Positions 1 to 64,000 of a DNA stretch of 64,000 nt are shown here, piece by piece; the first letter of the stretch is position 1, and each line of letters starts with the position of its first letter. The notes beneath the pieces are model-generated. The model did no database searches. It saw only the letters and a program-made list of their open reading frames with translations, and was not told the DNA's origin. The position numbers and the translations under genes are program-made. Source of the DNA: Natrinema sp. HArc-T2 (GTDB taxonomy: Archaea; Halobacteriota; Halobacteria; Halobacteriales; Natrialbaceae). The stretch spans positions 372,001-436,000 of the forward strand of contig NZ_JBGUAZ010000001.1 in NCBI RefSeq assembly GCF_041821085.1. Direction: 5' to 3'.

Positions 1-91
1 TGTTTTTGGCTCGGAAGTATTGCTCGCCGCGGGCGGCGCTCTCGCGGAGGTACGAGATGATTCGCCGCTCTTCGTCGGAGTAGTCGTTCAT
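1..91 (-). CDS. N-terminal fragment of a small haloarchaeal protein (possible winged-helix, DUF7123-like)
   Basis: Only the first 30 codons are inside the window; the gene continues past base 1. The ATG is at 89-91 on the minus strand. The visible residues begin MNDYSDEERRIISYL and continue with RESAARGEQYFRAKN. This reads like the start of small haloarchaeal DNA-binding-like proteins (helix, then RGExYFxxK) that I associate from memory with DUF7123. Family membership is inference, since no diagnostic C-terminal part is visible. About 110 bases of noncoding DNA separate its start from the next gene. Confidence 0.55.
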   Translation of the reverse strand, partial: MNDYSDEERRIISYLRESAARGEQYFRAKN

Positions 92-199
92 CGTCCGTAC
101 ACGTTACTAGGTGTTCGTCGGTCTTAACTCTTAACGGCGGGAACGGCATGGAGCCAGCGCTGAGCGCCGTTCGACCCGGCAGCGGGCCCTCTCGAGTCG

Positions 200-379
200 T
201 TAGGAGGAGAGGTGGATGCCGACGACCGCCAGCGAGCTAAAGAGAACGGCCCCAGCGAATCCCCAGGCAGCCGTCACGTCCGGTGCACCAACGAGCATGA
301 CCAGTGCGCCGATCACTGCGAGTGCGCCCAGTGCGAGCCCCAGTCCGATACCCTTGTCCGTCTCGGTTTGCGTAGCCAT
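200..379 (-). CDS. Small two-helix membrane protein
   Basis: A 59-residue protein starting MATQTETDKGIGLGLALGAL. Residues about 10-31 and 38-58 are hydrophobic, giving two predicted membrane segments separated by a short DVTAAWG linker. I chose the ATG at 377-379 because the longer reading (to 418) adds a basic tail uncharacteristic of haloarchaea. Proteins of this kind are common as conserved hypothetical haloarchaeal membrane proteins (DUF7525-like, from memory). No function can be assigned. It stands alone between the left-edge gene and phoU, all on the minus strand. Confidence 0.65.
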   Translation of the reverse strand: MATQTETDKGIGLGLALGALAVIGALVMLVGAPDVTAAWGFAGAVLFSSLAVVGIHLSS

Positions 380-499
380 GCTCGGGCGTTGTGTGTGGGG
401 TCTCTTAACTTCACTCATTGCTGAGCGGTTCCGGGGCCGCTCTCACCGATGACGCCACACGGCGTCGACTGGTCGTTGGACGCTCACCTGCCGAACCGA

Positions 500-1531
500 T
501 TACTTGATCGTGGTGTGTTCGGATTCCTCGTTGAGCGCGAGGTTCGCCGCAATCTCGGCGTTTCGCATCGCGTACTGGGCGGTTTGCTGGAGGCTGACGA
601 GCACTTCCCGGACGCGAAGCAGATCCCTGTTTTGCATCTCGGGGAGTTCGTCGAGGATTTCCTGTTCTCGGCTGGCGATATCGTGGAACAGCGTCCGGAC
701 CTCGTTGGATTTGTTGTAATCGCGTTCGACAGCTGCTTCGACGGCCAGCGACGTGATTTCGTCGACCATCTCGTTGAGCTCGCGGATCTCACGCATCACC
801 GAACTGTCGACGTTTAGCGTGTGGCCCTCGGTTTCCATGACGATGTCGCCGATATCTTCGGCGTTGTCTGCCGTCAGCTCGAGGTTCTTCGCGATCGAGC
901 GGTAGCCGATCAGCGGGAAGCCGCTGTTTAAGCCAACCGCCCGCGCGAGGTTCGGGTTCTGGTAGGCCGTAAAGATCAGGCGCAACAGGAGCACGAAGAT
1001 CTTGTTCGCCTGTCGTTCCCGGTTCAGGGCGCGCTGGGCAAGATCGGGGTTGCCGTGAGCCAGCGCCTTGATCGACTCGCCGCGCATCGTCTGCCCCGTT
1101 CGCTCTAAGCGCTCGAGCAGATTGTCGAGCGTGAAGTCTTCGGGATCGACCGAACAGCGAATCGAGATGCTCTCGGGGGTTTCCTCGATGACGCCAAGCC
1201 CCATAAGCTGCGTTTCGGCCTGATAGACTGCATTGATGTGATCCGACTCGAGCGCGCCGTCTTCACGCTCGATGCGGATGATCCGCCGTCCGAGGACGTA
1301 CTGAGCGACGATCGCACGCTCGACGGCGGCGGCGTCTAGCTCGTCGGTGTGGATGATCGCTTCCGTCTCCTCCGTGCTCGCAGACTCGGGCATCACGGTC
1401 AGAGTACCCTTGCCGCTGGTCCGCAACGACACCTCGTCACCCTTCTCGACGTCGTGTTCGGACGCCCACTCCGCGGGAAGGGTCATTGCGAGTGTCGACG
1501 GGCCGAGTCGTTGCACTTTCCGCGTTTCCAT
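500..1531 (-). CDS. phoU: AbrB/SpoVT domain-PhoU fusion, phosphate uptake regulator
   Basis: A 343-residue cytoplasmic protein. Residues 1-50 (METRKVQRLGPSTLAMTLPA, then GDEVSLR) form a swapped-hairpin AbrB/MazE DNA-binding domain. Residues about 110-335 are long amphipathic helices of the PhoU type, with two helical repeats. Archaeal fusions of this architecture are annotated as phosphate uptake regulators: the AbrB part would bind DNA and the PhoU part would sense the Pst transporter or phosphate state. No pst genes are adjacent, so the phosphate role rests on the family. A TATA-like stretch (reverse complement around 1555-1562) lies about 26 bases before the ATG, fitting a leaderless transcript. 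Confidence 0.85.
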   Translation of the reverse strand: METRKVQRLGPSTLAMTLPAEWASEHDVEKGDEVSLRTSGKGTLTVMPESASTEETEAIIHTDELDAAAVERAIVAQYVLGRRIIRIEREDGALESDHINAVYQAETQLMGLGVIEETPESISIRCSVDPEDFTLDNLLERLERTGQTMRGESIKALAHGNPDLAQRALNRERQANKIFVLLLRLIFTAYQNPNLARAVGLNSGFPLIGYRSIAKNLELTADNAEDIGDIVMETEGHTLNVDSSVMREIRELNEMVDEITSLAVEAAVERDYNKSNEVRTLFHDIASREQEILDELPEMQNRDLLRVREVLVSLQQTAQYAMRNAEIAANLALNEESEHTTIK

Positions 1532-1687
1532 AGCACACCGTAGGGGTGACCCGACCTTAATCTTGACTATATGGTCATTATCTCGAGTGCGATCGTTATA
1601 TGGTTGTGACTGATGGCTGTTACGGAGACTCCCTTAAATTATTCGACCCGTCCTCCGTCGTAACGTCCAGTACTCGGCGCTCCGGCG

Positions 1688-2899
1688 TCAGGTAACGGGC
1701 AGCATTCGCGTGGTGAACCGCCCGGTTCGTACCTGCTGCCAGCCCCGGAGGTGGTCGTCGAGGTCCTCGTCGTCGGTGTCTACGTGCAGCGAGTCGATCC
1801 CGTCGAGTTTCTCGTCCGCGGCGACGACGGCGATATCGTCTGCCTGCCGGATCACCGGCGGTGAGATCTGGTGGTTCCCGCGACCGAAGAGAAAGCCCTG
1901 CCCGCCGATCGGTGAGACGACGATCGTCACTGGCTCCGTGATGACATCGAGGAGATCTGCCTCCGCGGCATCACGGGCGAGTACCGTTCCCTCGCGCCCG
2001 TCGGAGCCGCGTCCGGAGTCAGTGCCGTCCGATTCGGTATCGGAGTCGGCCCGCCAGACGTCGACACCAAGCGGCGAGGGATCGATGCCGAGTTCCGCTT
2101 CGATCGCCCCGACGGTGCTGCCGGGTCCGAAGACGTAGGTCCGACCGGGTTCGACCTCTCGAGCGAACCCCGTCGCCAGTGAGTCGACGCTCCCGCTCGA
2201 AACCTGCTTGCTCGATTGCAGGTCCGGCGCGACGGGCACCGGCACGATCGCCCGCAGTTCCGTCCGGACCTCCCCCTCGCGATAGGCATCCTCGTCGATG
2301 TCGTTGACTTCGCGAGCTTCGACGCGGTCGAACTCGGCGGCGATGCGACCGGCATCAGCCGGCGTCACACCGAAGACCGACGAGTAAATCTTGACCCCCG
2401 CTGGGACGCCAAGCATCGGTATCCCGGTGTCTCGAGACTCGGTCGAGAGTCCGTCGGTGGCGTCTGCGTCCTCGAGCACGGTTGCGACATCGACTGCGGT
2501 GCCGTCGCCGCCGACGAACAGGATCAGTTCGACATCGTGCTCGAGGAGCGCGCGGACGGCCCGCCGGGTGTCGGCTGCCGTCGTTTCGGCGTCCGCAGGG
2601 TCGCCGGGCCGTGCCGGATCGGCAGCGTCGTCCTCACAGACTGTTGCCGGATCGTAGACGACCGTCGGCTCGTAGCCAGCGTCCCGGGCCGCCCGTTCGC
2701 CCATCACGCCGGCGGCGGTGTAGACGGTGAGGTCAGGTGCGCGCCGATGGAGCGAGCGCAACGCCTCGCGTGCCCGATCCGGCGCTCGCGGCTCGGCACC
2801 GCGACGGCGCGCCTCCTCGAGTTTTCCGTCGGTCCCCTTTAGCCCGACCCGACCGCCCATCCCGGCGATCGGGTTGACGACGACGCCGATGGATTCCAT
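1688..2899 (-). CDS. ATP-NAD kinase family protein (AcoX/COG3199 type)
   Basis: A 403-residue protein beginning MESIGVVVNPIAGMGGRVGL. The NPIAGMGG start and the GGDGT motif at residues 130-134 are hallmarks of the NAD kinase/diacylglycerol kinase fold and would bind the nucleotide. A C-terminal PIGGQGFLFGRGNHQISP segment matches the long archaeal COG3199 subfamily rather than the shorter canonical NAD kinase PpnK. The substrate is therefore uncertain; NAD phosphorylation is possible but not shown. An acidic Ser/Asp linker near residue 300 looks like a halophilic insert. The ATG at 2897-2899 was preferred over one five codons upstream because it begins directly at the conserved strand. Confidence 0.82.
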   Translation of the reverse strand: MESIGVVVNPIAGMGGRVGLKGTDGKLEEARRRGAEPRAPDRAREALRSLHRRAPDLTVYTAAGVMGERAARDAGYEPTVVYDPATVCEDDAADPARPGDPADAETTAADTRRAVRALLEHDVELILFVGGDGTAVDVATVLEDADATDGLSTESRDTGIPMLGVPAGVKIYSSVFGVTPADAGRIAAEFDRVEAREVNDIDEDAYREGEVRTELRAIVPVPVAPDLQSSKQVSSGSVDSLATGFAREVEPGRTYVFGPGSTVGAIEAELGIDPSPLGVDVWRADSDTESDGTDSGRGSDGREGTVLARDAAEADLLDVITEPVTIVVSPIGGQGFLFGRGNHQISPPVIRQADDIAVVAADEKLDGIDSLHVDTDDEDLDDHLRGWQQVRTGRFTTRMLPVT

Positions 2900-3053
2900 A
2901 TCCGAGCGTCGCACGCCAGCCGGAAAGCGGTATCGTGTCGCCGACCGACGATATCGTCGTCGTCACGGCCCAGCACGCATACGGCGACGCGACGGACGGG
3001 GCGACGAGCACGATTTCTGAAGGATTAAGAGGGATGCGGACCGAGCGCCAACC

Positions 3054-3182
3054 ATGACCACACTGACCGATGCCGCTGTTCTCGCGACGGAAACGGAGCT
3101 CCCGATGAATATCGTCGGCTGGGGCGCACTCGTGTTGGGCCTGCTCGTCGTCGTTGCCTGGATGCTCTATCTCTACCGCTGA
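3054..3182 (+). CDS. Small single-helix membrane protein
   Basis: A 42-residue ORF below the length of most ORF searches. It starts MTTLTDAAVLATETELPM and contains one clear hydrophobic segment (about residues 21-40, WGALVLGLLVVVAWMLYLY), ending with a single Arg. It lies between the divergently oriented NAD-kinase-like gene and the convergent CinA-like gene. GGATTAAGAG about 30 bases upstream could be the TATA box of a leaderless message. The coding signature (GC-rich third positions, ATG, ideal TM length) makes it credible. No function can be proposed. Confidence 0.6.
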   Translation: MTTLTDAAVLATETELPMNIVGWGALVLGLLVVVAWMLYLYR

Positions 3183-3192
3183 CGGCACCACG

Positions 3193-3876
3193 TTACGGTG
3201 ATTCGACCCGTTTACGGAGCCATGCGGCTGCGTCGGCGACGGTCGTTTCGTCAGTCCCTTTGAGTTCGACCCGAACCGAGTCTCCCGGATAGCTCCCGAC
3301 GGAGACATCGAAGCGGTCCCGTAGTTCGGCGATGCGATCGAGGAGCGCGCTTTCGGGTTCGTCGGCGACGACCGTCTCGCGGTGGGTCGGCGTCCCCACG
3401 AACTCACTGGCGATCGTCTCGAACATCGTCTTCATCTCGGCAGGCACACCGGGAAGGACGTAGATACCCTCGAGTGCGGCACCGGGGGCAACACCCACGT
3501 CGTTGTGAAGCGCCCGCGCACCGACGGGCAGTTCGGCGGTCCCCGCCACGAGGTCGTCGCGGCTGTAGCCGTCCGCCTCGAGCCAGGCGATGGCCTCGTC
3601 GTGTTCCTCGAGATCGCGTCCGAGTGCGGCTGCGACGCCGTTCATCGTGAGATCGTCGTGAGTCGGGCCGAGTCCGCCCGTGACGATGACGGCGTCGTAC
3701 TCGGCGCGATACTCGTTGACGACGCGAGCGATGTCGCCGACCCGATCTGGCACAGTCGTGACACGCTCGACGCCGACGCCGCGGTCGTCGAGTTGTTCGC
3801 AAAGCCACGTAGCGTTCGTATCCGTCGTCCGTCCGGCAAGTAGCTCGTCTCCGACCGTTACGACCGCGACGTTCAT
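3193..3876 (-). CDS. CinA-like molybdopterin-binding domain protein
   Basis: A 227-residue protein starting MNVAVVTVGDELLAGRTTDT. The N-terminal GDELLxG and the central VTGGLGPTHDDLT motif identify the MoCF-biosynthesis/CinA N-terminal domain (MoaB/MogA fold). Length and lack of the C-terminal amidase domain match archaeal stand-alone competence/damage-inducible CinA-like proteins, whose substrate in archaea is not settled (nicotinamide-nucleotide or ADP-ribose pyrophosphatase in bacterial CinA). The start at 3874-3876 matches the family; an upstream in-frame extension of 35 residues is rich in Cys/Lys and unlike haloarchaeal protein. It diverges from the winged-helix gene at 4015. Confidence 0.85.
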   Translation of the reverse strand: MNVAVVTVGDELLAGRTTDTNATWLCEQLDDRGVGVERVTTVPDRVGDIARVVNEYRAEYDAVIVTGGLGPTHDDLTMNGVAAALGRDLEEHDEAIAWLEADGYSRDDLVAGTAELPVGARALHNDVGVAPGAALEGIYVLPGVPAEMKTMFETIASEFVGTPTHRETVVADEPESALLDRIAELRDRFDVSVGSYPGDSVRVELKGTDETTVADAAAWLRKRVESP

Positions 3877-3965
3877 ACTGGCTCGTTTGCACCCACCGTT
3901 CAAATGTGTCTCGCCTGCCGCCATCTCGTTCGCAATCCTGTAATCTGAGAATGATTTTCGACAAA

Positions 3966-3993
3966 GTGGTAGTAACCACAAGATTCAATCTTG
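3966..3993. promoter_or_regulatory. Two abutting palindromes upstream of the winged-helix regulator
   Basis: GTGGT-AGTA-ACCAC occupies 3966-3979 and the perfect 7-1-7 palindrome CAAGATT-C-AATCTTG occupies 3979-3993, sharing one base. They lie 22-50 bases before the ATG at 4015 and between two divergent genes. Such symmetry is typical of dimeric winged-helix operators, so autoregulation by the downstream gene is a reasonable inference. GAGAGGAG at 4005-4012 is a plausible ribosome binding site, suggesting a leadered mRNA. Confidence 0.5.
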
Positions 3994-4014
3994 ATAATTA
4001 GTAACGAGAGGAGT

Positions 4015-4371
4015 ATGTCTCGGAGCCAAATACAACAAACCGAGGGGGATTCGGCTGCAGTGCTCTCCGCACTGGGGAGTAAATACAGCGTAGACATACT
4101 CTGTGCAGCAGGCACACCGAAATCAGCACAAACGCTCAGCGACGATATCGAGATTCCGATCGCGACCTGTTATCGTCGAATCGAGGAACTCGTCAATGCG
4201 GGACTGTTGACCTGTGAGGGACGACGACTTTCTGATGAGGGAAGACGAACGAACATCTACCGTCGAACGGTAGACGAAATCGAGATCGATTTCTCGGACG
4301 AGACGCCCGAATTTTCGCGCAAACGACGCACCGAGGCGAAAAACAGGCTTCAAGACCAGCTCAAGGGCTAA
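4015..4371 (+). CDS. Winged-helix (ArsR-like) transcriptional regulator
   Basis: A 118-residue protein starting MSRSQIQQTEGDSAAVLSAL. Residues about 12-75 read as a winged helix-turn-helix: LGSKYSVDILCAAGTPKSA, then IPIATCYRRIEELVNAGLL as turn plus recognition helix, then a basic wing (GRRLSDEGRRTN). The remainder ends in a charged helix (FSRKRRTEAKNRLQDQL). Many haloarchaeal ArsR-like HTH proteins have this form. The TTG eight codons upstream is less likely than this ATG, which has GAGAGGAG in front. Located 128 bases before the preQ0 operon on the same strand, it is a candidate regulator of that operon; this is positional inference. Confidence 0.8.
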   Translation: MSRSQIQQTEGDSAAVLSALGSKYSVDILCAAGTPKSAQTLSDDIEIPIATCYRRIEELVNAGLLTCEGRRLSDEGRRTNIYRRTVDEIEIDFSDETPEFSRKRRTEAKNRLQDQLKG

Positions 4372-4470
4372 TACTGCCGACAACCGGTCAGTGGCTACGC
4401 GAGCAACGCTTCTCTGCGGGTCTGCACGCGACGGACACGTCCGGGAACCGACCAGTCCAAAGCGGCCATC

Positions 4471-4493
4471 CTTAAGTATTCTCGAAAGAATAC
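4471..4493 (+). promoter_or_regulatory. preQ0 operon promoter with 18-bp palindromic operator-like site
   Basis: CTTAAGTA at 4471-4478 is a good haloarchaeal TATA box placed 22-29 bases before the queD ATG at 4500, implying a leaderless transcript. Overlapping it is a perfect inverted repeat GTATTCT-CGAA-AGAATAC at 4476-4493. A repressor bound here would cover the space between TATA box and transcription start. The site is seen directly; its use as an operator is inference. Confidence 0.6.
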
Positions 4494-4499
4494 CGAAGT

Positions 4500-4979
4500 A
4501 TGACCAATCCTGCCGAGATCTCCGAATCCGGACTGGACGCCACGGCGGACACCGATGTCGTCGGGCACCGTCGCACTCTCCACGTCGGTCGCGACCGACC
4601 GATTAGAATCAGTACCGGGCACCGGATTCGACACCACGACGGCAAGTGTTCGCGACCGCATGGTCACAACTACGAAATCTCCGTCACCGTCGCGGGACGG
4701 CTGACCGAGGAGGGATGGATCGCCGACAAAGGAGATATTACCGACATAATCGACGAGTGGGATCATATGTTCCTGCTCGAGGCCGGCGATCCCCTCATCG
4801 AGGCCTTCGAGGCGGCTGGCGACGACGACGCAGTCATCGTCCTCGAGCATCCGCCGACAGCCGAGGTGATGAGCGTCGTCTTAGAGCGGAAACTCGCGGC
4901 GGCCTTGCCCGAGACAGTGACCGATGTCGCGGTACAGGTCAATGAGACGAGTGAACTCTGCGGGGGGAGCACGCTCTGA
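4500..4979 (+). CDS. queD: 6-carboxy-5,6,7,8-tetrahydropterin synthase QueD
   Basis: A 159-residue member of the PTPS/QueD family. It converts dihydroneopterin triphosphate to 6-carboxytetrahydropterin, the second step towards preQ0, which archaea use to make archaeosine in tRNA. Zinc-ligand histidines are visible at H41 (STGHRI) and H54/H56 (PHGHNYEI); the catalytic Cys is C50 (DGKCSRPHGHN). DHMFLLE and the C-terminal NETSE glutamate also match the family. The first 25 residues are an acidic haloarchaeal extension. It is the first gene of queD-queE-queC; its TGA (4977-4979) lies one base before the queE ATG. Confidence 0.93.
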   Translation: MTNPAEISESGLDATADTDVVGHRRTLHVGRDRPIRISTGHRIRHHDGKCSRPHGHNYEISVTVAGRLTEEGWIADKGDITDIIDEWDHMFLLEAGDPLIEAFEAAGDDDAVIVLEHPPTAEVMSVVLERKLAAALPETVTDVAVQVNETSELCGGSTL

Positions 4980-4980
4980 G

Positions 4981-5775
4981 ATGCCGGTTTCCGACTCCGC
5001 CGATCGTGCCCCCGGCGCTGCGACCGATGCCGAGCGCGGAACCGACGGGTCGTCCGATGGCCTGCCGATCAACGAGTTGTTCTACTCGCTCCAGGGCGAG
5101 GGCACCCTCGCCGGCGTCCCGTCGGTGTTCGTCCGCACGAGCGGCTGTAACCTCCGGTGTTGGTTCTGTGACTCCTATCACACCTCCTGGGAGCCGACCC
5201 ACGCCTGGATGAGCCTCGAGGAGATCCTCGCCGAGATCGAGTCCTACGACGCCGACCACGTCGTTCTCACCGGCGGCGAACCCCTGCTTCACGACGACAG
5301 CGTTGCCTTGCTCGAGGCCCTCGACGACCGAGACTACCACACCACCGTCGAGACCAACGGGACGATCTACCGGGACGCGCCGATCGACCTCGCCTCGATC
5401 AGCCCAAAACTCCAGAGCAGTACACCGACGCCCGAACGCGATCCACAGGGCGAGGGCGAGTGGGCCGAGCGCCACGAAGCCGACCGGATCGACCTCGATA
5501 CGCTCGCCCGACTCGTCGCAGACTACGACTTTCAGCTCAAATTCGTCGTGACCGACGCCGACGACATGCCGGAGATTCTCGAGTTGCTCGCGGACCTGCG
5601 AGCGACCGCCGAGGTTCCGATCCGAGACGACGACGTGCTCCTGATGCCCGAGGGAGCGACCCGCGAGCGACTCGCCGACACGCGCAGCCGGGTCGCCGAC
5701 CTGGCGATGGAGCATGGCTTCCGGTACACGCCGCGGCTCCACGTCGACCTCTGGAACGACGCGCCCGAAACGTAA
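4981..5775 (+). CDS. queE: 7-carboxy-7-deazaguanine synthase QueE (radical SAM)
   Basis: A 264-residue radical SAM enzyme that ring-contracts 6-carboxytetrahydropterin to 7-carboxy-7-deazaguanine. The cluster motif is C56-x3-C60-x2-C63 (GCNLRCWFCD), the usual spacing for archaeal QueE. SLQGEG at 37-42 and LTGGEPLL are family signatures for substrate and SAM binding. The ATG at 4981 follows the queD stop by one base; an upstream in-frame ATG at 4924 lies inside queD and was rejected. The first 28 residues are low-complexity and acidic. Co-transcription with queD and queC is clear from the spacing. Confidence 0.93.
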   Translation: MPVSDSADRAPGAATDAERGTDGSSDGLPINELFYSLQGEGTLAGVPSVFVRTSGCNLRCWFCDSYHTSWEPTHAWMSLEEILAEIESYDADHVVLTGGEPLLHDDSVALLEALDDRDYHTTVETNGTIYRDAPIDLASISPKLQSSTPTPERDPQGEGEWAERHEADRIDLDTLARLVADYDFQLKFVVTDADDMPEILELLADLRATAEVPIRDDDVLLMPEGATRERLADTRSRVADLAMEHGFRYTPRLHVDLWNDAPET

Positions 5776-5797
5776 TTACCCGCTATTCGACCTCACG

Positions 5798-6541
5798 ATG
5801 ACTGACACTCCCAGCGACTCCGCGACCGACGAATCGACCACTGACCGCGCCGTCGTCCTCCTCTCCGGCGGGATGGACAGCGCTACCGTCGCTTACGAGG
5901 CCCGCGAGCGTGGCTACGAGATTTACGCGTTGCACACGTCCTACGGCCAGCGCACTGAGGATCGCGAACTCGAGTGTGCCCGTCGACTGGCCGACGAGCT
6001 CGACGCGGCCGACTTCCTGCGGATCGAGACCGGCCACCTCGCGGCGATCGGGGCCTCGAGTCTCACCGACGACGAGCTGGCCGTCGAAGACGCCGACATA
6101 GAGAGCGACGAGATTCCCTCGTCGTACGTTCCCTTCCGGAACGCGAATCTGCTCGCGATGGCGGTCTCCTACGCGGAGGCCAACGACTGCGACGCGGTGT
6201 TTATGGGTGCTCATAGCGAGGACTTCTCAGGATACCCTGACTGCCGACCCGCGTTCTTCGAGGCCTTCGAGCAGGTGGTCGACGTCGGCACGAAACCCGA
6301 GACCGAGATCGCGATCGAAGTGCCGTTCGTCGAGCACTCGAAGACCGACATCGCCGCACGCGGCGTCGAACTCGAGGTTCCGTACGAACACACGTGGAGT
6401 TGCTATCGGGAGAACGAACCCGCCTGTGGCACCTGCGATGCGTGTGCGTTCCGACTGCAGGCGTTCCAGCGGATCGGCGTTCGTGACCCGATCGAGTACG
6501 CCGAGCGGCCATCGTACGTCGACGACTATAGTAGCCACTGA
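5798..6541 (+). CDS. queC: 7-cyano-7-deazaguanine synthase QueC
   Basis: A 247-residue ATP-dependent enzyme turning 7-carboxy-7-deazaguanine into preQ0. The PP-loop SGGMDS sits at residues 23-28. The C-terminal zinc site is C202, C210, C213 and C216 (SCYRENEPACGTCDAC). The ATG at 5798 starts 22 bases after queE. The last codons (DYSSH) and the TGA are contributed by the left arm of an 87-bp palindromic element at 6526-6612, so the natural C-terminus has been replaced or extended. The functional domains lie well upstream, so the enzyme should be active. Confidence 0.93.
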   Translation: MTDTPSDSATDESTTDRAVVLLSGGMDSATVAYEARERGYEIYALHTSYGQRTEDRELECARRLADELDAADFLRIETGHLAAIGASSLTDDELAVEDADIESDEIPSSYVPFRNANLLAMAVSYAEANDCDAVFMGAHSEDFSGYPDCRPAFFEAFEQVVDVGTKPETEIAIEVPFVEHSKTDIAARGVELEVPYEHTWSCYRENEPACGTCDACAFRLQAFQRIGVRDPIEYAERPSYVDDYSSH

Positions 6542-6612
6542 ACGTCAATGCACACCCGATCGAACAGACGGCTGTGCGATCGGTGTGTAAATCGTTTCAG
6601 TTGTTACTATAG
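6526..6612. repeat. 87-bp palindromic element (MITE/REP-like) overlapping the 3' end of queC
   Basis: The sequence starts CTATAGTAGCCACTGAAC and ends in its imperfect reverse complement (CAGTTGTTACTATAG). Arms of 42 and 41 bases (6526-6567 and 6572-6612) surround a 4-base centre, ACGG. Matching blocks are CTATAGTA, ACTGAA, CACACC, GATCG and ACAG. Perfect outer ends and drifting inner bases suggest a small mobile or dispersed palindrome rather than a simple terminator. I recall similar CTATAG-bounded palindromes in other haloarchaeal genomes, but that is memory and unchecked. It could also fold as an RNA hairpin and end the que transcript. Confidence 0.7.
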
Positions 6613-6870
6613 CGATCGCGTCGTGAAAATCGGTACCGCGTCCGGTACCGAGTGCCCCCAAACGGCCACGCGAAACGGTGCTCAGATCCTCGTTCGTGCT
6701 TTTCTCTCTCCGTTCCTCGAGGACGCGTGGCCTGTATCATCGGTGCTTGACACACGAGACGGTCTATCAATCACCGGACTTGCTATCGCCCAGTGACAGG
6801 GGTGACTCCGCGCTCCGCTGCGATAAGATCTATGCTTGGCAATCCCACGCATTCATATTCCGTACCGGGA
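6613..6870. other. Intergenic region without recognisable gene
   Basis: With the palindromic element this makes about 330 bases between queC and the convergent alcohol dehydrogenase gene. One 82-codon open frame (6548-6796) crosses the element and has a Cys/Arg-rich, non-haloarchaeal composition, so I do not call it. I see no tRNA, no obvious promoter and no further repeat. Confidence 0.5.
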
Positions 6871-8094
6871 TCACCACGCCGCCTCGAGCACGCGTTCGAT
6901 TTCCGCGACGGTCGGATCGAGTCCGGGCGGCGCATTCGTCATGAAGCTGTCCGCCAGGATCGCCTCCGCGACGGCAGTGAACGCGTCGGGCTCGGGACCG
7001 TCGACGTCGCGTAGCCGTGTCGGGAGCCCGAGTGTGTCCCGGACCTCGGTGACCGCCGCGACGACTGCAGCGGCCTGATCCGCGGCGTTGCCGACGCCGA
7101 GTGCATCCGCGAGCATCCCCACGCGAGCGTCGACGCCCACCTGCTCGAACAGATAGTCGAGGACGTGGGAGACGACGACGGCATGGGCGGCCCCCTGCTG
7201 GACGTCGTCCGTTCGCGTCAGCCCGTGGCCGAACGCATGGACGATCGAGAGCGTCGTCTCGCCGGGTCGCGAGATGCCGTACTGGACGAGGATGAGACCC
7301 TCGAGGATCGTCTCGAACGTGTCGAGATCGCGATTTCCGTCGCCGAACGCTGCGAGCCCGTCGACGAGTTTCTCGAGCCCGTGGCGGGCAGTCGCGTCGG
7401 TCACCGGCGTCGCGTTATTCGCGTAGAGCGTCTCGATCCCTTTGTCGAAGCCGTTCATCGCCGACCCCGCGAGCACCGCGTCGGGTGTGGTCGCGACCAG
7501 TTCAGGATCGTAGAACGCGGCTGCTGGCATCAATCCCGGATCGCCGACGCCACCGCCGACCTCCTCGTCGACCGGCAGCGTTGCGGGCGCGGCGGTGATG
7601 CCGGCGCCCGTCGAGAGGTCGGCACCGGCCAGCGTCGTCGGTACGGCGAGGATCGGTACCAATCCGTCGTCGGGGACGGTGATCGTCCCTGTTTCGGCGA
7701 ACGCGGCGGCGACGTCGTCGGTCGCTCGATCGCTCGCCGCGAGGGTACTGACGGCTTTCGCGACGTCGAGGCTGCTGCCGCCGCCGAGGCTGACGATCGC
7801 GTCGGCGTCGACCTCCCGCAGCCGCTCGCGACCCTCGAGCGCCGTCGCCAGCCGCTTTTTCGGCGTCGTCTCGTCGAAGACGTCCGCCAATCGATCCCCC
7901 AGGCCCGCCCTGACCGGCTCGATCACCGCCGGTGTGCTGCCGACGGTCGAGCCACAGACGAGCAGCGCGCGCTCGAGCCCCTGTCGCTCGAGTTCGGTCG
8001 CGAGGTCGTCGACACAGCCCGCGCCGAAGCGTATCGTCGCGGGATCGTAGTCGAATCGGAACGCGGAGTCGCGGTCGGTCGCGTCGGCTGTCAT
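6871..8094 (-). CDS. Iron-containing (group III) alcohol dehydrogenase family protein
   Basis: A 407-residue oxidoreductase. The N-terminal half is a Rossmann-like domain with LLVCGSTVG and the family signature GGGSSLDVAKAV, which binds NAD(P). The C-terminal helical half carries the iron site, seen as IVHAFGHGL with further His in GAAHAVVVSH. This places it in the Fe-ADH/glycerol dehydrogenase superfamily; the alcohol or aldehyde substrate cannot be told from sequence. I chose the ATG at 8092-8094 (MTADATDRDSAFRF) rather than an upstream in-frame ATG with an Arg-rich tail. It is convergent with queC and monocistronic or first in a minus-strand group. Confidence 0.88.
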   Translation of the reverse strand: MTADATDRDSAFRFDYDPATIRFGAGCVDDLATELERQGLERALLVCGSTVGSTPAVIEPVRAGLGDRLADVFDETTPKKRLATALEGRERLREVDADAIVSLGGGSSLDVAKAVSTLAASDRATDDVAAAFAETGTITVPDDGLVPILAVPTTLAGADLSTGAGITAAPATLPVDEEVGGGVGDPGLMPAAAFYDPELVATTPDAVLAGSAMNGFDKGIETLYANNATPVTDATARHGLEKLVDGLAAFGDGNRDLDTFETILEGLILVQYGISRPGETTLSIVHAFGHGLTRTDDVQQGAAHAVVVSHVLDYLFEQVGVDARVGMLADALGVGNAADQAAAVVAAVTEVRDTLGLPTRLRDVDGPEPDAFTAVAEAILADSFMTNAPPGLDPTVAEIERVLEAAW

Positions 8095-8168
8095 GTACGC
8101 TCGTACGCGCCGATCGATGTTAAAGTCGCGAGCAGCGGCGATGCGCTCGCCTGTCAAAACGGCAGCCG

Positions 8169-8336
8169 CTACCCGTCGTCTTCGTATTCGCGAAGCACCG
8201 TCGACACGGTATTCGACACGTTCTCGAGCGCGACGGCGTTCGTCTTCCGGAGCTCTCCATCTTGGCGGGCCGCCTCGAGGTGGCGAAGCGCCGCACGAAG
8301 GTGCTCGGCGGTGTCGGTGTCGGTCGTGTCGTTCAT
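8169..8336 (-). CDS. Short acidic alpha-helical protein
   Basis: A 55-residue ORF starting MNDTTDTDTAEHLRAALRHL and ending REYEDDG. After a flexible acidic start it is predicted fully helical (residues 10-50), with heptad-like leucines/alanines, suggesting a small coiled coil or three-helix bundle. The open frame extends far upstream but becomes Arg-rich there because it shadows the DUF1802 gene in another frame, so the start at 8334-8336 is the sensible one. It lies between the DUF1802 gene and the alcohol dehydrogenase gene, all minus strand. Function unknown. Confidence 0.6.
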   Translation of the reverse strand: MNDTTDTDTAEHLRAALRHLEAARQDGELRKTNAVALENVSNTVSTVLREYEDDG

Positions 8337-8395
8337 GGTGAGTCGAGGGAGCGGTCGTAACCGACTCGAGCGGTTAAACTCGTCGGTGGTGTCGA

Positions 8396-8956
8396 TCACT
8401 CGAGCGCGTCGCGAACCGCTGCCTTGCGTTCGGCGAAGGTCGCGTCGTCGAGGACGGGCGTGACTGCTTCGGGGTCGATCTCGACCGCCTCGGCCAGATC
8501 GATCCAGGCCCGACAGCCCCGGTAGCTGCCGCGTTCCTCGATCAGCCGCGGTGATTCGAGTGCTGACACGCGGAGCAACAGCACTCGAAGGTCGTCGTCC
8601 GGATCGTACTTGTCGCGCAGGCCGTCCGGCGTGTAGACGTAGTGGCGGGCCAGCGCCTCGAGGTCGTCGCTCGAGACGGTGTACTCCTCGCGGACGTCGG
8701 CGATCGCGCGGATCGGCACGCCGGCGTCGGGTTTGGTGCTCGCTCGATGGTAATAGTCCTCGTAGCTGGCCTGATAGCGGGCCGGCTTCTGGTGGCTGTA
8801 GGCCGGGTAAAGGACGAACGGTTCGTCGATCTCGCCGGGATCGAGCGTCGGGTGGCGCACGAGGACGGTCTGTGCACCGTCGATCAAGGCGTTGACGACG
8901 CCGGCGCGCTCTTTCAGCGCGGGCATCGGGTCCGTCGTTGATTCGATAGAGCTCAT
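8396..8956 (-). CDS. DUF1802 family protein
   Basis: A 186-residue protein beginning MSSIESTTDPMPALKERAGV. It shows the DUF1802 pattern: ALKERAGVVNALIDGAQTVL, then a FVLYPAYSHQKPARYQ segment where an LFPTxxHQ motif is expected, and a C-terminal WIDL/LDDATFAERKAAVRD region. DUF1802 proteins are found in bacteria and archaea without an established activity; a nuclease-like or nucleotide-binding role has been suggested, but nothing here proves one. Start is the only good ATG. It is divergent from the cbiA region, with 200 noncoding bases between. Confidence 0.82.
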   Translation of the reverse strand: MSSIESTTDPMPALKERAGVVNALIDGAQTVLVRHPTLDPGEIDEPFVLYPAYSHQKPARYQASYEDYYHRASTKPDAGVPIRAIADVREEYTVSSDDLEALARHYVYTPDGLRDKYDPDDDLRVLLLRVSALESPRLIEERGSYRGCRAWIDLAEAVEIDPEAVTPVLDDATFAERKAAVRDALE

Positions 8957-9075
8957 TCATCCTGACCGATACAAACGAGGGACAAGTATCCTGCCGATTG
9001 GCACTGACTGTCGACGAGCTCGTCCCGACCTCCTCTCTCGAGAACCGTCGGACGCACCGACGGGTTCAAGTCGAC

Positions 9076-9095
9076 TTGTACTAACGCAAGTACAA
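9076..9095. promoter_or_regulatory. 20-bp palindrome upstream of cbiA
   Basis: A perfect inverted repeat TTGTACT-AACGCA-AGTACAA lies at 9076-9095, about 80-100 bases before the cbiA start in the 220-base gap between divergent genes. The symmetric 7-6-7 form and position are typical of a dimeric repressor site. A metal- or cobalamin-responsive regulator is a possible user; that is inference. I did not find a second copy in front of cbiT. Confidence 0.5.
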
Positions 9096-9177
9096 TGATG
9101 ATAGTGGGAACGACCGCGCTCGCGCGGACACGGACTACGACTGCAGGGACGGCCACCGTCGTCTCGGTGTGGTGCCG

Positions 9178-10491
9178 ATGAAGGGGTTCGTCCTCGGCGG
9201 CGTCAGTTCCGGCGTCGGGAAGACGGTCGCGACGCTGTCGATCATCCAGGCGCTCGAGGACGCCGGCCACGCGGTCCAACCGGCCAAGGCGGGTCCGGAT
9301 TTCATCGATCCGAGCCACCACGAGGCGATCGCGGGACGGCCCTCCCGCACGCTCGACCTGTGGCTCGAGGGGAAAGACGGCCTCCGCCGAAATTATCAGC
9401 GCGGCGCAGGTGACATCTGCGTCGTCGAAGGCGTCATGGGGCTGTACGACGGCGACGGCTCGAGCACCGCCATGGTTGCCGAGGCGCTCGACCTCCCTGT
9501 CGTCCTCGTGGTCGACGCCAAAGCGGGGATGGAGAGCGTCGCGGCGACCGCGCTGGGCTTTCGCGAGTACGCCGACGCGACCGGTCGTGATGTCGAGGTA
9601 GCCGGCGTCGTCGCCCAGCGCGCCCACGGCGGTCGCCACGAGCAGGGGATTCGCGATGCCTTGCCAGACTCCCTCGAGTACTTTGGCCGGATTCCGCCCT
9701 CGGGCGACCTCGAGATCCCCGACCGGCATCTCGGGCTCGAGATGGGCGACGAGGCCGCGCTGCCGCGCGAGGCGCTTGCGGACGCTGCAGAATCGCTGCG
9801 AGCTGACCGGCTGGCGGTCGTCGCGAGCGAGCCACCCGCGCCCGAGACGGGGGAATCCGAGACGGCAGCGCCGGTCGACGCCACGATCGCCGTCGCCAGC
9901 GACGCTGCCTTCTGTTTCCGGTATCCGGCCACGATCGAGCGGCTCCGCGAGCGGGCCGATCTGGTCACCTTCTCGCCGGTCGCGGGCGATCCCGTGCCGG
10001 AGTGTGACGCGGTCTACTTGCCCGGTGGCTATCCCGAACTCCACGCTGCCGACCTCGAGTCAGCTGGCACGCTAGCCGACCTTGGCGAACGCGCTACCGA
10101 GGGGCTGCCAGTGCTCGGCGAGTGTGGCGGCCTGATGGCCATGTGCCAGTCGCTGACGACGGCAGAGGGCGAGACGAGCGCGATGGCAGGGATCCTGCCT
10201 GCGGACGTGACCATGTGCGACCGGTATCAGGCGCTCGATCACGTCGAACTCGAGGCCACGGCGGGAACGCTGACGGCTCGCGCCGGCGAGACGATCCGGG
10301 GCCACGAGTTCCACTACTCGAGTGCCGACGTCGACGACGACGCCCGGTTCGCGTTCGAGACGGTTCGTGGTGACGGCATCGACGGCGATCACGACGGCCT
10401 GATCGAGTACGACTCGCTTGGCACGTACGTCCACGTTCATCCCGAGAGCGGCGCGTTCGATCGCTTCCTCGAGCGCCTCGAGATACGGTAA
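9178..10491 (+). CDS. cbiA: Cobyrinate a,c-diamide synthase CbiA
   Basis: A 437-residue glutamine amidotransferase that amidates the a and c side chains of the corrin ring in cobalamin synthesis. The N-terminal dethiobiotin-synthetase-like ATPase domain begins MKGFVLGGVSSGVGKT with the P-loop at residues 7-16. The C-terminal class I glutaminase domain has its nucleophile at C316 (LGECGGLMAM) and a downstream GHEFHYS motif. GTG codons at 9169 and 9172 offer starts two or three residues longer. It is separated from the other cobalamin genes at 11.6 kb by a phaB-like gene and has its own promoter region with a palindrome. Confidence 0.92.
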   Translation: MKGFVLGGVSSGVGKTVATLSIIQALEDAGHAVQPAKAGPDFIDPSHHEAIAGRPSRTLDLWLEGKDGLRRNYQRGAGDICVVEGVMGLYDGDGSSTAMVAEALDLPVVLVVDAKAGMESVAATALGFREYADATGRDVEVAGVVAQRAHGGRHEQGIRDALPDSLEYFGRIPPSGDLEIPDRHLGLEMGDEAALPREALADAAESLRADRLAVVASEPPAPETGESETAAPVDATIAVASDAAFCFRYPATIERLRERADLVTFSPVAGDPVPECDAVYLPGGYPELHAADLESAGTLADLGERATEGLPVLGECGGLMAMCQSLTTAEGETSAMAGILPADVTMCDRYQALDHVELEATAGTLTARAGETIRGHEFHYSSADVDDDARFAFETVRGDGIDGDHDGLIEYDSLGTYVHVHPESGAFDRFLERLEIR

Positions 10492-10563
10492 CGCTCGCAC
10501 AGGTGTTCACGAATTTTGAAACACGGTTAAATAGTTAACACGTGCGGCCACGTACCACACACC

Positions 10564-11346
10564 ATGGCTGAAACAGTCCAGCGACTCGAGCCCCTCGCGC
10601 GCAAGCCGCTGACCGATCGTACCTGTCTCGTCACCGGCTCCTCGCGCGGGATCGGCCGCGAGATCGCGTTCGAACTCGCCCGCTGCGGTGCCGACGTGGC
10701 GGTCAACTATCGCTCCTCGGACGAGCTGGCCCGCGAGGTGACCGAGACGATCGAGGAAAACGGCGAGACGGCGGTCCCCGTCCAGGCCGACGTTTCCGAT
10801 CCCGAACAGGTCGAGCGAATGGCCGACGAAGTCCACGAGGAACTCGGCGAGATCGACGTCCTCGTCAACAACGCGGGGATCACCGTCGATCGGACGTTCG
10901 AGAACATGACCTACGAGGACTGGCGGACGGTCATCGACGTCAACCTCAATGGGACGTTCAACTGCACGAAGGGGTTCTACGAGGACATCAAAACCTCCGA
11001 TAACGGTCGGCTGATCAATATCTCGAGCGTCGTCGGCCAGCAGGGCAACTACGGGCAGGCCAACTATGCAACCTCGAAAGGCGGACTCTTTGCGTTTACG
11101 CGGACGCTCGCACTGGAACTCGCCGCGCACGACTCGACGGCCAACTGCGTTGCACCCGGTTTCACGGAGACGGATATGCTCGAGAAGGTTCCCGAACGGG
11201 TCCGGCAAAAGATCCTCGAGGATATCCCACTGGACCGGTTCGCCGAACCCGAGGACGTCGTCGGCATGGTTCGCTTCCTCGCCGGCGATCAGGCCCAGTA
11301 CATGACCGGGCAGGTGCTCGGCATCAACGGCGGCATGGAGTGGTAG
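10564..11346 (+). CDS. phaB: Short-chain dehydrogenase, acetoacetyl-CoA/beta-ketoacyl reductase (PhaB/FabG type)
   Basis: A 260-residue classical SDR enzyme. The NADP-binding motif TGSSRGIG is at residues 24-31, NNAG at 102-105, and the catalytic triad is S154/S155, Y168 and K172 (YATSK). TG-x3-GIG followed by NYR at 48-50 favours NADPH. Haloarchaeal relatives make 3-hydroxyacyl-CoA for polyhydroxyalkanoate, but no phaC/phaE is nearby, so general beta-ketoacyl reductase activity is equally possible. ACGGTTAAATAG about 35 bases before the ATG gives a TATA element, so it is likely its own transcription unit inserted within the cobalamin region. Confidence 0.85.
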   Translation: MAETVQRLEPLARKPLTDRTCLVTGSSRGIGREIAFELARCGADVAVNYRSSDELAREVTETIEENGETAVPVQADVSDPEQVERMADEVHEELGEIDVLVNNAGITVDRTFENMTYEDWRTVIDVNLNGTFNCTKGFYEDIKTSDNGRLINISSVVGQQGNYGQANYATSKGGLFAFTRTLALELAAHDSTANCVAPGFTETDMLEKVPERVRQKILEDIPLDRFAEPEDVVGMVRFLAGDQAQYMTGQVLGINGGMEW

Positions 11347-11452
11347 CCCGCGGCGATCGCGTTCGATCGAGTCAGTGCCCGCGACTCGAGTCTCGTTTTC
11401 CGCGTTCGTCTCGTGCTCGCAACAACGGTGTCTCGACTAGGTGTTCTCGTGA

Positions 11453-11545
11453 GACAGACTGTCGTATTAGGTTTGACAACGAAAGTTGTGCTACTCCAAC
11501 CACACCTGGGCAATCGCAGTTGTTCTACCACAAACAAAATTGTTT
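11453..11545 (+). promoter_or_regulatory. Promoter region of the main cobalamin operon with several short palindromes
   Basis: In the 220 bases before cbiT I see GACAG-A-CTGTC (11453-11463), the hairpin ACAAC-GAAA-GTTGT (around 11476-11489), and a 14-bp palindrome AAACAA-AA-TTGTTT (11532-11545) that falls 25-38 bases before the ATG and so covers the expected TATA position. The AT-rich character contrasts with the surrounding genes. Regulation of the whole operon from here is inferred. None of these repeats matches the palindrome in front of cbiA. Confidence 0.45.
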
Positions 11546-11569
11546 TAGTGTCGGACTCACTTCCCACGG

Positions 11570-12151
11570 ATGATGCCACCCATCGCGCTTCCACACGACG
11601 CGAAGGCCGGACCGACCAAGCCGGAGGTCCGCGCCGTCGTCGGCTCGAAGCTCGCGCTCGAGCCCGACGACCACTTCGCGGAGGTCGGCTCCTGTACCGG
11701 AGCCATCACGATCGAAGCCGCACAACGAGCCGGGCGGGTGACCGCCATCGAGCGCAAACCCGAACGCCTCGAGACGACGGAGCAGAACATCGCCGCCAAC
11801 GAGGATGTGATTCGAGCGGACATCGAACTACGCAATGCGGAAGCGCCCGAGGGACTGCCCGACGACGCCGACGCGCTCTTTCTGGGCGGGAGCCGGAACT
11901 TCGAAGCAGTGCTCGACCACGCCGTCAACACCGCAGTCGACCGCGTGGTCATGAACGTCTCGCGGCTCGAGGTCGCCGGCAGAGCAACCGAGGCTTTCCG
12001 CGAGCGCGACCTGCTCGAGGAAGTCGTCCAGTTCCAGGTGAGCCACGGCTACGAACTCGCCGGCGCGACGAGTTTCGACTCGGATAACCCGGTCTACATG
12101 CTGGTCGGGAGCGCGACCCCGGACGAGACGGACGGCGAGGTGAGCCAATGA
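11570..12151 (+). CDS. cbiT: Cobalt-precorrin-6B C15-methyltransferase (decarboxylating) CbiT
   Basis: A 193-residue SAM-dependent methyltransferase with a Rossmann fold. AKAGPTKPEVRAV at the start is the CbiT signature; motif I is EVGSCTGAIT (residues 38-47, usually DIGCGTG), and IERKPERLETTEQNI follows. In cobalamin synthesis it methylates C15 and decarboxylates ring C. No CbiE domain is fused, so CbiE must be elsewhere. It is the first gene of the coupled run; its TGA overlaps the cbiL start as CAATGA. Confidence 0.9.
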   Translation: MMPPIALPHDAKAGPTKPEVRAVVGSKLALEPDDHFAEVGSCTGAITIEAAQRAGRVTAIERKPERLETTEQNIAANEDVIRADIELRNAEAPEGLPDDADALFLGGSRNFEAVLDHAVNTAVDRVVMNVSRLEVAGRATEAFRERDLLEEVVQFQVSHGYELAGATSFDSDNPVYMLVGSATPDETDGEVSQ

Positions 12152-12888
12152 CGCTGTACGGCGTCGGGCTCGGCCCCGGCGAGGCCGACCTCGTCACGGT
12201 TCGCGGGAAAGAGGTCCTCGAGTCGACCGACGTGGTCTACTCGCCGGGCCGACTCTCGCGGACGGTCGCCCTGAACCACGTCGACGAGTCGAAGATCGGG
12301 GACCTGGACTTCCCGATGACGAAAGACGAGGAAAAGCTGCGCCGGGCGTGGAAGGAGGCCGCAGCGGAGATCGCCCCGAACGCACGCGACGGCGACGTCG
12401 CGTTCGTGACGCTCGGCGATCCGAACGTCTACTCGACCTTCGGTCACCTGCGCCGGACGATCGATGCGTTCCATCCCGATGTGGACCTCGAGATCGTCCC
12501 CGGCGTCAGTGCCGTCACCGCGTTCGCGACCGCGATGGGCGTCGAGATCGAAGCCGGCGCGGGCCTCTCGCTGCGAGAGGCCGCCGCCGGTGCGAGCCCA
12601 ACGGGACCGGACCGGATGATCTTGTTCAAGGTCACCGACGCGCCCGCGACCCACGAGGGGCTCGTCGAGGGCGGCTACGACGTGACCTACGGTCGCCGGC
12701 TGTTCATGGAACAGGGCGAGACGATCATCACCGACGATCCCGAGACGATCGACGAGCGCGACTACTACACGCTCGCTTACGCCGAGAAAGAAGACCTCGA
12801 GGTCGAACAGGCGACGGCCGCCTTCGAGACCGAGACGAAGGATGCCGGCGGTCGTTCTGCGGCAGCCGTGGAGGAAACCGATGACTGA
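12148..12888 (+). CDS. cbiL: Cobalt-factor II C20-methyltransferase CbiL
   Basis: A 246-residue tetrapyrrole methylase (class III SAM methyltransferase). It opens MTLYGVGLGPGEADLVTVRG, the glycine-rich start shared by the family, followed by VAFVTLGDPNVYSTF, PGVSAVTAFAT and a C-terminal beta sheet domain. Similarity to the CobI/CbiL branch rather than CbiF/H is judged from the ALN...FPM insert and the VTLGDPNVYSTF motif. It adds the C20 methyl group to cobalt-factor II. It overlaps cbiT by 4 bases and cbiF by 8. A 20-residue acidic tail is lineage decoration. Confidence 0.9.
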   Translation: MTLYGVGLGPGEADLVTVRGKEVLESTDVVYSPGRLSRTVALNHVDESKIGDLDFPMTKDEEKLRRAWKEAAAEIAPNARDGDVAFVTLGDPNVYSTFGHLRRTIDAFHPDVDLEIVPGVSAVTAFATAMGVEIEAGAGLSLREAAAGASPTGPDRMILFKVTDAPATHEGLVEGGYDVTYGRRLFMEQGETIITDDPETIDERDYYTLAYAEKEDLEVEQATAAFETETKDAGGRSAAAVEETDD

Positions 12889-13786
12889 CGAGACACCCAA
12901 CGACCCACAGGACGCGATCGACTCACAGAGCGACCGCCGCCGCGAGGAACTGGACGACCGGATCTTCGAACACAGCGCCGGTGACGACCAGGAGGGCGTT
13001 CCCTTCGTCGGGGCCGGCCCCGGCAACCCGCGACTGCTGACCGTCGCGGGCAAGGAACTGCTTGAGGAGGCCGACCTCGTCGTCCACGCGGGCTCGCTGG
13101 TCAACAGCGAACTCCTCGACGAGTACTGCGCCCACGCCGAACTGGTGAATTCCGTGGGGAAAGACCTCGAGGAACTGATCCCGCTCATGCGGGACGCCTA
13201 CGAGGACGGCGACAACGTCGTCCGGCTCCACAGCGGCGATCCCGCGATCTACGGGGCCGCACTCGAGCAGATGGACGCGTTAGAACACGAGGGCGTCCCG
13301 ACCTACTTCGTGCCGGGCGTCACGTCGGCCTTCGCGGCCAGCGCGACGCTGCGAACCCAACTGACGCTCAACGAGGTTTCGAATCACGTCGCGTTCACTC
13401 GCCCGCAGGGCAAGACCTTGACCGAGGAGGAAGACCACATCTCCGAGTTCGTGGAGATGGGCGACGTGACGACCTGCATCTACCTGGGGACCCACGCGGT
13501 TCGCGATACGATGGACCGGCTGCTCGAAGACGACCACGACCCAGAAACGCCGGTCGCGGTGATCTATCACGCGTCGTGGCCCGACGAGGACGTCATCATC
13601 GGCGATATCGGGACGATTGCGGACAAGGTCGAGGACGCCGGCTATCGCGCCTCGGCGCTGGTCGTCATCGGCGACGCGGTGACCGGTGCGGGCTACGAGC
13701 GCTCGTTTCTCTACGGTGACTGGGCGAATCGGGGCGCTGACTCGAGCGACGCGAGCGAATCGGAAACACAGGCAGGAGACGACTAA
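12881..13786 (+). CDS. cbiF: Cobalt-precorrin-4 C11-methyltransferase CbiF
   Basis: A 301-residue tetrapyrrole methylase that methylates C11 of cobalt-precorrin-4. After about 43 acidic residues the catalytic domain starts VPFVGAGPGNPRLLTVAG, typical of CbiF/CobM; VRLHSGDPAIYGAALEQM, PGVTSAFAASA and the late VIYHASWPDEDVI motif are all CbiF-specific. The ATG at 12881 overlaps the end of cbiL; an ATG 13 codons earlier lies in an Arg/Trp-rich out-of-character stretch. The stop is followed after 3 bases by cbiG. Confidence 0.92.
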   Translation: MTDETPNDPQDAIDSQSDRRREELDDRIFEHSAGDDQEGVPFVGAGPGNPRLLTVAGKELLEEADLVVHAGSLVNSELLDEYCAHAELVNSVGKDLEELIPLMRDAYEDGDNVVRLHSGDPAIYGAALEQMDALEHEGVPTYFVPGVTSAFAASATLRTQLTLNEVSNHVAFTRPQGKTLTEEEDHISEFVEMGDVTTCIYLGTHAVRDTMDRLLEDDHDPETPVAVIYHASWPDEDVIIGDIGTIADKVEDAGYRASALVVIGDAVTGAGYERSFLYGDWANRGADSSDASESETQAGDD

Positions 13787-13789
13787 CCT

Positions 13790-14782
13790 ATGAGTACGGA
13801 CAACGCTGACGACGCGACCGACGATGCTGGATCGGATTCGGGCGGCCACTGTTCGACGCCGGATTCGGACGGCGAAGTCGCCGAGGAGATCGCGATCATT
13901 TCCTTCGGTCGGAAGATGGACACCGCTGAGGAGATCAAAGCCGAGATCGGCGATCGCTACGAGACGATCGACATCATCGAATACCACGGCGATGTCTTCG
14001 AGGAGCACTGGGGCGAGTACGACTGCTTCATCGGCCTGATGGCGTCGGGCATCGCGATGCGCAAGACGGCCCACCTGTTAGACGACAAGTGGGAGGATCC
14101 CGCGATCTGTGTCGTCGACGAGGAACTGACGTGGGCCATCCCGATCACGGGTGGCCACCACGGCGCGAATCAGGTCGCACAGGATCTCGCGACGATGGGT
14201 GCCGTCCCGGCCATGACCACCGCAAGCGAGGCCGCAGGCAAGCAGGGCGTCGAGTCGAAGGCGAAGGCGATGGACGCCCACGTCGTCAACGGCGACTCGA
14301 CGGTCAAGACGAACCTCGCCGTCCTCGACGACAACCTCGGCCCCGTGGCTCGACTCGAGGGCCCGAAGGCCGTCCTCGTCGGTGACGACGTCACCGTCCT
14401 CAAGCGCAACAAAGACGAGGGGTGCGTCATCGGCACCGGCAGCGTCTCCGGCGCGAGCAAGGAGTCGTTCCTCGCCGCGTGGGAAGAGGCGCTCGCACAG
14501 ACCGACTACGACTTCGACGACGTCGAGTTTGTCGGGACCGCGACCCGGAAAGAAGACGAGGAGGGGCTGCTCGAAGCCGCTCAGGAACTCGATCTCGGTG
14601 TGGTCGCCTTCGACAAGGAAACGCTGCTCGCCCACGAGGGGCCGACGCCCTCGAAATCGAAGGAGCTGATCGGCTGGCCGGGCGTCTCGGAGGCCTCCGC
14701 GATCGCCGGCGGTGCCCAACAGGACCTCGTCCTCGAGAAGATCGGCTACGAAAACGAGGTCACGGTGGCGATCGGCCGATGA
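13790..14782 (+). CDS. cbiG: Cobalt-precorrin-5A hydrolase CbiG
   Basis: A 330-residue protein that opens the delta-lactone of cobalt-precorrin-5A and releases acetaldehyde. Residues about 36-240 hold the CbiG N-terminal/mid domains (IISFGRKMDTAEEI, IGLMASGIAMR, then ITGGHHGANQVAQDL, the signature region). Residues about 205-330 hold the CbiG C-terminal domain (GTGSVSGASKESF). The first 35 residues are acidic linker. The TGA overlaps the next ATG (ATGA). Domain order and length agree with archaeal CbiG. Confidence 0.9.
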   Translation: MSTDNADDATDDAGSDSGGHCSTPDSDGEVAEEIAIISFGRKMDTAEEIKAEIGDRYETIDIIEYHGDVFEEHWGEYDCFIGLMASGIAMRKTAHLLDDKWEDPAICVVDEELTWAIPITGGHHGANQVAQDLATMGAVPAMTTASEAAGKQGVESKAKAMDAHVVNGDSTVKTNLAVLDDNLGPVARLEGPKAVLVGDDVTVLKRNKDEGCVIGTGSVSGASKESFLAAWEEALAQTDYDFDDVEFVGTATRKEDEEGLLEAAQELDLGVVAFDKETLLAHEGPTPSKSKELIGWPGVSEASAIAGGAQQDLVLEKIGYENEVTVAIGR

Positions 14783-15651
14783 GTTCCGACGCTGACTCCA
14801 CAACTGGCGACGGCACCCCTGACGACCACGGCACCCTCTACGTCGTCGGCATCGGCCCCGGTCTTCCCGAGCACATGACAATGCGGGCCAAGGAGGTCAT
14901 CGAATCGGCGGACGTGGTCATCGCCTCGAGCCTCTATCAGGAGTTTCTGCGCGACGACGGGACGCTGCCACCGGAGGACGCTGTCGACGACGACGGCGTC
15001 GCGACCCGCGAGGACGGCTTCGAACAGGAGATCGTCCGCTCGACGATGGGCCGCCAGATCGAACTCGCTCGCGCGGCGTTCGACCACGTCCGGGAGGGAA
15101 AGGACGTGGCCCACGTCTCCGGCGGCGACCCGTCGGTCTACGGCAAGTCCGACCTCATCTTCAAGATGGCCGAGGAAGACGACGCGACGGACGTACCGAT
15201 CGAGATCGTCCCCGGCCTCACCGCAGCGCTCGGGGGCTCTGCGAATGTCGGCGCGCCGCTGTGTAACGACTTCTGTACGATCTCGCTGTCGGACAAGTGG
15301 CGCGGCTGGGACGAGATCGAGGAGAAACTGCGGGCGGCCGCGATCAGCGACTTCGTGATCGTCCTCTACAACTGCTGGCGCAACTACGAGGAGGCCGTCG
15401 AGATTGTCCGCGAGGAGCGGACCGACGACGCCTACGTGGCGATCGTCAACGACGCCGGCCGCGAAGACGCCGGCCGCAACGGCGAGAGCCACTTCATCAC
15501 GACGCTCGGCGAGGCTACCGACCACGACGACAAGGTCTCCGGGATGGGAACCTCGCTGATCATCGGCAACCACGAGACCGAGACCTGGCGCAACGACGAT
15601 CGAACGTACCTCGTCACCCCGCGCGGCGGGCGTGACGTCGACGATTTCTAA
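14779..15651 (+). CDS. cbiH: Cobalt-precorrin-3B C17-methyltransferase CbiH (first copy)
   Basis: A 290-residue tetrapyrrole methylase of the CbiH/CobJ branch, catalysing ring contraction with C17 methylation. Motifs are YVVGIGPGLPEHMTMRA, VAHVSGGDPSVYG, IVPGLTAALGGSANVGAPL, and LYNCWRNYEEAVEI in the usual CbiH YNP position (here YNC). The start at 14779 overlaps the cbiG stop; longer in-frame readings run through cbiG in another frame. The next gene is a second CbiH-like protein, so one of the pair may have a divergent role. Confidence 0.88.
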   Translation: MSSDADSTTGDGTPDDHGTLYVVGIGPGLPEHMTMRAKEVIESADVVIASSLYQEFLRDDGTLPPEDAVDDDGVATREDGFEQEIVRSTMGRQIELARAAFDHVREGKDVAHVSGGDPSVYGKSDLIFKMAEEDDATDVPIEIVPGLTAALGGSANVGAPLCNDFCTISLSDKWRGWDEIEEKLRAAAISDFVIVLYNCWRNYEEAVEIVREERTDDAYVAIVNDAGREDAGRNGESHFITTLGEATDHDDKVSGMGTSLIIGNHETETWRNDDRTYLVTPRGGRDVDDF

Positions 15652-15656
15652 TACCC

Positions 15657-16685
15657 ATGAGTACGGACACTGACGCAGACGCTGACGACGAATCGACTTC
15701 CAAGTGTGGCGCATCGAGTAGCAGCGAGTCGAGCACCGAGTCCTCGAGTTCGAAATGCGGTGGCTCGAGCAGCAACACCGACGACTCGAGCAGTTCGAAA
15801 TGCGGCGGCTCCTCGAGTTCCTCCTCGTCCTCGAGCAAGTGCGGCGCTTCCAGTTCCGACGACGAGTCGAATGAGCAGGAAGTCGGCGCGACGATCGACG
15901 ACTTCGACGCCGAGCCCGGCCAGCTGATCGCCGTCGGTCTCGGCCCCGGCCACCCGGAGGGGATGACCGAGCGCGCGAAGAACGCGCTGCTTGAGGCTGA
16001 CCACATCGTTGGCTACACGACCTACATCGAGCTGATTCCCGACGAGATCACCGAGCAGGCCGACGACATCTACGACACGCCGATGTGCGGCGAAGTCTCC
16101 CGGACCGAAGAGTCGATCGACCGCGCGCTTGCGGGCAACGACGTGGCGATCGTCGGCAGCGGCGACCCCAACGTCTACGCGCTCGCGGGCCTGGCACTCG
16201 AGATCCTCGAGTCGAAGGGCGCGACGGCCTCGATGGTCGACTTCGAAGTCGTGCCCGGTGTGCCGGCGGCCCAGTCCTGTGCGGCCCGCCTCGGCGCACC
16301 GCTGGTGAACGACACCGTCTCGGTCTCGCTGTCGGACCACCTTGTCCCGATGCCGGAGATCGAGTCGCGGCTGCACTCGGTGGCCAGCGAGAACTTCACG
16401 ATCACGATCTACAACCCGTGGAGCCGCAAGCGCCGCGAGAACTTCGAGAAGGCCTGTGAGATCCTGCTGACCCACCGCGACCCCGACACACCGGTCGGTA
16501 TCGTTCACGGCGCGGGCCGCGATGACGAACAGGTGATGATCACCGAACTCGGCGAACTCGAGGACCTCGGTGAAAGCGAGATTATCGACATGACGACGAC
16601 GATCGTCGTCGGCACCGAGGACACCTACGTCTGGGACGACCGGATGGTCACACCGCGTGGCTACGAGACGAAGTACGACTACTGA
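15657..16685 (+). CDS. cbiH: Second CbiH-like methyltransferase with a Ser-rich four-cysteine N-terminal tail
   Basis: A 342-residue protein. Residues 88-342 form a CbiH/CobJ methylase (IAVGLGPGHPEGMTERA, VAIVGSGDPNVYALAG, VPGVPAAQSCAARLGAPL, IYNPWSRKRRENFEKA with the canonical YNP). Residues 1-80 are unlike any other methylase: a serine/aspartate-rich tail carrying four KCG motifs at 16-18, 33-35, 48-50 and 61-63, spaced 17, 15 and 13 residues, with no other cysteine in the tail. It looks disordered. Cobalt or Fe-S binding, or tethering, are possible roles by inference. It starts five bases after the first cbiH. Confidence 0.87.
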   Translation: MSTDTDADADDESTSKCGASSSSESSTESSSSKCGGSSSNTDDSSSSKCGGSSSSSSSSSKCGASSSDDESNEQEVGATIDDFDAEPGQLIAVGLGPGHPEGMTERAKNALLEADHIVGYTTYIELIPDEITEQADDIYDTPMCGEVSRTEESIDRALAGNDVAIVGSGDPNVYALAGLALEILESKGATASMVDFEVVPGVPAAQSCAARLGAPLVNDTVSVSLSDHLVPMPEIESRLHSVASENFTITIYNPWSRKRRENFEKACEILLTHRDPDTPVGIVHGAGRDDEQVMITELGELEDLGESEIIDMTTTIVVGTEDTYVWDDRMVTPRGYETKYDY

Positions 16686-16692
16686 GCACACT

Positions 16693-16959
16693 ATGCCACG
16701 ATACGAAGTTACCATCGAGAAAGACGCCTGCGACGGCATCTTCGCCTGTCTGACCCGCGATCCGCGCTTTATCGAAGGCGCGGACGGCCTCGCGACGGTC
16801 GACCCGGACGCGGATCCGGTCTATGACTGTGAGGGCGAGGTCACGGACAACGAGGAACGCGTCGTCGCGACGTTCGACGACGACCGCATTGACGAGGCCC
16901 AGCAGGCCGCCGCGGCCTGCCCCACGGACGCGATCATCGTCGAGGAGGTGGGCGAATGA
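16693..16959 (+). CDS. Small ferredoxin, predicted single [3Fe-4S]-type cluster
   Basis: An 88-residue acidic ferredoxin starting MPRYEVTIEKDACDGIFACL. Cysteines are C13, C19, C46 and C76; C13-x5-C19 with C76-Pro (AACPTDAI) matches the ligand set of mono-cluster [3Fe-4S] ferredoxins, where the middle Cys of the C-x2-C-x2-C run is absent (Ile16 here). C46 lies in a loop and might complete a four-Cys site. It sits 7 bases after cbiH2 and overlaps the next gene by 4, so it probably feeds electrons to a step in this pathway, such as ring reduction or cobalt reduction. The partner is not known. Confidence 0.85.
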   Translation: MPRYEVTIEKDACDGIFACLTRDPRFIEGADGLATVDPDADPVYDCEGEVTDNEERVVATFDDDRIDEAQQAAAACPTDAIIVEEVGE

Positions 16960-17654
16960 GCGACGGCGACGCGCTCGAGATCGTGGTCCCCTCGGACCCA
17001 CTCGCGGGACACGCCGCGACGGCGTACTTCTGGGGCCACGTTGCTGGGAGTGGCGATGTCTCGGACGACGGTATCGAGGTCGTCACCAACGACGAGGAGT
17101 CCGCCCAAGTGCTGGCCGCGATTGCGGGCGGGAACGTCGCACACGAGACGACGACCCGCGAGTACGCCCACGACACCTCGATCACGCGCACGGAAGACGA
17201 GTACACGCTGTCGATCGGCGAGGAAGATGTTGGAGGGCTGTTGGGTCGCACCAGCGCCCTCTCGCTCCCCGTCGACGGGCGGGGCAACTACCGCTTCGGG
17301 GCCTTTACGAGCCACGAACGGGAGCTGCTCCGCGGCCTGCTCGAGGGCTGTGGCACGATCTGTTTCAAGTCCTCGAGTGGCACCGTGGGCATTTCCTTCG
17401 TCCACGACGACCGCGAACTGCTCGAGGTAACCCAGGAGCTGATCGCCGACTGTCCGATCGACGCCCCCACGGGAGATCTCTCGGCGACTTCGTCGGGTGG
17501 CTACTGGTTCGGTGTCGACGACGACGCTGTCCCCGAGTTCGGCACCTGGCTCTACGAGAACTGCGAGGAAACCGGCCTGTTCGCGCCGAGTCGCCGCCGC
17601 AAACTCGAGCGCAGTCTCGAGCAAGCGTCGGCGTACGACGGCGACGAGACGTAA
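16956..17654 (+). CDS. Cobalamin-operon protein with two degenerate LAGLIDADG-like units
   Basis: A 232-residue protein not matching any known corrin enzyme. Two halves repeat a motif-strand-helix pattern. YFWGHVAGSG (residues 24-33) is followed by IEVVTNDEESAQVLAAI, and LLRGLLEGCG (124-133) is followed by VGISFVHDDRELLEVTQEL and FGVDDDAVPEFGTWLYEN. This layout is that of LAGLIDADG domains, but the metal-binding acidic residue before the last Gly is Ser32 and Cys132, so cleavage activity is not expected. The fold assignment is my inference from pattern. It overlaps the ferredoxin by 4 bases and precedes cbiX by 15, implying a role in corrin synthesis or its control. Confidence 0.72.
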   Translation: MSDGDALEIVVPSDPLAGHAATAYFWGHVAGSGDVSDDGIEVVTNDEESAQVLAAIAGGNVAHETTTREYAHDTSITRTEDEYTLSIGEEDVGGLLGRTSALSLPVDGRGNYRFGAFTSHERELLRGLLEGCGTICFKSSSGTVGISFVHDDRELLEVTQELIADCPIDAPTGDLSATSSGGYWFGVDDDAVPEFGTWLYENCEETGLFAPSRRRKLERSLEQASAYDGDET

Positions 17655-17669
17655 CACGATCGACGATCG

Positions 17670-18902
17670 ATGAGTACACCTGACGAATCCACGCCCGCGT
17701 CGGTGGCTGGCTTCGACGACGAAGCCGTCCTCCTGATCGGCCACGGCTCCAGACGCGAGAAGTCGAACGAACAGGTCCGCGAACTGGCCGCCGGACTCGA
17801 GTCACGACTGGGAATCCCGGTCGACGCCGCGTTCCTCGAACTCGCGGAGCCGTCGATCGAAGAGGCCTTCGCGGGACTTGCACCCGTCGCCGATCGGGTG
17901 ACCGTCGTCCACTGCTCGCTCTTTGCTGCGAGCCACGTCAAAAACGACGTACCGCTGGCGATCGAGCAGGCCCGCGCCGAACACGACATCGCGATCGACA
18001 ACGGCGCCCATCTGGGAGTCCATCCCGCCATCCTGGATCTGCTGGACGATCGCGCCGCCGAAGTCGAAGCGCAACTGGGCGTCGATCGCGCTGAGGACGA
18101 TGTCGCCGTCGTCGTCTGTGGCCGCGGCTCGAGCGATCCGGACGCGAACGGCGACGTCCACAAGCTGGCCCGCTTGCTGTTCGAGGGCCGGGACTTCGAC
18201 CGCGCCGAGGCGACGTTCATCGGCGTGACCGAGCCGACGCTCGAGGACACCCTCCACGGGCTCTCGAAACACCGGCCCGACGCGGTCGTCGTGCTCCCCT
18301 ATATGCTCGGCGACGGCGTCCTGACCCAGCGGGTCCGCGACTGGACTGCGGAGTTCGACGAGGACTACCCCTACGTCGACGCGCTGGCCGGCGACCCGCT
18401 CGGGACGGACTCGCGGCTGCTCGATGTCTTCGCCGACCGTTGGCAGGAGGCGCGGTCGGGCAGCGTCGAGATGTCCTGTGATACGTGCAAGTACAAGGTC
18501 GACCTCGAGGGCTACGAGGAAGACGTCGGCGGCGCACGCGCCATGTTGCGTGCGCTGGCCCACCAGGAGGCCCACGCCGACCGCGAGGATATCGACGACG
18601 AACCTCACAGTCACGACGCACCCGAGAAACACGTCGCGGTCTGTACCAACCAGACCTGCGCGAAGATGGGCTCGCCGGCAGTCCTCGAGCGCCTCCGTCA
18701 GGAGGTACGCGACTCCGAACATTGCGACGCCCGGATCACGCGCTCGTCTTGTTTGGGACGGTGTGGCGACGGGCCGATGGTCGCGGTCTACCCCGACGGG
18801 ATCTGGTACGGCGGCGTCGAATCCGGCGACGCCGAACGGATCGTCGCCGACCACCTCGACCGGGATCGCATCGTCAGCGACCTCGTCGATCAGACGCTGT
18901 AG
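17670..18902 (+). CDS. cbiX: Sirohydrochlorin cobaltochelatase CbiX fused to a [2Fe-2S] ferredoxin-like domain
   Basis: A 410-residue protein. Residues about 18-265 are two CbiX halves: the first keeps the metal-site His (LLIGHGSRREKSNEQ, H25), while in the second the equivalent is CGRGSSDPDANGDV with Arg. A CDTCKYK motif follows (C270, C273), which may hold metal. The C-terminal 85 residues are a thioredoxin-fold [2Fe-2S] ferredoxin with C325, C330, C361 and C365 (CTNQTC and SSCLGRCGDGP). It inserts cobalt into sirohydrochlorin early in the anaerobic-type route. Fusion and operon position suggest redox coupling of cobalt insertion; that is inference. Confidence 0.9.
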   Translation: MSTPDESTPASVAGFDDEAVLLIGHGSRREKSNEQVRELAAGLESRLGIPVDAAFLELAEPSIEEAFAGLAPVADRVTVVHCSLFAASHVKNDVPLAIEQARAEHDIAIDNGAHLGVHPAILDLLDDRAAEVEAQLGVDRAEDDVAVVVCGRGSSDPDANGDVHKLARLLFEGRDFDRAEATFIGVTEPTLEDTLHGLSKHRPDAVVVLPYMLGDGVLTQRVRDWTAEFDEDYPYVDALAGDPLGTDSRLLDVFADRWQEARSGSVEMSCDTCKYKVDLEGYEEDVGGARAMLRALAHQEAHADREDIDDEPHSHDAPEKHVAVCTNQTCAKMGSPAVLERLRQEVRDSEHCDARITRSSCLGRCGDGPMVAVYPDGIWYGGVESGDAERIVADHLDRDRIVSDLVDQTL

Positions 18903-18956
18903 CAAAGCTGCACCGACTAACGAGACGATACACGATTCCAACACTACTATTCAACC

Positions 18957-19328
18957 ATGAGCTGCCACGAAATCGAAGCACTACGACTCGGACTGATGAA
19001 CGTCCTCGGCGTCGGGGACGACAGCGCCCGCGAGCACGCGGAGAAAGAACTCGAAGGCCACCTCGAGGGCCCGATTCAGGGCCTCGTGGAGGCCGACAGC
19101 CTCACCGAACTGCAGCGCCACCTCGACGCGGCGCTGGTCGACTTAGAGGAGGAGGTCGCCACGATGGACAGCGCCGACCCGGAATACGATTACACGCGAG
19201 GGCGACTGCTGGCGGTTCGTGACGCCGAGCGAGCGGTCGGGCGGCTGGCCACGCAGGGCGAGAGCATCGTCGAGGGGCTCGGCGATGCCCACGACACCCT
19301 CCACGAGACGTTCCCGGTCGAGGAGTGA
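18957..19328 (+). CDS. DUF3209 family protein
   Basis: A 123-residue acidic, all-helical protein starting MSCHEIEALRLGLMNVLGVG. Composition and motif (CHEIEALRLGLMNVLG, then EHAEKELEG) match DUF3209, a haloarchaeal family that I recall accompanying cobalamin genes. The N-terminal C3-H4-E5 could bind a metal. No activity is known; a helical adaptor or metal carrier for the corrin pathway is speculation from context. It starts 54 bases after cbiX and its stop lies 3 bases before the next gene. Confidence 0.82.
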   Translation: MSCHEIEALRLGLMNVLGVGDDSAREHAEKELEGHLEGPIQGLVEADSLTELQRHLDAALVDLEEEVATMDSADPEYDYTRGRLLAVRDAERAVGRLATQGESIVEGLGDAHDTLHETFPVEE

Positions 19329-19331
19329 ACG

Positions 19332-20606
19332 ATGGCTGAACCTGTACCCGACCACGACAGCGGGATCGATTTCCGACAGGTACCGCTCGGCGAGATCGAG
19401 CCGGCGCGGAGCCGGCACATGTGGACCCGATCCGCGGTCGGCGTCGCCGAGTCGGGCGACCTTGCCGTCACCGGCGAGTGGGACGGCACCGTCACTGCCC
19501 GCGACATCGATTCACTCGAGACCCGCTGGACAGTCGACCATCCCGACCACGCGGTCGGCATCGCGTCGCTCGAGGCTGACGAGACGATCGCCGTCGCCGG
19601 CCGCGGCGACACCGGAACGATCGCGGCCTACGACGCCGAGACGGGCGAGCAGCGCTGGCGCTACGACACCGTCGACGACGTCGGCGAGGCGGTCAAAGAC
19701 ACCGTCTTCTATCTGCCCTACGTCGTCGCGCTCGAGACTGGAACGGACGCCGACGGAAACGAGCGGCTCTATGCTGCTGCGCGACGCTACGAGCGCGACG
19801 GTGAGACGCGACAGTGGCACAGCACGGTCTACGCGTTCGACACCGACGGCGAGATCTGCTGGACCTACGAGACTGACGCCTCACCGATCGCGCTCGATCT
19901 CGCCGCCGACGGCGAGCGCCTCGCGGTGGGCTACAACCGCTGTATGGGCGATCACGACACTGGGCTCGTCGTCCTCGAGGCCAATGCGGGCAAGCTCGCG
20001 TGGACCTGGGATCCTGGTACAGACGGCGACCGTCGCGTCGGCGATGTCTCCTTTGACGGGGAGACGATCGCTGTCTCGAGCCACGGCGACAAACGCGGTT
20101 ACCTGCTCGGTCCCGCCGGTGCTGAGCGCTGGCACGTCGACCTCGCTGTCGAGACCGAGATCGACGGAGAGACGCTCTATGCCTATCCGAACCACGCCTA
20201 CGCGAACGACGGGCGGGTGGCGTTCGTGACGGGCAACACCTACGCGGCAGAGAGTCGCGAAACGGAGAGCCGGCATCCGAACGAACACCGGGTCGCCGCG
20301 TTCGACGCCGACGGCGACCTCGTGTGGGACGAGACGGTTCGCGGGTTCGTCCACGGGCTGGCCACCGACGGCGATCGCCTCGTTGCGCCCTGTGCTCAGA
20401 ACTTCCGGGTTCGCGATCCCGACACCCACGCCGTTCGCTGGTTCGATCTCGAGTCCGGCGCGGACGGCTGTGAACGCATCGATGGAATCGCCACTGCGGC
20501 TGCCGTCGCCGACGATACCGTCGCTGCGATCGAGGAACCTGTGACGTATCACGACGAGGGCGAGACGCGTGGCGCGTACGCGCTTCGTGTCGGCTCGCTC
20601 GAGTAG
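19332..20606 (+). CDS. PQQ/BamB-like beta-propeller protein
   Basis: A 424-residue protein built of repeated blades. GTVTARDIDSLETRWTVD, GTIAAYDAETGEQRWRYD, STVYAFDTDGEICWTYE, and later HRVAAFDADGDLVWDETV show the A-x-D-xx-(T/D)G-xx-RW signature of quinoprotein/BamB-type propellers. There is no signal peptide, so it is probably cytoplasmic. It is the last gene of the cobalamin run, 3 bases after DUF3209. I recall a similar position in other haloarchaeal cobalamin clusters. Propellers of this kind are often scaffolds; a cofactor-binding role is not shown. Confidence 0.8.
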   Translation: MAEPVPDHDSGIDFRQVPLGEIEPARSRHMWTRSAVGVAESGDLAVTGEWDGTVTARDIDSLETRWTVDHPDHAVGIASLEADETIAVAGRGDTGTIAAYDAETGEQRWRYDTVDDVGEAVKDTVFYLPYVVALETGTDADGNERLYAAARRYERDGETRQWHSTVYAFDTDGEICWTYETDASPIALDLAADGERLAVGYNRCMGDHDTGLVVLEANAGKLAWTWDPGTDGDRRVGDVSFDGETIAVSSHGDKRGYLLGPAGAERWHVDLAVETEIDGETLYAYPNHAYANDGRVAFVTGNTYAAESRETESRHPNEHRVAAFDADGDLVWDETVRGFVHGLATDGDRLVAPCAQNFRVRDPDTHAVRWFDLESGADGCERIDGIATAAAVADDTVAAIEEPVTYHDEGETRGAYALRVGSLE

Positions 20607-20709
20607 TGTCAATTGGGGTTTCGAGAGCGGTTTCTGCCACGCTGTGCCGACTAGTCGCATACGCAAGGCCAACCGCCACAACGCTTAGGGCCCTCTGCTT
20701 TTCTGTATA

Positions 20710-21654
20710 ATGACCGATGAGTTCGCACATAACGGACTCGAGGAATGCTCGTATTCAGAGCGGGGCGAGCATTCCTCGAGCCGCCCCGACGGTGCCGTGC
20801 ATGCAGCAGGGCCGCCACGCCGAGTATTGACTGACGGCGGACAGGCGGAGATGGAAGAATCGGAAGACGAAACGGCCGACAGTGATGCCGAGGGAGAAGC
20901 CGAAGAAGCACCCGAAAACGAAGAAACCGAGGGCGAAGGCAAGGAAGAGGGAGAAGAGCCGGAAGTAGAGCAATCGCAAGCAGAAGAGGAGACAGAGGAA
21001 GAAGCAGAGGAAGCGGAAGAGGAGACAGCGGAAGCGGAAGAGGAGACAGCGGAAGAGGCAGAAGAAGCGGAAGCGGAAGAGGAGACAGCGGAAGAGGCAG
21101 AAGAAGCGGAAGCAGAAGAAGACGAATACCACGTCGAAGACGCCGACGACGTCTATCAGGACGATGAGGTTGCAGGTGTCCTCCATCTCGACCTCGACGG
21201 CCTGTTCCTCGATTTGCTCGGCCTCGAGGTGAACCTGAACCCGGTCACGCTCGACGTCTCGGCGCGACCGGGTGAGAACAACCTGCTCGGGAACCTCCTT
21301 GCAGCGGTCTCGGGACTCTTCGACGGGTCCGGAGGCATGCTCGAGAAGGCGGAATCGCTGCTGAGTAAGCCAGGTAAACTCTTCGACGCTCTGTTCGGGG
21401 GTGGTGCGGACGGTGAGACGGAAGACGAGGACGCAGAATCGGGCGAGGGTGACGACTCCCCCGGTCGCATCTCCAGAGCGATCGGCTGGCTCAAAGAGAA
21501 GGTGGCCGCGCTCGTGCCTAGCTTCCCCACCGAGGAGGTCGTGGCAGCGATCGTCAGTGAAGTGATCGAACAGTTAGTCGAGCGACTCGAGCCCGAACAA
21601 CCCGAAGAGACCAGCGAACAGAGGGAGCCGTCACAGGCGGAGGCAACAGCATGA
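20710..21654 (+). CDS. Acidic protein 1 of unknown four-gene cluster (Glu/Ala-repeat and hydrophobic LG/LN core)
   Basis: A 314-residue protein of no known function. Residues 1-47 include a GAVHAAGPPRRVLTDGG stretch. Residues 48-145 are almost pure Glu/Ala/Thr, with a 39-bp tandem DNA repeat. Residues about 156-215 are a well-ordered hydrophobic core (LHLDLDGLFLDLLGLEVN, then LDVSARPGENNLLGNLLAAV) that recalls an (LG/LN)-rich conserved region in uncharacterised bacterial proteins. Amphipathic C-terminal helices follow. CTTA at 20684 is 26 bases before this ATG and supports the start; an ATG at 20851 (MEESEDETAD) is the alternative, which would leave the hairpin at 20737-20780 in a leader. It overlaps the next gene as ATGA. 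Confidence 0.72.
   Translation: MTDEFAHNGLEECSYSERGEHSSSRPDGAVHAAGPPRRVLTDGGQAEMEESEDETADSDAEGEAEEAPENEETEGEGKEEGEEPEVEQSQAEEETEEEAEEAEEETAEAEEETAEEAEEAEAEEETAEEAEEAEAEEDEYHVEDADDVYQDDEVAGVLHLDLDGLFLDLLGLEVNLNPVTLDVSARPGENNLLGNLLAAVSGLFDGSGGMLEKAESLLSKPGKLFDALFGGGADGETEDEDAESGEGDDSPGRISRAIGWLKEKVAALVPSFPTEEVVAAIVSEVIEQLVERLEPEQPEETSEQREPSQAEATA
20737..20780. repeat. 15-bp perfect inverted repeat near the start of the acidic cluster
   Basis: CTCGAGGAATGCTCG at 20737-20751 and its exact reverse complement at 20766-20780 enclose a 14-base loop. In the long reading it lies within codons 10-24 of acidic protein 1; in the short reading it is in the 5' leader. An alternative pairing of CGGGGC and GCCCCG just downstream competes with it, a layout seen in RNA switches. 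It may equally be a DNA operator. Confidence 0.55.
21007..21120 (+). repeat. 39-bp tandem repeat coding for Glu/Ala-rich units
   Basis: Two perfect 39-base copies at 21028-21066 and 21067-21105, with partial copies on both sides. The unit begins GCGGAAGCGGAAGAGGAG and encodes 13 residues (AEAEEETAEEAEE). Exact copies mean recent slippage, and length variation between strains is likely. Confidence 0.75.
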
Positions 21655-22127
21655 GCGATAGCACACTGACCCAGCGGATCGATACCGAGAAGATTAGCGA
21701 CAACGTCGACGTCGACGAACTGGTCGAAGGAACCCAGTGGGAAGACGAAATCGACGGGGACAAGCCGCTCGGCGAAGCGCTGGGCGGGCAGATCGGCGCG
21801 ATCCTCGGGCGGGCAATCGGCGAATCCCTCGGACGGACGATCGGGGACATGGTCGTTGACGAACTACTCAGTTCCGGCGAGGAGGAAGGGAAAGCGGACG
21901 TGGCTGAGGAACCCGCCGAGGAAGGCGACGAACCCGCTGAGGAGGACGAAACCGGTGAAGAGTCCGCCGAGGAAGGCGACGAAGAAACCGAGGCCGAGGG
22001 AGCAGGCGAAAGCGACGGCGATGAATCCGAGGACGACACCGAGACAGAAGGTGACTCCGAGTCGGACACGAAGGACAATGAATCAGCGGACGAAGAACCG
22101 GGGCAATCGACCGAAGCCGAAGAGTAA
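21651..22127 (+). CDS. Acidic glycine-zipper protein 2 of unknown cluster
   Basis: A 158-residue protein. After 40 ordinary acidic residues come seven consecutive Gly-x-x-hydrophobic tetrads at residues 41-68 (GEAL, GGQI, GAIL, GRAI, GESL, GRTI, GDMV), a textbook glycine zipper able to form close helix packing or insert into membranes. Residues 75-158 are a disordered Glu/Asp/Ser/Thr tail. No signal peptide is present. It overlaps acidic protein 1 by 4 bases and is followed 53 bases later by a gene with the same zipper, so the products likely assemble together. The activity is unknown. Confidence 0.75.
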   Translation: MSDSTLTQRIDTEKISDNVDVDELVEGTQWEDEIDGDKPLGEALGGQIGAILGRAIGESLGRTIGDMVVDELLSSGEEEGKADVAEEPAEEGDEPAEEDETGEESAEEGDEETEAEGAGESDGDESEDDTETEGDSESDTKDNESADEEPGQSTEAEE

Positions 22128-22180
22128 CACTGTGACACGGAAAAATAACGTGCTCCACGGATCCGATCGGGGTGGTTATC

Positions 22181-23023
22181 ATGAGTGAGGCATCCGGACT
22201 GAAGGGAATGGTAGCTGATGAGGTCAGCAACCAGCTCGATGTCGCCGATATGCTCGGTGATGGGAGTATCGAAGACAGCATCGACGGCGGCGAAGTCGGC
22301 GCTGCGGTCGGTCGCCAGTTCGGTGAGCAGTTCGGACGTGATGTCGGTGAGTCGGTCGGCCGAGCAGTCCACGAGACGATCGCCGCGGGCGTCGACGAAG
22401 GAAAGGAACTCGGTGAGATCCAGACAGACCTCTCGACGGCGATTCAAAACGCCCTCCGGGAGTCGTTCTCGGAGATCGAAGGCCGCGATTCGCTCGAGTC
22501 GATGGCCAAAGGCGTCACCGATGGGAGTAGCGTCGAGGGACTTCTAGACGGCATCGGTGGTGATGAGAGTGAGAAGCAGGCTGAACCACAGGCTGAGGAA
22601 CCAGCGGAGGAAGCGGAAGATCAGGAAAACGAAGGCGGAGAGAGTGACGAAACGGACGCCAAAGCGGTGGTGAAAGAAGCTGCCGGCAAAGCAGGGGACT
22701 CAGTCGAGAACGCTGCCAGCAACGCGAAAGAGACGGTCGAAAGCGTTGCTGGCGAATCCGGGGCGACCGATGAAGCCGACTCGTCCGGAGATGGCGAGGA
22801 CGAGTCGTCAAGCGCGGATCTCGAGGACCTTCGGAAGGACACGCTCGAGGACTTCCTCGGCGTGATGTCCTACGACGACCTGCAGTCGGTCGCGAAAGAC
22901 GTCGGCGTAAAGGCGAACCTCAGCCGTGAGGAGATGACCGACGAGATTATCGAGACGGTGACGGACGATGAACCGGACGCGGACTCGAGCGAGGAGTCAG
23001 AAACGGAGGCGGAAGCCGAGTGA
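22181..23023 (+). CDS. Acidic glycine-zipper protein 3 with a C-terminal SAP/Rho-N-like helical motif
   Basis: A 280-residue protein. Residues 36-63 contain seven GxxF/V tetrads (GGEV, GAAV, GRQF, GEQF, GRDV, GESV, GRAV), matching the zipper of the preceding gene. A helical segment (residues 64-130) and a long acidic linker follow. Residues about 214-258 (LEDLRKDTLEDFLGVMSYDD then LQSVAKDVGVKANLSREEM) have the helix-turn-helix spacing of SAP or Rho-N domains, which bind nucleic acid; that assignment is tentative. The ATG at 22181 has GGGGTGG nine bases before it and is preferred over the GTG at 22172. Confidence 0.75.
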   Translation: MSEASGLKGMVADEVSNQLDVADMLGDGSIEDSIDGGEVGAAVGRQFGEQFGRDVGESVGRAVHETIAAGVDEGKELGEIQTDLSTAIQNALRESFSEIEGRDSLESMAKGVTDGSSVEGLLDGIGGDESEKQAEPQAEEPAEEAEDQENEGGESDETDAKAVVKEAAGKAGDSVENAASNAKETVESVAGESGATDEADSSGDGEDESSSADLEDLRKDTLEDFLGVMSYDDLQSVAKDVGVKANLSREEMTDEIIETVTDDEPDADSSEESETEAEAE

Positions 23024-23102
23024 TCGACTCAAACGCACTGCTCTCGCTTCGAACGGGGGACGGATGACACAACCAGCGGCGCGCTGAGAGCGAGGGCCAT
23101 CC

Positions 23103-23894
23103 ATGAGTGACTCGCAACTACACGACCGGGTGCACGAGATACTGACCGAGGCCGACACATCAAGTGTCTCGCTCGTCGCCGGCGATGGTGACGACGAGTC
23201 GACCGAGACGGACCTGCTCGAGACTGCAACCGAGGCGAGCGACCTCCTCGAGTCGACCAACCTCGACGAGTTGCTTGCCGCAGTCGGGCTGGACACGCTC
23301 GCAGATGGAACCGAACCGGATTCGATTCCCGAGGCTATCGCCCGGGGTGAGCAGGAGAACGTGGCGGCCCTCCAGCGGCTGCTCCACCTCGCGAAACTGG
23401 CCGACCGGGCCGACGATGGGAGTCTCGAGGGAGCAGTCGGCGACCTTCAGGAAGCGATCGACGAACGGACGGGATCGGCTACCGAAGACGAGGACCGCAA
23501 TGCCGACAGGGATCGGCTGGACGACGAGTCGGCGACCGCCGAGAGCGGCGATACAGACGAGACTGACGCCGATCACGAGGATCGCCTGCGATCGTCGCTT
23601 CAGTCCTCGTTTGAACAGTTCGGCGACGACCTCCAGCAACTCAGAGCACGACTCGGGACGGCAAGTGCTGGCACATCGAGTCGTGGGGCTGCTGACGATG
23701 CTCAGTCCGATGCAGACGACGCTGAAACTGCGGGCGACGAGGGCCTCGTGGAGAGCGGACTCAGTAGCAATCAGGACTACGGGACGGCGTCAGGTGGTCC
23801 GACGCGCTGCTCGACGATGGCACCGCCGCCGTCCCGGCGAGCGGACATGAAAGGTCCCGTCAGGCACTCGACGGTGCCGGACAAACAGGGATAG
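23103..23894 (+). CDS. Acidic protein 4 of unknown cluster with a conserved-looking basic C-terminal tail
   Basis: A 263-residue protein starting MSDSQLHDRVHEILTEADTS. Residues 1-125 are predicted helical and acidic, with an ordered ELLAAVGLDTLADG and a leucine-rich helix (VAALQRLLHLAKLADRA). Residues 125-225 are acidic linker with one helix. The last 30 residues reverse character: RCSTMAPPPSRRADMKG then RHSTVPDKQG, basic and proline-rich, with the RxST(M/V)xP motif twice. Such a sharply different tail usually marks an interaction or anchoring signal. It starts 79 bases after protein 3 in the same direction. No function is recognised. Confidence 0.72.
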   Translation: MSDSQLHDRVHEILTEADTSSVSLVAGDGDDESTETDLLETATEASDLLESTNLDELLAAVGLDTLADGTEPDSIPEAIARGEQENVAALQRLLHLAKLADRADDGSLEGAVGDLQEAIDERTGSATEDEDRNADRDRLDDESATAESGDTDETDADHEDRLRSSLQSSFEQFGDDLQQLRARLGTASAGTSSRGAADDAQSDADDAETAGDEGLVESGLSSNQDYGTASGGPTRCSTMAPPPSRRADMKGPVRHSTVPDKQG

Positions 23895-24148
23895 TACGAG
23901 GTATCTCTCGGCTTCGCTCGAGCGCGTCGGGGTCGCGCCAGCCGACCCCCAAATCTCGACTGGGTGTCGTCGGGAGTGCGAGGCGGATCTCGGCGACCGG
24001 TGGATGCACCCCTCGAACCATCAAATGCCAGACACTTACCGAGTAGCACGGTCGGTGAACGTTCTAGAGCAGCGATAAGCGTAACCGAAAGCAGTTATAA
24101 TCTCGGTCGTATCGGCCATTCGAGCGTCCGACGTAACCACTGTCGCCC
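23895..24148. other. Intergenic gap between the acidic cluster and tupA
   Basis: About 290 bases separate the two transcription units. The first half is GC-rich with no credible ORF; the second half is AT-richer and leads into the tupA promoter. I see no RNA gene or mobile element. Confidence 0.4.
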
Positions 24149-24197
24149 AAACGTTTATTTACATCCGTTTCATCGTTATTCCCGACATGGAATATCG
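24149..24197 (+). promoter_or_regulatory. tupA promoter with near-palindrome over the start codon
   Basis: AACGTTTATTTAC around 24149-24161 is a strong haloarchaeal TATA element 26-35 bases before the ATG at 24187. The near-perfect inverted repeat CGTTATTCC-CGACAT-GGAATATCG (24174-24197, 8 of 9 pairs) straddles the start codon. The ModE-like regulator encoded at 26734 is an obvious candidate to bind it; this is inference. Confidence 0.45.
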
Positions 24198-25110
24198 ACG
24201 ACGAGCCTTCTTAGGGGCAGGTGCAACTGGGATTGCTGCGGCCATTGCGGGCTGTCTGAACAGCAGGAACGACAGCAGCGAGGCGTCGATCGCTGGAGCG
24301 GAACTCGCGCTTGCGACGACCACGAGTACGTACGATACGGGACTGCTCGACGAGATCAACGCTGCGTTTCAGGAGCGGTTCGGGGTGCAGGTCGCGGCAA
24401 ACGCACAAGGGACGGGGCAAGCGATCCAGTCCGCCCGCGACGGAAACGCCGACGTGATCCTCGTCCACGCACGCTCACAAGAGGACGAGTTCATGCGGGA
24501 TGGCTACGGGGTCAACCGGCGGGACCTGATGTTCAACGACTTCGTGGTCGTCGGGCCGAGCGACGATCCGGCAGGCGTGGGCGACACCGACCAGGCGACG
24601 ACCGCCTTCGAGGCTATCGCCGACGCACAAGCGACGTTTGCCTCCCGCGGCGACGACTCGGGGACGCACACGAAAGAACAAGTGATCTGGTCCGAAGCCG
24701 GCATCGAACCAAGCGGCGAGTGGTACCAGGAAACCGGCAGCGGCATGGGGAATACGTTGACTGTCGCGGACGAATCGAGCGCGTATACGCTCGCTGACCG
24801 GGGCACCTACCTCTCGATGCAGGATAACATCGACCTCGAGATCCTGCTTCAGGGCCCGATCGAGGGCGGACCGGAACTGCTCTCGAACCCCTACGGGATC
24901 ATGGCAGTCAACCCGGAGATCCACGACAACGTCAACTACCAGCTTGCGATGGCCTACATCGGATTCTTTACGAGTCCCGAGGGCCAGCAGCTCATCGGGG
25001 ACTACACCGCGAACGGCCAACAGCTGTTCTTCCCCGAGGCGCTGGCGGAGGACCCGGACTTCCAGCAGTACGTCCCCGAGGGATGGCAGCCGGATTCGGG
25101 CGGCGAGTGA
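24187..25110 (+). CDS. tupA: Tungstate/molybdate-type ABC transporter substrate-binding lipoprotein TupA
   Basis: A 307-residue extracellular binding protein. The N-terminus has a Tat twin-arginine-like RRRAFLG (residues 4-10) and a lipobox IAGC with C23, so it is exported folded and lipid-anchored. The mature part starts [19 protein letters not shown], the TupA/PBP signature for oxyanion binding; [12 protein letters not shown] is another TupA motif contributing ligand-binding Ser/Thr. [20 protein letters not shown] is also family-typical. It is first in tupABC, with a ModE-like gene downstream, so tungstate (or molybdate) is the likely cargo. Confidence 0.9.
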
Positions 25111-25153
25111 TCGCCGCGTTCACAGACCAGCCACACAGACGGAACACCAACTG

Positions 25154-25825
25154 ATGCCATTCGAGTTGATCGCCGAACCGAACTATCTCCGGAGTGTCAT
25201 TCGCGTCTCGCTGATGGTGAGTCTGACCGCCATCTTCGTGAGTACGCTGGTGAGCCTGCCGATCGCGTTCCTCATCGGCTTCGCCGACTTCCCCGGTAAG
25301 CGCCTCGTGACGGCGATCATCAATACGGGAATGGGCTTTCCAAGCGTCGCCGTTGGACTGCTCGTCCTGCTATTTATTTCGAGTGACGGCCCGCTCGGTT
25401 CGCTTGACCTCGTCTACACGCCGGAAGCGATGATCATCTCGCAGTGTATTCTCGCCGCGCCAGTGATTACGGGCGTCGCGCTCTCGGCAGTCGAGAGCGT
25501 CGACGACGCCGTTCGCGATGCGGCCTACGGCGTCGGCGGAACTCGGACCGACGTTGCCCTCATAACACTCAAAGAGGCACGCTACGGCGTTATAACCGGG
25601 ATCCTCGCCGGCTTCGGACGGGCGATCAGCGAAGTCGGGTCAGTCCTCATCGTCGGCGGGAACATCGCCTACGCCGACGGCACCTCGAAGACCCGAACCA
25701 TCACGACCGCGATCACGTTCGAGACGCGCCGAGGCGAGTTCGAGACGGCGCTGGCGCTCGGTGCCATCTTGATCGTCCTCGTCTTGCTCGTCAATGGAAT
25801 CGTCATGCGACTCGGTGGTCGATAA
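25154..25825 (+). CDS. tupB: Tungstate-type ABC transporter permease TupB
   Basis: A 223-residue inner permease with about five membrane helices. The EAA coupling loop is visible as [20 protein letters not shown] followed by [18 protein letters not shown]. The start [20 protein letters not shown] at 25154 is the only one consistent with family length; longer frames run into tupA. It lies 43 bases after tupA and 64 before tupC. It would form the membrane channel with TupC as energiser. Confidence 0.9.
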
Positions 25826-25889
25826 CGATGGTAGACACGAACCCCGCCTCGAGACAGCCGCGGTCAACCGAACCGGGGGTGGCTAGCCG

Positions 25890-26693
25890 ATGAACCTCAC
25901 ACTCGATGGCGTCTCCTACGGCGTCGACGACACGGAGATCCTGAGAGACGTCTCGCTGGCCCTCGAGTCCGGCGAGATCGTGACGATCATCGGTCCCTCG
26001 GGAGCCGGCAAGACGACACTGTTACGGCTGGCTGCCCTGTTCGAGCGACCGACCGATGGCGCGATTCGCTACGACGGAACGGATCCGTGGGGGCTGTCGA
26101 GAGACGAGCGACTCGCAGTCCGGCGGCGAATCGCGATGGTCTTCCAACAGGCGAGTCTGTTCGATGCCCCGGTTGCGCGGAACGTCGATATCGGACGGCG
26201 GGTTCGGCGACCGTGGCTACGGCGGATTGGGGGCTTCCTCGAGCGACTCCTGCCGCGCCGATTCGACGACTCGCCGGCAGTCGACGAGCGGACGCTCGAG
26301 GCGCTCGAACTGGTCGGTCTCCGTGACGCGTGGGATCGCGACCCGGCGTCGCTGTCCGGTGGCGAGGCACAGCGGGTGTCGTTCGCACGTGCGCTCGCGG
26401 CGGAGCCCGAACTGTTGGTGCTCGACGAACCAACCTCGGATCTCGACCCGCGGAACACGGCGATCCTCGAGCGGGCGATCGAACGCGCACGCGAGCGCAA
26501 CCATGGCGTCTTGCTCGCGACCCACGACATGCATCAGGCCGAGCGGATCTCGGATCGCGTCGCCTTCTTGCTCGAGGGCGAACTGGTCGAGGTCGGCCCG
26601 CCGGATCGGGTCCTCAAGAACCCACAGGACGAACGAACCGCTCGGTTCGTTCGCGGCGATCTCCTGTACGATGACAACGAACTTTTCGCCTGA
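25890..26693 (+). CDS. tupC: Tungstate-type ABC transporter ATP-binding protein TupC
   Basis: A 267-residue ABC ATPase. Walker A GPSGAGKTT is at residues 35-43, followed by a Q-loop VFQQASLFDAPV, signature LSGGEAQRVSFARAL, Walker B LLVLDEPTSDLD and the H-loop ATHDMHQ. An insertion of about 20 residues (RRVRRPWLRRIGGFLERLLP) between Q-loop and signature is basic and unusual for such a short ATPase. No TOBE domain is attached; that function seems to be in the next gene. The ATG overlaps the stop of a 21-codon ORF in front (ATGA), which is probably just spacer. Confidence 0.9.
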   Translation: MNLTLDGVSYGVDDTEILRDVSLALESGEIVTIIGPSGAGKTTLLRLAALFERPTDGAIRYDGTDPWGLSRDERLAVRRRIAMVFQQASLFDAPVARNVDIGRRVRRPWLRRIGGFLERLLPRRFDDSPAVDERTLEALELVGLRDAWDRDPASLSGGEAQRVSFARALAAEPELLVLDEPTSDLDPRNTAILERAIERARERNHGVLLATHDMHQAERISDRVAFLLEGELVEVGPPDRVLKNPQDERTARFVRGDLLYDDNELFA

Positions 26694-26733
26694 TCTCGAA
26701 GGGACACTACCGGAGTAGTCGCCGACTGCAATC

Positions 26734-27480
26734 ATGGAAAAGGAATTCGACCCCTATCTGCGGATCGACGATGTGACAGTCGACCGCAGCGATGTCGCGA
26801 TGTTACGTGCGATCGACGACTGTGGCTCGCTGTCCGGCGCGGCCGAGGCCCTCGAGCGTTCCTATCCCCGCCTCCAGCAGCGGGTCGTGACGCTTGAGGA
26901 GTCGATCGGCCCGCTGGTCGAGCGGACCCGCGGGGGAGCCGACGGCGGCGGGAGTTCGCTGACGGAGACGGCACGAGAGCTGTTGGCACGATTCGATCGG
27001 CTGGTCGCGGCGTACGAGGGCGTTACACGCGTCGACGAAACGGTCCTGTCGGGACCAGTCGTCGATCGCGACGGCGAACTCGGGACCGTCGAGACGCCGG
27101 TCGGTGAGGTGTTGGCGGTCGTTCCGACCGACGTCGAAAGCGCAGCGGTGACGATCCGCTCCGACGCGGTCAGCCTGCACGCACCGAGCGACGTACCACG
27201 GGCCGAGGGCACCAGCGTCCGCAACCGGTTTTCGGGAACTGTCGCATGGCTCGACGCTGGTGACGCCATCGCGCGCGTGGGACTCGAACTTGAGGCCGAG
27301 CGCGATGCGGACGGCGACGAGCCGACCGCGCTCGTGGCGCTCGTTACCCGCCGCAGCGTCGAGACGCTGGGCCTCGAGCCCGGTCGATCGATCGTCGCCT
27401 CGGTGAAGGCGACGGCAGCGCGGGGCATCTCACGGGACGAGCAGGACGGCGCTGCGACTGGAGCGCGCACTGGGAACTGA
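26734..27480 (+). CDS. ModE-like regulator with winged helix and TOBE domain
   Basis: A 248-residue protein. Residues about 15-100 form a LysR/ModE-type winged helix (VAMLRAIDDCGSLSGAAEAL, SYPRLQQRVVTLEE). Residues about 165-235 form a TOBE/Mop-like domain (GTSVRNRFSGTVAWLDAGD, then LVTRRSVETLGLEPG) that would bind molybdate or tungstate. In bacteria ModE represses uptake genes when oxyanion is plentiful; here the gene follows tupC by 40 bases, so feedback on tupABC is expected. A short Gly-rich insert interrupts the wing. Confidence 0.87.
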   Translation: MEKEFDPYLRIDDVTVDRSDVAMLRAIDDCGSLSGAAEALERSYPRLQQRVVTLEESIGPLVERTRGGADGGGSSLTETARELLARFDRLVAAYEGVTRVDETVLSGPVVDRDGELGTVETPVGEVLAVVPTDVESAAVTIRSDAVSLHAPSDVPRAEGTSVRNRFSGTVAWLDAGDAIARVGLELEAERDADGDEPTALVALVTRRSVETLGLEPGRSIVASVKATAARGISRDEQDGAATGARTGN

Positions 27481-27593
27481 CTGGGCTGTCGGAGCCGTCG
27501 CTGTCTTTCGTCGGGTTCGCTGCCGGCTCGAGCAGTCGTGCGATATCCGGTCGGAGCCACAGGCCTTTCTCGCGGCGGCATCTATTGGCACGC

Positions 27594-28043
27594 ATGTACG
27601 ATTCGATTCTGGTCGCGACCGACGGCAGCGAGACGGCGACGACCGCGATCGACCACGCGGTCGAACTCGCAGCGCGGTTCGACGCGTCGCTGTACGGCAT
27701 CGCCGTCGCTGACGATCGGACCGACTACGACACGGGCATCGTCGATCCCGACGAGGCCATGCAACACCTTCGCGAGCGGGCCGCAGACTGGCTCGAGACG
27801 GTCGAATCGAAAGCGACCGATGCCGATGTTGCCGTCGAGACGACGGTGCGGACCGGCGTCCCCCACGAAGAAATCCTCGCGTATGCCGCCGAGACTGACA
27901 GCGACGTAATCGTCGTCGGTGCTCGGGGTCGCTCGTCGCTCAAGGGTGCCCTGCTCGGCAGCACCATCGACAGGGTCGTTCGAGTCGCCGACCGGACGGT
28001 CCTGGTCGTCGGGGACGATGCTGACGACGACCAGACGGGATGA
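27594..28043 (+). CDS. Universal stress protein UspA family
   Basis: A 149-residue single-domain Usp. It starts MYDSILVATDGSETATTAID; the ATP-binding consensus G-x2-G-x9-G-(S/T) is recognisable as GARGRSSLKGALLGSTIDRV near the C-terminus, so it is of the ATP-binding class. An ATG three codons upstream (27585) is possible, but the family starts at MYD. It is followed 50 bases later by another Usp-like gene. The cellular role, probably stress or energy-state signalling, is not specific. Confidence 0.88.
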   Translation: MYDSILVATDGSETATTAIDHAVELAARFDASLYGIAVADDRTDYDTGIVDPDEAMQHLRERAADWLETVESKATDADVAVETTVRTGVPHEEILAYAAETDSDVIVVGARGRSSLKGALLGSTIDRVVRVADRTVLVVGDDADDDQTG

Positions 28044-28062
28044 GTACCGCCGGAGGGCGAAC

Positions 28063-28068
28063 ATTTAC
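28063..28068 (+). promoter_or_regulatory. TATA element of the second Usp gene
   Basis: ATTTAC at 28063-28068 lies 26-31 bases before the ATG at 28094, the normal spacing for a leaderless haloarchaeal promoter. It suggests this Usp gene can be transcribed apart from its neighbour. Confidence 0.45.
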
Positions 28069-28093
28069 GTCCGCTGTCGTATGACATACCCCT

Positions 28094-28594
28094 ATGTCAT
28101 TGCTCGTTCCCTTCGACGGGTCGGAGTTGGCCATGAACGCACTCGAGCGCGCCTCCACGTTCGGTGATCTCCTCGACAAGGAAGTCGTCGCCCTGACGGT
28201 CATTCCCGACGATGAGGACTACGCACGGGATCGGGGCTGGATCACGCAGGGCGAACCGTTCGATCCGGAGGCGATCGCCGCGGGTATGCAGACCCGCGCC
28301 AAAGAGGTCGCACCGGAAGTGACCGTCCGGTCCGAGCGAGTCAGTTCCGACGAGCCGACCGCGACGTCGACGACGAACGTCGTCCGCGAGATCCGGCGGG
28401 TCGCCGGCGACCTCGAGGCGTCGGTCGTCTTCATCGGCTCGGAGAACGCGGGCTCGGTCATCGCACCCCAGTCGAGCGTCGGCAGTCCGGTCGCAAACGA
28501 CCAGCGGTACGATGTCTACGTCGTTCGTGAACCCGGTGAGGATTCCGATCCAGGGGATTTCGCTGATATCGATTCAACGCAGGACGAATTCTGA
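28094..28594 (+). CDS. Divergent universal stress protein family member
   Basis: A 166-residue Usp-fold protein beginning MSLLVPFDGSELAMNALERA. It keeps the N-terminal strand and FDGS loop, but the C-terminal glycine-rich nucleotide motif is degraded (FIGSENAGSVIAPQSSVGSP), so it may not bind ATP in the usual way. The tail is acidic. Its position, upstream of acetyl-CoA synthetase genes and next to another Usp, suggests membership in an acetate/energy-stress neighbourhood. Confidence 0.82.
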   Translation: MSLLVPFDGSELAMNALERASTFGDLLDKEVVALTVIPDDEDYARDRGWITQGEPFDPEAIAAGMQTRAKEVAPEVTVRSERVSSDEPTATSTTNVVREIRRVAGDLEASVVFIGSENAGSVIAPQSSVGSPVANDQRYDVYVVREPGEDSDPGDFADIDSTQDEF

Positions 28595-28725
28595 GCGCGG
28601 CCCGAACTGGGGGTTGATCGGCACCCGTCTTGCTGTCAGACGGTCTGCTGTCACGAGTTCCCGGTGAGACCGCAGAGCAGTCGTGGTTGCAGTGGGACAG
28701 CAGCCCGTATCACCGTCCGCTAGTC

Positions 28726-28747
28726 CAGAGGAACGTTTATTCCTCTG
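28726..28747. promoter_or_regulatory. 22-bp perfect palindrome centred on the TATA box of the first acetyl-CoA synthetase gene
   Basis: CAGAGGAA-CGTTTA-TTCCTCTG is a perfect 8-6-8 inverted repeat. Its central CGTTTAT is the only TATA-like sequence at the right distance (24-45 bases) before the ATG at 28771. A protein bound here would block or recruit the transcription machinery directly. No equivalent is seen before the second synthetase gene. Confidence 0.55.
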
Positions 28748-28770
28748 ACCGACCACGTTTCGAACGATAC

Positions 28771-30762
28771 ATGGTCGAACGAAATGGGCGGAGCCAGGAA
28801 ACGACTCCATCGTCGGGCTCCACCCACAGCCCATCCGACTCGTTCGTCGAGCAGGCGAACGTCGCGGATCCAGCGATCCACGAGCGTTTCGAGACGAACT
28901 GGCCGGATTGCTGGACGCGTGCGGCGGATCTCCTTTCGTGGGACGAGCCCTACGACACCGTCCTCGAGGACGACGATGCTCCGTTCTACCGCTGGTTTGC
29001 CGATGGGCGATTGAACGCCGCCTACAACTGTCTGGACCGCCATCTCGAGTCGGGTCGGAAAAACCACGCTGCGATTCGCTGGGAGGGCAAGCAGGGCGAA
29101 CGCCGGACCTACACCTATCAGGATCTCTACGTCGAAGTCAACGAGTTCGCGGCGGCCCTGCGAGACCTCGGCGTCGAAGAGAACGACGTCGTGACGATCT
29201 ATCTGCCGATGATCCCCGAACTGCCGATCGCGATGTTGGCCTGTGCTCGCATCGGTGCGCCCCACAGCGTCGTCTTCGCCGGCCTCTCTGCGGATGCGCT
29301 CGCAACGCGGATGGACGCCGCAAACAGCGAGTTCCTGATCACCTGCGATGGGTACTACCGGCGTGGCGACGCCTTCAACCAGAAGAGCAAAGCGGATAAC
29401 GCTCGCATCGGCCTCGAGCAGGACGTCCGGACGGTCGTCGTCGACCGCCTCGGCGACGATATGCCACACGTTCTCGGCGACGACGAGTGGGACTACCACG
29501 AGCTATGTGACGAGTTCGCAGGCGAGACGGTCGAGCCGGTGTCACGCAACGCCGAGGATATGCTGTTTTTGATGTATACGTCGGGGACGACCGGTCAGCC
29601 GAAGGGTGTTGTTCACTCGACGGGCGGTTATCTCGCCCACGTTGCGTGGACGAGCCACGCCGTCCTCGATATCAAACCCGAGGATACCTACTGGTGTGCG
29701 GCCGACATCGGCTGGATCACGGGCCACTCCTATATCGTCTACGGGCCGCTCGCGCTTGGTACCACGTCGGTCATGTACGAAGGGACACCCGACTATCCCG
29801 ACCGGGATCGACTCTGGGAGATCGTCGATCGCAATGCCGTCGACGTCTTCTACACCGCGCCGACGGCGGTCCGTGCGTTCATGAAGTGGGGGTCTGACTA
29901 TCCGAATCGGCACGATCTCTCCTCACTCCGGCTGCTTGGTACCGTCGGCGAACCGATCAGTCCACGTCCCTGGAACTGGTATCGCGAACATATCGGCGGC
30001 GGCGATTGTCCGGTCGTCGATACGTGGTGGCAGACCGAGACCGGCGCCGTGACGGTCTCGACGCTGCCGGGCGTCGACGAGATGAAACCCGGCTCCGCCG
30101 GGCCGCCGCTGCCGGGCATCGACGCTCGCGTGATCGACTCCCAGGGTAACGAGGTCGAACCCGGCGAAGCCGGCTATCTCACGCTCGCTCGACCGTGGCC
30201 GGGAATGGCCCGGACGCTGTACGACGGCGACGAGCGGTTCGTTACCGAGTACTGGCGGCGTTTTTCCGACCCCGACGCCGACGAGTGGCGCTACTTCAGC
30301 GGCGACACGGCCCGGATCGACGAGGACGGCTACATCACCGTCCTCGGTCGAGTCGACGACGTCATCAACGTCTCCGGCCACCGGCTGGGCACGATGGAGA
30401 TCGAGGGCGCGATCGCCGACGTCGACGGCGTCGCCGAGGCTGCCGTTGTGGGCCGCTCGAACGAGACCGGCAACACCGAGGTCTACGCGTACGTCAGCAC
30501 CGAACGCGAACGCGAGCCGGATGCGAGCATCCGCACCGCCATCCTCGAGAGCATCGAGTCGGCGATCGGACCGATCGCCCGCCCTGCCGAGGTGATCTTC
30601 ACGCCGGAACTGCCAAAGACCCGCTCGGGCAAGATCATGCGCCGTTTGCTCGAGGACGTCGCCAACGGCGAGGAACTCGGGGATACGAGCGCGCTCCGCA
30701 ACCCCGAGATCGTCGGTGAGATTCAGGCCGAAGTCGGCGACGGCAGCCAACCCGGCCAGTGA
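28771..30762 (+). CDS. acs: Acetyl-CoA synthetase (acetate--CoA ligase, AMP-forming), first copy
   Basis: A 663-residue ANL-superfamily enzyme that activates acetate to acetyl-CoA through acetyl-AMP. The adenylation motif MYTSGTTGQPKGVVHSTGGY, the TWWQTETGA motif and the C-terminal PKTRSGKIMRR with its catalytic Lys are all present. The N-terminal ACAS domain (SFVEQANVADPAIHERFETN) matches Acs, not propionyl or medium-chain ligases. The ATG at 28771 fits the TATA spacing; longer frames add an unrelated tail. It is closely similar to the second copy at 33.4 kb, so the two are paralogues flanking a Bat-type regulator. Confidence 0.93.
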   Translation: MVERNGRSQETTPSSGSTHSPSDSFVEQANVADPAIHERFETNWPDCWTRAADLLSWDEPYDTVLEDDDAPFYRWFADGRLNAAYNCLDRHLESGRKNHAAIRWEGKQGERRTYTYQDLYVEVNEFAAALRDLGVEENDVVTIYLPMIPELPIAMLACARIGAPHSVVFAGLSADALATRMDAANSEFLITCDGYYRRGDAFNQKSKADNARIGLEQDVRTVVVDRLGDDMPHVLGDDEWDYHELCDEFAGETVEPVSRNAEDMLFLMYTSGTTGQPKGVVHSTGGYLAHVAWTSHAVLDIKPEDTYWCAADIGWITGHSYIVYGPLALGTTSVMYEGTPDYPDRDRLWEIVDRNAVDVFYTAPTAVRAFMKWGSDYPNRHDLSSLRLLGTVGEPISPRPWNWYREHIGGGDCPVVDTWWQTETGAVTVSTLPGVDEMKPGSAGPPLPGIDARVIDSQGNEVEPGEAGYLTLARPWPGMARTLYDGDERFVTEYWRRFSDPDADEWRYFSGDTARIDEDGYITVLGRVDDVINVSGHRLGTMEIEGAIADVDGVAEAAVVGRSNETGNTEVYAYVSTEREREPDASIRTAILESIESAIGPIARPAEVIFTPELPKTRSGKIMRRLLEDVANGEELGDTSALRNPEIVGEIQAEVGDGSQPGQ

Positions 30763-30887
30763 CGTTTCGCAAATTCAGATAGTCCGAAACTAAACCTCAT
30801 CTCGTTTTCCGATCGGTCCTGTGAAAACCTTGCGAACGGCGGTAATAGGCGATACAATTATGTTCGCGAAACCAAAAGGAGCGAACC

Positions 30888-33104
30888 ATGAGCCTCGAGC
30901 AGGGTGTGGGGGCAGTACTCAGACGCCAGGAGTACGAGTCGCTTCTCGACGCTGCCGAGACCTACCGCGAGGCGCTGGTACTCCGTCTCTGTGCCGATGT
31001 CGGCCTCCGGCCAGCAGAACTCACGCGGCTCACGATCGACGACATCGAGCAGGTGCGGATCGATCCGCCACGGTATCTGGTTCGAGTCCCGTCCGAGGAT
31101 GGTGACCGGAACCGAACTGCGTACCTGCCGACGCGTGTCGAACGTGAACTCCGGCGATACGCCCGGAGCAACGGCCTTTCGACCGATGACCGGATCTTTT
31201 CGGTGACGCCGCGTCGACTCCAGATGCTCGTCTCCGACGTCGCCGACCGGGCGAGCGACCTCTTTCACGACCCCAGCCTCGCCGAGGTCTCGACGAGCGA
31301 TCTCCGGCAGTACTTCGCCCACACCGCGCTGGTTGAACACGACGTCAACCCCCGTGTCGTCAAGACTGCGGGCGGCTGGCGCAGTTTCGAAGCCCTCGAG
31401 TCCTATCTGCCCGAGCCGACCGATACCGAAATCGTCGACGCCTTCGACGCCGTCGAGCGACCGTCGGGCCCCGGACACGACCGAGCCGGCGACCAATCGA
31501 GCCCGGTGATCGGCGACGACAGCGTCATTCGCCTCTTGCTGGCGGCAAGTGATCGGTACGCGTTGCTCCGGCTCGATTCGGATGGCTACGTCGAGCGCTG
31601 GAACCGCAGTGCAGCGGCCATGTTCGGGTATCGGGCCGGCGAGATCGTCGGCACGCACGTCTCGACGTTCTATCCCGACGCCGCCGTCGAAAACGGTGCG
31701 CCCGAGCGAGCACTATCGACGGCCATCGAGGAATCGGGCACGGAAACCGAAGGCTGGCGCGTCCACAAGGACGGGTCACAGTTTCGGGCGACCGAGGTGA
31801 TCTCGCCGCTGCGGGACGATCAGGGCCGCCACCGTGGGTTTGCCGTCTTCGTCCGCGACGTCACAGTCGCCCACGAGGAACTGGCGACCGCCCGCAAGCA
31901 GCGGAACGAACTCGATCGGCTGTACGCGGTCGCCCGCCGACATCGGGACGTTACGCACGCGTTACTAGATGCAACAGATCACGAAGAGATCGAAACGTCG
32001 ACGTGCACCGCGCTCACCGACGGCGCTGCCTACGAGTTTGCATGGATCGATCGCGCGACGATGTCGAATCACCGTCGAGAGTGGCGTGCGTCCAGCGGGA
32101 TCGAACCCGACGCGGTCGAGCACGTGCTCCCCGAGGAGTGGGACAACGAGCCGACCGCCGAGTTCGAGCACGCGGATTCGGCGAGATCGGCCCACGCTGG
32201 AGACCGGACTGTCCTCGTCGCAACCGACGTGACGGCATCGCTCGAGGACGAGACGTTCGAGGGTGCCGTCGCGCGAGTCCCGCTTGCCTACGGCGATACC
32301 GTCTACGGGCTGCTCTCGGTCGCGACCGATCGCCCAGGGGCGTTCGACGACGACGAGCGGGCGTGGCTCTCGACGATCGGTCGGCAGATCGGCTACGCGA
32401 TCGCCGCCATCCGTCGGCGAAACCTCCTGTTGTCCGACCGCGTGACGGAACTCGAGGTCGCCTGTCGCGACGAGCGGTCGTTTTTCGTCGCCGCGTCACA
32501 ACAGCTCGATTGTCGCTTCGAGCTCGACTCGCTGGTCCCGATCGACGAATCGACCCAGCTCTACTACGTCCGCCTCGAGGGGGCGTCACCGGCTGCTGTC
32601 TTCGAACTCGCCGAAGACGACCCGGGAATCGAGGACTGTCGGCTGATCGAAACCGATGAGGACGGCTGGCGCGTCGAGTTCGTCATTGACGGCTCCTGTC
32701 CCATCGTCACGCTGACGGAGTACGGCGTCACCGTCCGCGAGGCGGTCTTCGAGGACGGCACGGGGACGGTCACCGGTGATTGTGCAGTCGACGCGGACAT
32801 TCGAACCATCGTCGACGGCCTTCGATCCGCGTTTCCGGACTCCGAACTGGTCGGGAAACGCGAGACCGAACGGGCTGTCCAGACCGCTCGCGAGTTCCGG
32901 GAAGGGCTCGAGGACCGCCTGACGGATCGTCAAGAGGCAGCCCTTCGAGCGGCGTATTTCGGTGGGTACTACGACTGGCCCAGAGAGAGCACGGCAGAGG
33001 AGGTCGCGGATGCGATGGGTGTCTCCTCACCGACGCTGCACAATCACTTACGAAAGGGTCAACACGAGTTGCTTCGGACGTTCTTAGACGATCCGGACGG
33101 CTAG
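30888..33104 (+). CDS. Bat-type regulator: tyrosine-recombinase-like domain + PAS + GAF + HTH_10
   Basis: A 738-residue four-domain regulator. Residues 1-185 resemble a tyrosine recombinase (GLRPAELTRLTIDDI holding the first Arg; SDLRQYFAHTALVEHDVN; GGWRSFEALESYLPEP with Trp and candidate Tyr). The HxxR His is replaced by Ser, so recombination is doubtful. Residues about 205-325 are a PAS sensor (DSDGYVERWNRSAAAMFGY). Residues about 335-510 are GAF/linker. The C-terminus is the bacterio-opsin activator module ending in HTH_10 (LTDRQEAALRAAYFGGYYDW, then MGVSSPTLHNHLRKGQHELL). Position between two acs genes suggests control of acetate activation; that is inference. Confidence 0.88.
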   Translation: MSLEQGVGAVLRRQEYESLLDAAETYREALVLRLCADVGLRPAELTRLTIDDIEQVRIDPPRYLVRVPSEDGDRNRTAYLPTRVERELRRYARSNGLSTDDRIFSVTPRRLQMLVSDVADRASDLFHDPSLAEVSTSDLRQYFAHTALVEHDVNPRVVKTAGGWRSFEALESYLPEPTDTEIVDAFDAVERPSGPGHDRAGDQSSPVIGDDSVIRLLLAASDRYALLRLDSDGYVERWNRSAAAMFGYRAGEIVGTHVSTFYPDAAVENGAPERALSTAIEESGTETEGWRVHKDGSQFRATEVISPLRDDQGRHRGFAVFVRDVTVAHEELATARKQRNELDRLYAVARRHRDVTHALLDATDHEEIETSTCTALTDGAAYEFAWIDRATMSNHRREWRASSGIEPDAVEHVLPEEWDNEPTAEFEHADSARSAHAGDRTVLVATDVTASLEDETFEGAVARVPLAYGDTVYGLLSVATDRPGAFDDDERAWLSTIGRQIGYAIAAIRRRNLLLSDRVTELEVACRDERSFFVAASQQLDCRFELDSLVPIDESTQLYYVRLEGASPAAVFELAEDDPGIEDCRLIETDEDGWRVEFVIDGSCPIVTLTEYGVTVREAVFEDGTGTVTGDCAVDADIRTIVDGLRSAFPDSELVGKRETERAVQTAREFREGLEDRLTDRQEAALRAAYFGGYYDWPRESTAEEVADAMGVSSPTLHNHLRKGQHELLRTFLDDPDG

Positions 33105-33448
33105 CTGGCCGTTGACGAGCCACTGCCCGTGGTTCGAGCTCGCGCTGTAATGCGAGAGGGGATGCTGGGGTGGCGCTTCCCGGTCGATTTGAGACTAAGT
33201 CTCTAGATCCAGCGTTCGATTTGGCGCCACTGACGCTCGATTCGGTACCGATTGGCACGCACGAGCTGGCGTCTCCACCCAGAGTAGCTCGTCGCACCTC
33301 CGATTTCACCCCGTTTTTCGGGTGGGCGAGCTGCCTATCACCCCCTAATATAGTCAATATTCCCTATGTCACCCCGCGAGTATCGGGTCGATTTTGCACA
33401 ACTAGAGGCCGCCTTTACTATGGTAGTCGATAATTGACTGGGTGTACC
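33105..33448. other. 344-bp intergenic region rich in hairpins before the second acs
   Basis: No credible gene. GTGGCGC (33170-33176) pairs with GCGCCAC (33224-33230) and encloses the 6-1-6 palindrome GAGACT-A-AGTCTC (33191-33203), making a nested cruciform-like structure. Further on, CACCC...GGGTG flanks CGTTTTTC, like a small terminator hairpin, and there is an AT-rich stretch (CCCCCTAATATAGTCAATAT). CCTTTACTATGG about 32 bases before the acs ATG is the likely promoter. AGTCGAT-A-ATTGACT just after it is a 6-of-7 palindrome. Confidence 0.5.
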
Positions 33449-35425
<1,977 letters not shown>

Positions 35426-35479
35426 CCACCCATATCTTTTTAAGGTAACAAACAAGTCACTAACACGATTCGTCATAAT

Positions 35480-35923
35480 ATGCCAGATAATAACAGCCAC
35501 AATTCGACCGACAAACAGATCGAAACGGACGGGGGTATGGCCGGACAACCCGCCCAGGCCCACCGAAATACCGACTACCTCAGCTCGGAGGTGAACCTCC
35601 TGAAGCCGAGCACGCTGTTCATGCGCGATCACCTGAAGCTCGTCTGGGGGACGTTCATTGTGTGGATGCTCGTTGTTTGGGGACCGGTGACGATGACGTG
35701 GATCGCACCGGACGTCATGACGCAGAGTATGCCAGGGCTCGGCTTCCCACTTCACTACTTCCTCATTGCGTTCGGTGCCCCGACCGGGGCATTGATCCTG
35801 TCGGCGGTCTACGCCCGCTCTCGGGACCAACTGGACGAAAAATACGGAATCGAGCCTGCCGCAGTCGGTAGCGACAGTGGAACAACGGACGCAGCAGCAA
35901 CCGACGGAGGTCGTGACCAATGA
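35480..35923 (+). CDS. DUF4212 small subunit of a sodium:solute symporter
   Basis: A 147-residue membrane protein with two predicted helices (about residues 56-78 WGTFIVWMLVVWGPVTMTW, and 90-112 LHYFLIAFGAPTGALILSAV). DUF4212 proteins are the small partners of VC_2705-type sodium:solute symporters. The first 40 residues are a flexible cytoplasmic tail. CTTTTTAAGG in the 54-base gap after acs2 provides a separate TATA box. It overlaps the symporter gene by 4 bases, so the pair is translationally coupled. Confidence 0.88.
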   Translation: MPDNNSHNSTDKQIETDGGMAGQPAQAHRNTDYLSSEVNLLKPSTLFMRDHLKLVWGTFIVWMLVVWGPVTMTWIAPDVMTQSMPGLGFPLHYFLIAFGAPTGALILSAVYARSRDQLDEKYGIEPAAVGSDSGTTDAAATDGGRDQ

Positions 35924-37593
35924 TGGTGCCGCTACAGGCCGAGGCGCTTGACATCTCGTTCAAGCTGATCCCGGCCATCATGATCTTCCTGATGATGGCA
36001 TCGTTCCTCGCCATCGGCTACGTGTTCAAAGTCGCCGACACCGAGGGCATGTGGGTCGCCGGTCGGGGTATCGGGAACATCGAGAACGGGATGGCGATCG
36101 GTGCCAACTGGATGTCGGCCGCCTCGTATCTCGGACTCGCGGGACTCGTTGCCCTCGCCGGGTTCTACGGACTGGCGTTCATCGTCGGCTGGACGACGGG
36201 CTACTTCGTGTTGCTCATCTTCCTGGCCGCACAAATGCGTCGGTTCGGCAAGTACACCGCACCCGACTTCGTCGGTGACCGCTTCAACTCGCCGGTCGCA
36301 CGAGCGCTTGCGGCCTTCACGACGCTGTTGATCGCGTACGTCTACTCGGTCGGACAGGCCCGCGGCATGGGGCTGGTGGGCCAGTACGTCTTCGGGCTCG
36401 ACATCATCCCGATGATCATCGTGATGATGACGATCACCGTCGGCTACCTGGCACTGTCTGGAATGCTGGGAGCGACGAAGAACATGGCCGTCCAATACGT
36501 CATCCTCATCGTCGCGTTCCTCGCGGGTGTGTACGTCGTCGGTTGGTCGCAGGGATACTCCACGGTGCTCCCCCAGATCGAGTACGGGGCGCTCTTCACC
36601 GAACTGGGCCGCCAGTTCTCGGAACCGTTCCTCGGCGACAACACGTTCTACCTCTGGGTGGCCACGGCGTTCTCGCTCATCGTCGGTACGTGCGGTCTCC
36701 CGCACGTGTTGGTTCGGTTCTATACGGTCCGGAGCGAGCGGACCGCTCGCTGGTCGACCGTCTGGGGCCTGTTCTTCATCTGCCTGCTATACTGGTCCGC
36801 GCCGGCAATGGCGGCCTTCGGCGTCGATCTCTTCGGAAATACCCAAGGAGCCGGTGCCTATGCGGCTGAGGGCGGCATGACGGGCGCGGAGGGCGACGTC
36901 ATCGTCGTGCTGGCCGCGCAGTTCGCCAATCTCCCGACGTGGTTCGTCGGACTCGTGGCCGCAGGGGCGATGGCCGCGGCCATCGCGACGACCGCCGGGC
37001 TGTTCATCACCGCCTCCTCGGCAGTCGCACACGACATCTACACCGAGCTGATCAACCCTGACGCGACCCAGCGCCAGCAGGTCCTCATCGGCCGCGCCAC
37101 CATCATCGTCATCGGCGCGCTGGTGACCGTCACTGCGTTCAACCCGCCGGCACTCATCGGCGAACTGGTCGCATACGCGTTCTCGCTGGCCGGGATCGTG
37201 CTGTTCCCGATGTTCTTCCTTGGTCTGTGGTGGGAGAACACCAACAAGCCGGGTGCGCTGGCCGGCATGTCCGCCGGTCTGCTCATCTGGATCACGTCGA
37301 TCATCAACAGCGTGCTGCCGACCTACATCGGCTTCCTGGCCGATATTGCTGGCGGTGAAGGGGCAGCTATCGTCCCCATCTATGCCCAGTACGTGCCGCC
37401 TATCGGGGCGGCGCTCGTTGGGACGCCGGCAGTGTTCATCATCACCATCGCCGTTTCGATGGTGACTGACGAACCACCGATGGAGACCAAACGACTGGTC
37501 CGGCAGTGTCACAGTCCCGAACCGATGGGCCAGCAACAGTCCGCACAGGACGTCGTGAGTACCGACGGCGGAGAACCACCTGCAGATGACTAA
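35920..37593 (+). CDS. Sodium:solute symporter (SSS family, VC_2705/ActP-like)
   Basis: A 557-residue transporter with about 13 membrane helices. GRGIGNIENGMAIGANWMSA is the SSS start-of-core motif, and the sodium-binding region ASSAVAHDIYTE is typical of family members carrying acetate or other short-chain monocarboxylates. Together with DUF4212, two acs genes and Usp genes, acetate or a related acid is the likely cargo, though pyruvate/lactate cannot be excluded. The ATG at 35920 or the next codon can serve as start. The stop overlaps a possible start of the following Usp gene. Confidence 0.88.
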   Translation: MMVPLQAEALDISFKLIPAIMIFLMMASFLAIGYVFKVADTEGMWVAGRGIGNIENGMAIGANWMSAASYLGLAGLVALAGFYGLAFIVGWTTGYFVLLIFLAAQMRRFGKYTAPDFVGDRFNSPVARALAAFTTLLIAYVYSVGQARGMGLVGQYVFGLDIIPMIIVMMTITVGYLALSGMLGATKNMAVQYVILIVAFLAGVYVVGWSQGYSTVLPQIEYGALFTELGRQFSEPFLGDNTFYLWVATAFSLIVGTCGLPHVLVRFYTVRSERTARWSTVWGLFFICLLYWSAPAMAAFGVDLFGNTQGAGAYAAEGGMTGAEGDVIVVLAAQFANLPTWFVGLVAAGAMAAAIATTAGLFITASSAVAHDIYTELINPDATQRQQVLIGRATIIVIGALVTVTAFNPPALIGELVAYAFSLAGIVLFPMFFLGLWWENTNKPGALAGMSAGLLIWITSIINSVLPTYIGFLADIAGGEGAAIVPIYAQYVPPIGAALVGTPAVFIITIAVSMVTDEPPMETKRLVRQCHSPEPMGQQQSAQDVVSTDGGEPPADD

Positions 37594-37597
37594 ACCA

Positions 37598-38059
37598 ATG
37601 TACGAACGAATACTCGTTCCGACTGACGGCAGCGAAACGTCCGAAGCGGCGGTCGATCACGCACTCGACCTCGCCGAACAGTATGGGGCCGAAGTCCACG
37701 CCCTGTACGTGGTCGATACCGACTCGATGAGCCTGAGCCTCGGTGCTGAACAGGTCGATCGCATCGAACAAGGCCAGTTCGGGGAGATGGGTGAAGTCCG
37801 AGAACGCGCCGAGCGTGCCACCGGTCACGTTGTCGACCGCGCCCAAGAGCGTGGCCTCGAGAGCGTCGAGAACGTCTCGGCGGGCAAACCCCACTCGCTC
37901 ATTTCGGACTATATCGACGAAAATGACATCGACCTCGTCGTCATGGGGTCGCACGGTCGGTCCGGCATCAAGCGTGCGCTTCTCGGCAGCGTCACTGAAC
38001 GGACGCTTCGGTCGACCCATATACCCGTTCTCGTCGTCGACGTCGAGGGACACGAATAG
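37598..38059 (+). CDS. Universal stress protein UspA family
   Basis: A 153-residue Usp starting MYERILVPTDGSETSEAAVD. The ATP motif GSHGRSGIKRALLGSVTERT is intact, so it should bind ATP. An ATG four codons upstream at 37586 overlaps the symporter stop and would couple translation; the shorter start matches the family. Usp genes commonly follow transporters in haloarchaea, perhaps as energy-sensing accessories. Confidence 0.88.
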   Translation: MYERILVPTDGSETSEAAVDHALDLAEQYGAEVHALYVVDTDSMSLSLGAEQVDRIEQGQFGEMGEVRERAERATGHVVDRAQERGLESVENVSAGKPHSLISDYIDENDIDLVVMGSHGRSGIKRALLGSVTERTLRSTHIPVLVVDVEGHE

Positions 38060-38369
38060 CGAACTGCCGTTTCTTTTGTGTGGTGTCACACCGTTGAGCG
38101 GCCGCGCTGTCGACGAGACGATCGCTGATACTCCAGGAGGATCACACCGATCGCATGCGAGCAGCCGTCTCGAGCGGTGAGAGATGTCACGACGCGACCG
38201 GGCCCCGCAGGCCGTTACCTGATACGGACTCCTGTCAGTCAGTGCCGGCGCACCCGCGACCCGTCCTGCGGGTGCGCCGGTAACTAGTGATAGCAAACCG
38301 TATGACAGTACGAAAAGAGCCAGTTGCTCCGTCGACTCGTGTCTTTCGAGGTGTACTTGCGAGCTCGAT
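38060..38369. other. 310-bp intergenic region between convergent genes
   Basis: It contains no credible coding frame. The notable content is the large imperfect palindrome at 38219-38304 described separately; the flanks are ordinary GC-rich spacer. Confidence 0.5.
38219..38304. repeat. 86-bp palindromic element with 13-bp perfect core
   Basis: The core CCGGCGCACCCGC (38245-38257) and its exact reverse complement (38268-38280) flank a 10-base loop. Outside the core the arms continue imperfectly: TGATACGG...CTGTCA on the left corresponds to a reversed CCGTATGA on the right, about 27 of 38 positions matching in total. The gene-poor location and graded similarity suggest a dispersed palindromic repeat, possibly also serving as a bidirectional terminator. 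It differs in sequence from the element at 6526. Confidence 0.6.
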
Positions 38370-38594
38370 CTATCGATTCTGCTGGTTGACCGCGATGTTA
38401 TAATTCCAGATAAGTCCGAAATACGCGACGATTCCAGCGAGCATACACCCGTAGTACGCCCACGTCGGCCCACCACCGGCGACGTAGAAGATCATCTCGA
38501 CGAGCGTCACCCAGACGATCGCAAACGCTAGATCTGTCAGCATTCCCCACCGCTCCTCGCGGGCAGTTTGCAGCCACTCTCGAACGCCTGTCAT
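38370..38594 (-). CDS. Small two-helix membrane protein
   Basis: A 74-residue protein starting MTGVREWLQTAREERWGMLT. Two hydrophobic segments (about residues 19-38, LTDLAFAIVWVTLVEMIFYV, and 44-64, WAYYGCMLAGIVAYFGLIWN) give a helical hairpin. The frame runs further upstream but is basic and serine-rich there because it crosses the cupin gene region. The stop leaves a polar NQQNR tail. Function unknown. Confidence 0.68.
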   Translation of the reverse strand: MTGVREWLQTAREERWGMLTDLAFAIVWVTLVEMIFYVAGGGPTWAYYGCMLAGIVAYFGLIWNYNIAVNQQNR

Positions 38595-38685
38595 CGACCC
38601 ATCACCCGGCTCGTAACGTCGTCCATTGTGAGACCGTTTCGCAGGGCCCCGGAAAAAGACTATCGACGTCTCACCACCCTGTCGG

Positions 38686-39051
38686 CTACTGCTCGTAGAA
38701 CTCGTCGACTTCGGCTGCCGGAAACGCCGGCGTTGCAGCGGAGACGTACTCGAGTGTTCGGTCACCAGTGTTCTCGAGGCCGTGTTCGGTGTTCGCCGGA
38801 ATGTGCACGAGATCGCCGGCCTCGACGGCGCGTTCCTCGTCGCCGACGGTCATGATACCGGTTCCAGCAAGGATGACGTAGGCCTGTTCCGGATCGTGCT
38901 CGTGGAGTACTTGCCGTGCACCCGGGTCGATATCGACCCAGGTGATCGTCAGCTCGGTCTCCGGGTCGTCGTGGCGTGAGTTGAGGATATGAGAGACCAG
39001 CCCATCGTTGCGAGTGAGTGCCGGCGCGTCGGATTTGTTCATTTTCCTCAT
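38686..39051 (-). CDS. Small cupin-domain protein
   Basis: A 121-residue single cupin. Motif 1 is visible around GARQVLHEHDPEQAYVILAG (metal ligands HxH and Glu-like positions) and motif 2 as GDLVHIPANTEHGLEN. A TATA element (reverse complement of TATAAAC at 39076-39082) lies 26-31 bases before the ATG at 39049-39051, fitting a leaderless start; an ATG three codons later is possible. Such cupins may be dioxygenases, isomerases or sensors. It is followed upstream by another, longer cupin gene in the same direction. Confidence 0.83.
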   Translation of the reverse strand: MRKMNKSDAPALTRNDGLVSHILNSRHDDPETELTITWVDIDPGARQVLHEHDPEQAYVILAGTGIMTVGDEERAVEAGDLVHIPANTEHGLENTGDRTLEYVSAATPAFPAAEVDEFYEQ

Positions 39052-39103
39052 GTTGGTATCGAATTGTGTTTGAGGTATAAACTTTGACAAGCCGATACTA
39101 TCG

Positions 39104-39580
39104 TCACTCCTCCCAGTACTCGGTCTCGTCGTCGATGTGGTAGTAGCCCTCGAGCGTCCGTTCCCCGCGACCGCCTGGCGGTGAGCCGACGAAGACACCG
39201 AACTTGTCTATCTCGGGGTAGACGGTGACGTCCGGTTCGTTCATCGTCGACATCGCGAGATACCGAAGGGGCTCTTCGCTGTCGTTGACGACGCGATGGC
39301 CACCGCGCTCGTTCGCTGGGAGGGAAACGTAATCGCCAGCCGCCAGGCCCTCGAGGCCGTCGTCAGTTTTGAGTTTGCCCTCGCCCGCCAGCACGTAGAG
39401 TGCCTCTTCGTTGGCCGTGTGGTAGTGGTAGGGCCACGAGCGCATGCCCGGCGGGAGTTCGTAGAGGCTACAGCCGAGTTCCGAGGCGTCGACGGCGCTC
39501 GAGAGTTCTTTCCGCCGAAACGTCGTCTCGTCGGGATCGTACGTCTTCCAGCCGATATCCGATTGGTTCGTCTTCTCCAT
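39104..39580 (-). CDS. Cupin-domain protein
   Basis: A 158-residue protein starting MEKTNQSDIGWKTYDPDETT. Cupin motif 1 appears as WPYHYHTANEEALYVLAGEG (HxH...E metal ligands) and motif 2 as GDYVSLPANERGGHRVVND. The C-terminal strand-rich tail (YYHIDDETEYWEE) is typical of haloarchaeal cupins related to sugar isomerases. The start at 39578-39580 has CTAATATG 27-34 bases before it. No substrate can be inferred. Confidence 0.83.
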   Translation of the reverse strand: MEKTNQSDIGWKTYDPDETTFRRKELSSAVDASELGCSLYELPPGMRSWPYHYHTANEEALYVLAGEGKLKTDDGLEGLAAGDYVSLPANERGGHRVVNDSEEPLRYLAMSTMNEPDVTVYPEIDKFGVFVGSPPGGRGERTLEGYYHIDDETEYWEE

Positions 39581-39636
39581 ACTACGGCTATTTGTGCCTT
39601 CTTTCACATATTAGTGCGGGCCGGTCCCGCCACACG

Positions 39637-40779
39637 TCAGGGACAGCCGATCGACGAGGCGATCTCGAGCAGCGGTGCATCGTCGGTGAGACTCGAGACT
39701 TCGTAGTTCAGTTCGTCACAGGTCCAGAACACGCTCTGAATCCGCCCATCGCGACGGTAGGCTGTGTGGCCGTCGAACTCGATTTCCTCGAGCACGTCGG
39801 GGCTGAACCGCTGGACCTCCCGGACGGCCACGTAGAGTTCGCGTGCGACCACGTTCGGATCGTTGTACCACAGCGTCGTCGTCGTCCCGAACCGCTCTGC
39901 TTTCTCGACGACGGTGACTCGATCGAGGGTGTACGACGCCGGGATCGCCGGCTCCGGCAGGTCGTACGGAGCGACGTCTGCGGCAGCCGCTCGCGACTCG
40001 AAGACGCCCAACGGCTTGCGTCCGTCGGTGACGACGGTCGCGTCGTTCGGCGGGTCGTACGTGAACGTTCCCGGCTCGAGCCCCACGTCGATCGCGAGAT
40101 CGGTGTACGTGACGGCCAGTTCGTGACGGGTTTCGCCGTCGATGCTGACCGTGTTTCGCTCCTTGATCGGATACCGATACTCGTCGTCGATCCAGACGGT
40201 CCGGGTGACGTCCATCGCGTCGGGATCGCCGGTCGCCCGGAGTGGCACGACGAAAGTCGTCTCTCCGACGACGAGACTGATCGCCGGCCCGATATCGTCG
40301 GTTGGTGGCTTCGTCTCGATAACGTGTGCTTCGCGACCGTCGATCATTTCACTCCCTTCGTAGCCGAGGCGGGACTCCTCGAGGAGGCTCTCGAGAACGA
40401 GCCGCGTCCGATCGGTATCGACCTTGTTCGGATGATACTGTTTGTCGACGATCGCTGTCGACGGGTTGTACTCCCATGTCGTGGCTCGGTTGGTCACGGT
40501 TACAGCACCAACTGGGACGTCGGGATCGGTCGACTCGCGGACCTCGATGCGCTGTTTGGCCGGCGGTTTGCGCGCGATGCGCTCGGTTCGTTCGACGGTC
40601 TCGTCGGGCGTTTCGACCGTCATCGTTCGACGGGCCTGCAGGTTGGTCATGCGGCGGCGTGTCTCGATCGCATCACGGACGAGGTCCTCGCTCGAGGGAG
40701 GATCGTCGCGACCCGGATAGCTGACACAGCCGGCGAGTGCGACCGTCGCTCCGACGGCGAGGATCCGCCGACGATTCAT
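39637..40779 (-). CDS. LolA-like lipoprotein
   Basis: A 380-residue secreted protein. The signal peptide MNRRRILAVGATVALAGCVS has a lipobox LAGC with C18, so it is a membrane-anchored lipoprotein. The mature part is beta-rich, with repeats of a LolA/YdcC-type pattern (TNLQARRTMTVETPDETVER, DGREAHVIETKPP, VWIDDEYRYPIKERN, TYTDLAIDVGLEPGTFTYDP). In haloarchaea this fold is annotated as outer-membrane-lipoprotein-sorting-like, although there is no outer membrane. It may shuttle lipids or sense envelope state. It is divergent from pepQ, with 100 bases between. Confidence 0.82.
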   Translation of the reverse strand: MNRRRILAVGATVALAGCVSYPGRDDPPSSEDLVRDAIETRRRMTNLQARRTMTVETPDETVERTERIARKPPAKQRIEVRESTDPDVPVGAVTVTNRATTWEYNPSTAIVDKQYHPNKVDTDRTRLVLESLLEESRLGYEGSEMIDGREAHVIETKPPTDDIGPAISLVVGETTFVVPLRATGDPDAMDVTRTVWIDDEYRYPIKERNTVSIDGETRHELAVTYTDLAIDVGLEPGTFTYDPPNDATVVTDGRKPLGVFESRAAAADVAPYDLPEPAIPASYTLDRVTVVEKAERFGTTTTLWYNDPNVVARELYVAVREVQRFSPDVLEEIEFDGHTAYRRDGRIQSVFWTCDELNYEVSSLTDDAPLLEIASSIGCP

Positions 40780-40881
40780 GCGAAAGCAATTACCATCAGT
40801 GGTGATAAGTCTGTAGGTTCGAACCGATTTCCGATCGCCGGGACCCCCGAGATTTTGTGCGCGGCTCTCACACGTCCAGTC

Positions 40882-42075
40882 ATGAACGTTGACGCCGATC
40901 TTTCCGCCCTTCGCGAATACCTCGCTGCTGCAGGGCTCGACGGCTACCTGATCGACGACGACGCCTCGGATTCAGACCAGCGGTACGTCTCGGGCTTTAC
41001 CGCACCGGATCTCTACCAGACGCTCGTCACGCGGGAGGGTATCCATCTGCTCGTCTCCGGACTCGAGTACGGTCGCGCGAGCGCCGAGGCGAACGCGGAT
41101 ACGGTCACCCGGCGGGCCGCCTATGACTACCAGCAACTGGTCGCCGAACACGGCCAGTACGAGGGGCGGATTCAGACGATCGCGGCCTTTCTCGCGGATC
41201 ACGACGTCGCCTCGATCGCCGTGCCACGCAGCTTTCCGACGGGGACCGCCGACGGACTCCGCGAGCACGGCCTCACGGTCACGGTCGAGTCCGACGGGAT
41301 CGTGACGGATATCCGCGCGAGTAAAACCGACTGGGAACTCGAGCAGATTCGGGCGAGCCAGCGGGCAAACGAGGCCGCCATGGCACGAGCCGAGGAGTTG
41401 ATCGCCACCGCGACGATCGAGGACGGAACCCTCGTTCACGACGGCGACCCACTCACCAGCGAACGTGTCACGGAGGATATCGAGATCACGCTGTTGCGCC
41501 ACGGCTGTGCGCTAGACGACACGATCGTCGCCTGCGGGGCCGACGGTGCGGATCCCCACGACCGAGGTAGCGGGCCGCTTGAGGCCGACGAACTGATCGT
41601 GATCGACATTTTCCCCCGCGATAAGGAGACTGGCTACCACGCCGACATGACCCGCACGTTCGCCCGCGGCGATCCGGGTGCGGAGGCCAGCCGGCGCTAC
41701 GAGGTCACCCGCGAGGCCTACGAGGCCGCCCTCGAGACCGTCGAGGCTGGCGTCACCGGCGCTGCCGTCCACGGCGCGGCCTGCGATGTGATCGAGGACG
41801 CGGGCTACGCGACGCTTCGGAGTGATCCGACCACCGAGACCGGCTTTATCCACAGCACCGGCCACGGCGTCGGGCTGGACATCCACGAACAGCCAAGTGT
41901 GTCGTCGGCTGGCGGCGAGCTCCAGCCGGGCCACGTGATCTCGATCGAACCCGGAATCTATGACCCTGCAGTCGGTGGCGTCCGCATCGAGGATCTGATC
42001 GTCGTCACCGAAGACGGCTACGAGAATTTGACCGACTATCGCGTGGGGCTCGACCCCGTCGCGGACTCGCGTTAG
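40882..42075 (+). CDS. pepQ: Xaa-Pro aminopeptidase/prolidase (M24 family)
   Basis: A 397-residue two-domain metallopeptidase. The N-terminal creatinase-like domain starts MNVDADLSALREYLAAAGLD. The C-terminal pita-bread domain has all five metal ligands: Asp in VIDIFPR, Asp in YHADMTRTF, His in STGHGVGLDIHE, Glu in SIEPGIYD and Glu in VRIEDLI. It cleaves N-terminal residues before proline or Xaa-Pro dipeptides. The stop overlaps the convergent aldo/keto reductase by 4 bases. A very long upstream extension of the frame (from 39400) is a shadow of the lipoprotein gene. Confidence 0.9.
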   Translation: MNVDADLSALREYLAAAGLDGYLIDDDASDSDQRYVSGFTAPDLYQTLVTREGIHLLVSGLEYGRASAEANADTVTRRAAYDYQQLVAEHGQYEGRIQTIAAFLADHDVASIAVPRSFPTGTADGLREHGLTVTVESDGIVTDIRASKTDWELEQIRASQRANEAAMARAEELIATATIEDGTLVHDGDPLTSERVTEDIEITLLRHGCALDDTIVACGADGADPHDRGSGPLEADELIVIDIFPRDKETGYHADMTRTFARGDPGAEASRRYEVTREAYEAALETVEAGVTGAAVHGAACDVIEDAGYATLRSDPTTETGFIHSTGHGVGLDIHEQPSVSSAGGELQPGHVISIEPGIYDPAVGGVRIEDLIVVTEDGYENLTDYRVGLDPVADSR

Positions 42076-43082
42076 CGATAGCCGCCGTCGTCCGTGCCGC
42101 GAGCATCGTCGATTCGGTCGAACTGCTCGTCGCTCAACTCGAGGTCGACTGCGCCGACGTTTTCTTCGAGTTGGTCCGGGGTGCGTGCGCCGACGATCGG
42201 CACGCAGGTAAAGCGGTCCTGATCCATCAGCCATCGCAGGGAGACCTGTGCGGGCGTCGCGTCGAGGTCGTCGGCGACGGATTCGACGGCTTCGAGCACT
42301 TCCCAGGCCGTCGCGCTCGTATACCGATCCTCGAACAGGTCGGTGAGGCTGGCCCGCGAGCCGTCCGGCGCGACAACGGTCCCGTCCTCGTCGCGCTCGT
42401 ATTTTCCGGTGAGGAAGCCGCCGGCAAGCGGCGAGTACGGACAGACCGCGATGTCCTGATCCGCACAGACGTCGAGGTAGTCGCCGACATCGTCCGTATC
42501 GGCCGCGTTGAACATCGGCTGGGTTACGTCGAATCGCTCGAGGCCCTCGACGTCGCTCGTCCACAGCGCTTTGGTGAGTTTCCAGGCGGCCATGCTCGAG
42601 GCGCCCAGGTGGTTGACTTTCCCCTCGCGGACGAGGTCGGTGAGTGTCCGCAGGGTCTCTTCGATGGGGGTGTCGTCGTCCCAGCGGTGGATGTAGTACA
42701 GATCGAGGTAGTCGGTTCCCAGTCGCTCTAGGGTCCCCTCGATCTGGGCGCGGATATGTTTACGTCCGAGCCCGGAGTCGTTCGGCCCGGGTTCGCCCCA
42801 GCCGTCGAAGGGGAAGTAGACCTTCGAGGCGATGACGAAGTCCTCGCGGTCGTGGTCTGCGAGCCACTCGCCGATCCACTCCTCGCTGGTGCCGTCGGGA
42901 TCGCCGTAGACGTTGGCCGTGTCGATGAAGTTGATCCCGTGGTCCCAGGCAGCGTCGAGAAGTTCGTGGGCTTCTTCGCGTTCCGTTTCGACGATGCCGC
43001 CGGTCTCGCGACCGAAGCGCCAGGTGCCGAAACAGAGTCGCGAGACCGTCGTGCCCGTGTTACCGAGCGTGGTGTACTCCAT
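42072..43082 (-). CDS. Aldo/keto reductase
   Basis: A 336-residue NADPH-dependent TIM-barrel oxidoreductase. MEYTTLGNTGTTVSRLCFGT is the family start; the catalytic Asp/Tyr are in FIDTANVYGDPDG, the Lys in FVIASKVYFPF and the His in LYYIHRWDDDTP. SPLAGGFLTGKYER and the C-terminal VPIVGARTPDQLEENVGA bind cofactor. It fits the bacterial-type AKR11/12-like group found in haloarchaea; the substrate is unknown. The start at 43080-43082 begins at the conserved strand; longer frames are Arg-rich. Confidence 0.9.
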   Translation of the reverse strand: MEYTTLGNTGTTVSRLCFGTWRFGRETGGIVETEREEAHELLDAAWDHGINFIDTANVYGDPDGTSEEWIGEWLADHDREDFVIASKVYFPFDGWGEPGPNDSGLGRKHIRAQIEGTLERLGTDYLDLYYIHRWDDDTPIEETLRTLTDLVREGKVNHLGASSMAAWKLTKALWTSDVEGLERFDVTQPMFNAADTDDVGDYLDVCADQDIAVCPYSPLAGGFLTGKYERDEDGTVVAPDGSRASLTDLFEDRYTSATAWEVLEAVESVADDLDATPAQVSLRWLMDQDRFTCVPIVGARTPDQLEENVGAVDLELSDEQFDRIDDARGTDDGGYR

Positions 43083-43210
43083 AGCTGGGGTTCGGCGGCG
43101 ACCGCCAAAACGGGTTTGGAAGCGGTGATCGCCCGCTGACGGGTCCGCTCGAAGCCACTCGAGAGCGCCGTTTCCGAAGTTACAAATCGCTTGCCGGTCA
43201 CCTCCCGGTG

Positions 43211-44842
43211 ATGAATTACTGGTGGCGTCGAATCGTGCTCTCACTGGTTGCCGTTTTCGTTCTCGTGTTCGTCTATGCCGGCATCTATCAGGCCGGAATG
43301 GCCGCCTTCGAGGGGGTGAACATGTCGTACTTCGAGGCGCTTCAGTTCGTGATCGAAGCGCTGACGACCGCCGGCTTCGGCGGCGATTCAGCCGACTGGC
43401 AGAGCGTCCCGACGAATCTGATGGTGATCGCGATGAACCTCACCGGCGTCCTGCTCGTCTTCCTCGCGCTGCCACTGCTCGTCGTCCCGCTGTTCCAACA
43501 GGCGCTCGAGGATCGACCGCCCGAGTCCACTGACCTCACTGACCACGTCGTCATCTGCTCATACACGCCGCGGTCTGACGTGCTCGCGGACGAGCTCGAG
43601 GCGGCGAACGTCCCCTACGTCTTCATCGACGACGATCCCGAACTCGTGGTCGAACTCGACAACGGGGGAGTCGACGCCATCCACGGCGAACTCGATCAGG
43701 CGGAAACACTTCGGGCAGCAAACGTCACCGATGCCCGTGCGCTCGTCACTGACATCGATGCCGAGACCAACGCGATGGTGATCCTCACTGCCCGCGAACT
43801 CTCGAGCGAGCTGACGATCGTCAGCGTCGCCGAGGACGAAGACGTCGCGAGTTACCACCGCTACGCCGGAGCCGACGAGATCGTCCGCCCACGGCGGGTG
43901 CTCGGACAGAGCCTTGCCACGAAGGCGACGACGACGATCTCGGCCGAGCTTCGGGACACGATCGCGCTCAGCGAGGACTTCACGGTGACCGAACTGCTCG
44001 TCAAGGAACACAGCGATCTCGTCGGCCAGACGATTTCCGAGTCGGGAATCAGAGATCGAATGGGAGTCACCGTCATCGGCGCGTGGTTCAACGGTGAGTT
44101 CGTCCCTGTTCCCGGCCCCGACGACGTAATCGACGACAACACGATCTTGCTCGTCGCGGGTCGTCGTGACGACCTCACGGAACTGAAATCGCGAACGGTG
44201 TCGAGCCTGCCACGCCGCCCAAACCGAGTAGTCGTGGGCGGTTACGGCGTCGTCGGTCGAACCGCGGTGGAAACGCTGGCTGCAAACGACGTCGCTACGT
44301 TCACCATCGATACCGCCGACGAAGACGGGGTCGATATCGTCGGCAGTGTCACCGACGAAGCAGTCCTGGAGACGGCGGGTGTCTCCGACGGCCAGTCGGT
44401 CGTGTTGACCCTCGACGACGATGCGGCATCGATCTACGCGACGCTGGTGATCAAGCAAATGGCGCCGAGCGTCGAAATCATCGTTCGAGCGAACGAAACC
44501 GAGAACATTCCGAAGTTCTACCGGGCCGGCGCGGAGTACGTCCTCTCGCTCTCGACAGTGACTGGTCGAATGCTCGCGTCCGCGCTGATCGAGGACGAAG
44601 AGATCCTCACGCCGGAGACACAGTTCGAACTCGTCCGGACGACCGCGCCGAAAATCGTCGGTCGAAGTCTCGGGGACGTCGACCTGCGGGCACGGACCGG
44701 ATGTACCGTCGTTGCGGCCGAGCGCAACGGCGACCTACTGACCGACCTCGGACCGGACTTCGTCGTCCGCGAGGACGACGTGTTGATCGTCGCGGGGAGT
44801 GACGAGGCGATCAATCGGTTCGTCGCGGTCGCAACGAGTTAG
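43211..44842 (+). CDS. Two-helix potassium-channel-like protein with two RCK (TrkA-N/TrkA-C) units
   Basis: A 543-residue fusion. Residues 8-30 and 72-94 are membrane helices around a pore loop LTTAGFGGDSADW; the filter reads T-A-G-F-G-G-D instead of TVGYGD. After it follow TrkA-N (HVVICSYTPRSDVLADELEA), TrkA-C, then a second TrkA-N (NRVVVGGYGVVGRTAVETLA, a dinucleotide-binding GxGxxG) and TrkA-C. The first Rossmann motif is degenerate (CSYTPRSD), so only the second probably binds nucleotide. Haloarchaea need tight K+ control. The ATG at 43211 was chosen over a GTG codon in front. Confidence 0.87.
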   Translation: MNYWWRRIVLSLVAVFVLVFVYAGIYQAGMAAFEGVNMSYFEALQFVIEALTTAGFGGDSADWQSVPTNLMVIAMNLTGVLLVFLALPLLVVPLFQQALEDRPPESTDLTDHVVICSYTPRSDVLADELEAANVPYVFIDDDPELVVELDNGGVDAIHGELDQAETLRAANVTDARALVTDIDAETNAMVILTARELSSELTIVSVAEDEDVASYHRYAGADEIVRPRRVLGQSLATKATTTISAELRDTIALSEDFTVTELLVKEHSDLVGQTISESGIRDRMGVTVIGAWFNGEFVPVPGPDDVIDDNTILLVAGRRDDLTELKSRTVSSLPRRPNRVVVGGYGVVGRTAVETLAANDVATFTIDTADEDGVDIVGSVTDEAVLETAGVSDGQSVVLTLDDDAASIYATLVIKQMAPSVEIIVRANETENIPKFYRAGAEYVLSLSTVTGRMLASALIEDEEILTPETQFELVRTTAPKIVGRSLGDVDLRARTGCTVVAAERNGDLLTDLGPDFVVREDDVLIVAGSDEAINRFVAVATS

Positions 44843-45792
44843 AACGACGGCAACACCTCCGCCTCGTAGAGCTCGAGCGCCTTCCCTTGCTCCGGGCCGA
44901 TCTGGTGGTAGTAGACGTGGTCGTAGCCGGCGTCGATCGCCTGCTCGATGCTATCGATGTGGGCCTGTGGGTCCGGTTCAGTGGTGGTCCCCGATTCCGC
45001 AATGTCTGCTTTCTCGACCAGCTGGGCGGCCTGCTCGAAGTGTGCAGGCGTCGGCAACTCCTGGCCGAGTTCGCCCGGAAGCGAGCCGTTGGGCCACTGT
45101 TCGTAGATCGTCTCGATCGCATCCTCCTCGCTGTCGGCGTAGCAGCCGTGTAGCTGGGTGTATTTCGGCCCGTCGCCGCCGGCGTCCTCGTAGCCATCGA
45201 CGATGTCCCCCTTCGGCCCGGAACACCAGAGGCCATCCGCGTGGTCTGCTGCCCACCGGGCCGTCTGCGGACCGAATGCACTGGCGACCGTCGTCGGCTG
45301 CTCGTCGGGGACCGTATAGAGGCGCGCGTTCTCGACCGTATAGTGCTCGCCGCGGTGACTCGTCGTCTCGCCAGTCCAGAGTTTTCGCATGACGTCTAGC
45401 GCTTCCTCGAGTTTTGCGAGGCGGACGTCGTGTTCGGGCCAGCGCTCGCCGGTGATGTGCTCGTTTAGGTTCTCGCCGGTGCCGACGCCGAACGTGAACC
45501 GATCGCCGAGCAGTTCGTCGACGGTGGCGACGGCATGGGCGACGTTGACCGGATGGATGCGGGTCGTCGGACAGGTGACACCGACCCCGACCTCGATCTC
45601 GTCGGTCGCGTTCGCGATGGCACCTAGCGTCGACCAGACGAACGGCGACTCCCCCTGCGCGGAGATCCACGGGTGGAAGTGATCCGAAATCGAGACGAAA
45701 TCGAAGCCGGCGGCCTCGGCGCGACGGGCGATGTCGACCAGTTCCGTCGGACCGAACTCCTCGCTCGAGAGGGTGTATCCGAGCTGGGGCAT
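44839..45792 (-). CDS. F420-dependent LLM-class oxidoreductase
   Basis: A 317-residue bacterial-luciferase-fold protein. It starts MPQLGYTLSSEEFGPTELVD, and FDFVSISDHFHPWISAQGES and FTFGVGTGENLNEHITGERW are the F420-binding TIGR03557-like motifs; GPKGDIVDGYEDAG is also typical. It would use coenzyme F420 to oxidise or reduce an unidentified small molecule (glucose-6-phosphate dehydrogenase-like relatives are known in actinobacteria). It is convergent with the RCK channel gene, overlapping by 4 bases. The start at 45790-45792 fits the family; longer frames are basic. Confidence 0.88.
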   Translation of the reverse strand: MPQLGYTLSSEEFGPTELVDIARRAEAAGFDFVSISDHFHPWISAQGESPFVWSTLGAIANATDEIEVGVGVTCPTTRIHPVNVAHAVATVDELLGDRFTFGVGTGENLNEHITGERWPEHDVRLAKLEEALDVMRKLWTGETTSHRGEHYTVENARLYTVPDEQPTTVASAFGPQTARWAADHADGLWCSGPKGDIVDGYEDAGGDGPKYTQLHGCYADSEEDAIETIYEQWPNGSLPGELGQELPTPAHFEQAAQLVEKADIAESGTTTEPDPQAHIDSIEQAIDAGYDHVYYHQIGPEQGKALELYEAEVLPSF

Positions 45793-45987
45793 TCTCGAGG
45801 CAGTACCACGGTCCGGCGGGTAACGGTTGAGCCTGCGACGGCAAGAGCGCGGTTCGGAACGAGCAACGTGAGTGAGAACCGCGATACGAACGGTGCGAAG
45901 CACGGTGAGCAGCATGGCGTTTTTCGACCCGTCTGTGCGGCCAGCCGAATCGAACCCCTTACCCGCGATGCGTGGGAACCGACCGCT

Positions 45988-46968
45988 ATGGAAGCCGTAG
46001 TCGAAGCAACGGATCTCGAGAAGACCTACGGCGAGACCGTCGCCTTATCCCAGGCCTCGCTGTCGGTCGCCTGTGGCGAGGTCTTCGCGCTGATCGGCCC
46101 GAACGGGGCCGGCAAGACGACGCTCGTCCGCGCGCTGACGGGGACGACCGAACCCGACGGCGGCAGCGCGCGAATCCTCGGCGCGAAGCCAGCAGCAGTC
46201 GATCGCGGTCGCCTGGGCGTCCTCCCACAGGAGTTCTCGCCACCGGGTCGCCTCAGCGCTCGCGAACTGCTCGCCTACTACGCCGGCCTCTACGACGACG
46301 CGCGCGATCCGGACGACGTGCTCGCGGACGTCGGGCTCGTCGATGCGGGCGATACCTGGTACGAGGACCTCTCGGGCGGCCAACAGCGCCGGGCCTGCGT
46401 CGGCTCCGCGCTGGTCAACGACCCCGATCTGCTCTTTCTCGACGAGCCGACGACCGGCATTGATCCCGCCGGTCGCCGCACCGTCTGGCGACTGATCGAG
46501 GACCTCGCCGACGCCGGGACGACGGTCGTCCTCACGACACACGACATGGCCGAAGCCGAACGACTCGCCGACCGCGTCGGCCTGCTCGCCGACGGCTCGC
46601 TCGTCGCACAGGGCCCGCCCAAAGCCCTCGTTCGGGACCACGGCGGCTCGAGCCGACTCACCATCGAGACGGCGGCCGACCCCGATGCCTTCGCGGACCT
46701 CGCGTACCCGGTCGAGCGACCGGAACGCGGCCGCAACCGGAACCCCGACAGCGCGGTCGTCGTTCGTGAGATCGACCCCGCCGCGATCGGGACTGTGGTC
46801 GACCATCTCAAGGAGCAAGGCATCGAGTACACGGAACTCTCGTGGGCCGAACCGGACCTCGAGGACGTCTATCTCGCGCTGGCCGACGTGACCGAACGCG
46901 AGCGAACGGATCGACTCGGGAGCGAAAGCGAAGACGCAGACCTCGTGCAGGCGGGTGAGACGGCATGA
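45988..46968 (+). CDS. ABC-2 exporter ATP-binding protein
   Basis: A 326-residue ABC ATPase. Walker A GPNGAGKTT is at residues 37-45, then LPQEFSPPGRLSARELLAYY, signature LSGGQQRRACVGSAL, Walker B LLFLDEPTTGIDPAG and H-loop TTHDMAEAERLADRV. The C-terminal 85 residues (SRLTIETAADPDAFADLAYP, then EPDLEDVYLAL) form the DrrA/CcmA-type accessory domain. It pairs with the permease that overlaps its stop (ATGA). Drug, lipid or polysaccharide export is possible; the cargo is not predictable. Confidence 0.9.
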   Translation: MEAVVEATDLEKTYGETVALSQASLSVACGEVFALIGPNGAGKTTLVRALTGTTEPDGGSARILGAKPAAVDRGRLGVLPQEFSPPGRLSARELLAYYAGLYDDARDPDDVLADVGLVDAGDTWYEDLSGGQQRRACVGSALVNDPDLLFLDEPTTGIDPAGRRTVWRLIEDLADAGTTVVLTTHDMAEAERLADRVGLLADGSLVAQGPPKALVRDHGGSSRLTIETAADPDAFADLAYPVERPERGRNRNPDSAVVVREIDPAAIGTVVDHLKEQGIEYTELSWAEPDLEDVYLALADVTERERTDRLGSESEDADLVQAGETA

Positions 46969-47738
46969 GCCGGATGGGACGCGTCAGGGCCGAGACGAGC
47001 GCCGGCTGGCGATCCTTTATCCGCCGGCGGACAGCAGTCTTCTTTACGTTCTTCTTCCCGGTGATCCTGATCGTCATCTTCGGCGCGTTGATCCGGACCG
47101 ATCCGACCGGTGAGGGGCTGTTCACGGAGCCGGCGGCCTACTACGTGCCGGGCTATCTCGCCGTCGTCGTCCTCTTTACGCCGCTGTCGCGGATGGGCAG
47201 CGAGGTCGCACGCCACCGTGAGGGGAGCCGGTTCGAGAAACTCGCGACGACGCCGCTGACCCGTCCCGAGTGGTTGCTCGCCCAGACCGCGGTCAACGCA
47301 GCGATCATCGGCCTGGCGAGCCTGCTCATCCTTGGACTGGTGATCCTGCTGACCGGCGCCCAGATCACGTTCTCACCGCTGTTAGTACCGTATATCCTGA
47401 TCGGTGTGATCTGTTTCTGTGGCGTCGGCGCGATGCTCGGCAGCTACACCGACTCCCAGGACGGCGCGGTCGCCGCCAGCAACGCGATCGGGCTGCCGCT
47501 GCTCTTCCTCTCGGAGACGTTCATCTCCCTGTCACAACTGCCCGGTTGGTTCGAACCCCTTGTGAACCTCTCGCCGCTGACCTACTTCGCACGCGGCGTG
47601 CGGGCCGCGACCTACACGGACGCAACGACACCCGCGGTCGCCGGCGTCGACCCTGCACTCGCGAACCTCGGGATCCTCGCCGCGCTCGCCGTCGTCGCCT
47701 TCGCGCTCGGTGCGCGATCGATCCCGCGGACGGACTAA
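46965..47738 (+). CDS. ABC-2 type exporter permease
   Basis: A 257-residue membrane protein with six predicted helices and an ABC-2 (DrrB-like) pattern: [20 protein letters not shown] amphipathic start, [15 protein letters not shown] first helix, [18 protein letters not shown] cytoplasmic loop, [20 protein letters not shown] and [20 protein letters not shown] near the C-terminus. It overlaps the ATPase gene by 4 bases, forming a two-gene operon. Confidence 0.9.
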
Positions 47739-47796
47739 TCGTTGGCCGCGAGAACGAACCGATTTAGGCCCCGCACACCAACCTCCGGCAACCAGC

Positions 47797-49149
47797 ATGC
47801 GCCCAGCCCATCCCACCGAGCAGGCCGTCGGTATGGACCACTACGTCTCTGAAACCGACGGCGTCGGCGGCCACCTTCGCGAGGACGACGAACACTTCCG
47901 GGTGCGCGAACTCGAGCGCTTCGACACCCAACCCGTCGACGCCTCGATGGACGCCTACCCGCATCTCGTCTTCCGGGCGACGCTGCAGGGCTGGGACACC
48001 AACGACTTCGCATCGCGACTCTCGGATGCGCTCGGACTCTCCCGCGAGCGGGTCAACTGGGCCGGGACGAAAGACAAGTACGCCGTGACGACACAGCTGT
48101 TTTCGGTCTACGGAGCCGATCCCGAGGACATCCCCGAGATCGACGGGGCCGAGATCGAGGTACTGGGCCGGGCAGGCCGAAATCTCGAGTTCGGCGACCT
48201 CGCGGGCAACGCCTTCGAACTTGTCGTCAGCGAACCCGACCGACCTGACAACGCCACGGCGATCACCAACGAACTGCACGAGTTCGGTGGGCTCGAGGAT
48301 CAAGGGAGCGACGACGCGACCTCGATCGGCGTCCCGAATTTCTTCGGCCAGCAGCGCTTTGGCAGCCGCCGGCCGGTCACCCACGAGGTCGGCCTCGCGA
48401 TCGCTCGTGGCGACTGGGAAGGCGCAGTGATGGCCTACCTCGGGAACCCGACGGACGCGGAACCGGAGTCGACCCAGGAAGCCAGAGCCTTCGTCGAGGA
48501 GACGCGCGACTGGCAGGAAGCCTTAGAGCGTGTTCCCAACCGCCTCCGGTACGAGCGCTCGATGATTCACGCGCTCGCAGAACACGACGGCGAGCCCGGT
48601 TCCGACGAGTTCCGGGCCGCCCTCGAGCGCGTCCCCTCGAACCTCCAGCGGCTGTTCGTCCACGCGGCCCAGTCGTACGCGTTCAACCTGATGCTGTCCG
48701 AACGGCTCGAGCGCGACCTGCCGTTCGATCGTCCCGTCGACGGCGACGTGGTCTGTTTTGCCGATACCGACGCACCTGATGGGCTCGAGTTGCCCGATCC
48801 CGACCGACTCCAGCGGGTCGACGAGCGCCGCGTCGGCTCGGTGACCCGCCACTGCGAGCGTGGCCGGGCGTTCGTCACCGCGCCGCTGGTCGGCACCGAG
48901 ACGGAGCTGACCGACGGCGAGCAAGGCGAGATCGAACGCGCCGTCCTCGACGACCTCGGCCTCGAGCCATCGGATTTCGACCTCCCCGGCGAGTTCCACT
49001 CCACGGGCACGCGGCGGGCGATCCTTCTGCGGACGGATCTGTCGCTCGAGACCGAGCCGCTGACCCTCTCGTTTGCGCTCCCGAAGGGGTCGTACGCGAC
49101 GGTCGTCTCCCGGGAGTATCTGAAGGTCGATCCGATCGACCTCGGCTGA
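47797..49149 (+). CDS. truD: tRNA pseudouridine(13) synthase TruD
   Basis: A 450-residue pseudouridine synthase that modifies U13 of tRNA. The catalytic Asp is D93 in [13 protein letters not shown], and [20 protein letters not shown] and the late [11 protein letters not shown] are TruD motifs. Archaeal TruD/Pus7 enzymes have this length because of an extra insertion domain (residues about 220-320). The start at 47797 ([20 protein letters not shown]) resembles other archaeal TruD; M13 is an alternative. It is on its own, 58 bases after the exporter. Confidence 0.92.
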
Positions 49150-49225
49150 CGCCGTCGCGTCCGAACGCAGCCAGTCTCGAGATGGTCGCCGAACCGTTTA
49201 CATGGTGGTACGAGTAGGCTCGCAC

Positions 49226-49522
49226 ATGATCGGCACGGACGAGACTCGCGAGATCGTCGACTGGCGAAAGACGACCGAAGACGGGAAACCAACCTACGAG
49301 ATCGAGTACAGCGAGCCGGTTCCGGAGCCGACGGGGCGATCGAAGGCGCTGTTCGGTGCGAGCAGCGGTGGAACGGTGCCGGCCGGCGAGCAGTCGTTTC
49401 TGTTGCCGGACGGCGAGCGGATCCCCGCGACTGAGGCAGTCTTCGAGGCTGACGGGACCACGCTACGCGTCCGCCACGAACCGTCGACGCTGGCTCGCCT
49501 CCGCCGATACCTGCCGTGGTGA
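49226..49522 (+). CDS. Conserved-looking small cytoplasmic protein
   Basis: A 98-residue protein starting MIGTDETREIVDWRKTTEDG. It looks like a small beta-rich domain (YEIEYSEPVPEPTG, FLLPDGERIPATEAVFEADG, LRVRHEPSTLARLRRYLPW) ending in an aromatic residue. I do not recognise the family. TTTACATGGTGG about 30 bases before the ATG is a plausible TATA region; eight extra upstream codons are possible. Located between truD and a zinc-ribbon membrane protein, all plus strand. Confidence 0.68.
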   Translation: MIGTDETREIVDWRKTTEDGKPTYEIEYSEPVPEPTGRSKALFGASSGGTVPAGEQSFLLPDGERIPATEAVFEADGTTLRVRHEPSTLARLRRYLPW

Positions 49523-49591
49523 ACTGGGCTGGCCTCGATCGCGTGCGGGGTCGCTGACAGCCTTTTGCCTGCTCGCGTTCAACGGACACCC

Positions 49592-50023
49592 ATGCGTAGC
49601 AAACGCGTCCAACGGGAGATCGACGATCTCGTCGCGCAGGGCTGGCGGATCGAGGAGGAGACGCCCGACCGCGTCGTGATGGTCGACCGAGAGTTCGGCT
49701 CGGTCGGCTCGCACATCGTCGTCGCGCTGCTGACGTTCTGGTTCTCGCTGGGTGTTGGAAACGTCGTCTGGGCGGCGTACAACTACGTCTCGAACTCTCG
49801 GCGTCGCGTGCTCTGGGAGGACGGCGATGCCTGTCCGTCCTGTGGGGCCGCTGTGTCGGCGACCGACGACTACTGCCCGTCCTGTGGTGAGGCCCTCGAG
49901 AGCGGTCCCGACCCGACCGACGCGGTCTCCTGTCCCGACTGTGAGGCCGTCGTCGCCGCCGGCTCGCGATACTGTCCGGCTTGCGGGACGGAACTCGCGG
50001 ACGCGGCAGATAAATCCACGTAG
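49592..50023 (+). CDS. Membrane protein with C-terminal double zinc ribbon
   Basis: A 143-residue protein. Residues 1-38 are a cytoplasmic start (MRSKRVQREIDDLVAQGWRI), about 44-66 a membrane helix (IVVALLTFWFSLGVGNVVWA), then two zinc-ribbon pairs: CPSCGAAVSATDDYCPSCG and CPDCE followed by YCPACG. Similar proteins are common and uncharacterised in haloarchaea. The ribbons might bind protein or nucleic acid. Monocistronic by spacing. Confidence 0.8.
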   Translation: MRSKRVQREIDDLVAQGWRIEEETPDRVVMVDREFGSVGSHIVVALLTFWFSLGVGNVVWAAYNYVSNSRRRVLWEDGDACPSCGAAVSATDDYCPSCGEALESGPDPTDAVSCPDCEAVVAAGSRYCPACGTELADAADKST

Positions 50024-50085
50024 CGGACCTCACCGTCACGAACCGAACTGATAGGTACGTTGGGCCCTAGACCGTGTATACGGCA

Positions 50086-50922
50086 ATGGAACTGGATTCG
50101 GACCCTCACATTCTCCTGACGAACGACGACGGGATCGACGCACCCGGGATCCGGGCGCTGTACGACGCACTGCAGGCGGTCGGCACGGTCACCGTCGTCG
50201 CGCCCGATCGGAACCGCAGCGCCGTCGGTCGCTCGCTCTCGTATGGCCGGACGCGATCCTCGCCCGACGACCTCTCGCTGGACCTGGAATCGGATTCGTT
50301 TACCTCGCCAGTTCCACACACCGACCACGAACTCGGCTACGCCGTCGACGGCACGCCCTGTGACTGTGCCATCGTCGGCGTCAACGCCATCGAGCCCGAA
50401 CCCGACATCGTCGTCTCGGGCTGTAACGCCGGCGCGAACCTCGGTGCGTACGTCTTCTCCCGCTCGGGAACGGTGAGCGCTGCGATGGAAGCAGCCTTCC
50501 TCGAGACGCCGTCGATCGCCGTTTCGATGGACACGCTCGGCTACGACACCGACCTCGAGCCGACCGATTTCGAGCGAGCGGCCGAGATCACAGCCACGAT
50601 CCTCGACGGTGCACCCGGAACGGGCCTGTTCGACCGCGTCGACTACCTGAACGTCAACGTTCCTCGCCCGGATCGCGAGCCAAACGGCTATGCGATCACG
50701 CGCCCGACCCGCGTCTACGAGATGGACGCGACGGTCGAAGACGGCGGCTTCCAGTTGACCAACCGCCTCTGGCAACAGATGGCCAACCGGGACATCCCCG
50801 ATCCAGCAGACACCGACCGCCACGCCGTGCTCGCAGGTCTGGTCTCGATTTCGCCGCTTCGCATCCCCTACGACGTCGTCGATACCGACCCCGTCCGGAC
50901 GATCATCGAGCGCATTCTGTAG
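50086..50922 (+). CDS. surE: 5'/3'-nucleotidase SurE
   Basis: A 278-residue metal-dependent phosphatase. The metal site D14-D15 is in LLTNDDGIDAPGIRALYDAL; SGCNAGANLGAYVFSRSGTV is the second SurE motif, with Asn as ligand and Ser at the phosphate site. It dephosphorylates nucleoside monophosphates, a housekeeping or stationary-phase survival role. The ATG at 50086 (MELDSDPHILL) is preferred over one four codons earlier. Confidence 0.91.
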   Translation: MELDSDPHILLTNDDGIDAPGIRALYDALQAVGTVTVVAPDRNRSAVGRSLSYGRTRSSPDDLSLDLESDSFTSPVPHTDHELGYAVDGTPCDCAIVGVNAIEPEPDIVVSGCNAGANLGAYVFSRSGTVSAAMEAAFLETPSIAVSMDTLGYDTDLEPTDFERAAEITATILDGAPGTGLFDRVDYLNVNVPRPDREPNGYAITRPTRVYEMDATVEDGGFQLTNRLWQQMANRDIPDPADTDRHAVLAGLVSISPLRIPYDVVDTDPVRTIIERIL

Positions 50923-50980
50923 CGCCGTGACCGCCAACAAAAACACGGCTGTTTTACACGACCGGTGTCAAACGGCGAGT

Positions 50981-51739
50981 ATGGAGTGTCGTCACTGTGC
51001 GTCGCCGCTCGAGAAACCCGGGGACTACTGTCTGGTCTGCCGGGACGCCAACACCGAGGCGATCGTCCTCGAGGCGGCACGCGACAGGGCGACGATCACG
51101 ATGCTCGCGGGCGAGGACGAGACACGCGAGCGCGACGAATCGGCAGACCCCGACAAACAGATCCTCGGCGAGACGACGATCACGACGACGCCGGAAGACG
51201 GCGAGAACGAGCCGATCGAACTCCGGAACTTCGCCGGGCTGATCGCCGACGAAATCCGCCGGAAGCGCCCTGACGAGGTCTATGCCGGTGGGACGCGGGC
51301 AGTGATCCGTGCCGTGCGCGAGGACCTCCACCATCCGTTCTACCGCGTCGACGACGACGAGCCAGTCCAGGCCGTCCTCGAGCGTCGCGGCAATCGCGCG
51401 CTCGATGTCGTCGAGACGCCGCCGGCCGAGAAGATCGGCGGCAGCCACACCACGCTCATCGGCGGGCGGACGGGCATGGAGGCGATCCACGCCGTTGCGG
51501 GCCACCCCCACGTCAAGAAGGTCATTCCGGGCCCCATCGACGCCGGCGGCAAGGGCTCCCAGTCGGGCATGCGCGCGAAGGTCACCCGCGCTGACGACGG
51601 CGGTAACGTGCGGATGCTGCTCCGGGACGGCTCGAGTGTGCAGGAAAATCGCGTCGTGACGACCGCTCGAGATCGAGAGATGGGCGAGCGAATTCGGGCG
51701 GATTTGAATGACGTGCTCGCTGAAGCGGAGTTTCAGTAG
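50981..51739 (+). CDS. DUF2103 family protein with N-terminal zinc ribbon
   Basis: A 252-residue protein. The first 20 residues (MECRHCASPLEKPGDYCLVC) form a CxxC...CxxC zinc site. Later, GGSHTTLIGGRTGMEAIHAV and IPGPIDAGGKGSQSGMRAKV are the DUF2103 core. DUF2103 occurs in archaea and is annotated as metal-binding; its activity is unknown. The start directly at the zinc ribbon is chosen over 18 extra codons. It ends back-to-back with the CARDB protein gene, with no gap. Confidence 0.86.
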   Translation: MECRHCASPLEKPGDYCLVCRDANTEAIVLEAARDRATITMLAGEDETRERDESADPDKQILGETTITTTPEDGENEPIELRNFAGLIADEIRRKRPDEVYAGGTRAVIRAVREDLHHPFYRVDDDEPVQAVLERRGNRALDVVETPPAEKIGGSHTTLIGGRTGMEAIHAVAGHPHVKKVIPGPIDAGGKGSQSGMRAKVTRADDGGNVRMLLRDGSSVQENRVVTTARDREMGERIRADLNDVLAEAEFQ

Positions 51740-54700
51740 CTATTCTTCGACCGGTTCGACTGATTGATTATCCGGCTGTCCGTCAACCGGCTCCGCCGGG
51801 GAGTCTTCTGTCTGTTCGTCTCCGGGTGAGTCGGGCGATTCCGGTTCCTCCGGTGGTTCTGATTCTTCGGGAGTGTCTGGCTCTTCCGGTGGTCCTGGTT
51901 CTTCAGGCGAGTCAGGTTCCTCTGGTGGTCCCGGTTCCTGGGGACTGTCTGGCTCTTCCGGTTGCTCGTCGGGAGTGCTGTCGGGCGATTCGTCAGCCGT
52001 TTCGGGTTCAGTCACCGTGAACTGGATCGACGCAGCGTCGTCGTCGGTGCGCACGGTTGCGGTTCGGTCGCCGACATCCGTCTGGGTCGTCGCATACGTC
52101 AGCGTGACTGATCCCGTCTCGTCGGCAGCGAGTGACACAGATTGGGTGTCGACGCCCTGTTGCTGGTCGATATCCAGGTACACGTTAGTCTCGCCGGCTT
52201 CGGTGCCGACGTTCGTCACCTCGGCGGTCACCTCGAGTGTGGCTCCGGCTTCGACTGGATCGGTCGCGTTCACAGTCGTCACCTCGAACGCCGCCGTCTC
52301 GGCTGGTTCCTCGACGGTCACCTGCGCCGTCGCCTCGTCGTCCTCGCTGCGAACGGTGACCGCGAGTTCGCCGACGTCTTCGGGCCGGGTCTGGTACGAC
52401 AGCGTCACCGTTTCGAGCGCACCTTCCTCGAGATCGACCTGCGCGGTGTCGACGACCTGCCCGCCGACCGCGAGCGCGAACTCCCGAGATCCGGTGGCGT
52501 TGCCGATGTTTTCGACCTCGACCGTCACCTCGAGCGTCTCACCGGCCACTACGGGGGCTGTCGTCTCGAGGATGGCGACCGAAAACGCGGGCTCCGGATC
52601 TCGATACTCGCCGGCTGGCTCCGTCTCGGCCCGGAGCGTCTCGTCGTAGAGATAGTTTTCGAGGTCGATCTCCCAGACGAGTCGTTCGTCGTCGGTTTGG
52701 GGCGTCCACTCGACGGCGAACGAGTGGGTTCCGGGCTCGAGCGCAGGCGGTTCGTCCTCAGTTGTTCCCGCGACGAACGCGCCGCCAACGAGTTCGAGAT
52801 CGTTCGGGTTCTCGTAGCCGAACGTAACTGTGTAGCTGTCGCCTTCCGTGGGCGTGACGTCCTCGAGTGCGATTGACGGTCGCTCGGGCCGGCGTTCGTC
52901 GATGCAGTCGTTTGGGTTGCTTTCGCGGCGCTCATCCGATTCGAACCAGTTGACGAAGACGGTCCCGATAGTCGAGCCGAAGCCGTCGTCTCTGAGTCCG
53001 ACGACGACCTCGTCGTCGGTCCGGTCGAGGACCCCCTCGTCATCGCTGATCTGGAGCCGAATCGTCCCGGAAAACGGGGCATCGATCGCGTCGCCGATCG
53101 TGATCCCCGGATGGGCGTTGCCGACGCCTACCGAGTCGACGAAGAGCGTCTCGACGGTCAGATCGTCGCCATCTTCGAACGTCCCGGAGACGGTCGCCTG
53201 CGTGCAGTTGACAAATTCGATCTCGAAGTCCCTGTCATCGGTGCCGTAGACGAGGACCGTCCGTTCGTCCGAGGCAACAGCGCTCTCGACGCGAACCGGG
53301 AACTCCTGGTCGTTTTCGACGAGTGCCGTTTCGAACGCCATCGTGACTGTCTCACGGGCACCCGGTTCGAGCCGTATCGACGCGGTATCCACGACGGTCG
53401 GATCGTGGCCGACGACGAACTCGAGATCCTGCGTCACGGTGACCTCGCTTGCGTTCTCGACTTCGGCGGTCACCTCGAGGACGTCGCCAGCGTCGACGGG
53501 ATCGTTCGTCCCGGTGATCGTCACGGTTACATCGACGTCGTCCGTGCCGATCACCTCGACGTCGCGGACCGCTGCGTCGTCGTCGCTTTCGACCCGCACG
53601 GGAAACGTCTGTGTTCGCCGGACGAGCGCTGTTTCGAATTCGAGATCGACCGTCTCGGTCTCGCCACCGGCGACCGTCACCGACTGGGAATCGACGAGTT
53701 CGGGATCGTGACCGACGATCAGTTCGATCTCCTGGGTCGTCTCCGACTCGGCAGTGTTTTCGAGTGTTGCAGTCACCTCGAGGACGTCGCCGGTCGTGAC
53801 CGGGTCGTTCGTCTCGATGTTCGTCACTGCCAGCGGCGGCTCGTCGACGTAGACGAAGACGGGGACCTCGTCGGAATCGCCCTCGGTTTCGATCCGGGCC
53901 GGGAACTCTTGGTCGTTCCTGACGAGCGCGGTCTCGTACCCCATCGTAACCGTCTCGGATTCGCCGGGCTCGAGCGAGACCACTGTCGTATCGACCACCG
54001 TCGGATCGTGACCGACGATCAACTGCACCTCTCGCGTAAGGCCCGTGCTGTGGCTGTTCTCGAACTCGGCGATCACCTCGAGAAACTCGCCCGTCTGGAC
54101 CGGTGCGTTGGTCTCCACGATCGTCACGTCCAGTCCGATATCCTCAGTGCCGATCACTTCGACCGTCCGTTCATCGGCGCTGTCTTCGGTTTCGACCCGC
54201 GCGGGGAACGTCTGGGTTCGCCTGACGACTGCCGTTTCGAACTCGAGATCGATCGTTTCGGACTCGCCCCCGCCGACGGCCACCGACTGGCTGTCGACGA
54301 GTTCGGGATCGTGGCCGACGATCAGATCGACATCCTGTGTTATTTCGGTGTCGGTCGTGTTCTCGACCGTCGCCGTGACCTCGAGCACCTCGCCGGCGTC
54401 GACGGGATCGTTCGTCTCGATGATCGACACGGCCAGGTCTGCATCGGTTTCACCGACATCGTCGATCACCCACGACCGTTCGGACGTGATCGTTCCGTTC
54501 TCGCTGATCACCCAGGCGATGATCGGACACCCATGGCAGCCGCTCTCGAGCGAGAGCGTCGCGGTGTCTTTGCTCCCGCTCACCGCTGTCTCACCGAGGA
54601 TGACGTCCGCGTGGCCGAGCCACCAGACGACGCGGTCGAGCGCGCCGTCGGGATGTGCGACATCCAGCTCGAGTTCGATCGATTCGTCGGTGGTCATCGC

Positions 54701-55459
54701 GAGTGACTCGTCAGCCGGCCGCCTGCCCTCGATGGTCGGCGCTGCGGTCCCGGTTTCTGCCACGGTGATCGTCCACGTCGCTCGGCGGGGCTCGTCGTCG
54801 CCGACGGCAGCAGCGACCTCGTAGGTGCCTGCCGAGTCGAACGTCGTCTGCCAGTAGTCGGCACCCCGATGGCCGTAGTACGTGCTAAACCAGGGTCCCA
54901 TCGACCAACCGACGTACTCGCCATCGACGAACCACTGTGTTCGTCCGCCGTACTCCCCGAGCGCGTCGGATTCGACCTCGAAGAGCACCGTCGTCCCCGG
55001 CTGTACCGTCAGCTCCGGGTCCGGTGATAGTTGTGCGGTGTCCAATTCCTCAACGGCGAGGACGTCGACGGTGCGTTCAGCCGTGTCGTCGTCGGTCTCG
55101 AACCGGACCGTGACCGTCTCGTCCTGGCTGACTGGATAGGTACGATAACTGAAGTAGTCGATCGTCTCGGTTTCACCGGGACCAACCGTCGTTTCGACGG
55201 TCGACCGATGTTCGCCCTCGTAAAAACCCTCGACTGTTGTCCTCACTGCCGTGGTGCCTGTGTTTTCGACCGCTACGCTCACCTCGAGTAGCGATCCACC
55301 CTCGACGGGCGCGTTCGTCTCGACGATTCGAACCTCGGTGACGCCGTCGTCCTGAACGGCACGCCTCCGCCTCGCGACCTCTCGTTCGATCGCTTCCACA
55401 CTCCCCGTAAGCGTCGCCGCCAGACCGCCCCCGGCGGCGAGATAGCGTCGTCGCCGCAT
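51740..55459 (-). CDS. Large secreted CARDB-repeat surface protein
   Basis: A 1,239-residue protein. The start MRRRRYLAAGGGLAATLTGS reads as a Tat-like signal (RRRRYLA), so export is likely. At least seven CARDB-like modules follow, marked by (E/G)T(N/T)(A/D)PV...LEV. Modules two to five alternate two subtypes, one with VRRTQTFP and one with NDQEFP, an A-B-A-B pattern of about 300 bases per module. Ig-like inserts lie between. The C-terminal 85 residues are Pro/Glu repeats (EEPDSPQEPGPPEEPDSPEE), with no membrane helix or PGF-CTERM sorting signal, so the anchor is unknown. Confidence 0.85.
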   Translation of the reverse strand: MRRRRYLAAGGGLAATLTGSVEAIEREVARRRRAVQDDGVTEVRIVETNAPVEGGSLLEVSVAVENTGTTAVRTTVEGFYEGEHRSTVETTVGPGETETIDYFSYRTYPVSQDETVTVRFETDDDTAERTVDVLAVEELDTAQLSPDPELTVQPGTTVLFEVESDALGEYGGRTQWFVDGEYVGWSMGPWFSTYYGHRGADYWQTTFDSAGTYEVAAAVGDDEPRRATWTITVAETGTAAPTIEGRRPADESLAMTTDESIELELDVAHPDGALDRVVWWLGHADVILGETAVSGSKDTATLSLESGCHGCPIIAWVISENGTITSERSWVIDDVGETDADLAVSIIETNDPVDAGEVLEVTATVENTTDTEITQDVDLIVGHDPELVDSQSVAVGGGESETIDLEFETAVVRRTQTFPARVETEDSADERTVEVIGTEDIGLDVTIVETNAPVQTGEFLEVIAEFENSHSTGLTREVQLIVGHDPTVVDTTVVSLEPGESETVTMGYETALVRNDQEFPARIETEGDSDEVPVFVYVDEPPLAVTNIETNDPVTTGDVLEVTATLENTAESETTQEIELIVGHDPELVDSQSVTVAGGETETVDLEFETALVRRTQTFPVRVESDDDAAVRDVEVIGTDDVDVTVTITGTNDPVDAGDVLEVTAEVENASEVTVTQDLEFVVGHDPTVVDTASIRLEPGARETVTMAFETALVENDQEFPVRVESAVASDERTVLVYGTDDRDFEIEFVNCTQATVSGTFEDGDDLTVETLFVDSVGVGNAHPGITIGDAIDAPFSGTIRLQISDDEGVLDRTDDEVVVGLRDDGFGSTIGTVFVNWFESDERRESNPNDCIDERRPERPSIALEDVTPTEGDSYTVTFGYENPNDLELVGGAFVAGTTEDEPPALEPGTHSFAVEWTPQTDDERLVWEIDLENYLYDETLRAETEPAGEYRDPEPAFSVAILETTAPVVAGETLEVTVEVENIGNATGSREFALAVGGQVVDTAQVDLEEGALETVTLSYQTRPEDVGELAVTVRSEDDEATAQVTVEEPAETAAFEVTTVNATDPVEAGATLEVTAEVTNVGTEAGETNVYLDIDQQQGVDTQSVSLAADETGSVTLTYATTQTDVGDRTATVRTDDDAASIQFTVTEPETADESPDSTPDEQPEEPDSPQEPGPPEEPDSPEEPGPPEEPDTPEESEPPEEPESPDSPGDEQTEDSPAEPVDGQPDNQSVEPVEE
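53225..54430 (-). repeat. Four internal CARDB modules arranged as two A-B pairs
   Basis: Module boundaries recur near 54430, 54130, 53828 and 53525, about 300 bases apart, each opening with a GTCACCTCGAG...TCGCC-type stretch on the plus strand. Modules 1 and 3 share VRRTQTFP and DPELVDSQSV; modules 2 and 4 share NDQEFP and DPTVVDT. That means a two-module unit of about 600 bases was duplicated after the modules had diverged. Confidence 0.65.
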
Positions 55460-55691
55460 GGATACGCTGTCCACGACGGAACACATAATACATTGTCACC
55501 GTTTGCTTGATCGTCATTCTGCAGCGGTAACGAGACGCGAAACAGGTGGACAGGTGCCGTCAGCGAGTCTCAAAGAGCTGTGTCACGCACAGTCTCGGCT
55601 GGCGCAAATACTGTCAGTACCCGATGGAAGTGACACTTCCTGCTGGTTGTCCCAGCCTTAACCGGAGCGGTGTAATTAGATATAATTAGTC
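55460..55691. other. Divergent promoter region with a 15-bp palindrome
   Basis: About 230 bases between the CARDB gene (minus) and a small membrane protein gene (plus). GGAAGTG-A-CACTTCC (55626-55640) is a perfect 7-1-7 palindrome. TAATTA occurs twice around GATA just before the plus-strand ATG, and the reverse complement of CATAATACATTG lies about 30 bases before the CARDB start. Confidence 0.5.
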
Positions 55692-55895
55692 ATGCTCGAG
55701 CGACCGGACGCTGTCCTCACACTGATCCCGCTACTGGCGGTCAGCGGCCTTGCCGTTCGGACACTGCTTGCGCCGGGTTTCGGATCGGGGCTGTTCACGA
55801 CGCCGCTTGCGGCTGCCGGCTATCTCGCCGCGCTCGCGCTCGTCTTTCTAGAGCTGCTTGCGTGGCCGGTCGCCCAGCGGCTCAGTGGGTCGTGA
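55692..55895 (+). CDS. Small two-helix membrane protein
   Basis: A 67-residue hydrophobic protein starting [20 protein letters not shown]. Two membrane helices (about residues 8-27 and 38-60, [20 protein letters not shown]) leave short charged ends. Its position just before the L37Ae-rpoP-pcc1 cluster suggests a neighbour of information genes, but it is likely independent. No function recognised. Confidence 0.66.
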
Positions 55896-55969
55896 CCGGA
55901 GCCGATCGCGTCCGCGAACCGACGCGACTCAACAGGTTTAAGAATCCGCTGGCGATAGAGAGCACTACT

Positions 55970-56233
55970 ATGGCCAAGAAAGGACAGGTCGGTAGCGCTG
56001 GCCGCTTCGGTGCCCGCTACGGCCGCGTCGCACGACGTCGCGTCAGCGAGATCGAAGACGACATGCAGAACGCCGAAGTCGACGGCGACGACGTCACCCG
56101 CGTCGGCACTGGCATCTGGAAAAACGAAGAGACCGGCGAAGTCTTCACCGGCGGTGCCTACCGCCCGGAGACCCCCGCTGGCCGCACCGTCCAGCGCTCC
56201 ATCCGCGCTGCGCTCGCCGAGGACGACGAATAA
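55970..56233 (+). CDS. rpl37ae: Large ribosomal subunit protein L37Ae lacking the zinc-finger cysteines
   Basis: An 87-residue protein with the L37Ae start ([29 protein letters not shown]) and end ([20 protein letters not shown]). In most archaea and eukaryotes the middle holds a C-x2-C...C-x2-C zinc site. Here the segment reads [20 protein letters not shown] then ETGEV, with no cysteine at all, although GTGIW and FTGGAY stay aligned. The protein must therefore fold without zinc, or a separate zinc-bearing paralogue exists elsewhere. AACAGGTTTAAGAAT is a strong TATA region 26-35 bases upstream. Confidence 0.9.
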
Positions 56234-56252
56234 CCACCTCTTCAGGACCAGT

Positions 56253-56387
56253 ATGAGTTACAAATGCTCTCGCTGTAAACGCGACGTCCAGCTCGACGAG
56301 TACGGCGGCGTCCGCTGTCCCTACTGCGGCCACCGCGTGCTCCTGAAAGAACGCAGCCGCGACGTCAAGGAAGTCGACGTCCAGTAA
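56253..56387 (+). CDS. rpoP: DNA-directed RNA polymerase subunit P (Rpo12)
   Basis: A 44-residue RNA polymerase subunit with an intact zinc site: C5, C8, C22 and C25 in [20 protein letters not shown] then RCPYCG. This is the archaeal RPB12 counterpart. It lies 19 bases after L37Ae, as in many archaea, and 9 bases before pcc1, forming one operon. Its zinc cysteines are retained, in contrast to the neighbour L37Ae. Confidence 0.93.
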
Positions 56388-56396
56388 CGCGTCAGC

Positions 56397-56675
56397 GTGT
56401 CTTCTCACGACGCGACCCTCGAGTTCGACTACGAGAGCACCGCGCGTGCCGAACTCGTCGCTGAAAGCGTCGCCCGCGAGATCGGTGAGATCGACGACGA
56501 CCGCTCGCGGACGACCCTCGAGCGAGACGACTCGCTGGTCCGCGTCGAGATCGACGCCGACGACGTGATCGCCCTGCGAGCCGCGTTGAACACGTGGTTT
56601 TCGCTGATCGATGTCGCCGAGCGAACCGCCGACGCTGGATTGGGAGTGCTCGAGGCCAAGTCTGAGTCATCGTAG
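56397..56675 (+). CDS. pcc1: KEOPS complex subunit Pcc1
   Basis: A 92-residue protein, GTG start at 56397 (MSSHDATLEFDYESTARAEL). It has the small alpha/beta Pcc1 fold: VRVEIDADDVIALRAALNTW is the signature helix-strand. It dimerises Kae1 in the KEOPS complex, which makes t6A in tRNA. Position after rpoP is conserved in archaea. There is no ATG alternative near the conserved first strand, so GTG use is real. Confidence 0.88.
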   Translation: MSSHDATLEFDYESTARAELVAESVAREIGEIDDDRSRTTLERDDSLVRVEIDADDVIALRAALNTWFSLIDVAERTADAGLGVLEAKSESS

Positions 56676-56940
56676 TCTGTCAACCCCTTCTGACGGGCTG
56701 GGTGATCTGTGGATTGCATTCGACCTGGTCGAACGCATTGTACTCGAACTCGACGCTACGCTCCCCGCTCGTGATCGCTGGACCCGCGCTCGCTGCGGAT
56801 CGACGGGATCGTCTTCCAGTAGAGCACTCTGATTCTATATCCTCGCGCACGTGATATCGTGATAATAACGTGGAGCCGACCACGGTGGCGCTCCGAAGAC
56901 AAAGCTTGGCTTTATCAGTCCGGAGGGCGACGGTCGAGAT
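56676..56940. other. Intergenic gap with the prefoldin promoter
   Basis: 265 bases between pcc1 and prefoldin. TTGGCTTTATCAG about 30 bases before the prefoldin ATG is the likely TATA element, and GGAGGGCG in between may be a ribosome site at unusual distance. I see no RNA gene. Confidence 0.45.
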
Positions 56941-57336
56941 ATGCAAGGAAACCTGCCGCCGGAAGCACAGGAGAAAATCGAACAGCTACAGGATCTGCAG
57001 GAGACGGCACAGCAAGTCGCCGTCCAGAAGCAGGAAGCGGAAACCGGCCTCACCGAGGCCCAGAACGCCCTCGACGAACTCGAGAACATCGACGAGGAGA
57101 CGACGATGTACCGCAGCGTCGGCGAGCTGCTCGTCGAGACCGACTACGACCAGGCAGAAGAAGACCTCGAGGACAAGGTCGACTCGCTCGAACTCCGCGT
57201 CGAGACCCTCGAGAAGCAAGAAGAGCGCGTCCAGGACCAGTTCGAGGGCCTGCAGGACGAGCTCGAAGAACTGCTCGGTGGCGGCATGGGCGGCGGTCCG
57301 AGCCCGGCTGGCGGTCCCGGCGCTGGCGGCGCATAA
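56941..57336 (+). CDS. pfdB: Prefoldin subunit beta
   Basis: A 131-residue chaperone subunit. Residues 1-110 are two long coiled-coil helices ([20 protein letters not shown] ... [20 protein letters not shown]) around a short hairpin ([18 protein letters not shown]), which is the prefoldin beta signature. The C-terminal Gly/Ala/Pro tail is disordered. With the alpha subunit (not in this window) it forms the hexamer that hands unfolded proteins to the thermosome. The stop directly abuts the next start. Confidence 0.92.
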
Positions 57337-57591
57337 ATGCCGACTGACGAGCCGACGGCCGACGACGTTGTCCAGACGGCGTCGGACGCTGCGGAAGGCT
57401 ACGTCTTCTCGCAGTACAAACAGTCGGCCGTTCGCGATCTCGACGTCACCGTGACGTTCGAAGACGGCGTCCTCGAGGTCGACGTCTACCTCAACGTGCC
57501 CGAGGGCGACGCCGAGGCCGATCCCGAACAGGTTGCCGACGATGCCGCGCTCGCGGCTCGGCAAGCGGTCGACGAACTGTTCGAGGCATAA
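57337..57591 (+). CDS. DUF3194 family protein
   Basis: An 84-residue acidic protein starting MPTDEPTADDVVQTASDAAE. DUF3194 is an archaeal family regularly found next to prefoldin beta, with a small alpha/beta fold (LDVTVTFEDGVLEVDVYLNV). It begins at the base after the prefoldin stop. A chaperone-associated role is suggested only by context. Confidence 0.85.
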   Translation: MPTDEPTADDVVQTASDAAEGYVFSQYKQSAVRDLDVTVTFEDGVLEVDVYLNVPEGDAEADPEQVADDAALAARQAVDELFEA

Positions 57592-57763
57592 CGGACGCGA
57601 TCTCGCGTTTCGAACAGCTTCTTTCGGTCTCTTTGAGAGTGACTAGCCAGTGCTACGCCGGTGATCGACGTGTGAGCGGCGTGGCTGTGTTCCGGTGAAC
57701 GCCGGTACGAAGCGACGAACCGGTGAGTGCCACGAATCACTCGAACGGACGTGCCGACGACCG

Positions 57764-60040
57764 CTACACCCGATAACCCGGTGCCAGCAACTCGATCGGA
57801 TGTGGCACGTCGCGCTCGAGCAGCCCCTCGAGTTGATCGCCACACGACGTCCCCGACGCAACGACTGTTTTTGCGCCGTCGATCTGTTCGGCCAGCCGCT
57901 CGCCGACATCGACACTCAGTTCGTAGTACTCCCGTTTGTAGCCGAAGGAGCCGGCCATGCCACAGCACTCGGCGCTGGTCGTCTCGGGGGCGTAGCCACA
58001 CCGCTCGAGGACGGCGACGGTCGGTGCCTCGAGATCGAGCGTGCGCTGCTGGCAGTGGGAGTGATACGTCACTGGCTCCGCGCCATTGCCGTTCGACAGC
58101 GCCGATGGGTCGGCTCCGTTCTCGAGCAGTCCGTAGACGAACTCACAGATCTCGTAGCTCCTGTCGCGTAAGCGCTCGAACGATCGCTCGGGGAGCAGCC
58201 GTTCGTACTCGCGGTGCATGGCTGCCAGATCGGAGGGCTCGACGACGACCACGTCCCGGTCAGCATCGAGATCCTCCGCCAGCGAAGCAAAGAGCCGGCT
58301 TGCCTGCCGGTCGGCGGTCGCGACCATCCCCTGGGAAAGCGCCGCGCGTCCGCTCTCGGGCAGGTCCGGTACCTGTACCGGAACGCCCAGCGCCTCGAGC
58401 GTGCGGACGGCGGCTTTCCCGCGGTCGACGTCGACGTAGTTCGTGTAGACGTCGGGATAGAGGACGACCTCGCGGTCGATATCCACGTCAGCGCCTCGAG
58501 ACGCTCGCCGACTCGAGGCCGCAGCGCCACCTCGCTTCTCGAACCAGTCGACGAGCGATTCGCGCTGGAACGCGGGCAAATCACGGCGGCGGTCGATTCC
58601 GAGAGTGCGCTCGAGCAGCCCGCGGACGGGGTCAGCGTCCGCGAGCCAGTTCGAAACGGGTGCGGTTGCGCTGGCTGCTTTCGCAGCCGTGCCGATGTTG
58701 CCGAAGAAGCGCTTGCCGAGGTCGAGGCCACCCTCCTCCATATCCGGCGTGAGGCCGTCGACGAGGAAGTCGGTGGCCGCCGGGTCCTCGCTGCGGTTGA
58801 TCCGATCCCGGACGACGGTGTTGATCCACGGGATGTCGATCTTGACCGGACAGGCGTCGACACAGCGCGAGCAGCCGGTACAGAGGTCGTTGAACTCGGC
58901 GGCGGATTCCTGGCCGTGGACGCCGGCCTCCCAACCGGTCGCGATCCCGCCGGAGTAGGTCTCGCCGCCGAAGCCGTGGCCGCCGACGGACTGGAAGTTC
59001 GCACACGAGTTCGAGCAGGCCCCACAGCGAATACAGTACAGCGTTTCCCGGAGCTGGTCGTCCTCGCGCATGTCCATCCGACCGTTGTCCAGCAGGACGA
59101 GGTGGAAGTCTCGGTCCGCCTTCGCTTCGTCGCCGGTCGTCGTCGGCTCCTCGGGGTCGTCGAAGGAAAGCGTCGGCGAGTCGGTCGGCGGCGAGAGCAT
59201 CGTCACGTACTGTGCGATCGACTGGCCCGTCGCGCTCTTGGCGATGAGATCGACGAACGGCTCGAGATCCGACAGCGTCGGGATCAGCTTCTCGACACCC
59301 GCGATCGCGACGTGGGTGTCGGGCGTGACCGCACACTTGCGCGCGTTGCCCTCGTTCGTGACGAGCGTGATCGTCCCGCTGTCGGCGACGACGAAGTTCG
59401 CGCCGGTGATCCCCACGTCGGCCTCCTGGATATGGTCGGCGAGATAGTCGCGGGCAAACTGGGTCAACTCTTCGGCGGTCTCGAAGGGTTCGTCGGGATC
59501 GAATCGTTCGTTGAACAACTCGGCGATCTCCGCGCGCTCGAGGTGCATCGCTGGCCCGACGATATGCGAGGGCGTGTCGTCTGCAACCTGCAGGACCCAC
59601 TCGCCGAGGTCGGTCTCGGTGATGTCGATCCCTGCGGCCGCGAGCGCCTCGTTGAGATCGATCTCCTCGGTCGTCATGGACTTCGATTTGACGACCGACG
59701 GAGTGTCGTCGTCTCCGGTGATCCCGTGTTCTTCGCTCTCGGTATGGACGACATCGGCCACGTACGCGTTTGCATCCGCGGCGTCGTCGGCGACGTAGAC
59801 GGTGCCGCCGTTGGCCTCGACCGCTTCTCGGGCCGTCTCGAGCAACTCGGGCAGCCGATCGATGGCATCCTCCTTGATCGATCGGGCCTCGGTTCGTAGC
59901 GCCTCGAGATCGTCGGTTGCGCTGTATGCCGCTTCGCGCTGCGTGTCGAACGAACTCGCGTTTGCGTGGACAGCATCGCCTTCGGTCTCGAGCAGGTGCC
60001 GAATCCGATCAGCTTGCTGCGATCGGGTGCGCTGGGCCAT
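57764..60040 (-). CDS. LutB-LutA fusion: LUD domain, 4Fe-4S ferredoxin and CCG domain
   Basis: A 758-residue fused protein. Residues about 60-300 are the LUD domain (SKSMTTEEIDLNEALAAAGI, ITGANFVVADSGTITLVTNE). Residues about 340-420 hold two [4Fe-4S] motifs (CIRCGACSNSC and CTGCSRCVDACPVKID). Residues about 490-750 are a GlpC/LutA-type CCG domain (YHSHCQQRTL and SAECCGMAGSFGYKREYYEL, GTSCGDQLEG). In bacteria LutABC oxidises L-lactate; here LutB and LutA are one chain, and the partner LutC-like gene ends one base upstream. Lactate or another hydroxyacid is the probable substrate. Confidence 0.88.
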   Translation of the reverse strand: MAQRTRSQQADRIRHLLETEGDAVHANASSFDTQREAAYSATDDLEALRTEARSIKEDAIDRLPELLETAREAVEANGGTVYVADDAADANAYVADVVHTESEEHGITGDDDTPSVVKSKSMTTEEIDLNEALAAAGIDITETDLGEWVLQVADDTPSHIVGPAMHLERAEIAELFNERFDPDEPFETAEELTQFARDYLADHIQEADVGITGANFVVADSGTITLVTNEGNARKCAVTPDTHVAIAGVEKLIPTLSDLEPFVDLIAKSATGQSIAQYVTMLSPPTDSPTLSFDDPEEPTTTGDEAKADRDFHLVLLDNGRMDMREDDQLRETLYCIRCGACSNSCANFQSVGGHGFGGETYSGGIATGWEAGVHGQESAAEFNDLCTGCSRCVDACPVKIDIPWINTVVRDRINRSEDPAATDFLVDGLTPDMEEGGLDLGKRFFGNIGTAAKAASATAPVSNWLADADPVRGLLERTLGIDRRRDLPAFQRESLVDWFEKRGGAAASSRRASRGADVDIDREVVLYPDVYTNYVDVDRGKAAVRTLEALGVPVQVPDLPESGRAALSQGMVATADRQASRLFASLAEDLDADRDVVVVEPSDLAAMHREYERLLPERSFERLRDRSYEICEFVYGLLENGADPSALSNGNGAEPVTYHSHCQQRTLDLEAPTVAVLERCGYAPETTSAECCGMAGSFGYKREYYELSVDVGERLAEQIDGAKTVVASGTSCGDQLEGLLERDVPHPIELLAPGYRV

Positions 60041-60041
60041 C

Positions 60042-60548
60042 TTAGCGGTCCTCCAAGACGATTACGTCGACAGCACCCGGGCCGTGGACGCCGTGGACGA
60101 GATCGCCCATATCGGCGGTCGCACTCCGACCGGTTGCGAAGACGACGCTGTCTCGGCCTCGCTCGAACTGCGATTCGAGACGGTCGAATCCGGCACTCAG
60201 ATTCGGGACGACGTCGCTTTCTGCGACGACCGCGACGTGGCGATCTGGATAGAGGCTGATCGGCTCTGCGCCATCGGCGGTCGATTCGATCGCAACGGTG
60301 CCGTACTCCGCGATGGCGAAGCCGACTGGAGTGATACCCGTCCGTGCTCGTTCGAGGTCGGCGGTCGTTGGCGTCGTCGTCACCGATTCCGGAAGCGTAG
60401 CGCCCTCGAACGGCAGTGGCGCGCCGACGGCTGGCTCTTCGACGATCGTTTCGATTCGCTCGCTCGCGTCGGCTGCCGGAACGCGCTCGAACCCCACCTC
60501 GAGTCCCTCGAGTGCGCGCTCGAACCGACCGATAGTGTCGACTGTCAT
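60042..60548 (-). CDS. lutC: LUD-domain protein, LutC-like
   Basis: A 168-residue LUD-domain protein starting MTVDTIGRFERALEGLEVGF; the ATG one codon earlier is equally possible. VGFAIAEYGTVAIES, then ISLYPDRHVAVVAESDVVPN and ADMGDLVHGVHGPGAVDVIV are the LutC pattern. It lies one base before the LutB-LutA fusion, so the two form an operon and probably a complex. It follows tetR by 50 bases on the same strand and may share its transcript. Confidence 0.86.
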   Translation of the reverse strand: MTVDTIGRFERALEGLEVGFERVPAADASERIETIVEEPAVGAPLPFEGATLPESVTTTPTTADLERARTGITPVGFAIAEYGTVAIESTADGAEPISLYPDRHVAVVAESDVVPNLSAGFDRLESQFERGRDSVVFATGRSATADMGDLVHGVHGPGAVDVIVLEDR

Positions 60549-60601
60549 CACGTCTCACGTCTCAACGGACGGTGAAGATACTGACGGTCGAATTGGCTAC
60601 A

Positions 60602-61246
60602 TCACCCGTCGGCAGCGAACTCGTCGCGGACGAGCCCTTCGAGATAGTAGTCGAGTTGGTCGCGGACGGCCTCGAGCCACTGGGTCTCATTCGTCGTACA
60701 GCCGAGAAAGAGGGCTCCTTCGACAAAGAGGTAGAGCGTGCCGGCGACGGCGTCGGGGTCGACGTCACGGAAGACGCCCTCCTCGATTCCTGCTTCGATC
60801 ACGGTGGCAAGTCGGTTCCGTGCCTGTCGATCGACGCTGTCGAAGTAGGCACGGTAGTCAGGATCATGAACAGCCTGCGCTCGCAACTCGAGGTAAACTC
60901 GGTGGATCTCGTCGGGGACGAGCGTTTCGAGTCGTTGGCCGTCGGCTGTTTCTCCGACCAGTGCGAGGTCGAGCAGTCGTTCGACGCACTCTATCGCGGT
61001 TCCCGAAGTTTCGAGAACGAGTTCGTCGCCGTACTGCATGAGCAGCGATTCGGCAAACTCGCGCACCAGGTCGTCCTTGCTCTCGAAGTGGTGATAGATC
61101 GTCGACTTGCTCACTGCAGCTTCGTCGGCGACACGGCCCATCGAGAGGTCGGCATAGCCGTCCGTCTCGAGTGTCCGGTACGTCGCCGCGAAGATAGCCT
61201 CCTTTCCGCCGGTCGACTCGTCGAACGGCGTCTGGCTGTCGTCCAT
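60602..61246 (-). CDS. TetR/AcrR-family transcriptional regulator
   Basis: A 214-residue repressor. Residues about 15-60 are the TetR DNA-binding domain (GGKEAIFAATYRTLETDGYA, DLSMGRVADEAAVSKSTIYH, HFESKDDLVREFAES); the rest is a helical ligand domain. The start at 61244-61246 is preceded by TATA (reverse complement of ATATAA at 61273-61278), 26-32 bases away, with the operator-like palindrome 61251-61264 in between. It is divergent from an MMPL/RND pump and upstream of the lut genes. Confidence 0.9.
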   Translation of the reverse strand: MDDSQTPFDESTGGKEAIFAATYRTLETDGYADLSMGRVADEAAVSKSTIYHHFESKDDLVREFAESLLMQYGDELVLETSGTAIECVERLLDLALVGETADGQRLETLVPDEIHRVYLELRAQAVHDPDYRAYFDSVDRQARNRLATVIEAGIEEGVFRDVDPDAVAGTLYLFVEGALFLGCTTNETQWLEAVRDQLDYYLEGLVRDEFAADG

Positions 61247-61250
61247 GCCG

Positions 61251-61264
61251 ACCGACTGTTCGGT
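61251..61264. promoter_or_regulatory. TetR operator-like palindrome, copy 1 (tetR side)
   Basis: ACCGACTGTTCGGT fits ACCGA-N4-TCGGT, the same pattern as the two copies on the pump side. It sits between the tetR TATA box and its ATG, so binding would repress tetR itself. Confidence 0.6.
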
Positions 61265-61312
61265 CGATCGGCATATAAGCACGGTGGGCTCGTCGTCGTC
61301 ACGACCACCTCC

Positions 61313-61319
61313 TTTTTAA
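61313..61319 (+). promoter_or_regulatory. TATA box of the MMPL/RND pump gene
   Basis: TTTTTAA at 61313-61319 is followed by two operator-like palindromes. Transcription would start near 61343, giving a leader of about 34 bases before the ATG at 61377. Confidence 0.5.
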
Positions 61320-61323
61320 CCCT

Positions 61324-61360
61324 ACCGATCGTTCGGTTGGCTATGAACCGAACGTTCGGT
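61324..61360. promoter_or_regulatory. TetR operator-like palindromes, copies 2 and 3 (pump side)
   Basis: ACCGATCGTTCGGT at 61324-61337 and the perfect palindrome ACCGAACGTTCGGT at 61347-61360, spaced 23 bases centre to centre, about two helical turns. They lie just after the pump TATA box and over the expected transcription start. Repetition on both sides of the divergent pair is strong evidence for one shared regulator, most likely the adjacent TetR protein. Confidence 0.68.
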
Positions 61361-61376
61361 CGGTACGGTGATCGCG

Positions 61377-64000
61377 ATGGATGCTAACGAACTCGCCGAG
61401 CGGATCGTCGGCCACAGACGGCTCGTTCTCGTCGTGGTTTTGCTGTTGACGGTCGGGATCGGGGCCGGCACAGCCGCGGTCGAGGAAGACACGGCGATGG
61501 ACGAATTTCAGGTCGAATCCGAGGAACGCGAGGCACTCGACGCGATCGACGACGACTTCGCCACGCGCGGCAGCGAGACGACAACCGCACAGGTGGTCAT
61601 CGAGGCCGACGACGGGAACGTACTCGACCACTCGTCGCTCGCCTCGATCCTCGAGTTCCAGCGAACGCTCCACGAGGACGAGCGCGTATCGCTCACGCTG
61701 GCCGACGACGAGCCGATCGGCAGCGTTCCAAGCGCCATCGCGACAGCAGCGATTCACGAGGAGCAGGCCACCGAACTCGAGTCGCATGCGACCGAGCTAA
61801 ATCGGACCGAGGCGGCACTTGTCGCGGCACTCGAGCGTCTCGAAAGCGATCCCGACACATCCGCCGCGACCGAGTTCGATACCGTCCGCGCGAATTCGTC
61901 GATCGAGTTCACCGACGAGGAAGCCACAACGTTCGCGACGGCAGCCAAGCGACTTCGCGAGGCCGAGACCGAAACGACACGTGAAGAAGCCATCCGGCAG
62001 GGAACCCGTGGGCTCCTCGTCGACGAGTACGAGGCGCTTGCTGCCGATCGTGCAGCGCTTGCCGACGGCCTCGAGCCGTCGCTGTCGGCCCAGATCGAGC
62101 AAGTGGAATCGATGGACGACGACGAACTCGCGGCGACGATCGAACGGGTGCTCGACGCCGAAACCGGTCGCGACGAACTGTTCGCACTCATGCCGACCGC
62201 GTACGAACCCGGCGAGCCGACGGCGTCCGGAACCATCGTCGCTGTCGTCCAAGATACTGACGGCGAGTACGTTGCCGTCGACACTGCTCCGGACACGATC
62301 GTGACGAGCCAGCAGGCGATCGGCGACCTCGCCGCGTCGGAACTCGAGGGGTCGACCGCCGTATTCGGCCACGGGATTACGGCAGACGAAATCACCACCG
62401 CGTCGTCGGACAGTCTCGCCGTCGTCGGGCCGCTGGCGCTTGCGTTCGTGCTCGTCGTCCTGTCGATCGCTTACCGGGACCCGATTGACGTCGTTCTCGG
62501 GCTCGTCGGCGTCGCACTCGTACTCGTCTGGACGATCGGAGCCATGGGCTGGCTCGGGATCGACTTCGGGCTCGTCTTCATCGCCGTCCCCGTCTTGCTG
62601 ATCGCGCTGTCGATCGACTACGCGATTCACCTCCTCATGCGAAGTCGGGAGGAACGAGACGGAGAAGACCGCGGTCCAGCAGCTGGAATGACCGCTGCGC
62701 TCGCCGGCGTCGGCGTCGCGCTCGTCACGGTGACGCTGACGACGGCGACGGGCTTTCTCTCGAACCTCGTCAGCCCGATCGGTCCGATCAGGGAGTTCGG
62801 CCTCGTCTGTGCGCTCGGGATCCTCGCCGCGCTCGCCGTCTTCGGGCTGTTCGTCCCAACCGCCAAAGTCGAGATCGATACGTTTCTCGAGGCCCGAGGG
62901 ATCGACCGGCAGCGAGCCGCAATCGGGACCGGCGACCGGCTGGGGTCGATGCTCGCTGTCGGCAGCCGGCTCGCTCGCCGGGCACCGGCTGCGGTGCTCG
63001 TTGTCGCGCTCGTCGTCAGTGCTGGCGGTGCCTACGGCGCGACGCAAGTCGACACGTCCTTCGAGACGACCGCGTTTCTCCCCGAAGAGCCCGACTGGAC
63101 CCACGACCTCCCCGACGGGATGGCACCAGACGAATATACCGTGGCAACGGCGCTCGAGACGCTCGAGGAGGAGTTCATCCGGCAGGACCGCCGCGCACAG
63201 CTGCTCGTCGAGGGTGAGCTCACCAATCCCGAGACGTTACAGCGGATCGACGACGCCGAGCGAGTGGCGACGGCAAGCGGGACGGTCGCGCAACTCTCGA
63301 ACGGCGACCACGCCGTCCGGAGCTCGCTTACGGCCATGGAGTCCGTCGCGGCGACCAACGAGTCGTTCAACGCGACGTTTCATGCGGCGGATACCGACGG
63401 CGACGGGGTTCCGGACTCGAACCTCGAGACCGTCTACGACGAGTTCCTCGCTGCTGATCCCGCGACAGCCGAGGCGGTCGTCCACCGAACCGATGACGGG
63501 GAGTACGAGGCCGCCCGACTCGTCCTGACGGCTACCGGTGACGCGTCCAACGAGGAGGTAACGGCGGCAATGCGGGACGCGGTGTCACACGTCGACGGTG
63601 ACGGGCTCACCGCCACGGCGACGGGACAGGCCACCGTGGTGAACTATCGAACCGAAGGGGCGATCGCCGACACGATCGTCATGAGCTTGCTCGTCACGCT
63701 CGCCGTCGTCGGCGCACTTCTACTGGTCGTCTACCGCCGGACAGCTGGCGCTGCCTCGCTTGGTGTCGTGACGCTCGGTCCCGTCCTCATGACGCTGTGT
63801 TGGGTCCTCGGCACGATGTGGCTGCTCGAGATCCCCTTCAATTACATCACGGGTATGATCGCGAGTCTCACTATCGGACTCGGCATCGACTACAGCATCC
63901 ACGTCAGCGAGCGCTATCATCAGGAACTCGAGCGCAGCGACGCGGCCGGCGATCCACTCCGACGGACGGTGACCGGGACCGGCGGTGCGCTACTTGGCAG
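61377..64000 (+). CDS. MMPL/RND-family transporter, 3' end beyond the window
   Basis: The reading frame is open from the ATG at 61377 to the window edge (874 codons shown). It begins MDANELAERIVGHRRLVLVV with the first membrane helix, followed by an extracellular domain of about 320 residues and then a five- to six-helix bundle with IALSIDYAIHLLMRSREE, the RND/MMPL aspartate motif. A second extracellular half and a second bundle (GLGIDYSIHVSERYHQEL) follow, so it is a tandem RND protein. Haloarchaeal members have no outer-membrane partner; substrates may be lipids or drugs. It is divergent from tetR with shared operators. Confidence 0.9.
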   Translation, partial: MDANELAERIVGHRRLVLVVVLLLTVGIGAGTAAVEEDTAMDEFQVESEEREALDAIDDDFATRGSETTTAQVVIEADDGNVLDHSSLASILEFQRTLHEDERVSLTLADDEPIGSVPSAIATAAIHEEQATELESHATELNRTEAALVAALERLESDPDTSAATEFDTVRANSSIEFTDEEATTFATAAKRLREAETETTREEAIRQGTRGLLVDEYEALAADRAALADGLEPSLSAQIEQVESMDDDELAATIERVLDAETGRDELFALMPTAYEPGEPTASGTIVAVVQDTDGEYVAVDTAPDTIVTSQQAIGDLAASELEGSTAVFGHGITADEITTASSDSLAVVGPLALAFVLVVLSIAYRDPIDVVLGLVGVALVLVWTIGAMGWLGIDFGLVFIAVPVLLIALSIDYAIHLLMRSREERDGEDRGPAAGMTAALAGVGVALVTVTLTTATGFLSNLVSPIGPIREFGLVCALGILAALAVFGLFVPTAKVEIDTFLEARGIDRQRAAIGTGDRLGSMLAVGSRLARRAPAAVLVVALVVSAGGAYGATQVDTSFETTAFLPEEPDWTHDLPDGMAPDEYTVATALETLEEEFIRQDRRAQLLVEGELTNPETLQRIDDAERVATASGTVAQLSNGDHAVRSSLTAMESVAATNESFNATFHAADTDGDGVPDSNLETVYDEFLAADPATAEAVVHRTDDGEYEAARLVLTATGDASNEEVTAAMRDAVSHVDGDGLTATATGQATVVNYRTEGAIADTIVMSLLVTLAVVGALLLVVYRRTAGAASLGVVTLGPVLMTLCWVLGTMWLLEIPFNYITGMIASLTIGLGIDYSIHVSERYHQELERSDAAGDPLRRTVTGTGGALLG

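Follow-up and report, generated by a model that had tools for sequence, protein, structure and literature searches.

The domesticated members of the LAGLIDADG superfamily comprise regulators, maturases and nucleases of gene conversion, and to our knowledge all of them act on nucleic acid. The protein investigated in this study, P0001, is encoded in a cobalamin operon of the haloarchaeon Natrinema sp. HArc-T2, on the forward strand at positions 16956–17654 of the window, by which we denote the whole stretch of 64,000 nucleotides that was analysed. Among described systems, the LAGLIDADG domain of WhiA (DUF199) resembles P0001 in its fold, its degenerate catalytic residues and its standing as a fixed housekeeping gene. 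However, the WhiA class combines this domain with a C-terminal HTH, whereas the 232 residues of P0001 are all contained in two LAGLIDADG halves, its gene resides in an archaeal cobalamin operon and the protein has gained an invariant set of Cys and His residues. The two-domain fold is also found in the endonucleases of haloarchaeal inteins and in I-DmoI and I-Tsp061I, with profile homology in case of the intein domains. Unlike these enzymes, P0001 is located outside of any intein or intron, contains a Cys in place of the metal-coordinating acid of site 2 and is inherited together with its operon.

With respect to a possible role in cobalt handling, P0001 may be compared to the C-terminal region of CbiX-L from Bacillus megaterium, a His-rich and Fe-S-bearing tail that is described as dispensable for catalysis and that was proposed to store and deliver the metal at the same chelatase reaction (PMC7689651, in excerpt), although P0001 is a separate folded protein equipped with Cys and His residues and not a His-rich tail. 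The resemblance to CobW (COG0523) is confined to the proposed role, the thiol-based supply of Co(II) to a cobaltochelatase (PMC7689651, in excerpt), whereas CobW has an unrelated fold, is a GTPase and serves the late-cobalt chelatase CobNST. In Haloferax volcanii, the neighbouring cluster genes HVO_B0055 and HVO_B0056 are listed as 'function unassigned' and are not linked there to a particular fold or mechanism (PMC8305020, in excerpt), and the gene order indicates that the P0001 family most likely corresponds to HVO_B0055. The term LAGLIDADG does not appear in the main text of that source, and in the literature searched we found no work linking LAGLIDADG proteins with cobalamin biosynthesis or with haloarchaeal cobalamin.

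Fold and ancestry of P0001

The open reading frame of P0001 encodes 232 amino acids, and its ATG start overlaps with the stop codon of the preceding ferredoxin gene as ATGA. The first-pass annotation had recognized two LAGLIDADG-like halves in this protein, each with a strand-helix pattern following its motif, and both features are found as described. The first motif, FWGHVAGSG, covers residues 25–33 (17028–17054, forward strand) and the second, LRGLLEGCG, covers residues 125–133 (17328–17354, forward strand) and contains the invariant Glu130. In a model predicted by AlphaFold2 from an alignment of 48 rows (pLDDT 87.4, pTM 0.86), each motif helix is succeeded by a strand-strand-helix arrangement as part of two alpha-beta-beta-alpha-beta-beta halves, with the weak stretch of the prediction confined to a linker near residues 90–110. 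The first half comprises helices at residues 20–32 and 47–57 and strands at 33–36, 39–44, 60–69 and 77–88, and the second half helices at 114–132, 153–164 and 189–199 and strands at 133–138, 143–150 and 183–187.

The comparison of the predicted structure to known LAGLIDADG folds, which the same annotation had suggested as a check of its assignment, returned exclusively members of this superfamily. All 32 matches to the PDB at E≤1e-3 obtained with Foldseek are LAGLIDADG proteins, including WhiA, intein endonucleases, I-Tsp061I, I-DmoI and a maturase, with 3hyi as the leading entry. A second look with VIA-align, which was restricted to the Foldseek matches and where Z differences below 1 are considered as ties, placed WhiA (8dy9_I, Z 15.2, rmsd 3.3, 189 aligned residues; 8dy7_I, Z 15.0) next to I-Tsp061I (Z 14.6, rmsd 3.9, 186 aligned residues) and entries of I-DmoI (13–14), with no other fold among the 50 matches listed. 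The membership of P0001 in the LAGLIDADG fold superfamily is thus confirmed at the level of the predicted model.

A relationship is also detectable from the sequence profile. The window protein matches the Pfam family LAGLIDADG_3 (PF14528) with an E-value of 0.022 and 15.4 bits, which is below the gathering cut-off of 22.5. Out of 48 members of the P0001 family, 29 reach an E-value of 1 or lower against the same Pfam family, with 2.2e-4 as the best value. In an hhalign comparison of the P0001 family profile with the LAGLIDADG regions of 22 haloarchaeal inteins, which remained from an HMM-based collection after 9 of 31 domain hits were removed as too short or duplicate, the two profiles align motif on motif over 183 columns with a probability of 94.4% in local and 95.3% in global mode, and of 92.5–92.7% with the direction swapped. 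In 18 control comparisons with other families of the operon, the probability did not exceed 3.5%. Searches of PDB sequences by phmmer and with the profile did not return a match, and neither did NCBIfam. The profiles show that P0001 is homologous to the endonucleases of haloarchaeal inteins.

The former catalytic site

In active homing endonucleases, both motifs end on an acidic metal ligand, which is reflected in the 22 intein domains, where the respective positions are occupied by Glu in 15 and Asp in 7 cases at site 1 and by Asp in 13 and Glu in 9 cases at site 2. In P0001, these positions are held by Ser32 (17049–17051) and Cys132 (17349–17351), as had been noted for the window protein at the outset. 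The annotation had named acidic residues conserved at these sites in close homologues as evidence that would refute it, and by this measure the loss of the metal-binding Asp holds throughout the family for only one of the two sites. Among the 133 distinct family members evaluated, a set from which the two short sequences L079 and L147 were excluded, residue 132 is Cys in 131, with one Ser, one Thr and not a single acid, thus also demonstrating the conservation of Cys132 across haloarchaeal cobalamin clusters that was to be inspected. In contrast, residue 32 is Ser in 68, Asp in 49, Asn in 9, Gly in 5 and Ala in 2 members, and in a quickly computed tree that comprises 89 of the 133 members, its assignment as acid, Ser or other requires 11 changes. 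Since Asp is retained in 49 of the 133 members, Ser32 is a trait of certain lineages and not a general loss. Judged from these alignments, the universal change in the family is the replacement of Asp by Cys at site 2, and we infer P0001 to be a dead nuclease.

The loss of the acid is accompanied by the conservation of other residues. Cys136, which is located on the strand following the second motif (17361–17363), and His72, which in the model resides in the turn between strands 60–69 and 77–88 (17169–17171), are invariant in all 133 members, as are Glu130, Arg213 and Lys216, and the position of Cys136 is never occupied by Cys in the 22 intein domains. In I-CreI, the residue found four positions downstream of the catalytic Asp points into the cleft for DNA beside the metal site, and by analogy Cys132 and Cys136 thus probably line the old active site of P0001. 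We infer from this pattern that the catalytic site was converted into a thiol/His site composed of Cys132, Cys136 and His72.

The cobalamin operon and its inheritance

The coupling of P0001 to corrin genes, as claimed in the initial annotation, is real and manifested in its operon neighbours, their conserved order and the overlap of start and stop codons. On the forward strand of the window, P0001 is preceded by cbiG, encoding cobalt-precorrin-5A hydrolase (13790–14782; NF004465), a cbiH1-like methyltransferase gene (14422–15651 as listed, with its true start probably near 14.76 kb), cbiH2, encoding precorrin-3B C17-methyltransferase (15657–16685; TIGR01466 above cut-off), and a gene for a single-cluster ferredoxin of the Fer4_15 type (open reading frame at 16657–16959, with a likely ATG start at 16693). 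It is followed by the cobaltochelatase CbiX (17670–18902), which contains two CbiX stretches, an MSCDTC motif of the MXCXXC type and a C-terminal 2Fe-2S thioredoxin-like domain, by a DUF3209 protein (18957–19328), which tracks the 2Fe-2S type of CbiX, and by a PQQ-like beta-propeller protein (19332–20606), which marks the end of the conserved block and whose order is the same in Halococcus. The succession of ferredoxin, P0001 and CbiX is found in 158 of 160 loci, with some genomes counted more than once, and the start of P0001 overlaps with the stop of the ferredoxin in 138 of these 158 loci, in 119 of them by 4 nt. In the annotations of the plasmid records inspected, homologues are labelled 'cobalamin biosynthesis protein' or 'hypothetical protein'.

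For the DUF3209 family, our literature search did not find a study. Its member in the window begins with MSCHE, and the family goes along with the 2Fe-2S type of CbiX in haloarchaea and Leptospira. All 16 genomes with P0001 that were tested also contain DUF3209, whereas it is absent from 15 of 15 without CbiG. In addition, DUF3209 adjoins CbiX in Leptospira and follows it in Thermus, where CbiD is present and the region does not include P0001 in either case.

Within the class, P0001 was detected in 145 and CbiG_N in 150 of 292 genomes, and a comparison of the two lists by eye places P0001 in 145 of the 150 genomes with CbiG and in none of the 142 without it. Together with the fold and the profile homology, this co-occurrence supports the initial proposal that a homing-endonuclease fold was recruited to a cobalamin operon. 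A dN/dS of 0.075–0.182 in nine pairs indicates that the gene is under purifying selection, and in 60 sampled loci its distances track those of CbiX, CbiG and CbiH2 with rho of 0.64–0.70, compared to 0.57 between CbiG and CbiX. Whereas genes of homing endonucleases are mobile and sporadic or lodged in introns and inteins, P0001 is free-standing and found in fixed order, and no relatives were detected in phage records and viral contigs. When 246 genomes of the phylum were searched with the profile, 26 showed a match at E≤1, of which those with E above 0.1 (a second match in G021 and those in G027, G294, G321, G406 and G424) look like noise, and no relatives were found outside the class in the rest of this sample. 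P0001 is thus vertically maintained in the early-cobalt cobalamin operon. Two copies of its gene (L073 and L074) are found on a single plasmid of Haloarcula rara (NZ_CP119786), and in genome G021 a divergent homologue, which retains His72, Cys132 and Cys136, lies between two genes for cation-efflux transporters in a tightly spaced array that also includes a rhodanese gene (L117, 5845–9454), while CbiX and DUF3209 of this genome are located on another contig.

The five genomes that contain CbiG but no P0001 fall into two categories. In G001, G007, G129 and G269 (L111–L114), the operon has the composition cbiL-F-G-H1-H2-X, with neither ferredoxin nor P0001, CbiX does not contain a 2Fe-2S domain and no DUF3209 was found above cut-off. 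These operons branch deep on the CbiG tree and apart from all P0001-bearing ones. In contrast, G052 (L110) belongs to the main type and keeps the ferredoxin, the 2Fe-2S CbiX and DUF3209, but contains two cbiX genes in tandem (11703–12644 and 12656–13888), of which the first encodes a protein with a His-rich tail and sits exactly in the slot of P0001, whereas the second carries the 2Fe-2S domain. All five genomes encode a CbiX that combines an MSC-x-x-C motif with a tail rich in His. In each case, more than 10 His fall within a window of 40 residues, and for three of the tails 12–30 His were counted downstream of residue 240. In contrast, 130 of 132 distinct complete CbiX sequences encoded beside P0001 display the Cys pattern of the 2Fe-2S type and are devoid of a His tail, a count that omits 26 repeats, L013, where CbiX is cut by the end of the contig, and L117, which has no CbiX in the locus, and that retains L050, whose broken frame makes it ambiguous. 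A search of 40 genomes for CbiX returned only weak matches and no second close CbiX in genomes with P0001. A strict mutual exclusion of P0001 and the tail is nevertheless broken by L067 (6735–7800), the only locus seen to contain both and which does not include DUF3209. As the CbiG tree requires only two changes in the state of P0001, the inverse relationship between P0001 and the tail is based on about two events in evolution, with one exception.

Candidate roles at the cobaltochelatase step

The former metal site rebuilt from Cys and His residues, the coupling to CbiX and the His-rich CbiX tail that takes the place of P0001 in genomes without it fit a domesticated LAGLIDADG protein that handles Co(II) for CbiX, a role that we propose tentatively and with somewhat less than even confidence. 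According to this proposal, P0001 would work in a stoichiometric partnership with the ferredoxin and the cobaltochelatase, whose genes flank its own. At the former site for divalent metals between its two domains, P0001 would bind Co(II) or another soft metal, with Cys132, Cys136 and His72 as putative ligands following the exchange of Asp by Cys and the addition of a second Cys and a His. From there, P0001 may hand the ion to CbiX and thereby fulfil the task that in other operons falls to the His-rich tail of CbiX as a metal store. The proposal is favoured by the invariance of Cys136, His72 and Glu130 and the near-invariance of Cys132 in 133 sequences and, as a single case, by the location of the G021 homologue beside cation-efflux genes, whereas it is weakened by the fact that CbiX enzymes elsewhere insert cobalt without a comparable partner. 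The stronger statement, that a LAGLIDADG endonuclease was converted into a cobalt metallochaperone for the B12 chelatase with a function that does not involve nucleic acid, is a shade more doubtful.

Alternatively, P0001 and the ferredoxin might jointly keep cobalt intermediates in a reduced state or carry out one of the missing reactions, either the reduction of cobalt-precorrin-6A assigned to CbiJ or the C1 methylation assigned to CbiD, perhaps in adaptation to oxygen, which we regard as unlikely although several observations speak for it. Haloferax shows two consecutive gaps in the pathway (EC 2.1.1.195 and 1.3.1.106), for which four unassigned cluster genes were named as candidates (PMC8305020, in excerpt), Halonotius genomes were described to be devoid of CbiD and CbiJ (PMC6719526, in excerpt), and within the class we found CbiD in none of the 292 genomes and CbiJ above cut-off in none, with a single weak match. 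The ferredoxin is, moreover, translationally coupled to P0001. However, a protein replacing CbiD or CbiJ should be present wherever both are missing from a complete pathway, whereas the five genomes described above keep the operon without P0001, CbiD and CbiJ, with the completeness of their pathway judged from the operon genes seen, and P0001 is thus not generally needed for these steps. Concerning oxygen, a haem-copper oxidase is missing from four of the 292 genomes (G001, G007, G093 and G129), and P0001 is absent from all three CbiG genomes without the oxidase (G001, G007 and G129) but only from 2 of 147 with it. The corresponding Fisher value of 1.8e-5 is confounded by the shared ancestry of the operon type and does not constitute independent evidence, since the four operons that lack the module branch deep and apart on the CbiG tree. 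The relationship is further weakened by G269, which has an oxidase but neither P0001, ferredoxin nor a 2Fe-2S CbiX. A redox role is also disfavoured by the sequence of P0001, where no cofactor-binding motif is seen beyond the Cys/His set.

A role as scaffold, where the old DNA saddle would hold sirohydrochlorin or a cobalt corrinoid and channel it between CbiX and CbiH without binding a metal of its own, appears quite unlikely. Its appeal lies in the position of the gene between cbiH2-fdx and cbiX, in the large concave fold and in thiol and imidazole groups that could bind the cobalt of a corrinoid, but the structure matches do not contain a tetrapyrrole-binding homologue of this fold.

More improbable is a regulator resembling WhiA, where a nuclease-dead P0001 would bind DNA or RNA polymerase and control the cobalamin operon, perhaps by sensing cobalt or the redox state via its Cys and His residues. 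WhiA, whose LAGLIDADG domain is degenerate (PMC3781837, in excerpt), tops the VIA-align comparison and 3hyi leads the Foldseek matches, but homing endonucleases score close to it and the structural ranking is thus not specific. WhiA binds its DNA site-specifically via the separate HTH domain (PMC3781837, in excerpt), whereas P0001 consists of the two LAGLIDADG halves only and shows no HTH match, its gene is embedded and translationally coupled within the biosynthetic block and not placed at its edge, and the protein is more acidic than the LAGLIDADG domains of haloarchaeal inteins (−0.107 compared to −0.051 charges per residue). Finally, the presence in the operon, by mere chance, of a homing-endonuclease gene that is still mobile or in decay, as could be imagined from the LAGLIDADG ancestry and the Asp32 retained in 49 members, is very improbable in light of the constant location and gene order within the class, the low dN/dS, the correlated distances, the complete loss of the site-2 acid and the absence of copies from the phage records and viral contigs searched.

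Collectively, four genes of the haloarchaeal cobalamin cluster had been without an assigned function, and for one of them our work provides a role that can be tested, setting P0001 apart from the CbiD/CbiJ gap for which these genes had been suggested. If the proposed Co(II)-handling partnership with CbiX is correct, a LAGLIDADG protein that resides in a metabolic operon and that is linked to the insertion of a metal would broaden the range of roles open to this fold.

Follow-up and report, generated by a model that had tools for sequence, protein, structure and literature searches.

Many haloarchaeal gas vesicle (gvp) clusters without gvpC and gvpDE are listed in reviews, with hosts recorded as Vac- and no explanation given (PMC4390858). 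They include the clusters of Natrinema, Natrialba, Halopiger, Haladaptatus and Natronobacterium, and the species named as gvpC-less are reported to be Vac- (PMC4390858). The Natrinema sp. HArc-T2 genome fits this description, as its gvp set comprises gvpA-N-O and gvpF-M without gvpC, gvpD or gvpE. In a 64,000-nucleotide stretch of this genome (the window), we analysed a cassette of four genes, P1-P4, spanning 20710-23894 on the + strand. The gvp genes lie on contig C5 and are therefore unlinked to it. Based on the genes it contains and those it travels with, we predict with high confidence that the cassette is a gas-vesicle accessory module.

All four genes are co-directional. P1 (20710..21654, +) and P2 (21651..22127, +) overlap by the four bases ATGA, and gaps of 53 and 79 bases separate P2 from P3 (22181..23023, +) and P3 from P4 (23103..23894, +), confirming the layout given in an earlier sequence-only reading. 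A GTG at 22172 is likewise open as an alternative start for P3. That reading had called each protein extremely acidic, which holds for P1-P3, whose D+E fractions (0.33, 0.39 and 0.29) are the three highest among the picked ORFs of the window (median 0.19); P4, at 0.24, is acidic yet only ninth. No hydrophobic stretch of transmembrane strength was found in P1-P4 (19-residue Kyte-Doolittle mean, maximum 1.5), searches of the four proteins against Pfam, NCBIfam and PHROGs returned only sub-threshold matches, and Rfam gave zero matches within 18900-25200. All four are conserved at the protein level throughout the genus and the family, and we therefore take them to be real genes. We dropped a functional tie to the adjoining cobalamin and tungstate genes, as the cassettes of other genera have unrelated flanks.

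Directly upstream of P1 lies a conserved element, TCGCATACGCAAGGCCAACCGCCACAACG (20655..20683, +), which occupies the same position in near-identical form in about 20 congeners and is recognisable in five further genera. Its core, GCATACGCAAGGCCAA, has a single exact occurrence in its own genome, upstream of P1. The element is probably a promoter or operator. We sought a promoter motif common to the cassette and gvpA/gvpF in Natrinema and found none upstream of gvpA or gvpF; as the element was not detected there, co-regulation is not supported.

P4 provides a direct connection to a described Gvp protein. Profile comparison with hhalign matched it to the GvpI family at 99.2% (E 2e-19, 241 columns), while negative controls for P4 against GvpC and against P3 each scored below 1%. 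P4 aligns in full with the long GvpI that gvpC-less clusters encode and ends in the basic, proline-rich tail that had been noted from the sequence, which contains a double STxP motif, CSTMAPPPSRRADMKGPVRHSTVP (23808..23879, +). Halobacterium GvpI has the same arrangement, reading HSTMPP...SHSTVPK. We observed the double motif in 90/95 P4 and 52/77 GvpI sequences, counts that are not all independent because the loci overlap, and in none of P1, P2, P3, GvpC, GvpH, GvpJ, GvpL or GvpO. Unlike haloarchaeal GvpI, P4 is encoded outside the gvpF-M operon, after P3 rather than between gvpH and gvpJ; it is missing the RIYGRRF (R[IL]YGxR) box that follows the tail, ending past the second STVP; and it is acidic (pI ~4) whereas Halobacterium GvpI is basic. 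As P4 is homologous to GvpI but has neither its position nor its box, sequence comparison identifies it as a paralogue of GvpI and not GvpI itself. The same genome also encodes a true gvpI, separate from P4 (L088:9100-10014). The proteins had been described as unlike anything recognised, which the match of P4 to GvpI contradicts; for P1-P3 no Gvp relative is known.

P2 and P3 matched each other in profile comparison (hhalign 99.4%, E 7e-22) and by sequence are a paralogous pair. P2 consists of an N-terminal domain with a glycine zipper and an acidic tail, and P3 of a zipper helix, an acidic disordered linker and a C-terminal three-helix domain. The two long zippers reported earlier proved to be chains of seven glycines at every fourth residue, a pattern found in 0/5000 shuffles: in P2 at residues 41-65 (21771..21845, +), where it is conserved in the alignment, and in P3 at residues 36-60 (22286..22360, +), inside a predicted 37-residue helix (36-72) with AlphaFold2 pLDDT of ~83-94 along most of its length. 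Neither P1 nor P4 has such a chain. P2 and P3 share the GxxxGxxxG periodicity of glycine-zipper proteins (Pfam PF13488, PF05433) but differ from them in lacking a signal peptide or lipobox, in their cytoplasmic, acidic context and in matching only below threshold: Gly-zipper_Omp (PF13488) scored 13.8 bits against P2 (curated cut-off 25) and at best E 0.045, again below cut-off, against P3 members.

The C-terminal domain of P3 (residues 211-262; 22811..22966, +) was modelled with AlphaFold2 at pLDDT ~80-92 and has a predicted fold that may resemble the small helical SAP and Rho_N domains. Its model matched the 3'hExo entry 4qoz_B (Z 6.4, rmsd 2.1, 55 residues), with further matches to the SAP domain 2rno, to Rho (1pv4) and to 4ric. 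Foldseek with the P3 model returned nothing below E 0.001. The structural matches of the model are weak, with the SAP-like tail as their only recurring theme. This good-confidence tail model, together with similar SAP/Rho_N-like tails on several P2 homologues, could indicate that P1-P4 organise vesicles, the zippers clustering them and the tails tethering them to DNA or RNA or regulating gvp expression. We consider this improbable, since in sequence P3 scores under the curated cut-offs for these domains (Pfam Rho_N in 5/24 P3 members, every one below cut-off, best E 0.0023), the P3 tail is acidic in context, and P1 has no SAP/Rho_N-like domain.

P1 begins with a conserved N-terminus ending in RRVLTDGG, followed by a long Glu-rich stretch, the hydrophobic LG/LN-rich core that the sequence-only reading had picked out (GVLHLDLDGLFLDLLGLEVNLNPVTLDVSARPGENNLLGNLLAAVSGLFDG, 21175..21327, +) and C-terminal helices. 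AlphaFold2 modelled the C-terminal half of P1 at a confidence too low for use. A tblastn search of plasmids with the core gave no match, probably as an effect of low-complexity filtering. A related 50-residue core, LDLLGL...LLGNLL, occurs in secreted Chloroflexi proteins (L251, L257), which differ from P1 in having a signal peptide and two cysteines and in lacking the acidic stretch. GvpA was not found in the Chloroflexi genomes that encode them.

We surveyed 292 haloarchaeal genomes for the P1 core and GvpA, and found both in 95, GvpA alone in 24, neither in 173 and P1 alone in none, which places the core in ~80% of the sampled gvp-bearing genomes (95/119). The association is strong (Fisher p 2e-54) in presence counts that are not phylogenetically independent, and such counts could in principle reflect only the shared ancestry of the sampled genomes, making the gas-vesicle link spurious. 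Several observations render this explanation barely credible, beginning with the 0/173 GvpA-negative genomes that have P1. In the genus, the cassette is lacking from the three gas-vesicle-negative genomes and from no others: G027 cleanly lacks it between PQQ and tup, G005 is missing it and G013 has it reduced to P1/P3 relics. The marker tree calls for three losses, each paralleling gvp loss, and across the genus P4 absence matches GvpA absence exactly. Five gvp-negative genomes (G044, G046, G059, G081 and G243) gave matches to P3, which we discounted as probably marginal or due to the acidic linker. Physical linkage to gvp likewise recurs across several families, with P1-P4 or subsets contiguous with gvp at L097, L163, L170, L184, L064, L158, L169, L178 and L164, and further at L095, L192, L174-L180 and L183. 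Lastly, the relationship of P4 to GvpI argues against a spurious link.

Almost every congener preserves the order P1-P2-P3-P4, as do further genera whose flanking genes are unrelated, and homologues of the whole set were not seen singly or scattered. The expectation that the genes stay together thus holds for the set as a whole; some families retain only P1/P2 or P1/P3, then within or adjoining gvp clusters. Together our results make a link to gas vesicles near certain and define P1-P4 as a second, unlinked gas-vesicle locus. The suggestion that the four proteins are parts of one cytoplasmic particle system is borne out, the particle being identifiable as the gas vesicle; the proposed pore or envelope-stress device finds no support.

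The distribution of P1 also bears on GvpC. As the Pfam GvpC model PF01304 matched no genome, even among later-proven GvpC carriers, we used a haloarchaeal GvpC alignment instead. Among gvp-positive genomes, 94 had P1 only, 12 GvpC only, 12 neither and one both (p 3e-9), and this sole exception carries two gvp clusters, the second of which includes GvpC. A search with alignment A5 found no GvpC in G000. This near-exclusion places the cassette in the haloarchaea long noted for "gvpC-less" clusters. P1-P3 resemble GvpC in this near-complementary distribution, in their proposed role and in being acidic proteins of several helices that carry a small C-terminal domain. They differ in having no 38-40-residue repeats and no zinc finger, in the position of their genes, which is not between gvpA and gvpN, and in showing no sequence relation in the profile comparison with GvpC, which covered P3 (0.1%) and, outside this trio, P4 (0.3%).

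Based on the near-exclusive distribution, we consider it close to an even call that P1-P3 form a coat replacing GvpC. The missing repeats and the lack of GvpC profile similarity in P3 argue against this role, and the 12 gvp-positive genomes with neither P1 nor GvpC by the models used imply that a coat protein may be dispensable. A different reading, which appears rather unlikely, treats P1-P4 as factors for early assembly, by nucleation or as chaperones, that extend the GvpF-M accessory complex around GvpH/GvpI and are absent from the finished vesicle. Its support comes from the paralogy of P4 to an accessory protein, from three loci (L095, L192, L164) whose gvpF-M operon includes P1 and a zipper protein flanked by gvpG/H and gvpI, and from long acidic disordered tails that would suit a chaperone for hydrophobic GvpA-type proteins. 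The position of P1 between gvpH and gvpI at these loci fits an assembly factor no less than a coat, which tells against the coat role. A pure assembly factor would not be expected to near-exclude GvpC, and some genomes have a complete gvpF-M without P1, so the cassette is unneeded for the basic assembly set.

Our favoured explanation for the whole, which we judge somewhat probable, is a second gas-vesicle locus whose P1-P3 act on the shell as a substitute for GvpC, partnered by a GvpI-like P4. P1-P3 would attach outside the GvpA shell and, where a species has no GvpC, stiffen it or set its size, with the P1 core and helices contacting the shell, the zipper helices of P2 and P3 mediating pairing or oligomerisation, and the acidic tails maintaining the solubility of the coated particle at molar salt concentrations. 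P4 might partner the coat proteins or GvpH/GvpL in a GvpI-like manner and limit vesicle growth. Against this explanation, the gvpC-less species in the literature are reported as Vac- (PMC4390858).

The analysis identifies genes that accompany gvpC-less clusters, namely three families without an above-threshold match and a GvpI paralogue, and indicates that a gvp system can be divided among unlinked loci yet lost together. Engineered gas vesicles for imaging could gain new shell-binding proteins from P1-P3. Tentatively, haloarchaea without GvpC may build a different outer coat from P1-P3, whose genes lie far from the gvp cluster and which have a GvpI paralogue as partner, in which case species listed as Vac- may make vesicles once the second locus is included or expressed.

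Four plus-strand genes (window 20710-23894), whose products we call P1-P4 and which together form the cassette, are present as the sequence-only reading had claimed. P1 (314 aa) overlaps the start of P2 (158 aa) by ATGA; a gap of 53 bases separates P2 from P3 (280 aa), and one of 79 bases separates P3 from P4 (263 aa). That reading had described all four as extremely acidic, which holds for P1-P3, the top three in acidity among ORFs picked in the window, but P4 is less extreme. Its glycine zippers were borne out: P2 and P3 each contain seven glycines at exact spacing four, a chain equalled in 0 of 5000 shuffles. Searches of P1-P4 against Pfam, NCBIfam and PHROGs yielded no family above cut-off. 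The N-terminal zipper domain is common to P2 and P3 (hhalign 99.4%), and P3 and several P2 homologues elsewhere additionally carry an acidic linker followed by a small C-terminal domain, 'SYRELQSLAKDHDIKANLSREEMTDEL'. In an AlphaFold2 model of P3, a 37-residue zipper helix and one further helix are followed by a disordered linker and then by an end domain of three helices, modelled with confidence, whose predicted structure is similar to SAP and Rho N-terminal domains, with sequence scores below cut-off. P1, for which structure prediction gave no usable model, is acidic with a 50-residue core. The same core recurs in small Chloroflexi proteins that are secreted, each having a signal peptide and two cysteines (L251:7692-8210, 172 aa; L257:7662-8207, 181 aa); no gas-vesicle (gvp) genes lie near these two genes, and a GvpA search of their genomes returned no match. 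A perfect 15-base inverted repeat (CTCGAGGAATGCTCG ... CGAGCATTCCTCGAG, window 20737-20780) lies within P1's first codons.

Whether the four genes stay together had been proposed as a check on the idea that they build one structure, and they do. The close relatives of this haloarchaeon that were identified by name are Natrinema/Haloterrigena. Among 61 relatives, P4 matches were found in 32, and the order P1-P2-P3-P4 is preserved around them in nearly all congeners, usually with a cobalamin gene cluster on one side and a tungstate transporter (tup) on the other. Because the order is also kept in other genera with unrelated flanks (L061, L063, L065, L066), the four genes are one unit and not chance neighbors. 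Directly upstream of P1, an element of ~29 bases (window 20655-20683) is nearly invariant through the genus and can be recognized in a further five genera. The window's own genome holds a single exact copy of the element's core, and the element was not found before gvpA or gvpF in Natrinema.

The first clue to function was a distant P4 match in a gas-vesicle cluster (L064), with a P4-like gene at the gvpI position and P1- and P2-like genes beside it. P4 proved homologous to GvpI (hhalign 99.2%, E 2e-19, 241 columns; controls with GvpC and P3 below 1%), and a tail with a double STxP motif is found in both and in no other protein of the system. A solitary GvpI-like gene also lies outside any gvp cluster in one congener (L067:8005-8799). 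We annotated ~80 loci using HMMs seeded from the annotated pNRC100 cluster and found that all or some of P1-P4 lie contiguous with gvp genes in many further lineages: P4-P3-P2-P1 adjoining gvpM (L097), P1-P2-P3-P4 adjoining gvpO (L163, L170, L184), P1/P2 adjoining gvpO (L064, L158, L169, L178) and P1 within the gvpF-M operon (L095, L164, L192). In the fused L097 cluster, the gvpF-gvpA interval holds two inverted copies of the upstream element's TACGCAAG core. Between gvpO and P1, L064 encodes a coiled-coil protein of 112 aa (5779-6117) that has CxxC pairs and no above-cut-off family match.

Of the 292 genomes searched from the class, 119 have GvpA and 95 have the P1 core; every one of these 95 also has GvpA, P1 is missing from all 173 GvpA-negative genomes, and P3 gave the same picture (93 of 99 matches in gvp-bearing genomes), these counts not being independent of ancestry. 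Of the other six P3 matches, five were discounted as acidic or marginal matches, and the sixth is a relic in G013. Three lines are independent of shared ancestry: the P4-GvpI homology, physical linkage to gvp and losses together with gvp. Among the 61 genomes searched, the congeners lacking P4 (G005, G013, G027) are exactly the three congeners lacking GvpA. In these the cassette is gone from between the PQQ and tup genes, cleanly in G027 and with broken P1 and P3 pieces left in G013. The marker tree requires three separate losses, or as few as one if only well-supported branches are counted. In a gvp-bearing congener (L279), P2-P4 are present, P1 was not detected and the P4 tail is out of frame, and this cassette is perhaps decaying.

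The gvp cluster of the window's genome consists of gvpA-N-O and gvpF-G-H-I-J-K-L-M, with gvpC, gvpD and gvpE absent. An alignment-based search of the same 292 genomes (E below 1e-10) found GvpC, the known vesicle-stiffening protein, in 13. Gvp-bearing genomes divide into 94 with P1 only, 12 with GvpC only, 12 with neither and one with both (Fisher p 3e-9), the last having two gvp clusters with GvpC in the second. This distribution agrees with published clusters lacking gvpC/DE in Natrinema, Natrialba, Halopiger, Haladaptatus and Natronobacterium, whose hosts are reported vesicle-negative (PMC4390858). GvpC-less clusters (L088-L107, L145-L185) have a long GvpI (about 250-470 aa), in agreement with the N-terminal extension of >200 residues in Nab. 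magadii GvpI (PMC3403918), and GvpC-bearing ones (L138-L144, L148, L149) have a short one (113-149 aa). One congener has two gvp clusters (L104, L278), the second of which carries GvpI-type genes of the short kind and a gene resembling gvpC. Elsewhere, a protein resembling GvpC, encoded between gvpA and gvpN (L092:11684-12934), ends in a SAP-like stretch (LDREELVARLMDVQYAKLKKAANGIGYDGNLNAATKDELVEFI) where other GvpC proteins have a zinc finger.

Together, sequence comparisons show that P1-P4 make up an accessory gas-vesicle locus, not linked to the main cluster, that contains P1, a pair of zipper proteins and a paralogue of GvpI. The titles, abstracts and passages searched, a partial coverage that leaves room for a prior description, contained no account of it. 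In Halobacterium, gvpC deletion gives large, fragile vesicles, gvpI deletion gives very long ones and GvpI partners with GvpH (PMC4390858, PMC9501494). The main rival reading would give P1-P4 a role in assembly around GvpH/GvpI. We favor a model in which P1-P3 would sit at the shell surface, taking the place of GvpC, and P4 would act as a GvpI-like partner that limits growth. Such a coat may be dispensable, in view of the 12 gvp-bearing genomes with neither P1 nor GvpC. The cassette is a real, conserved and unrecognized gas-vesicle module.
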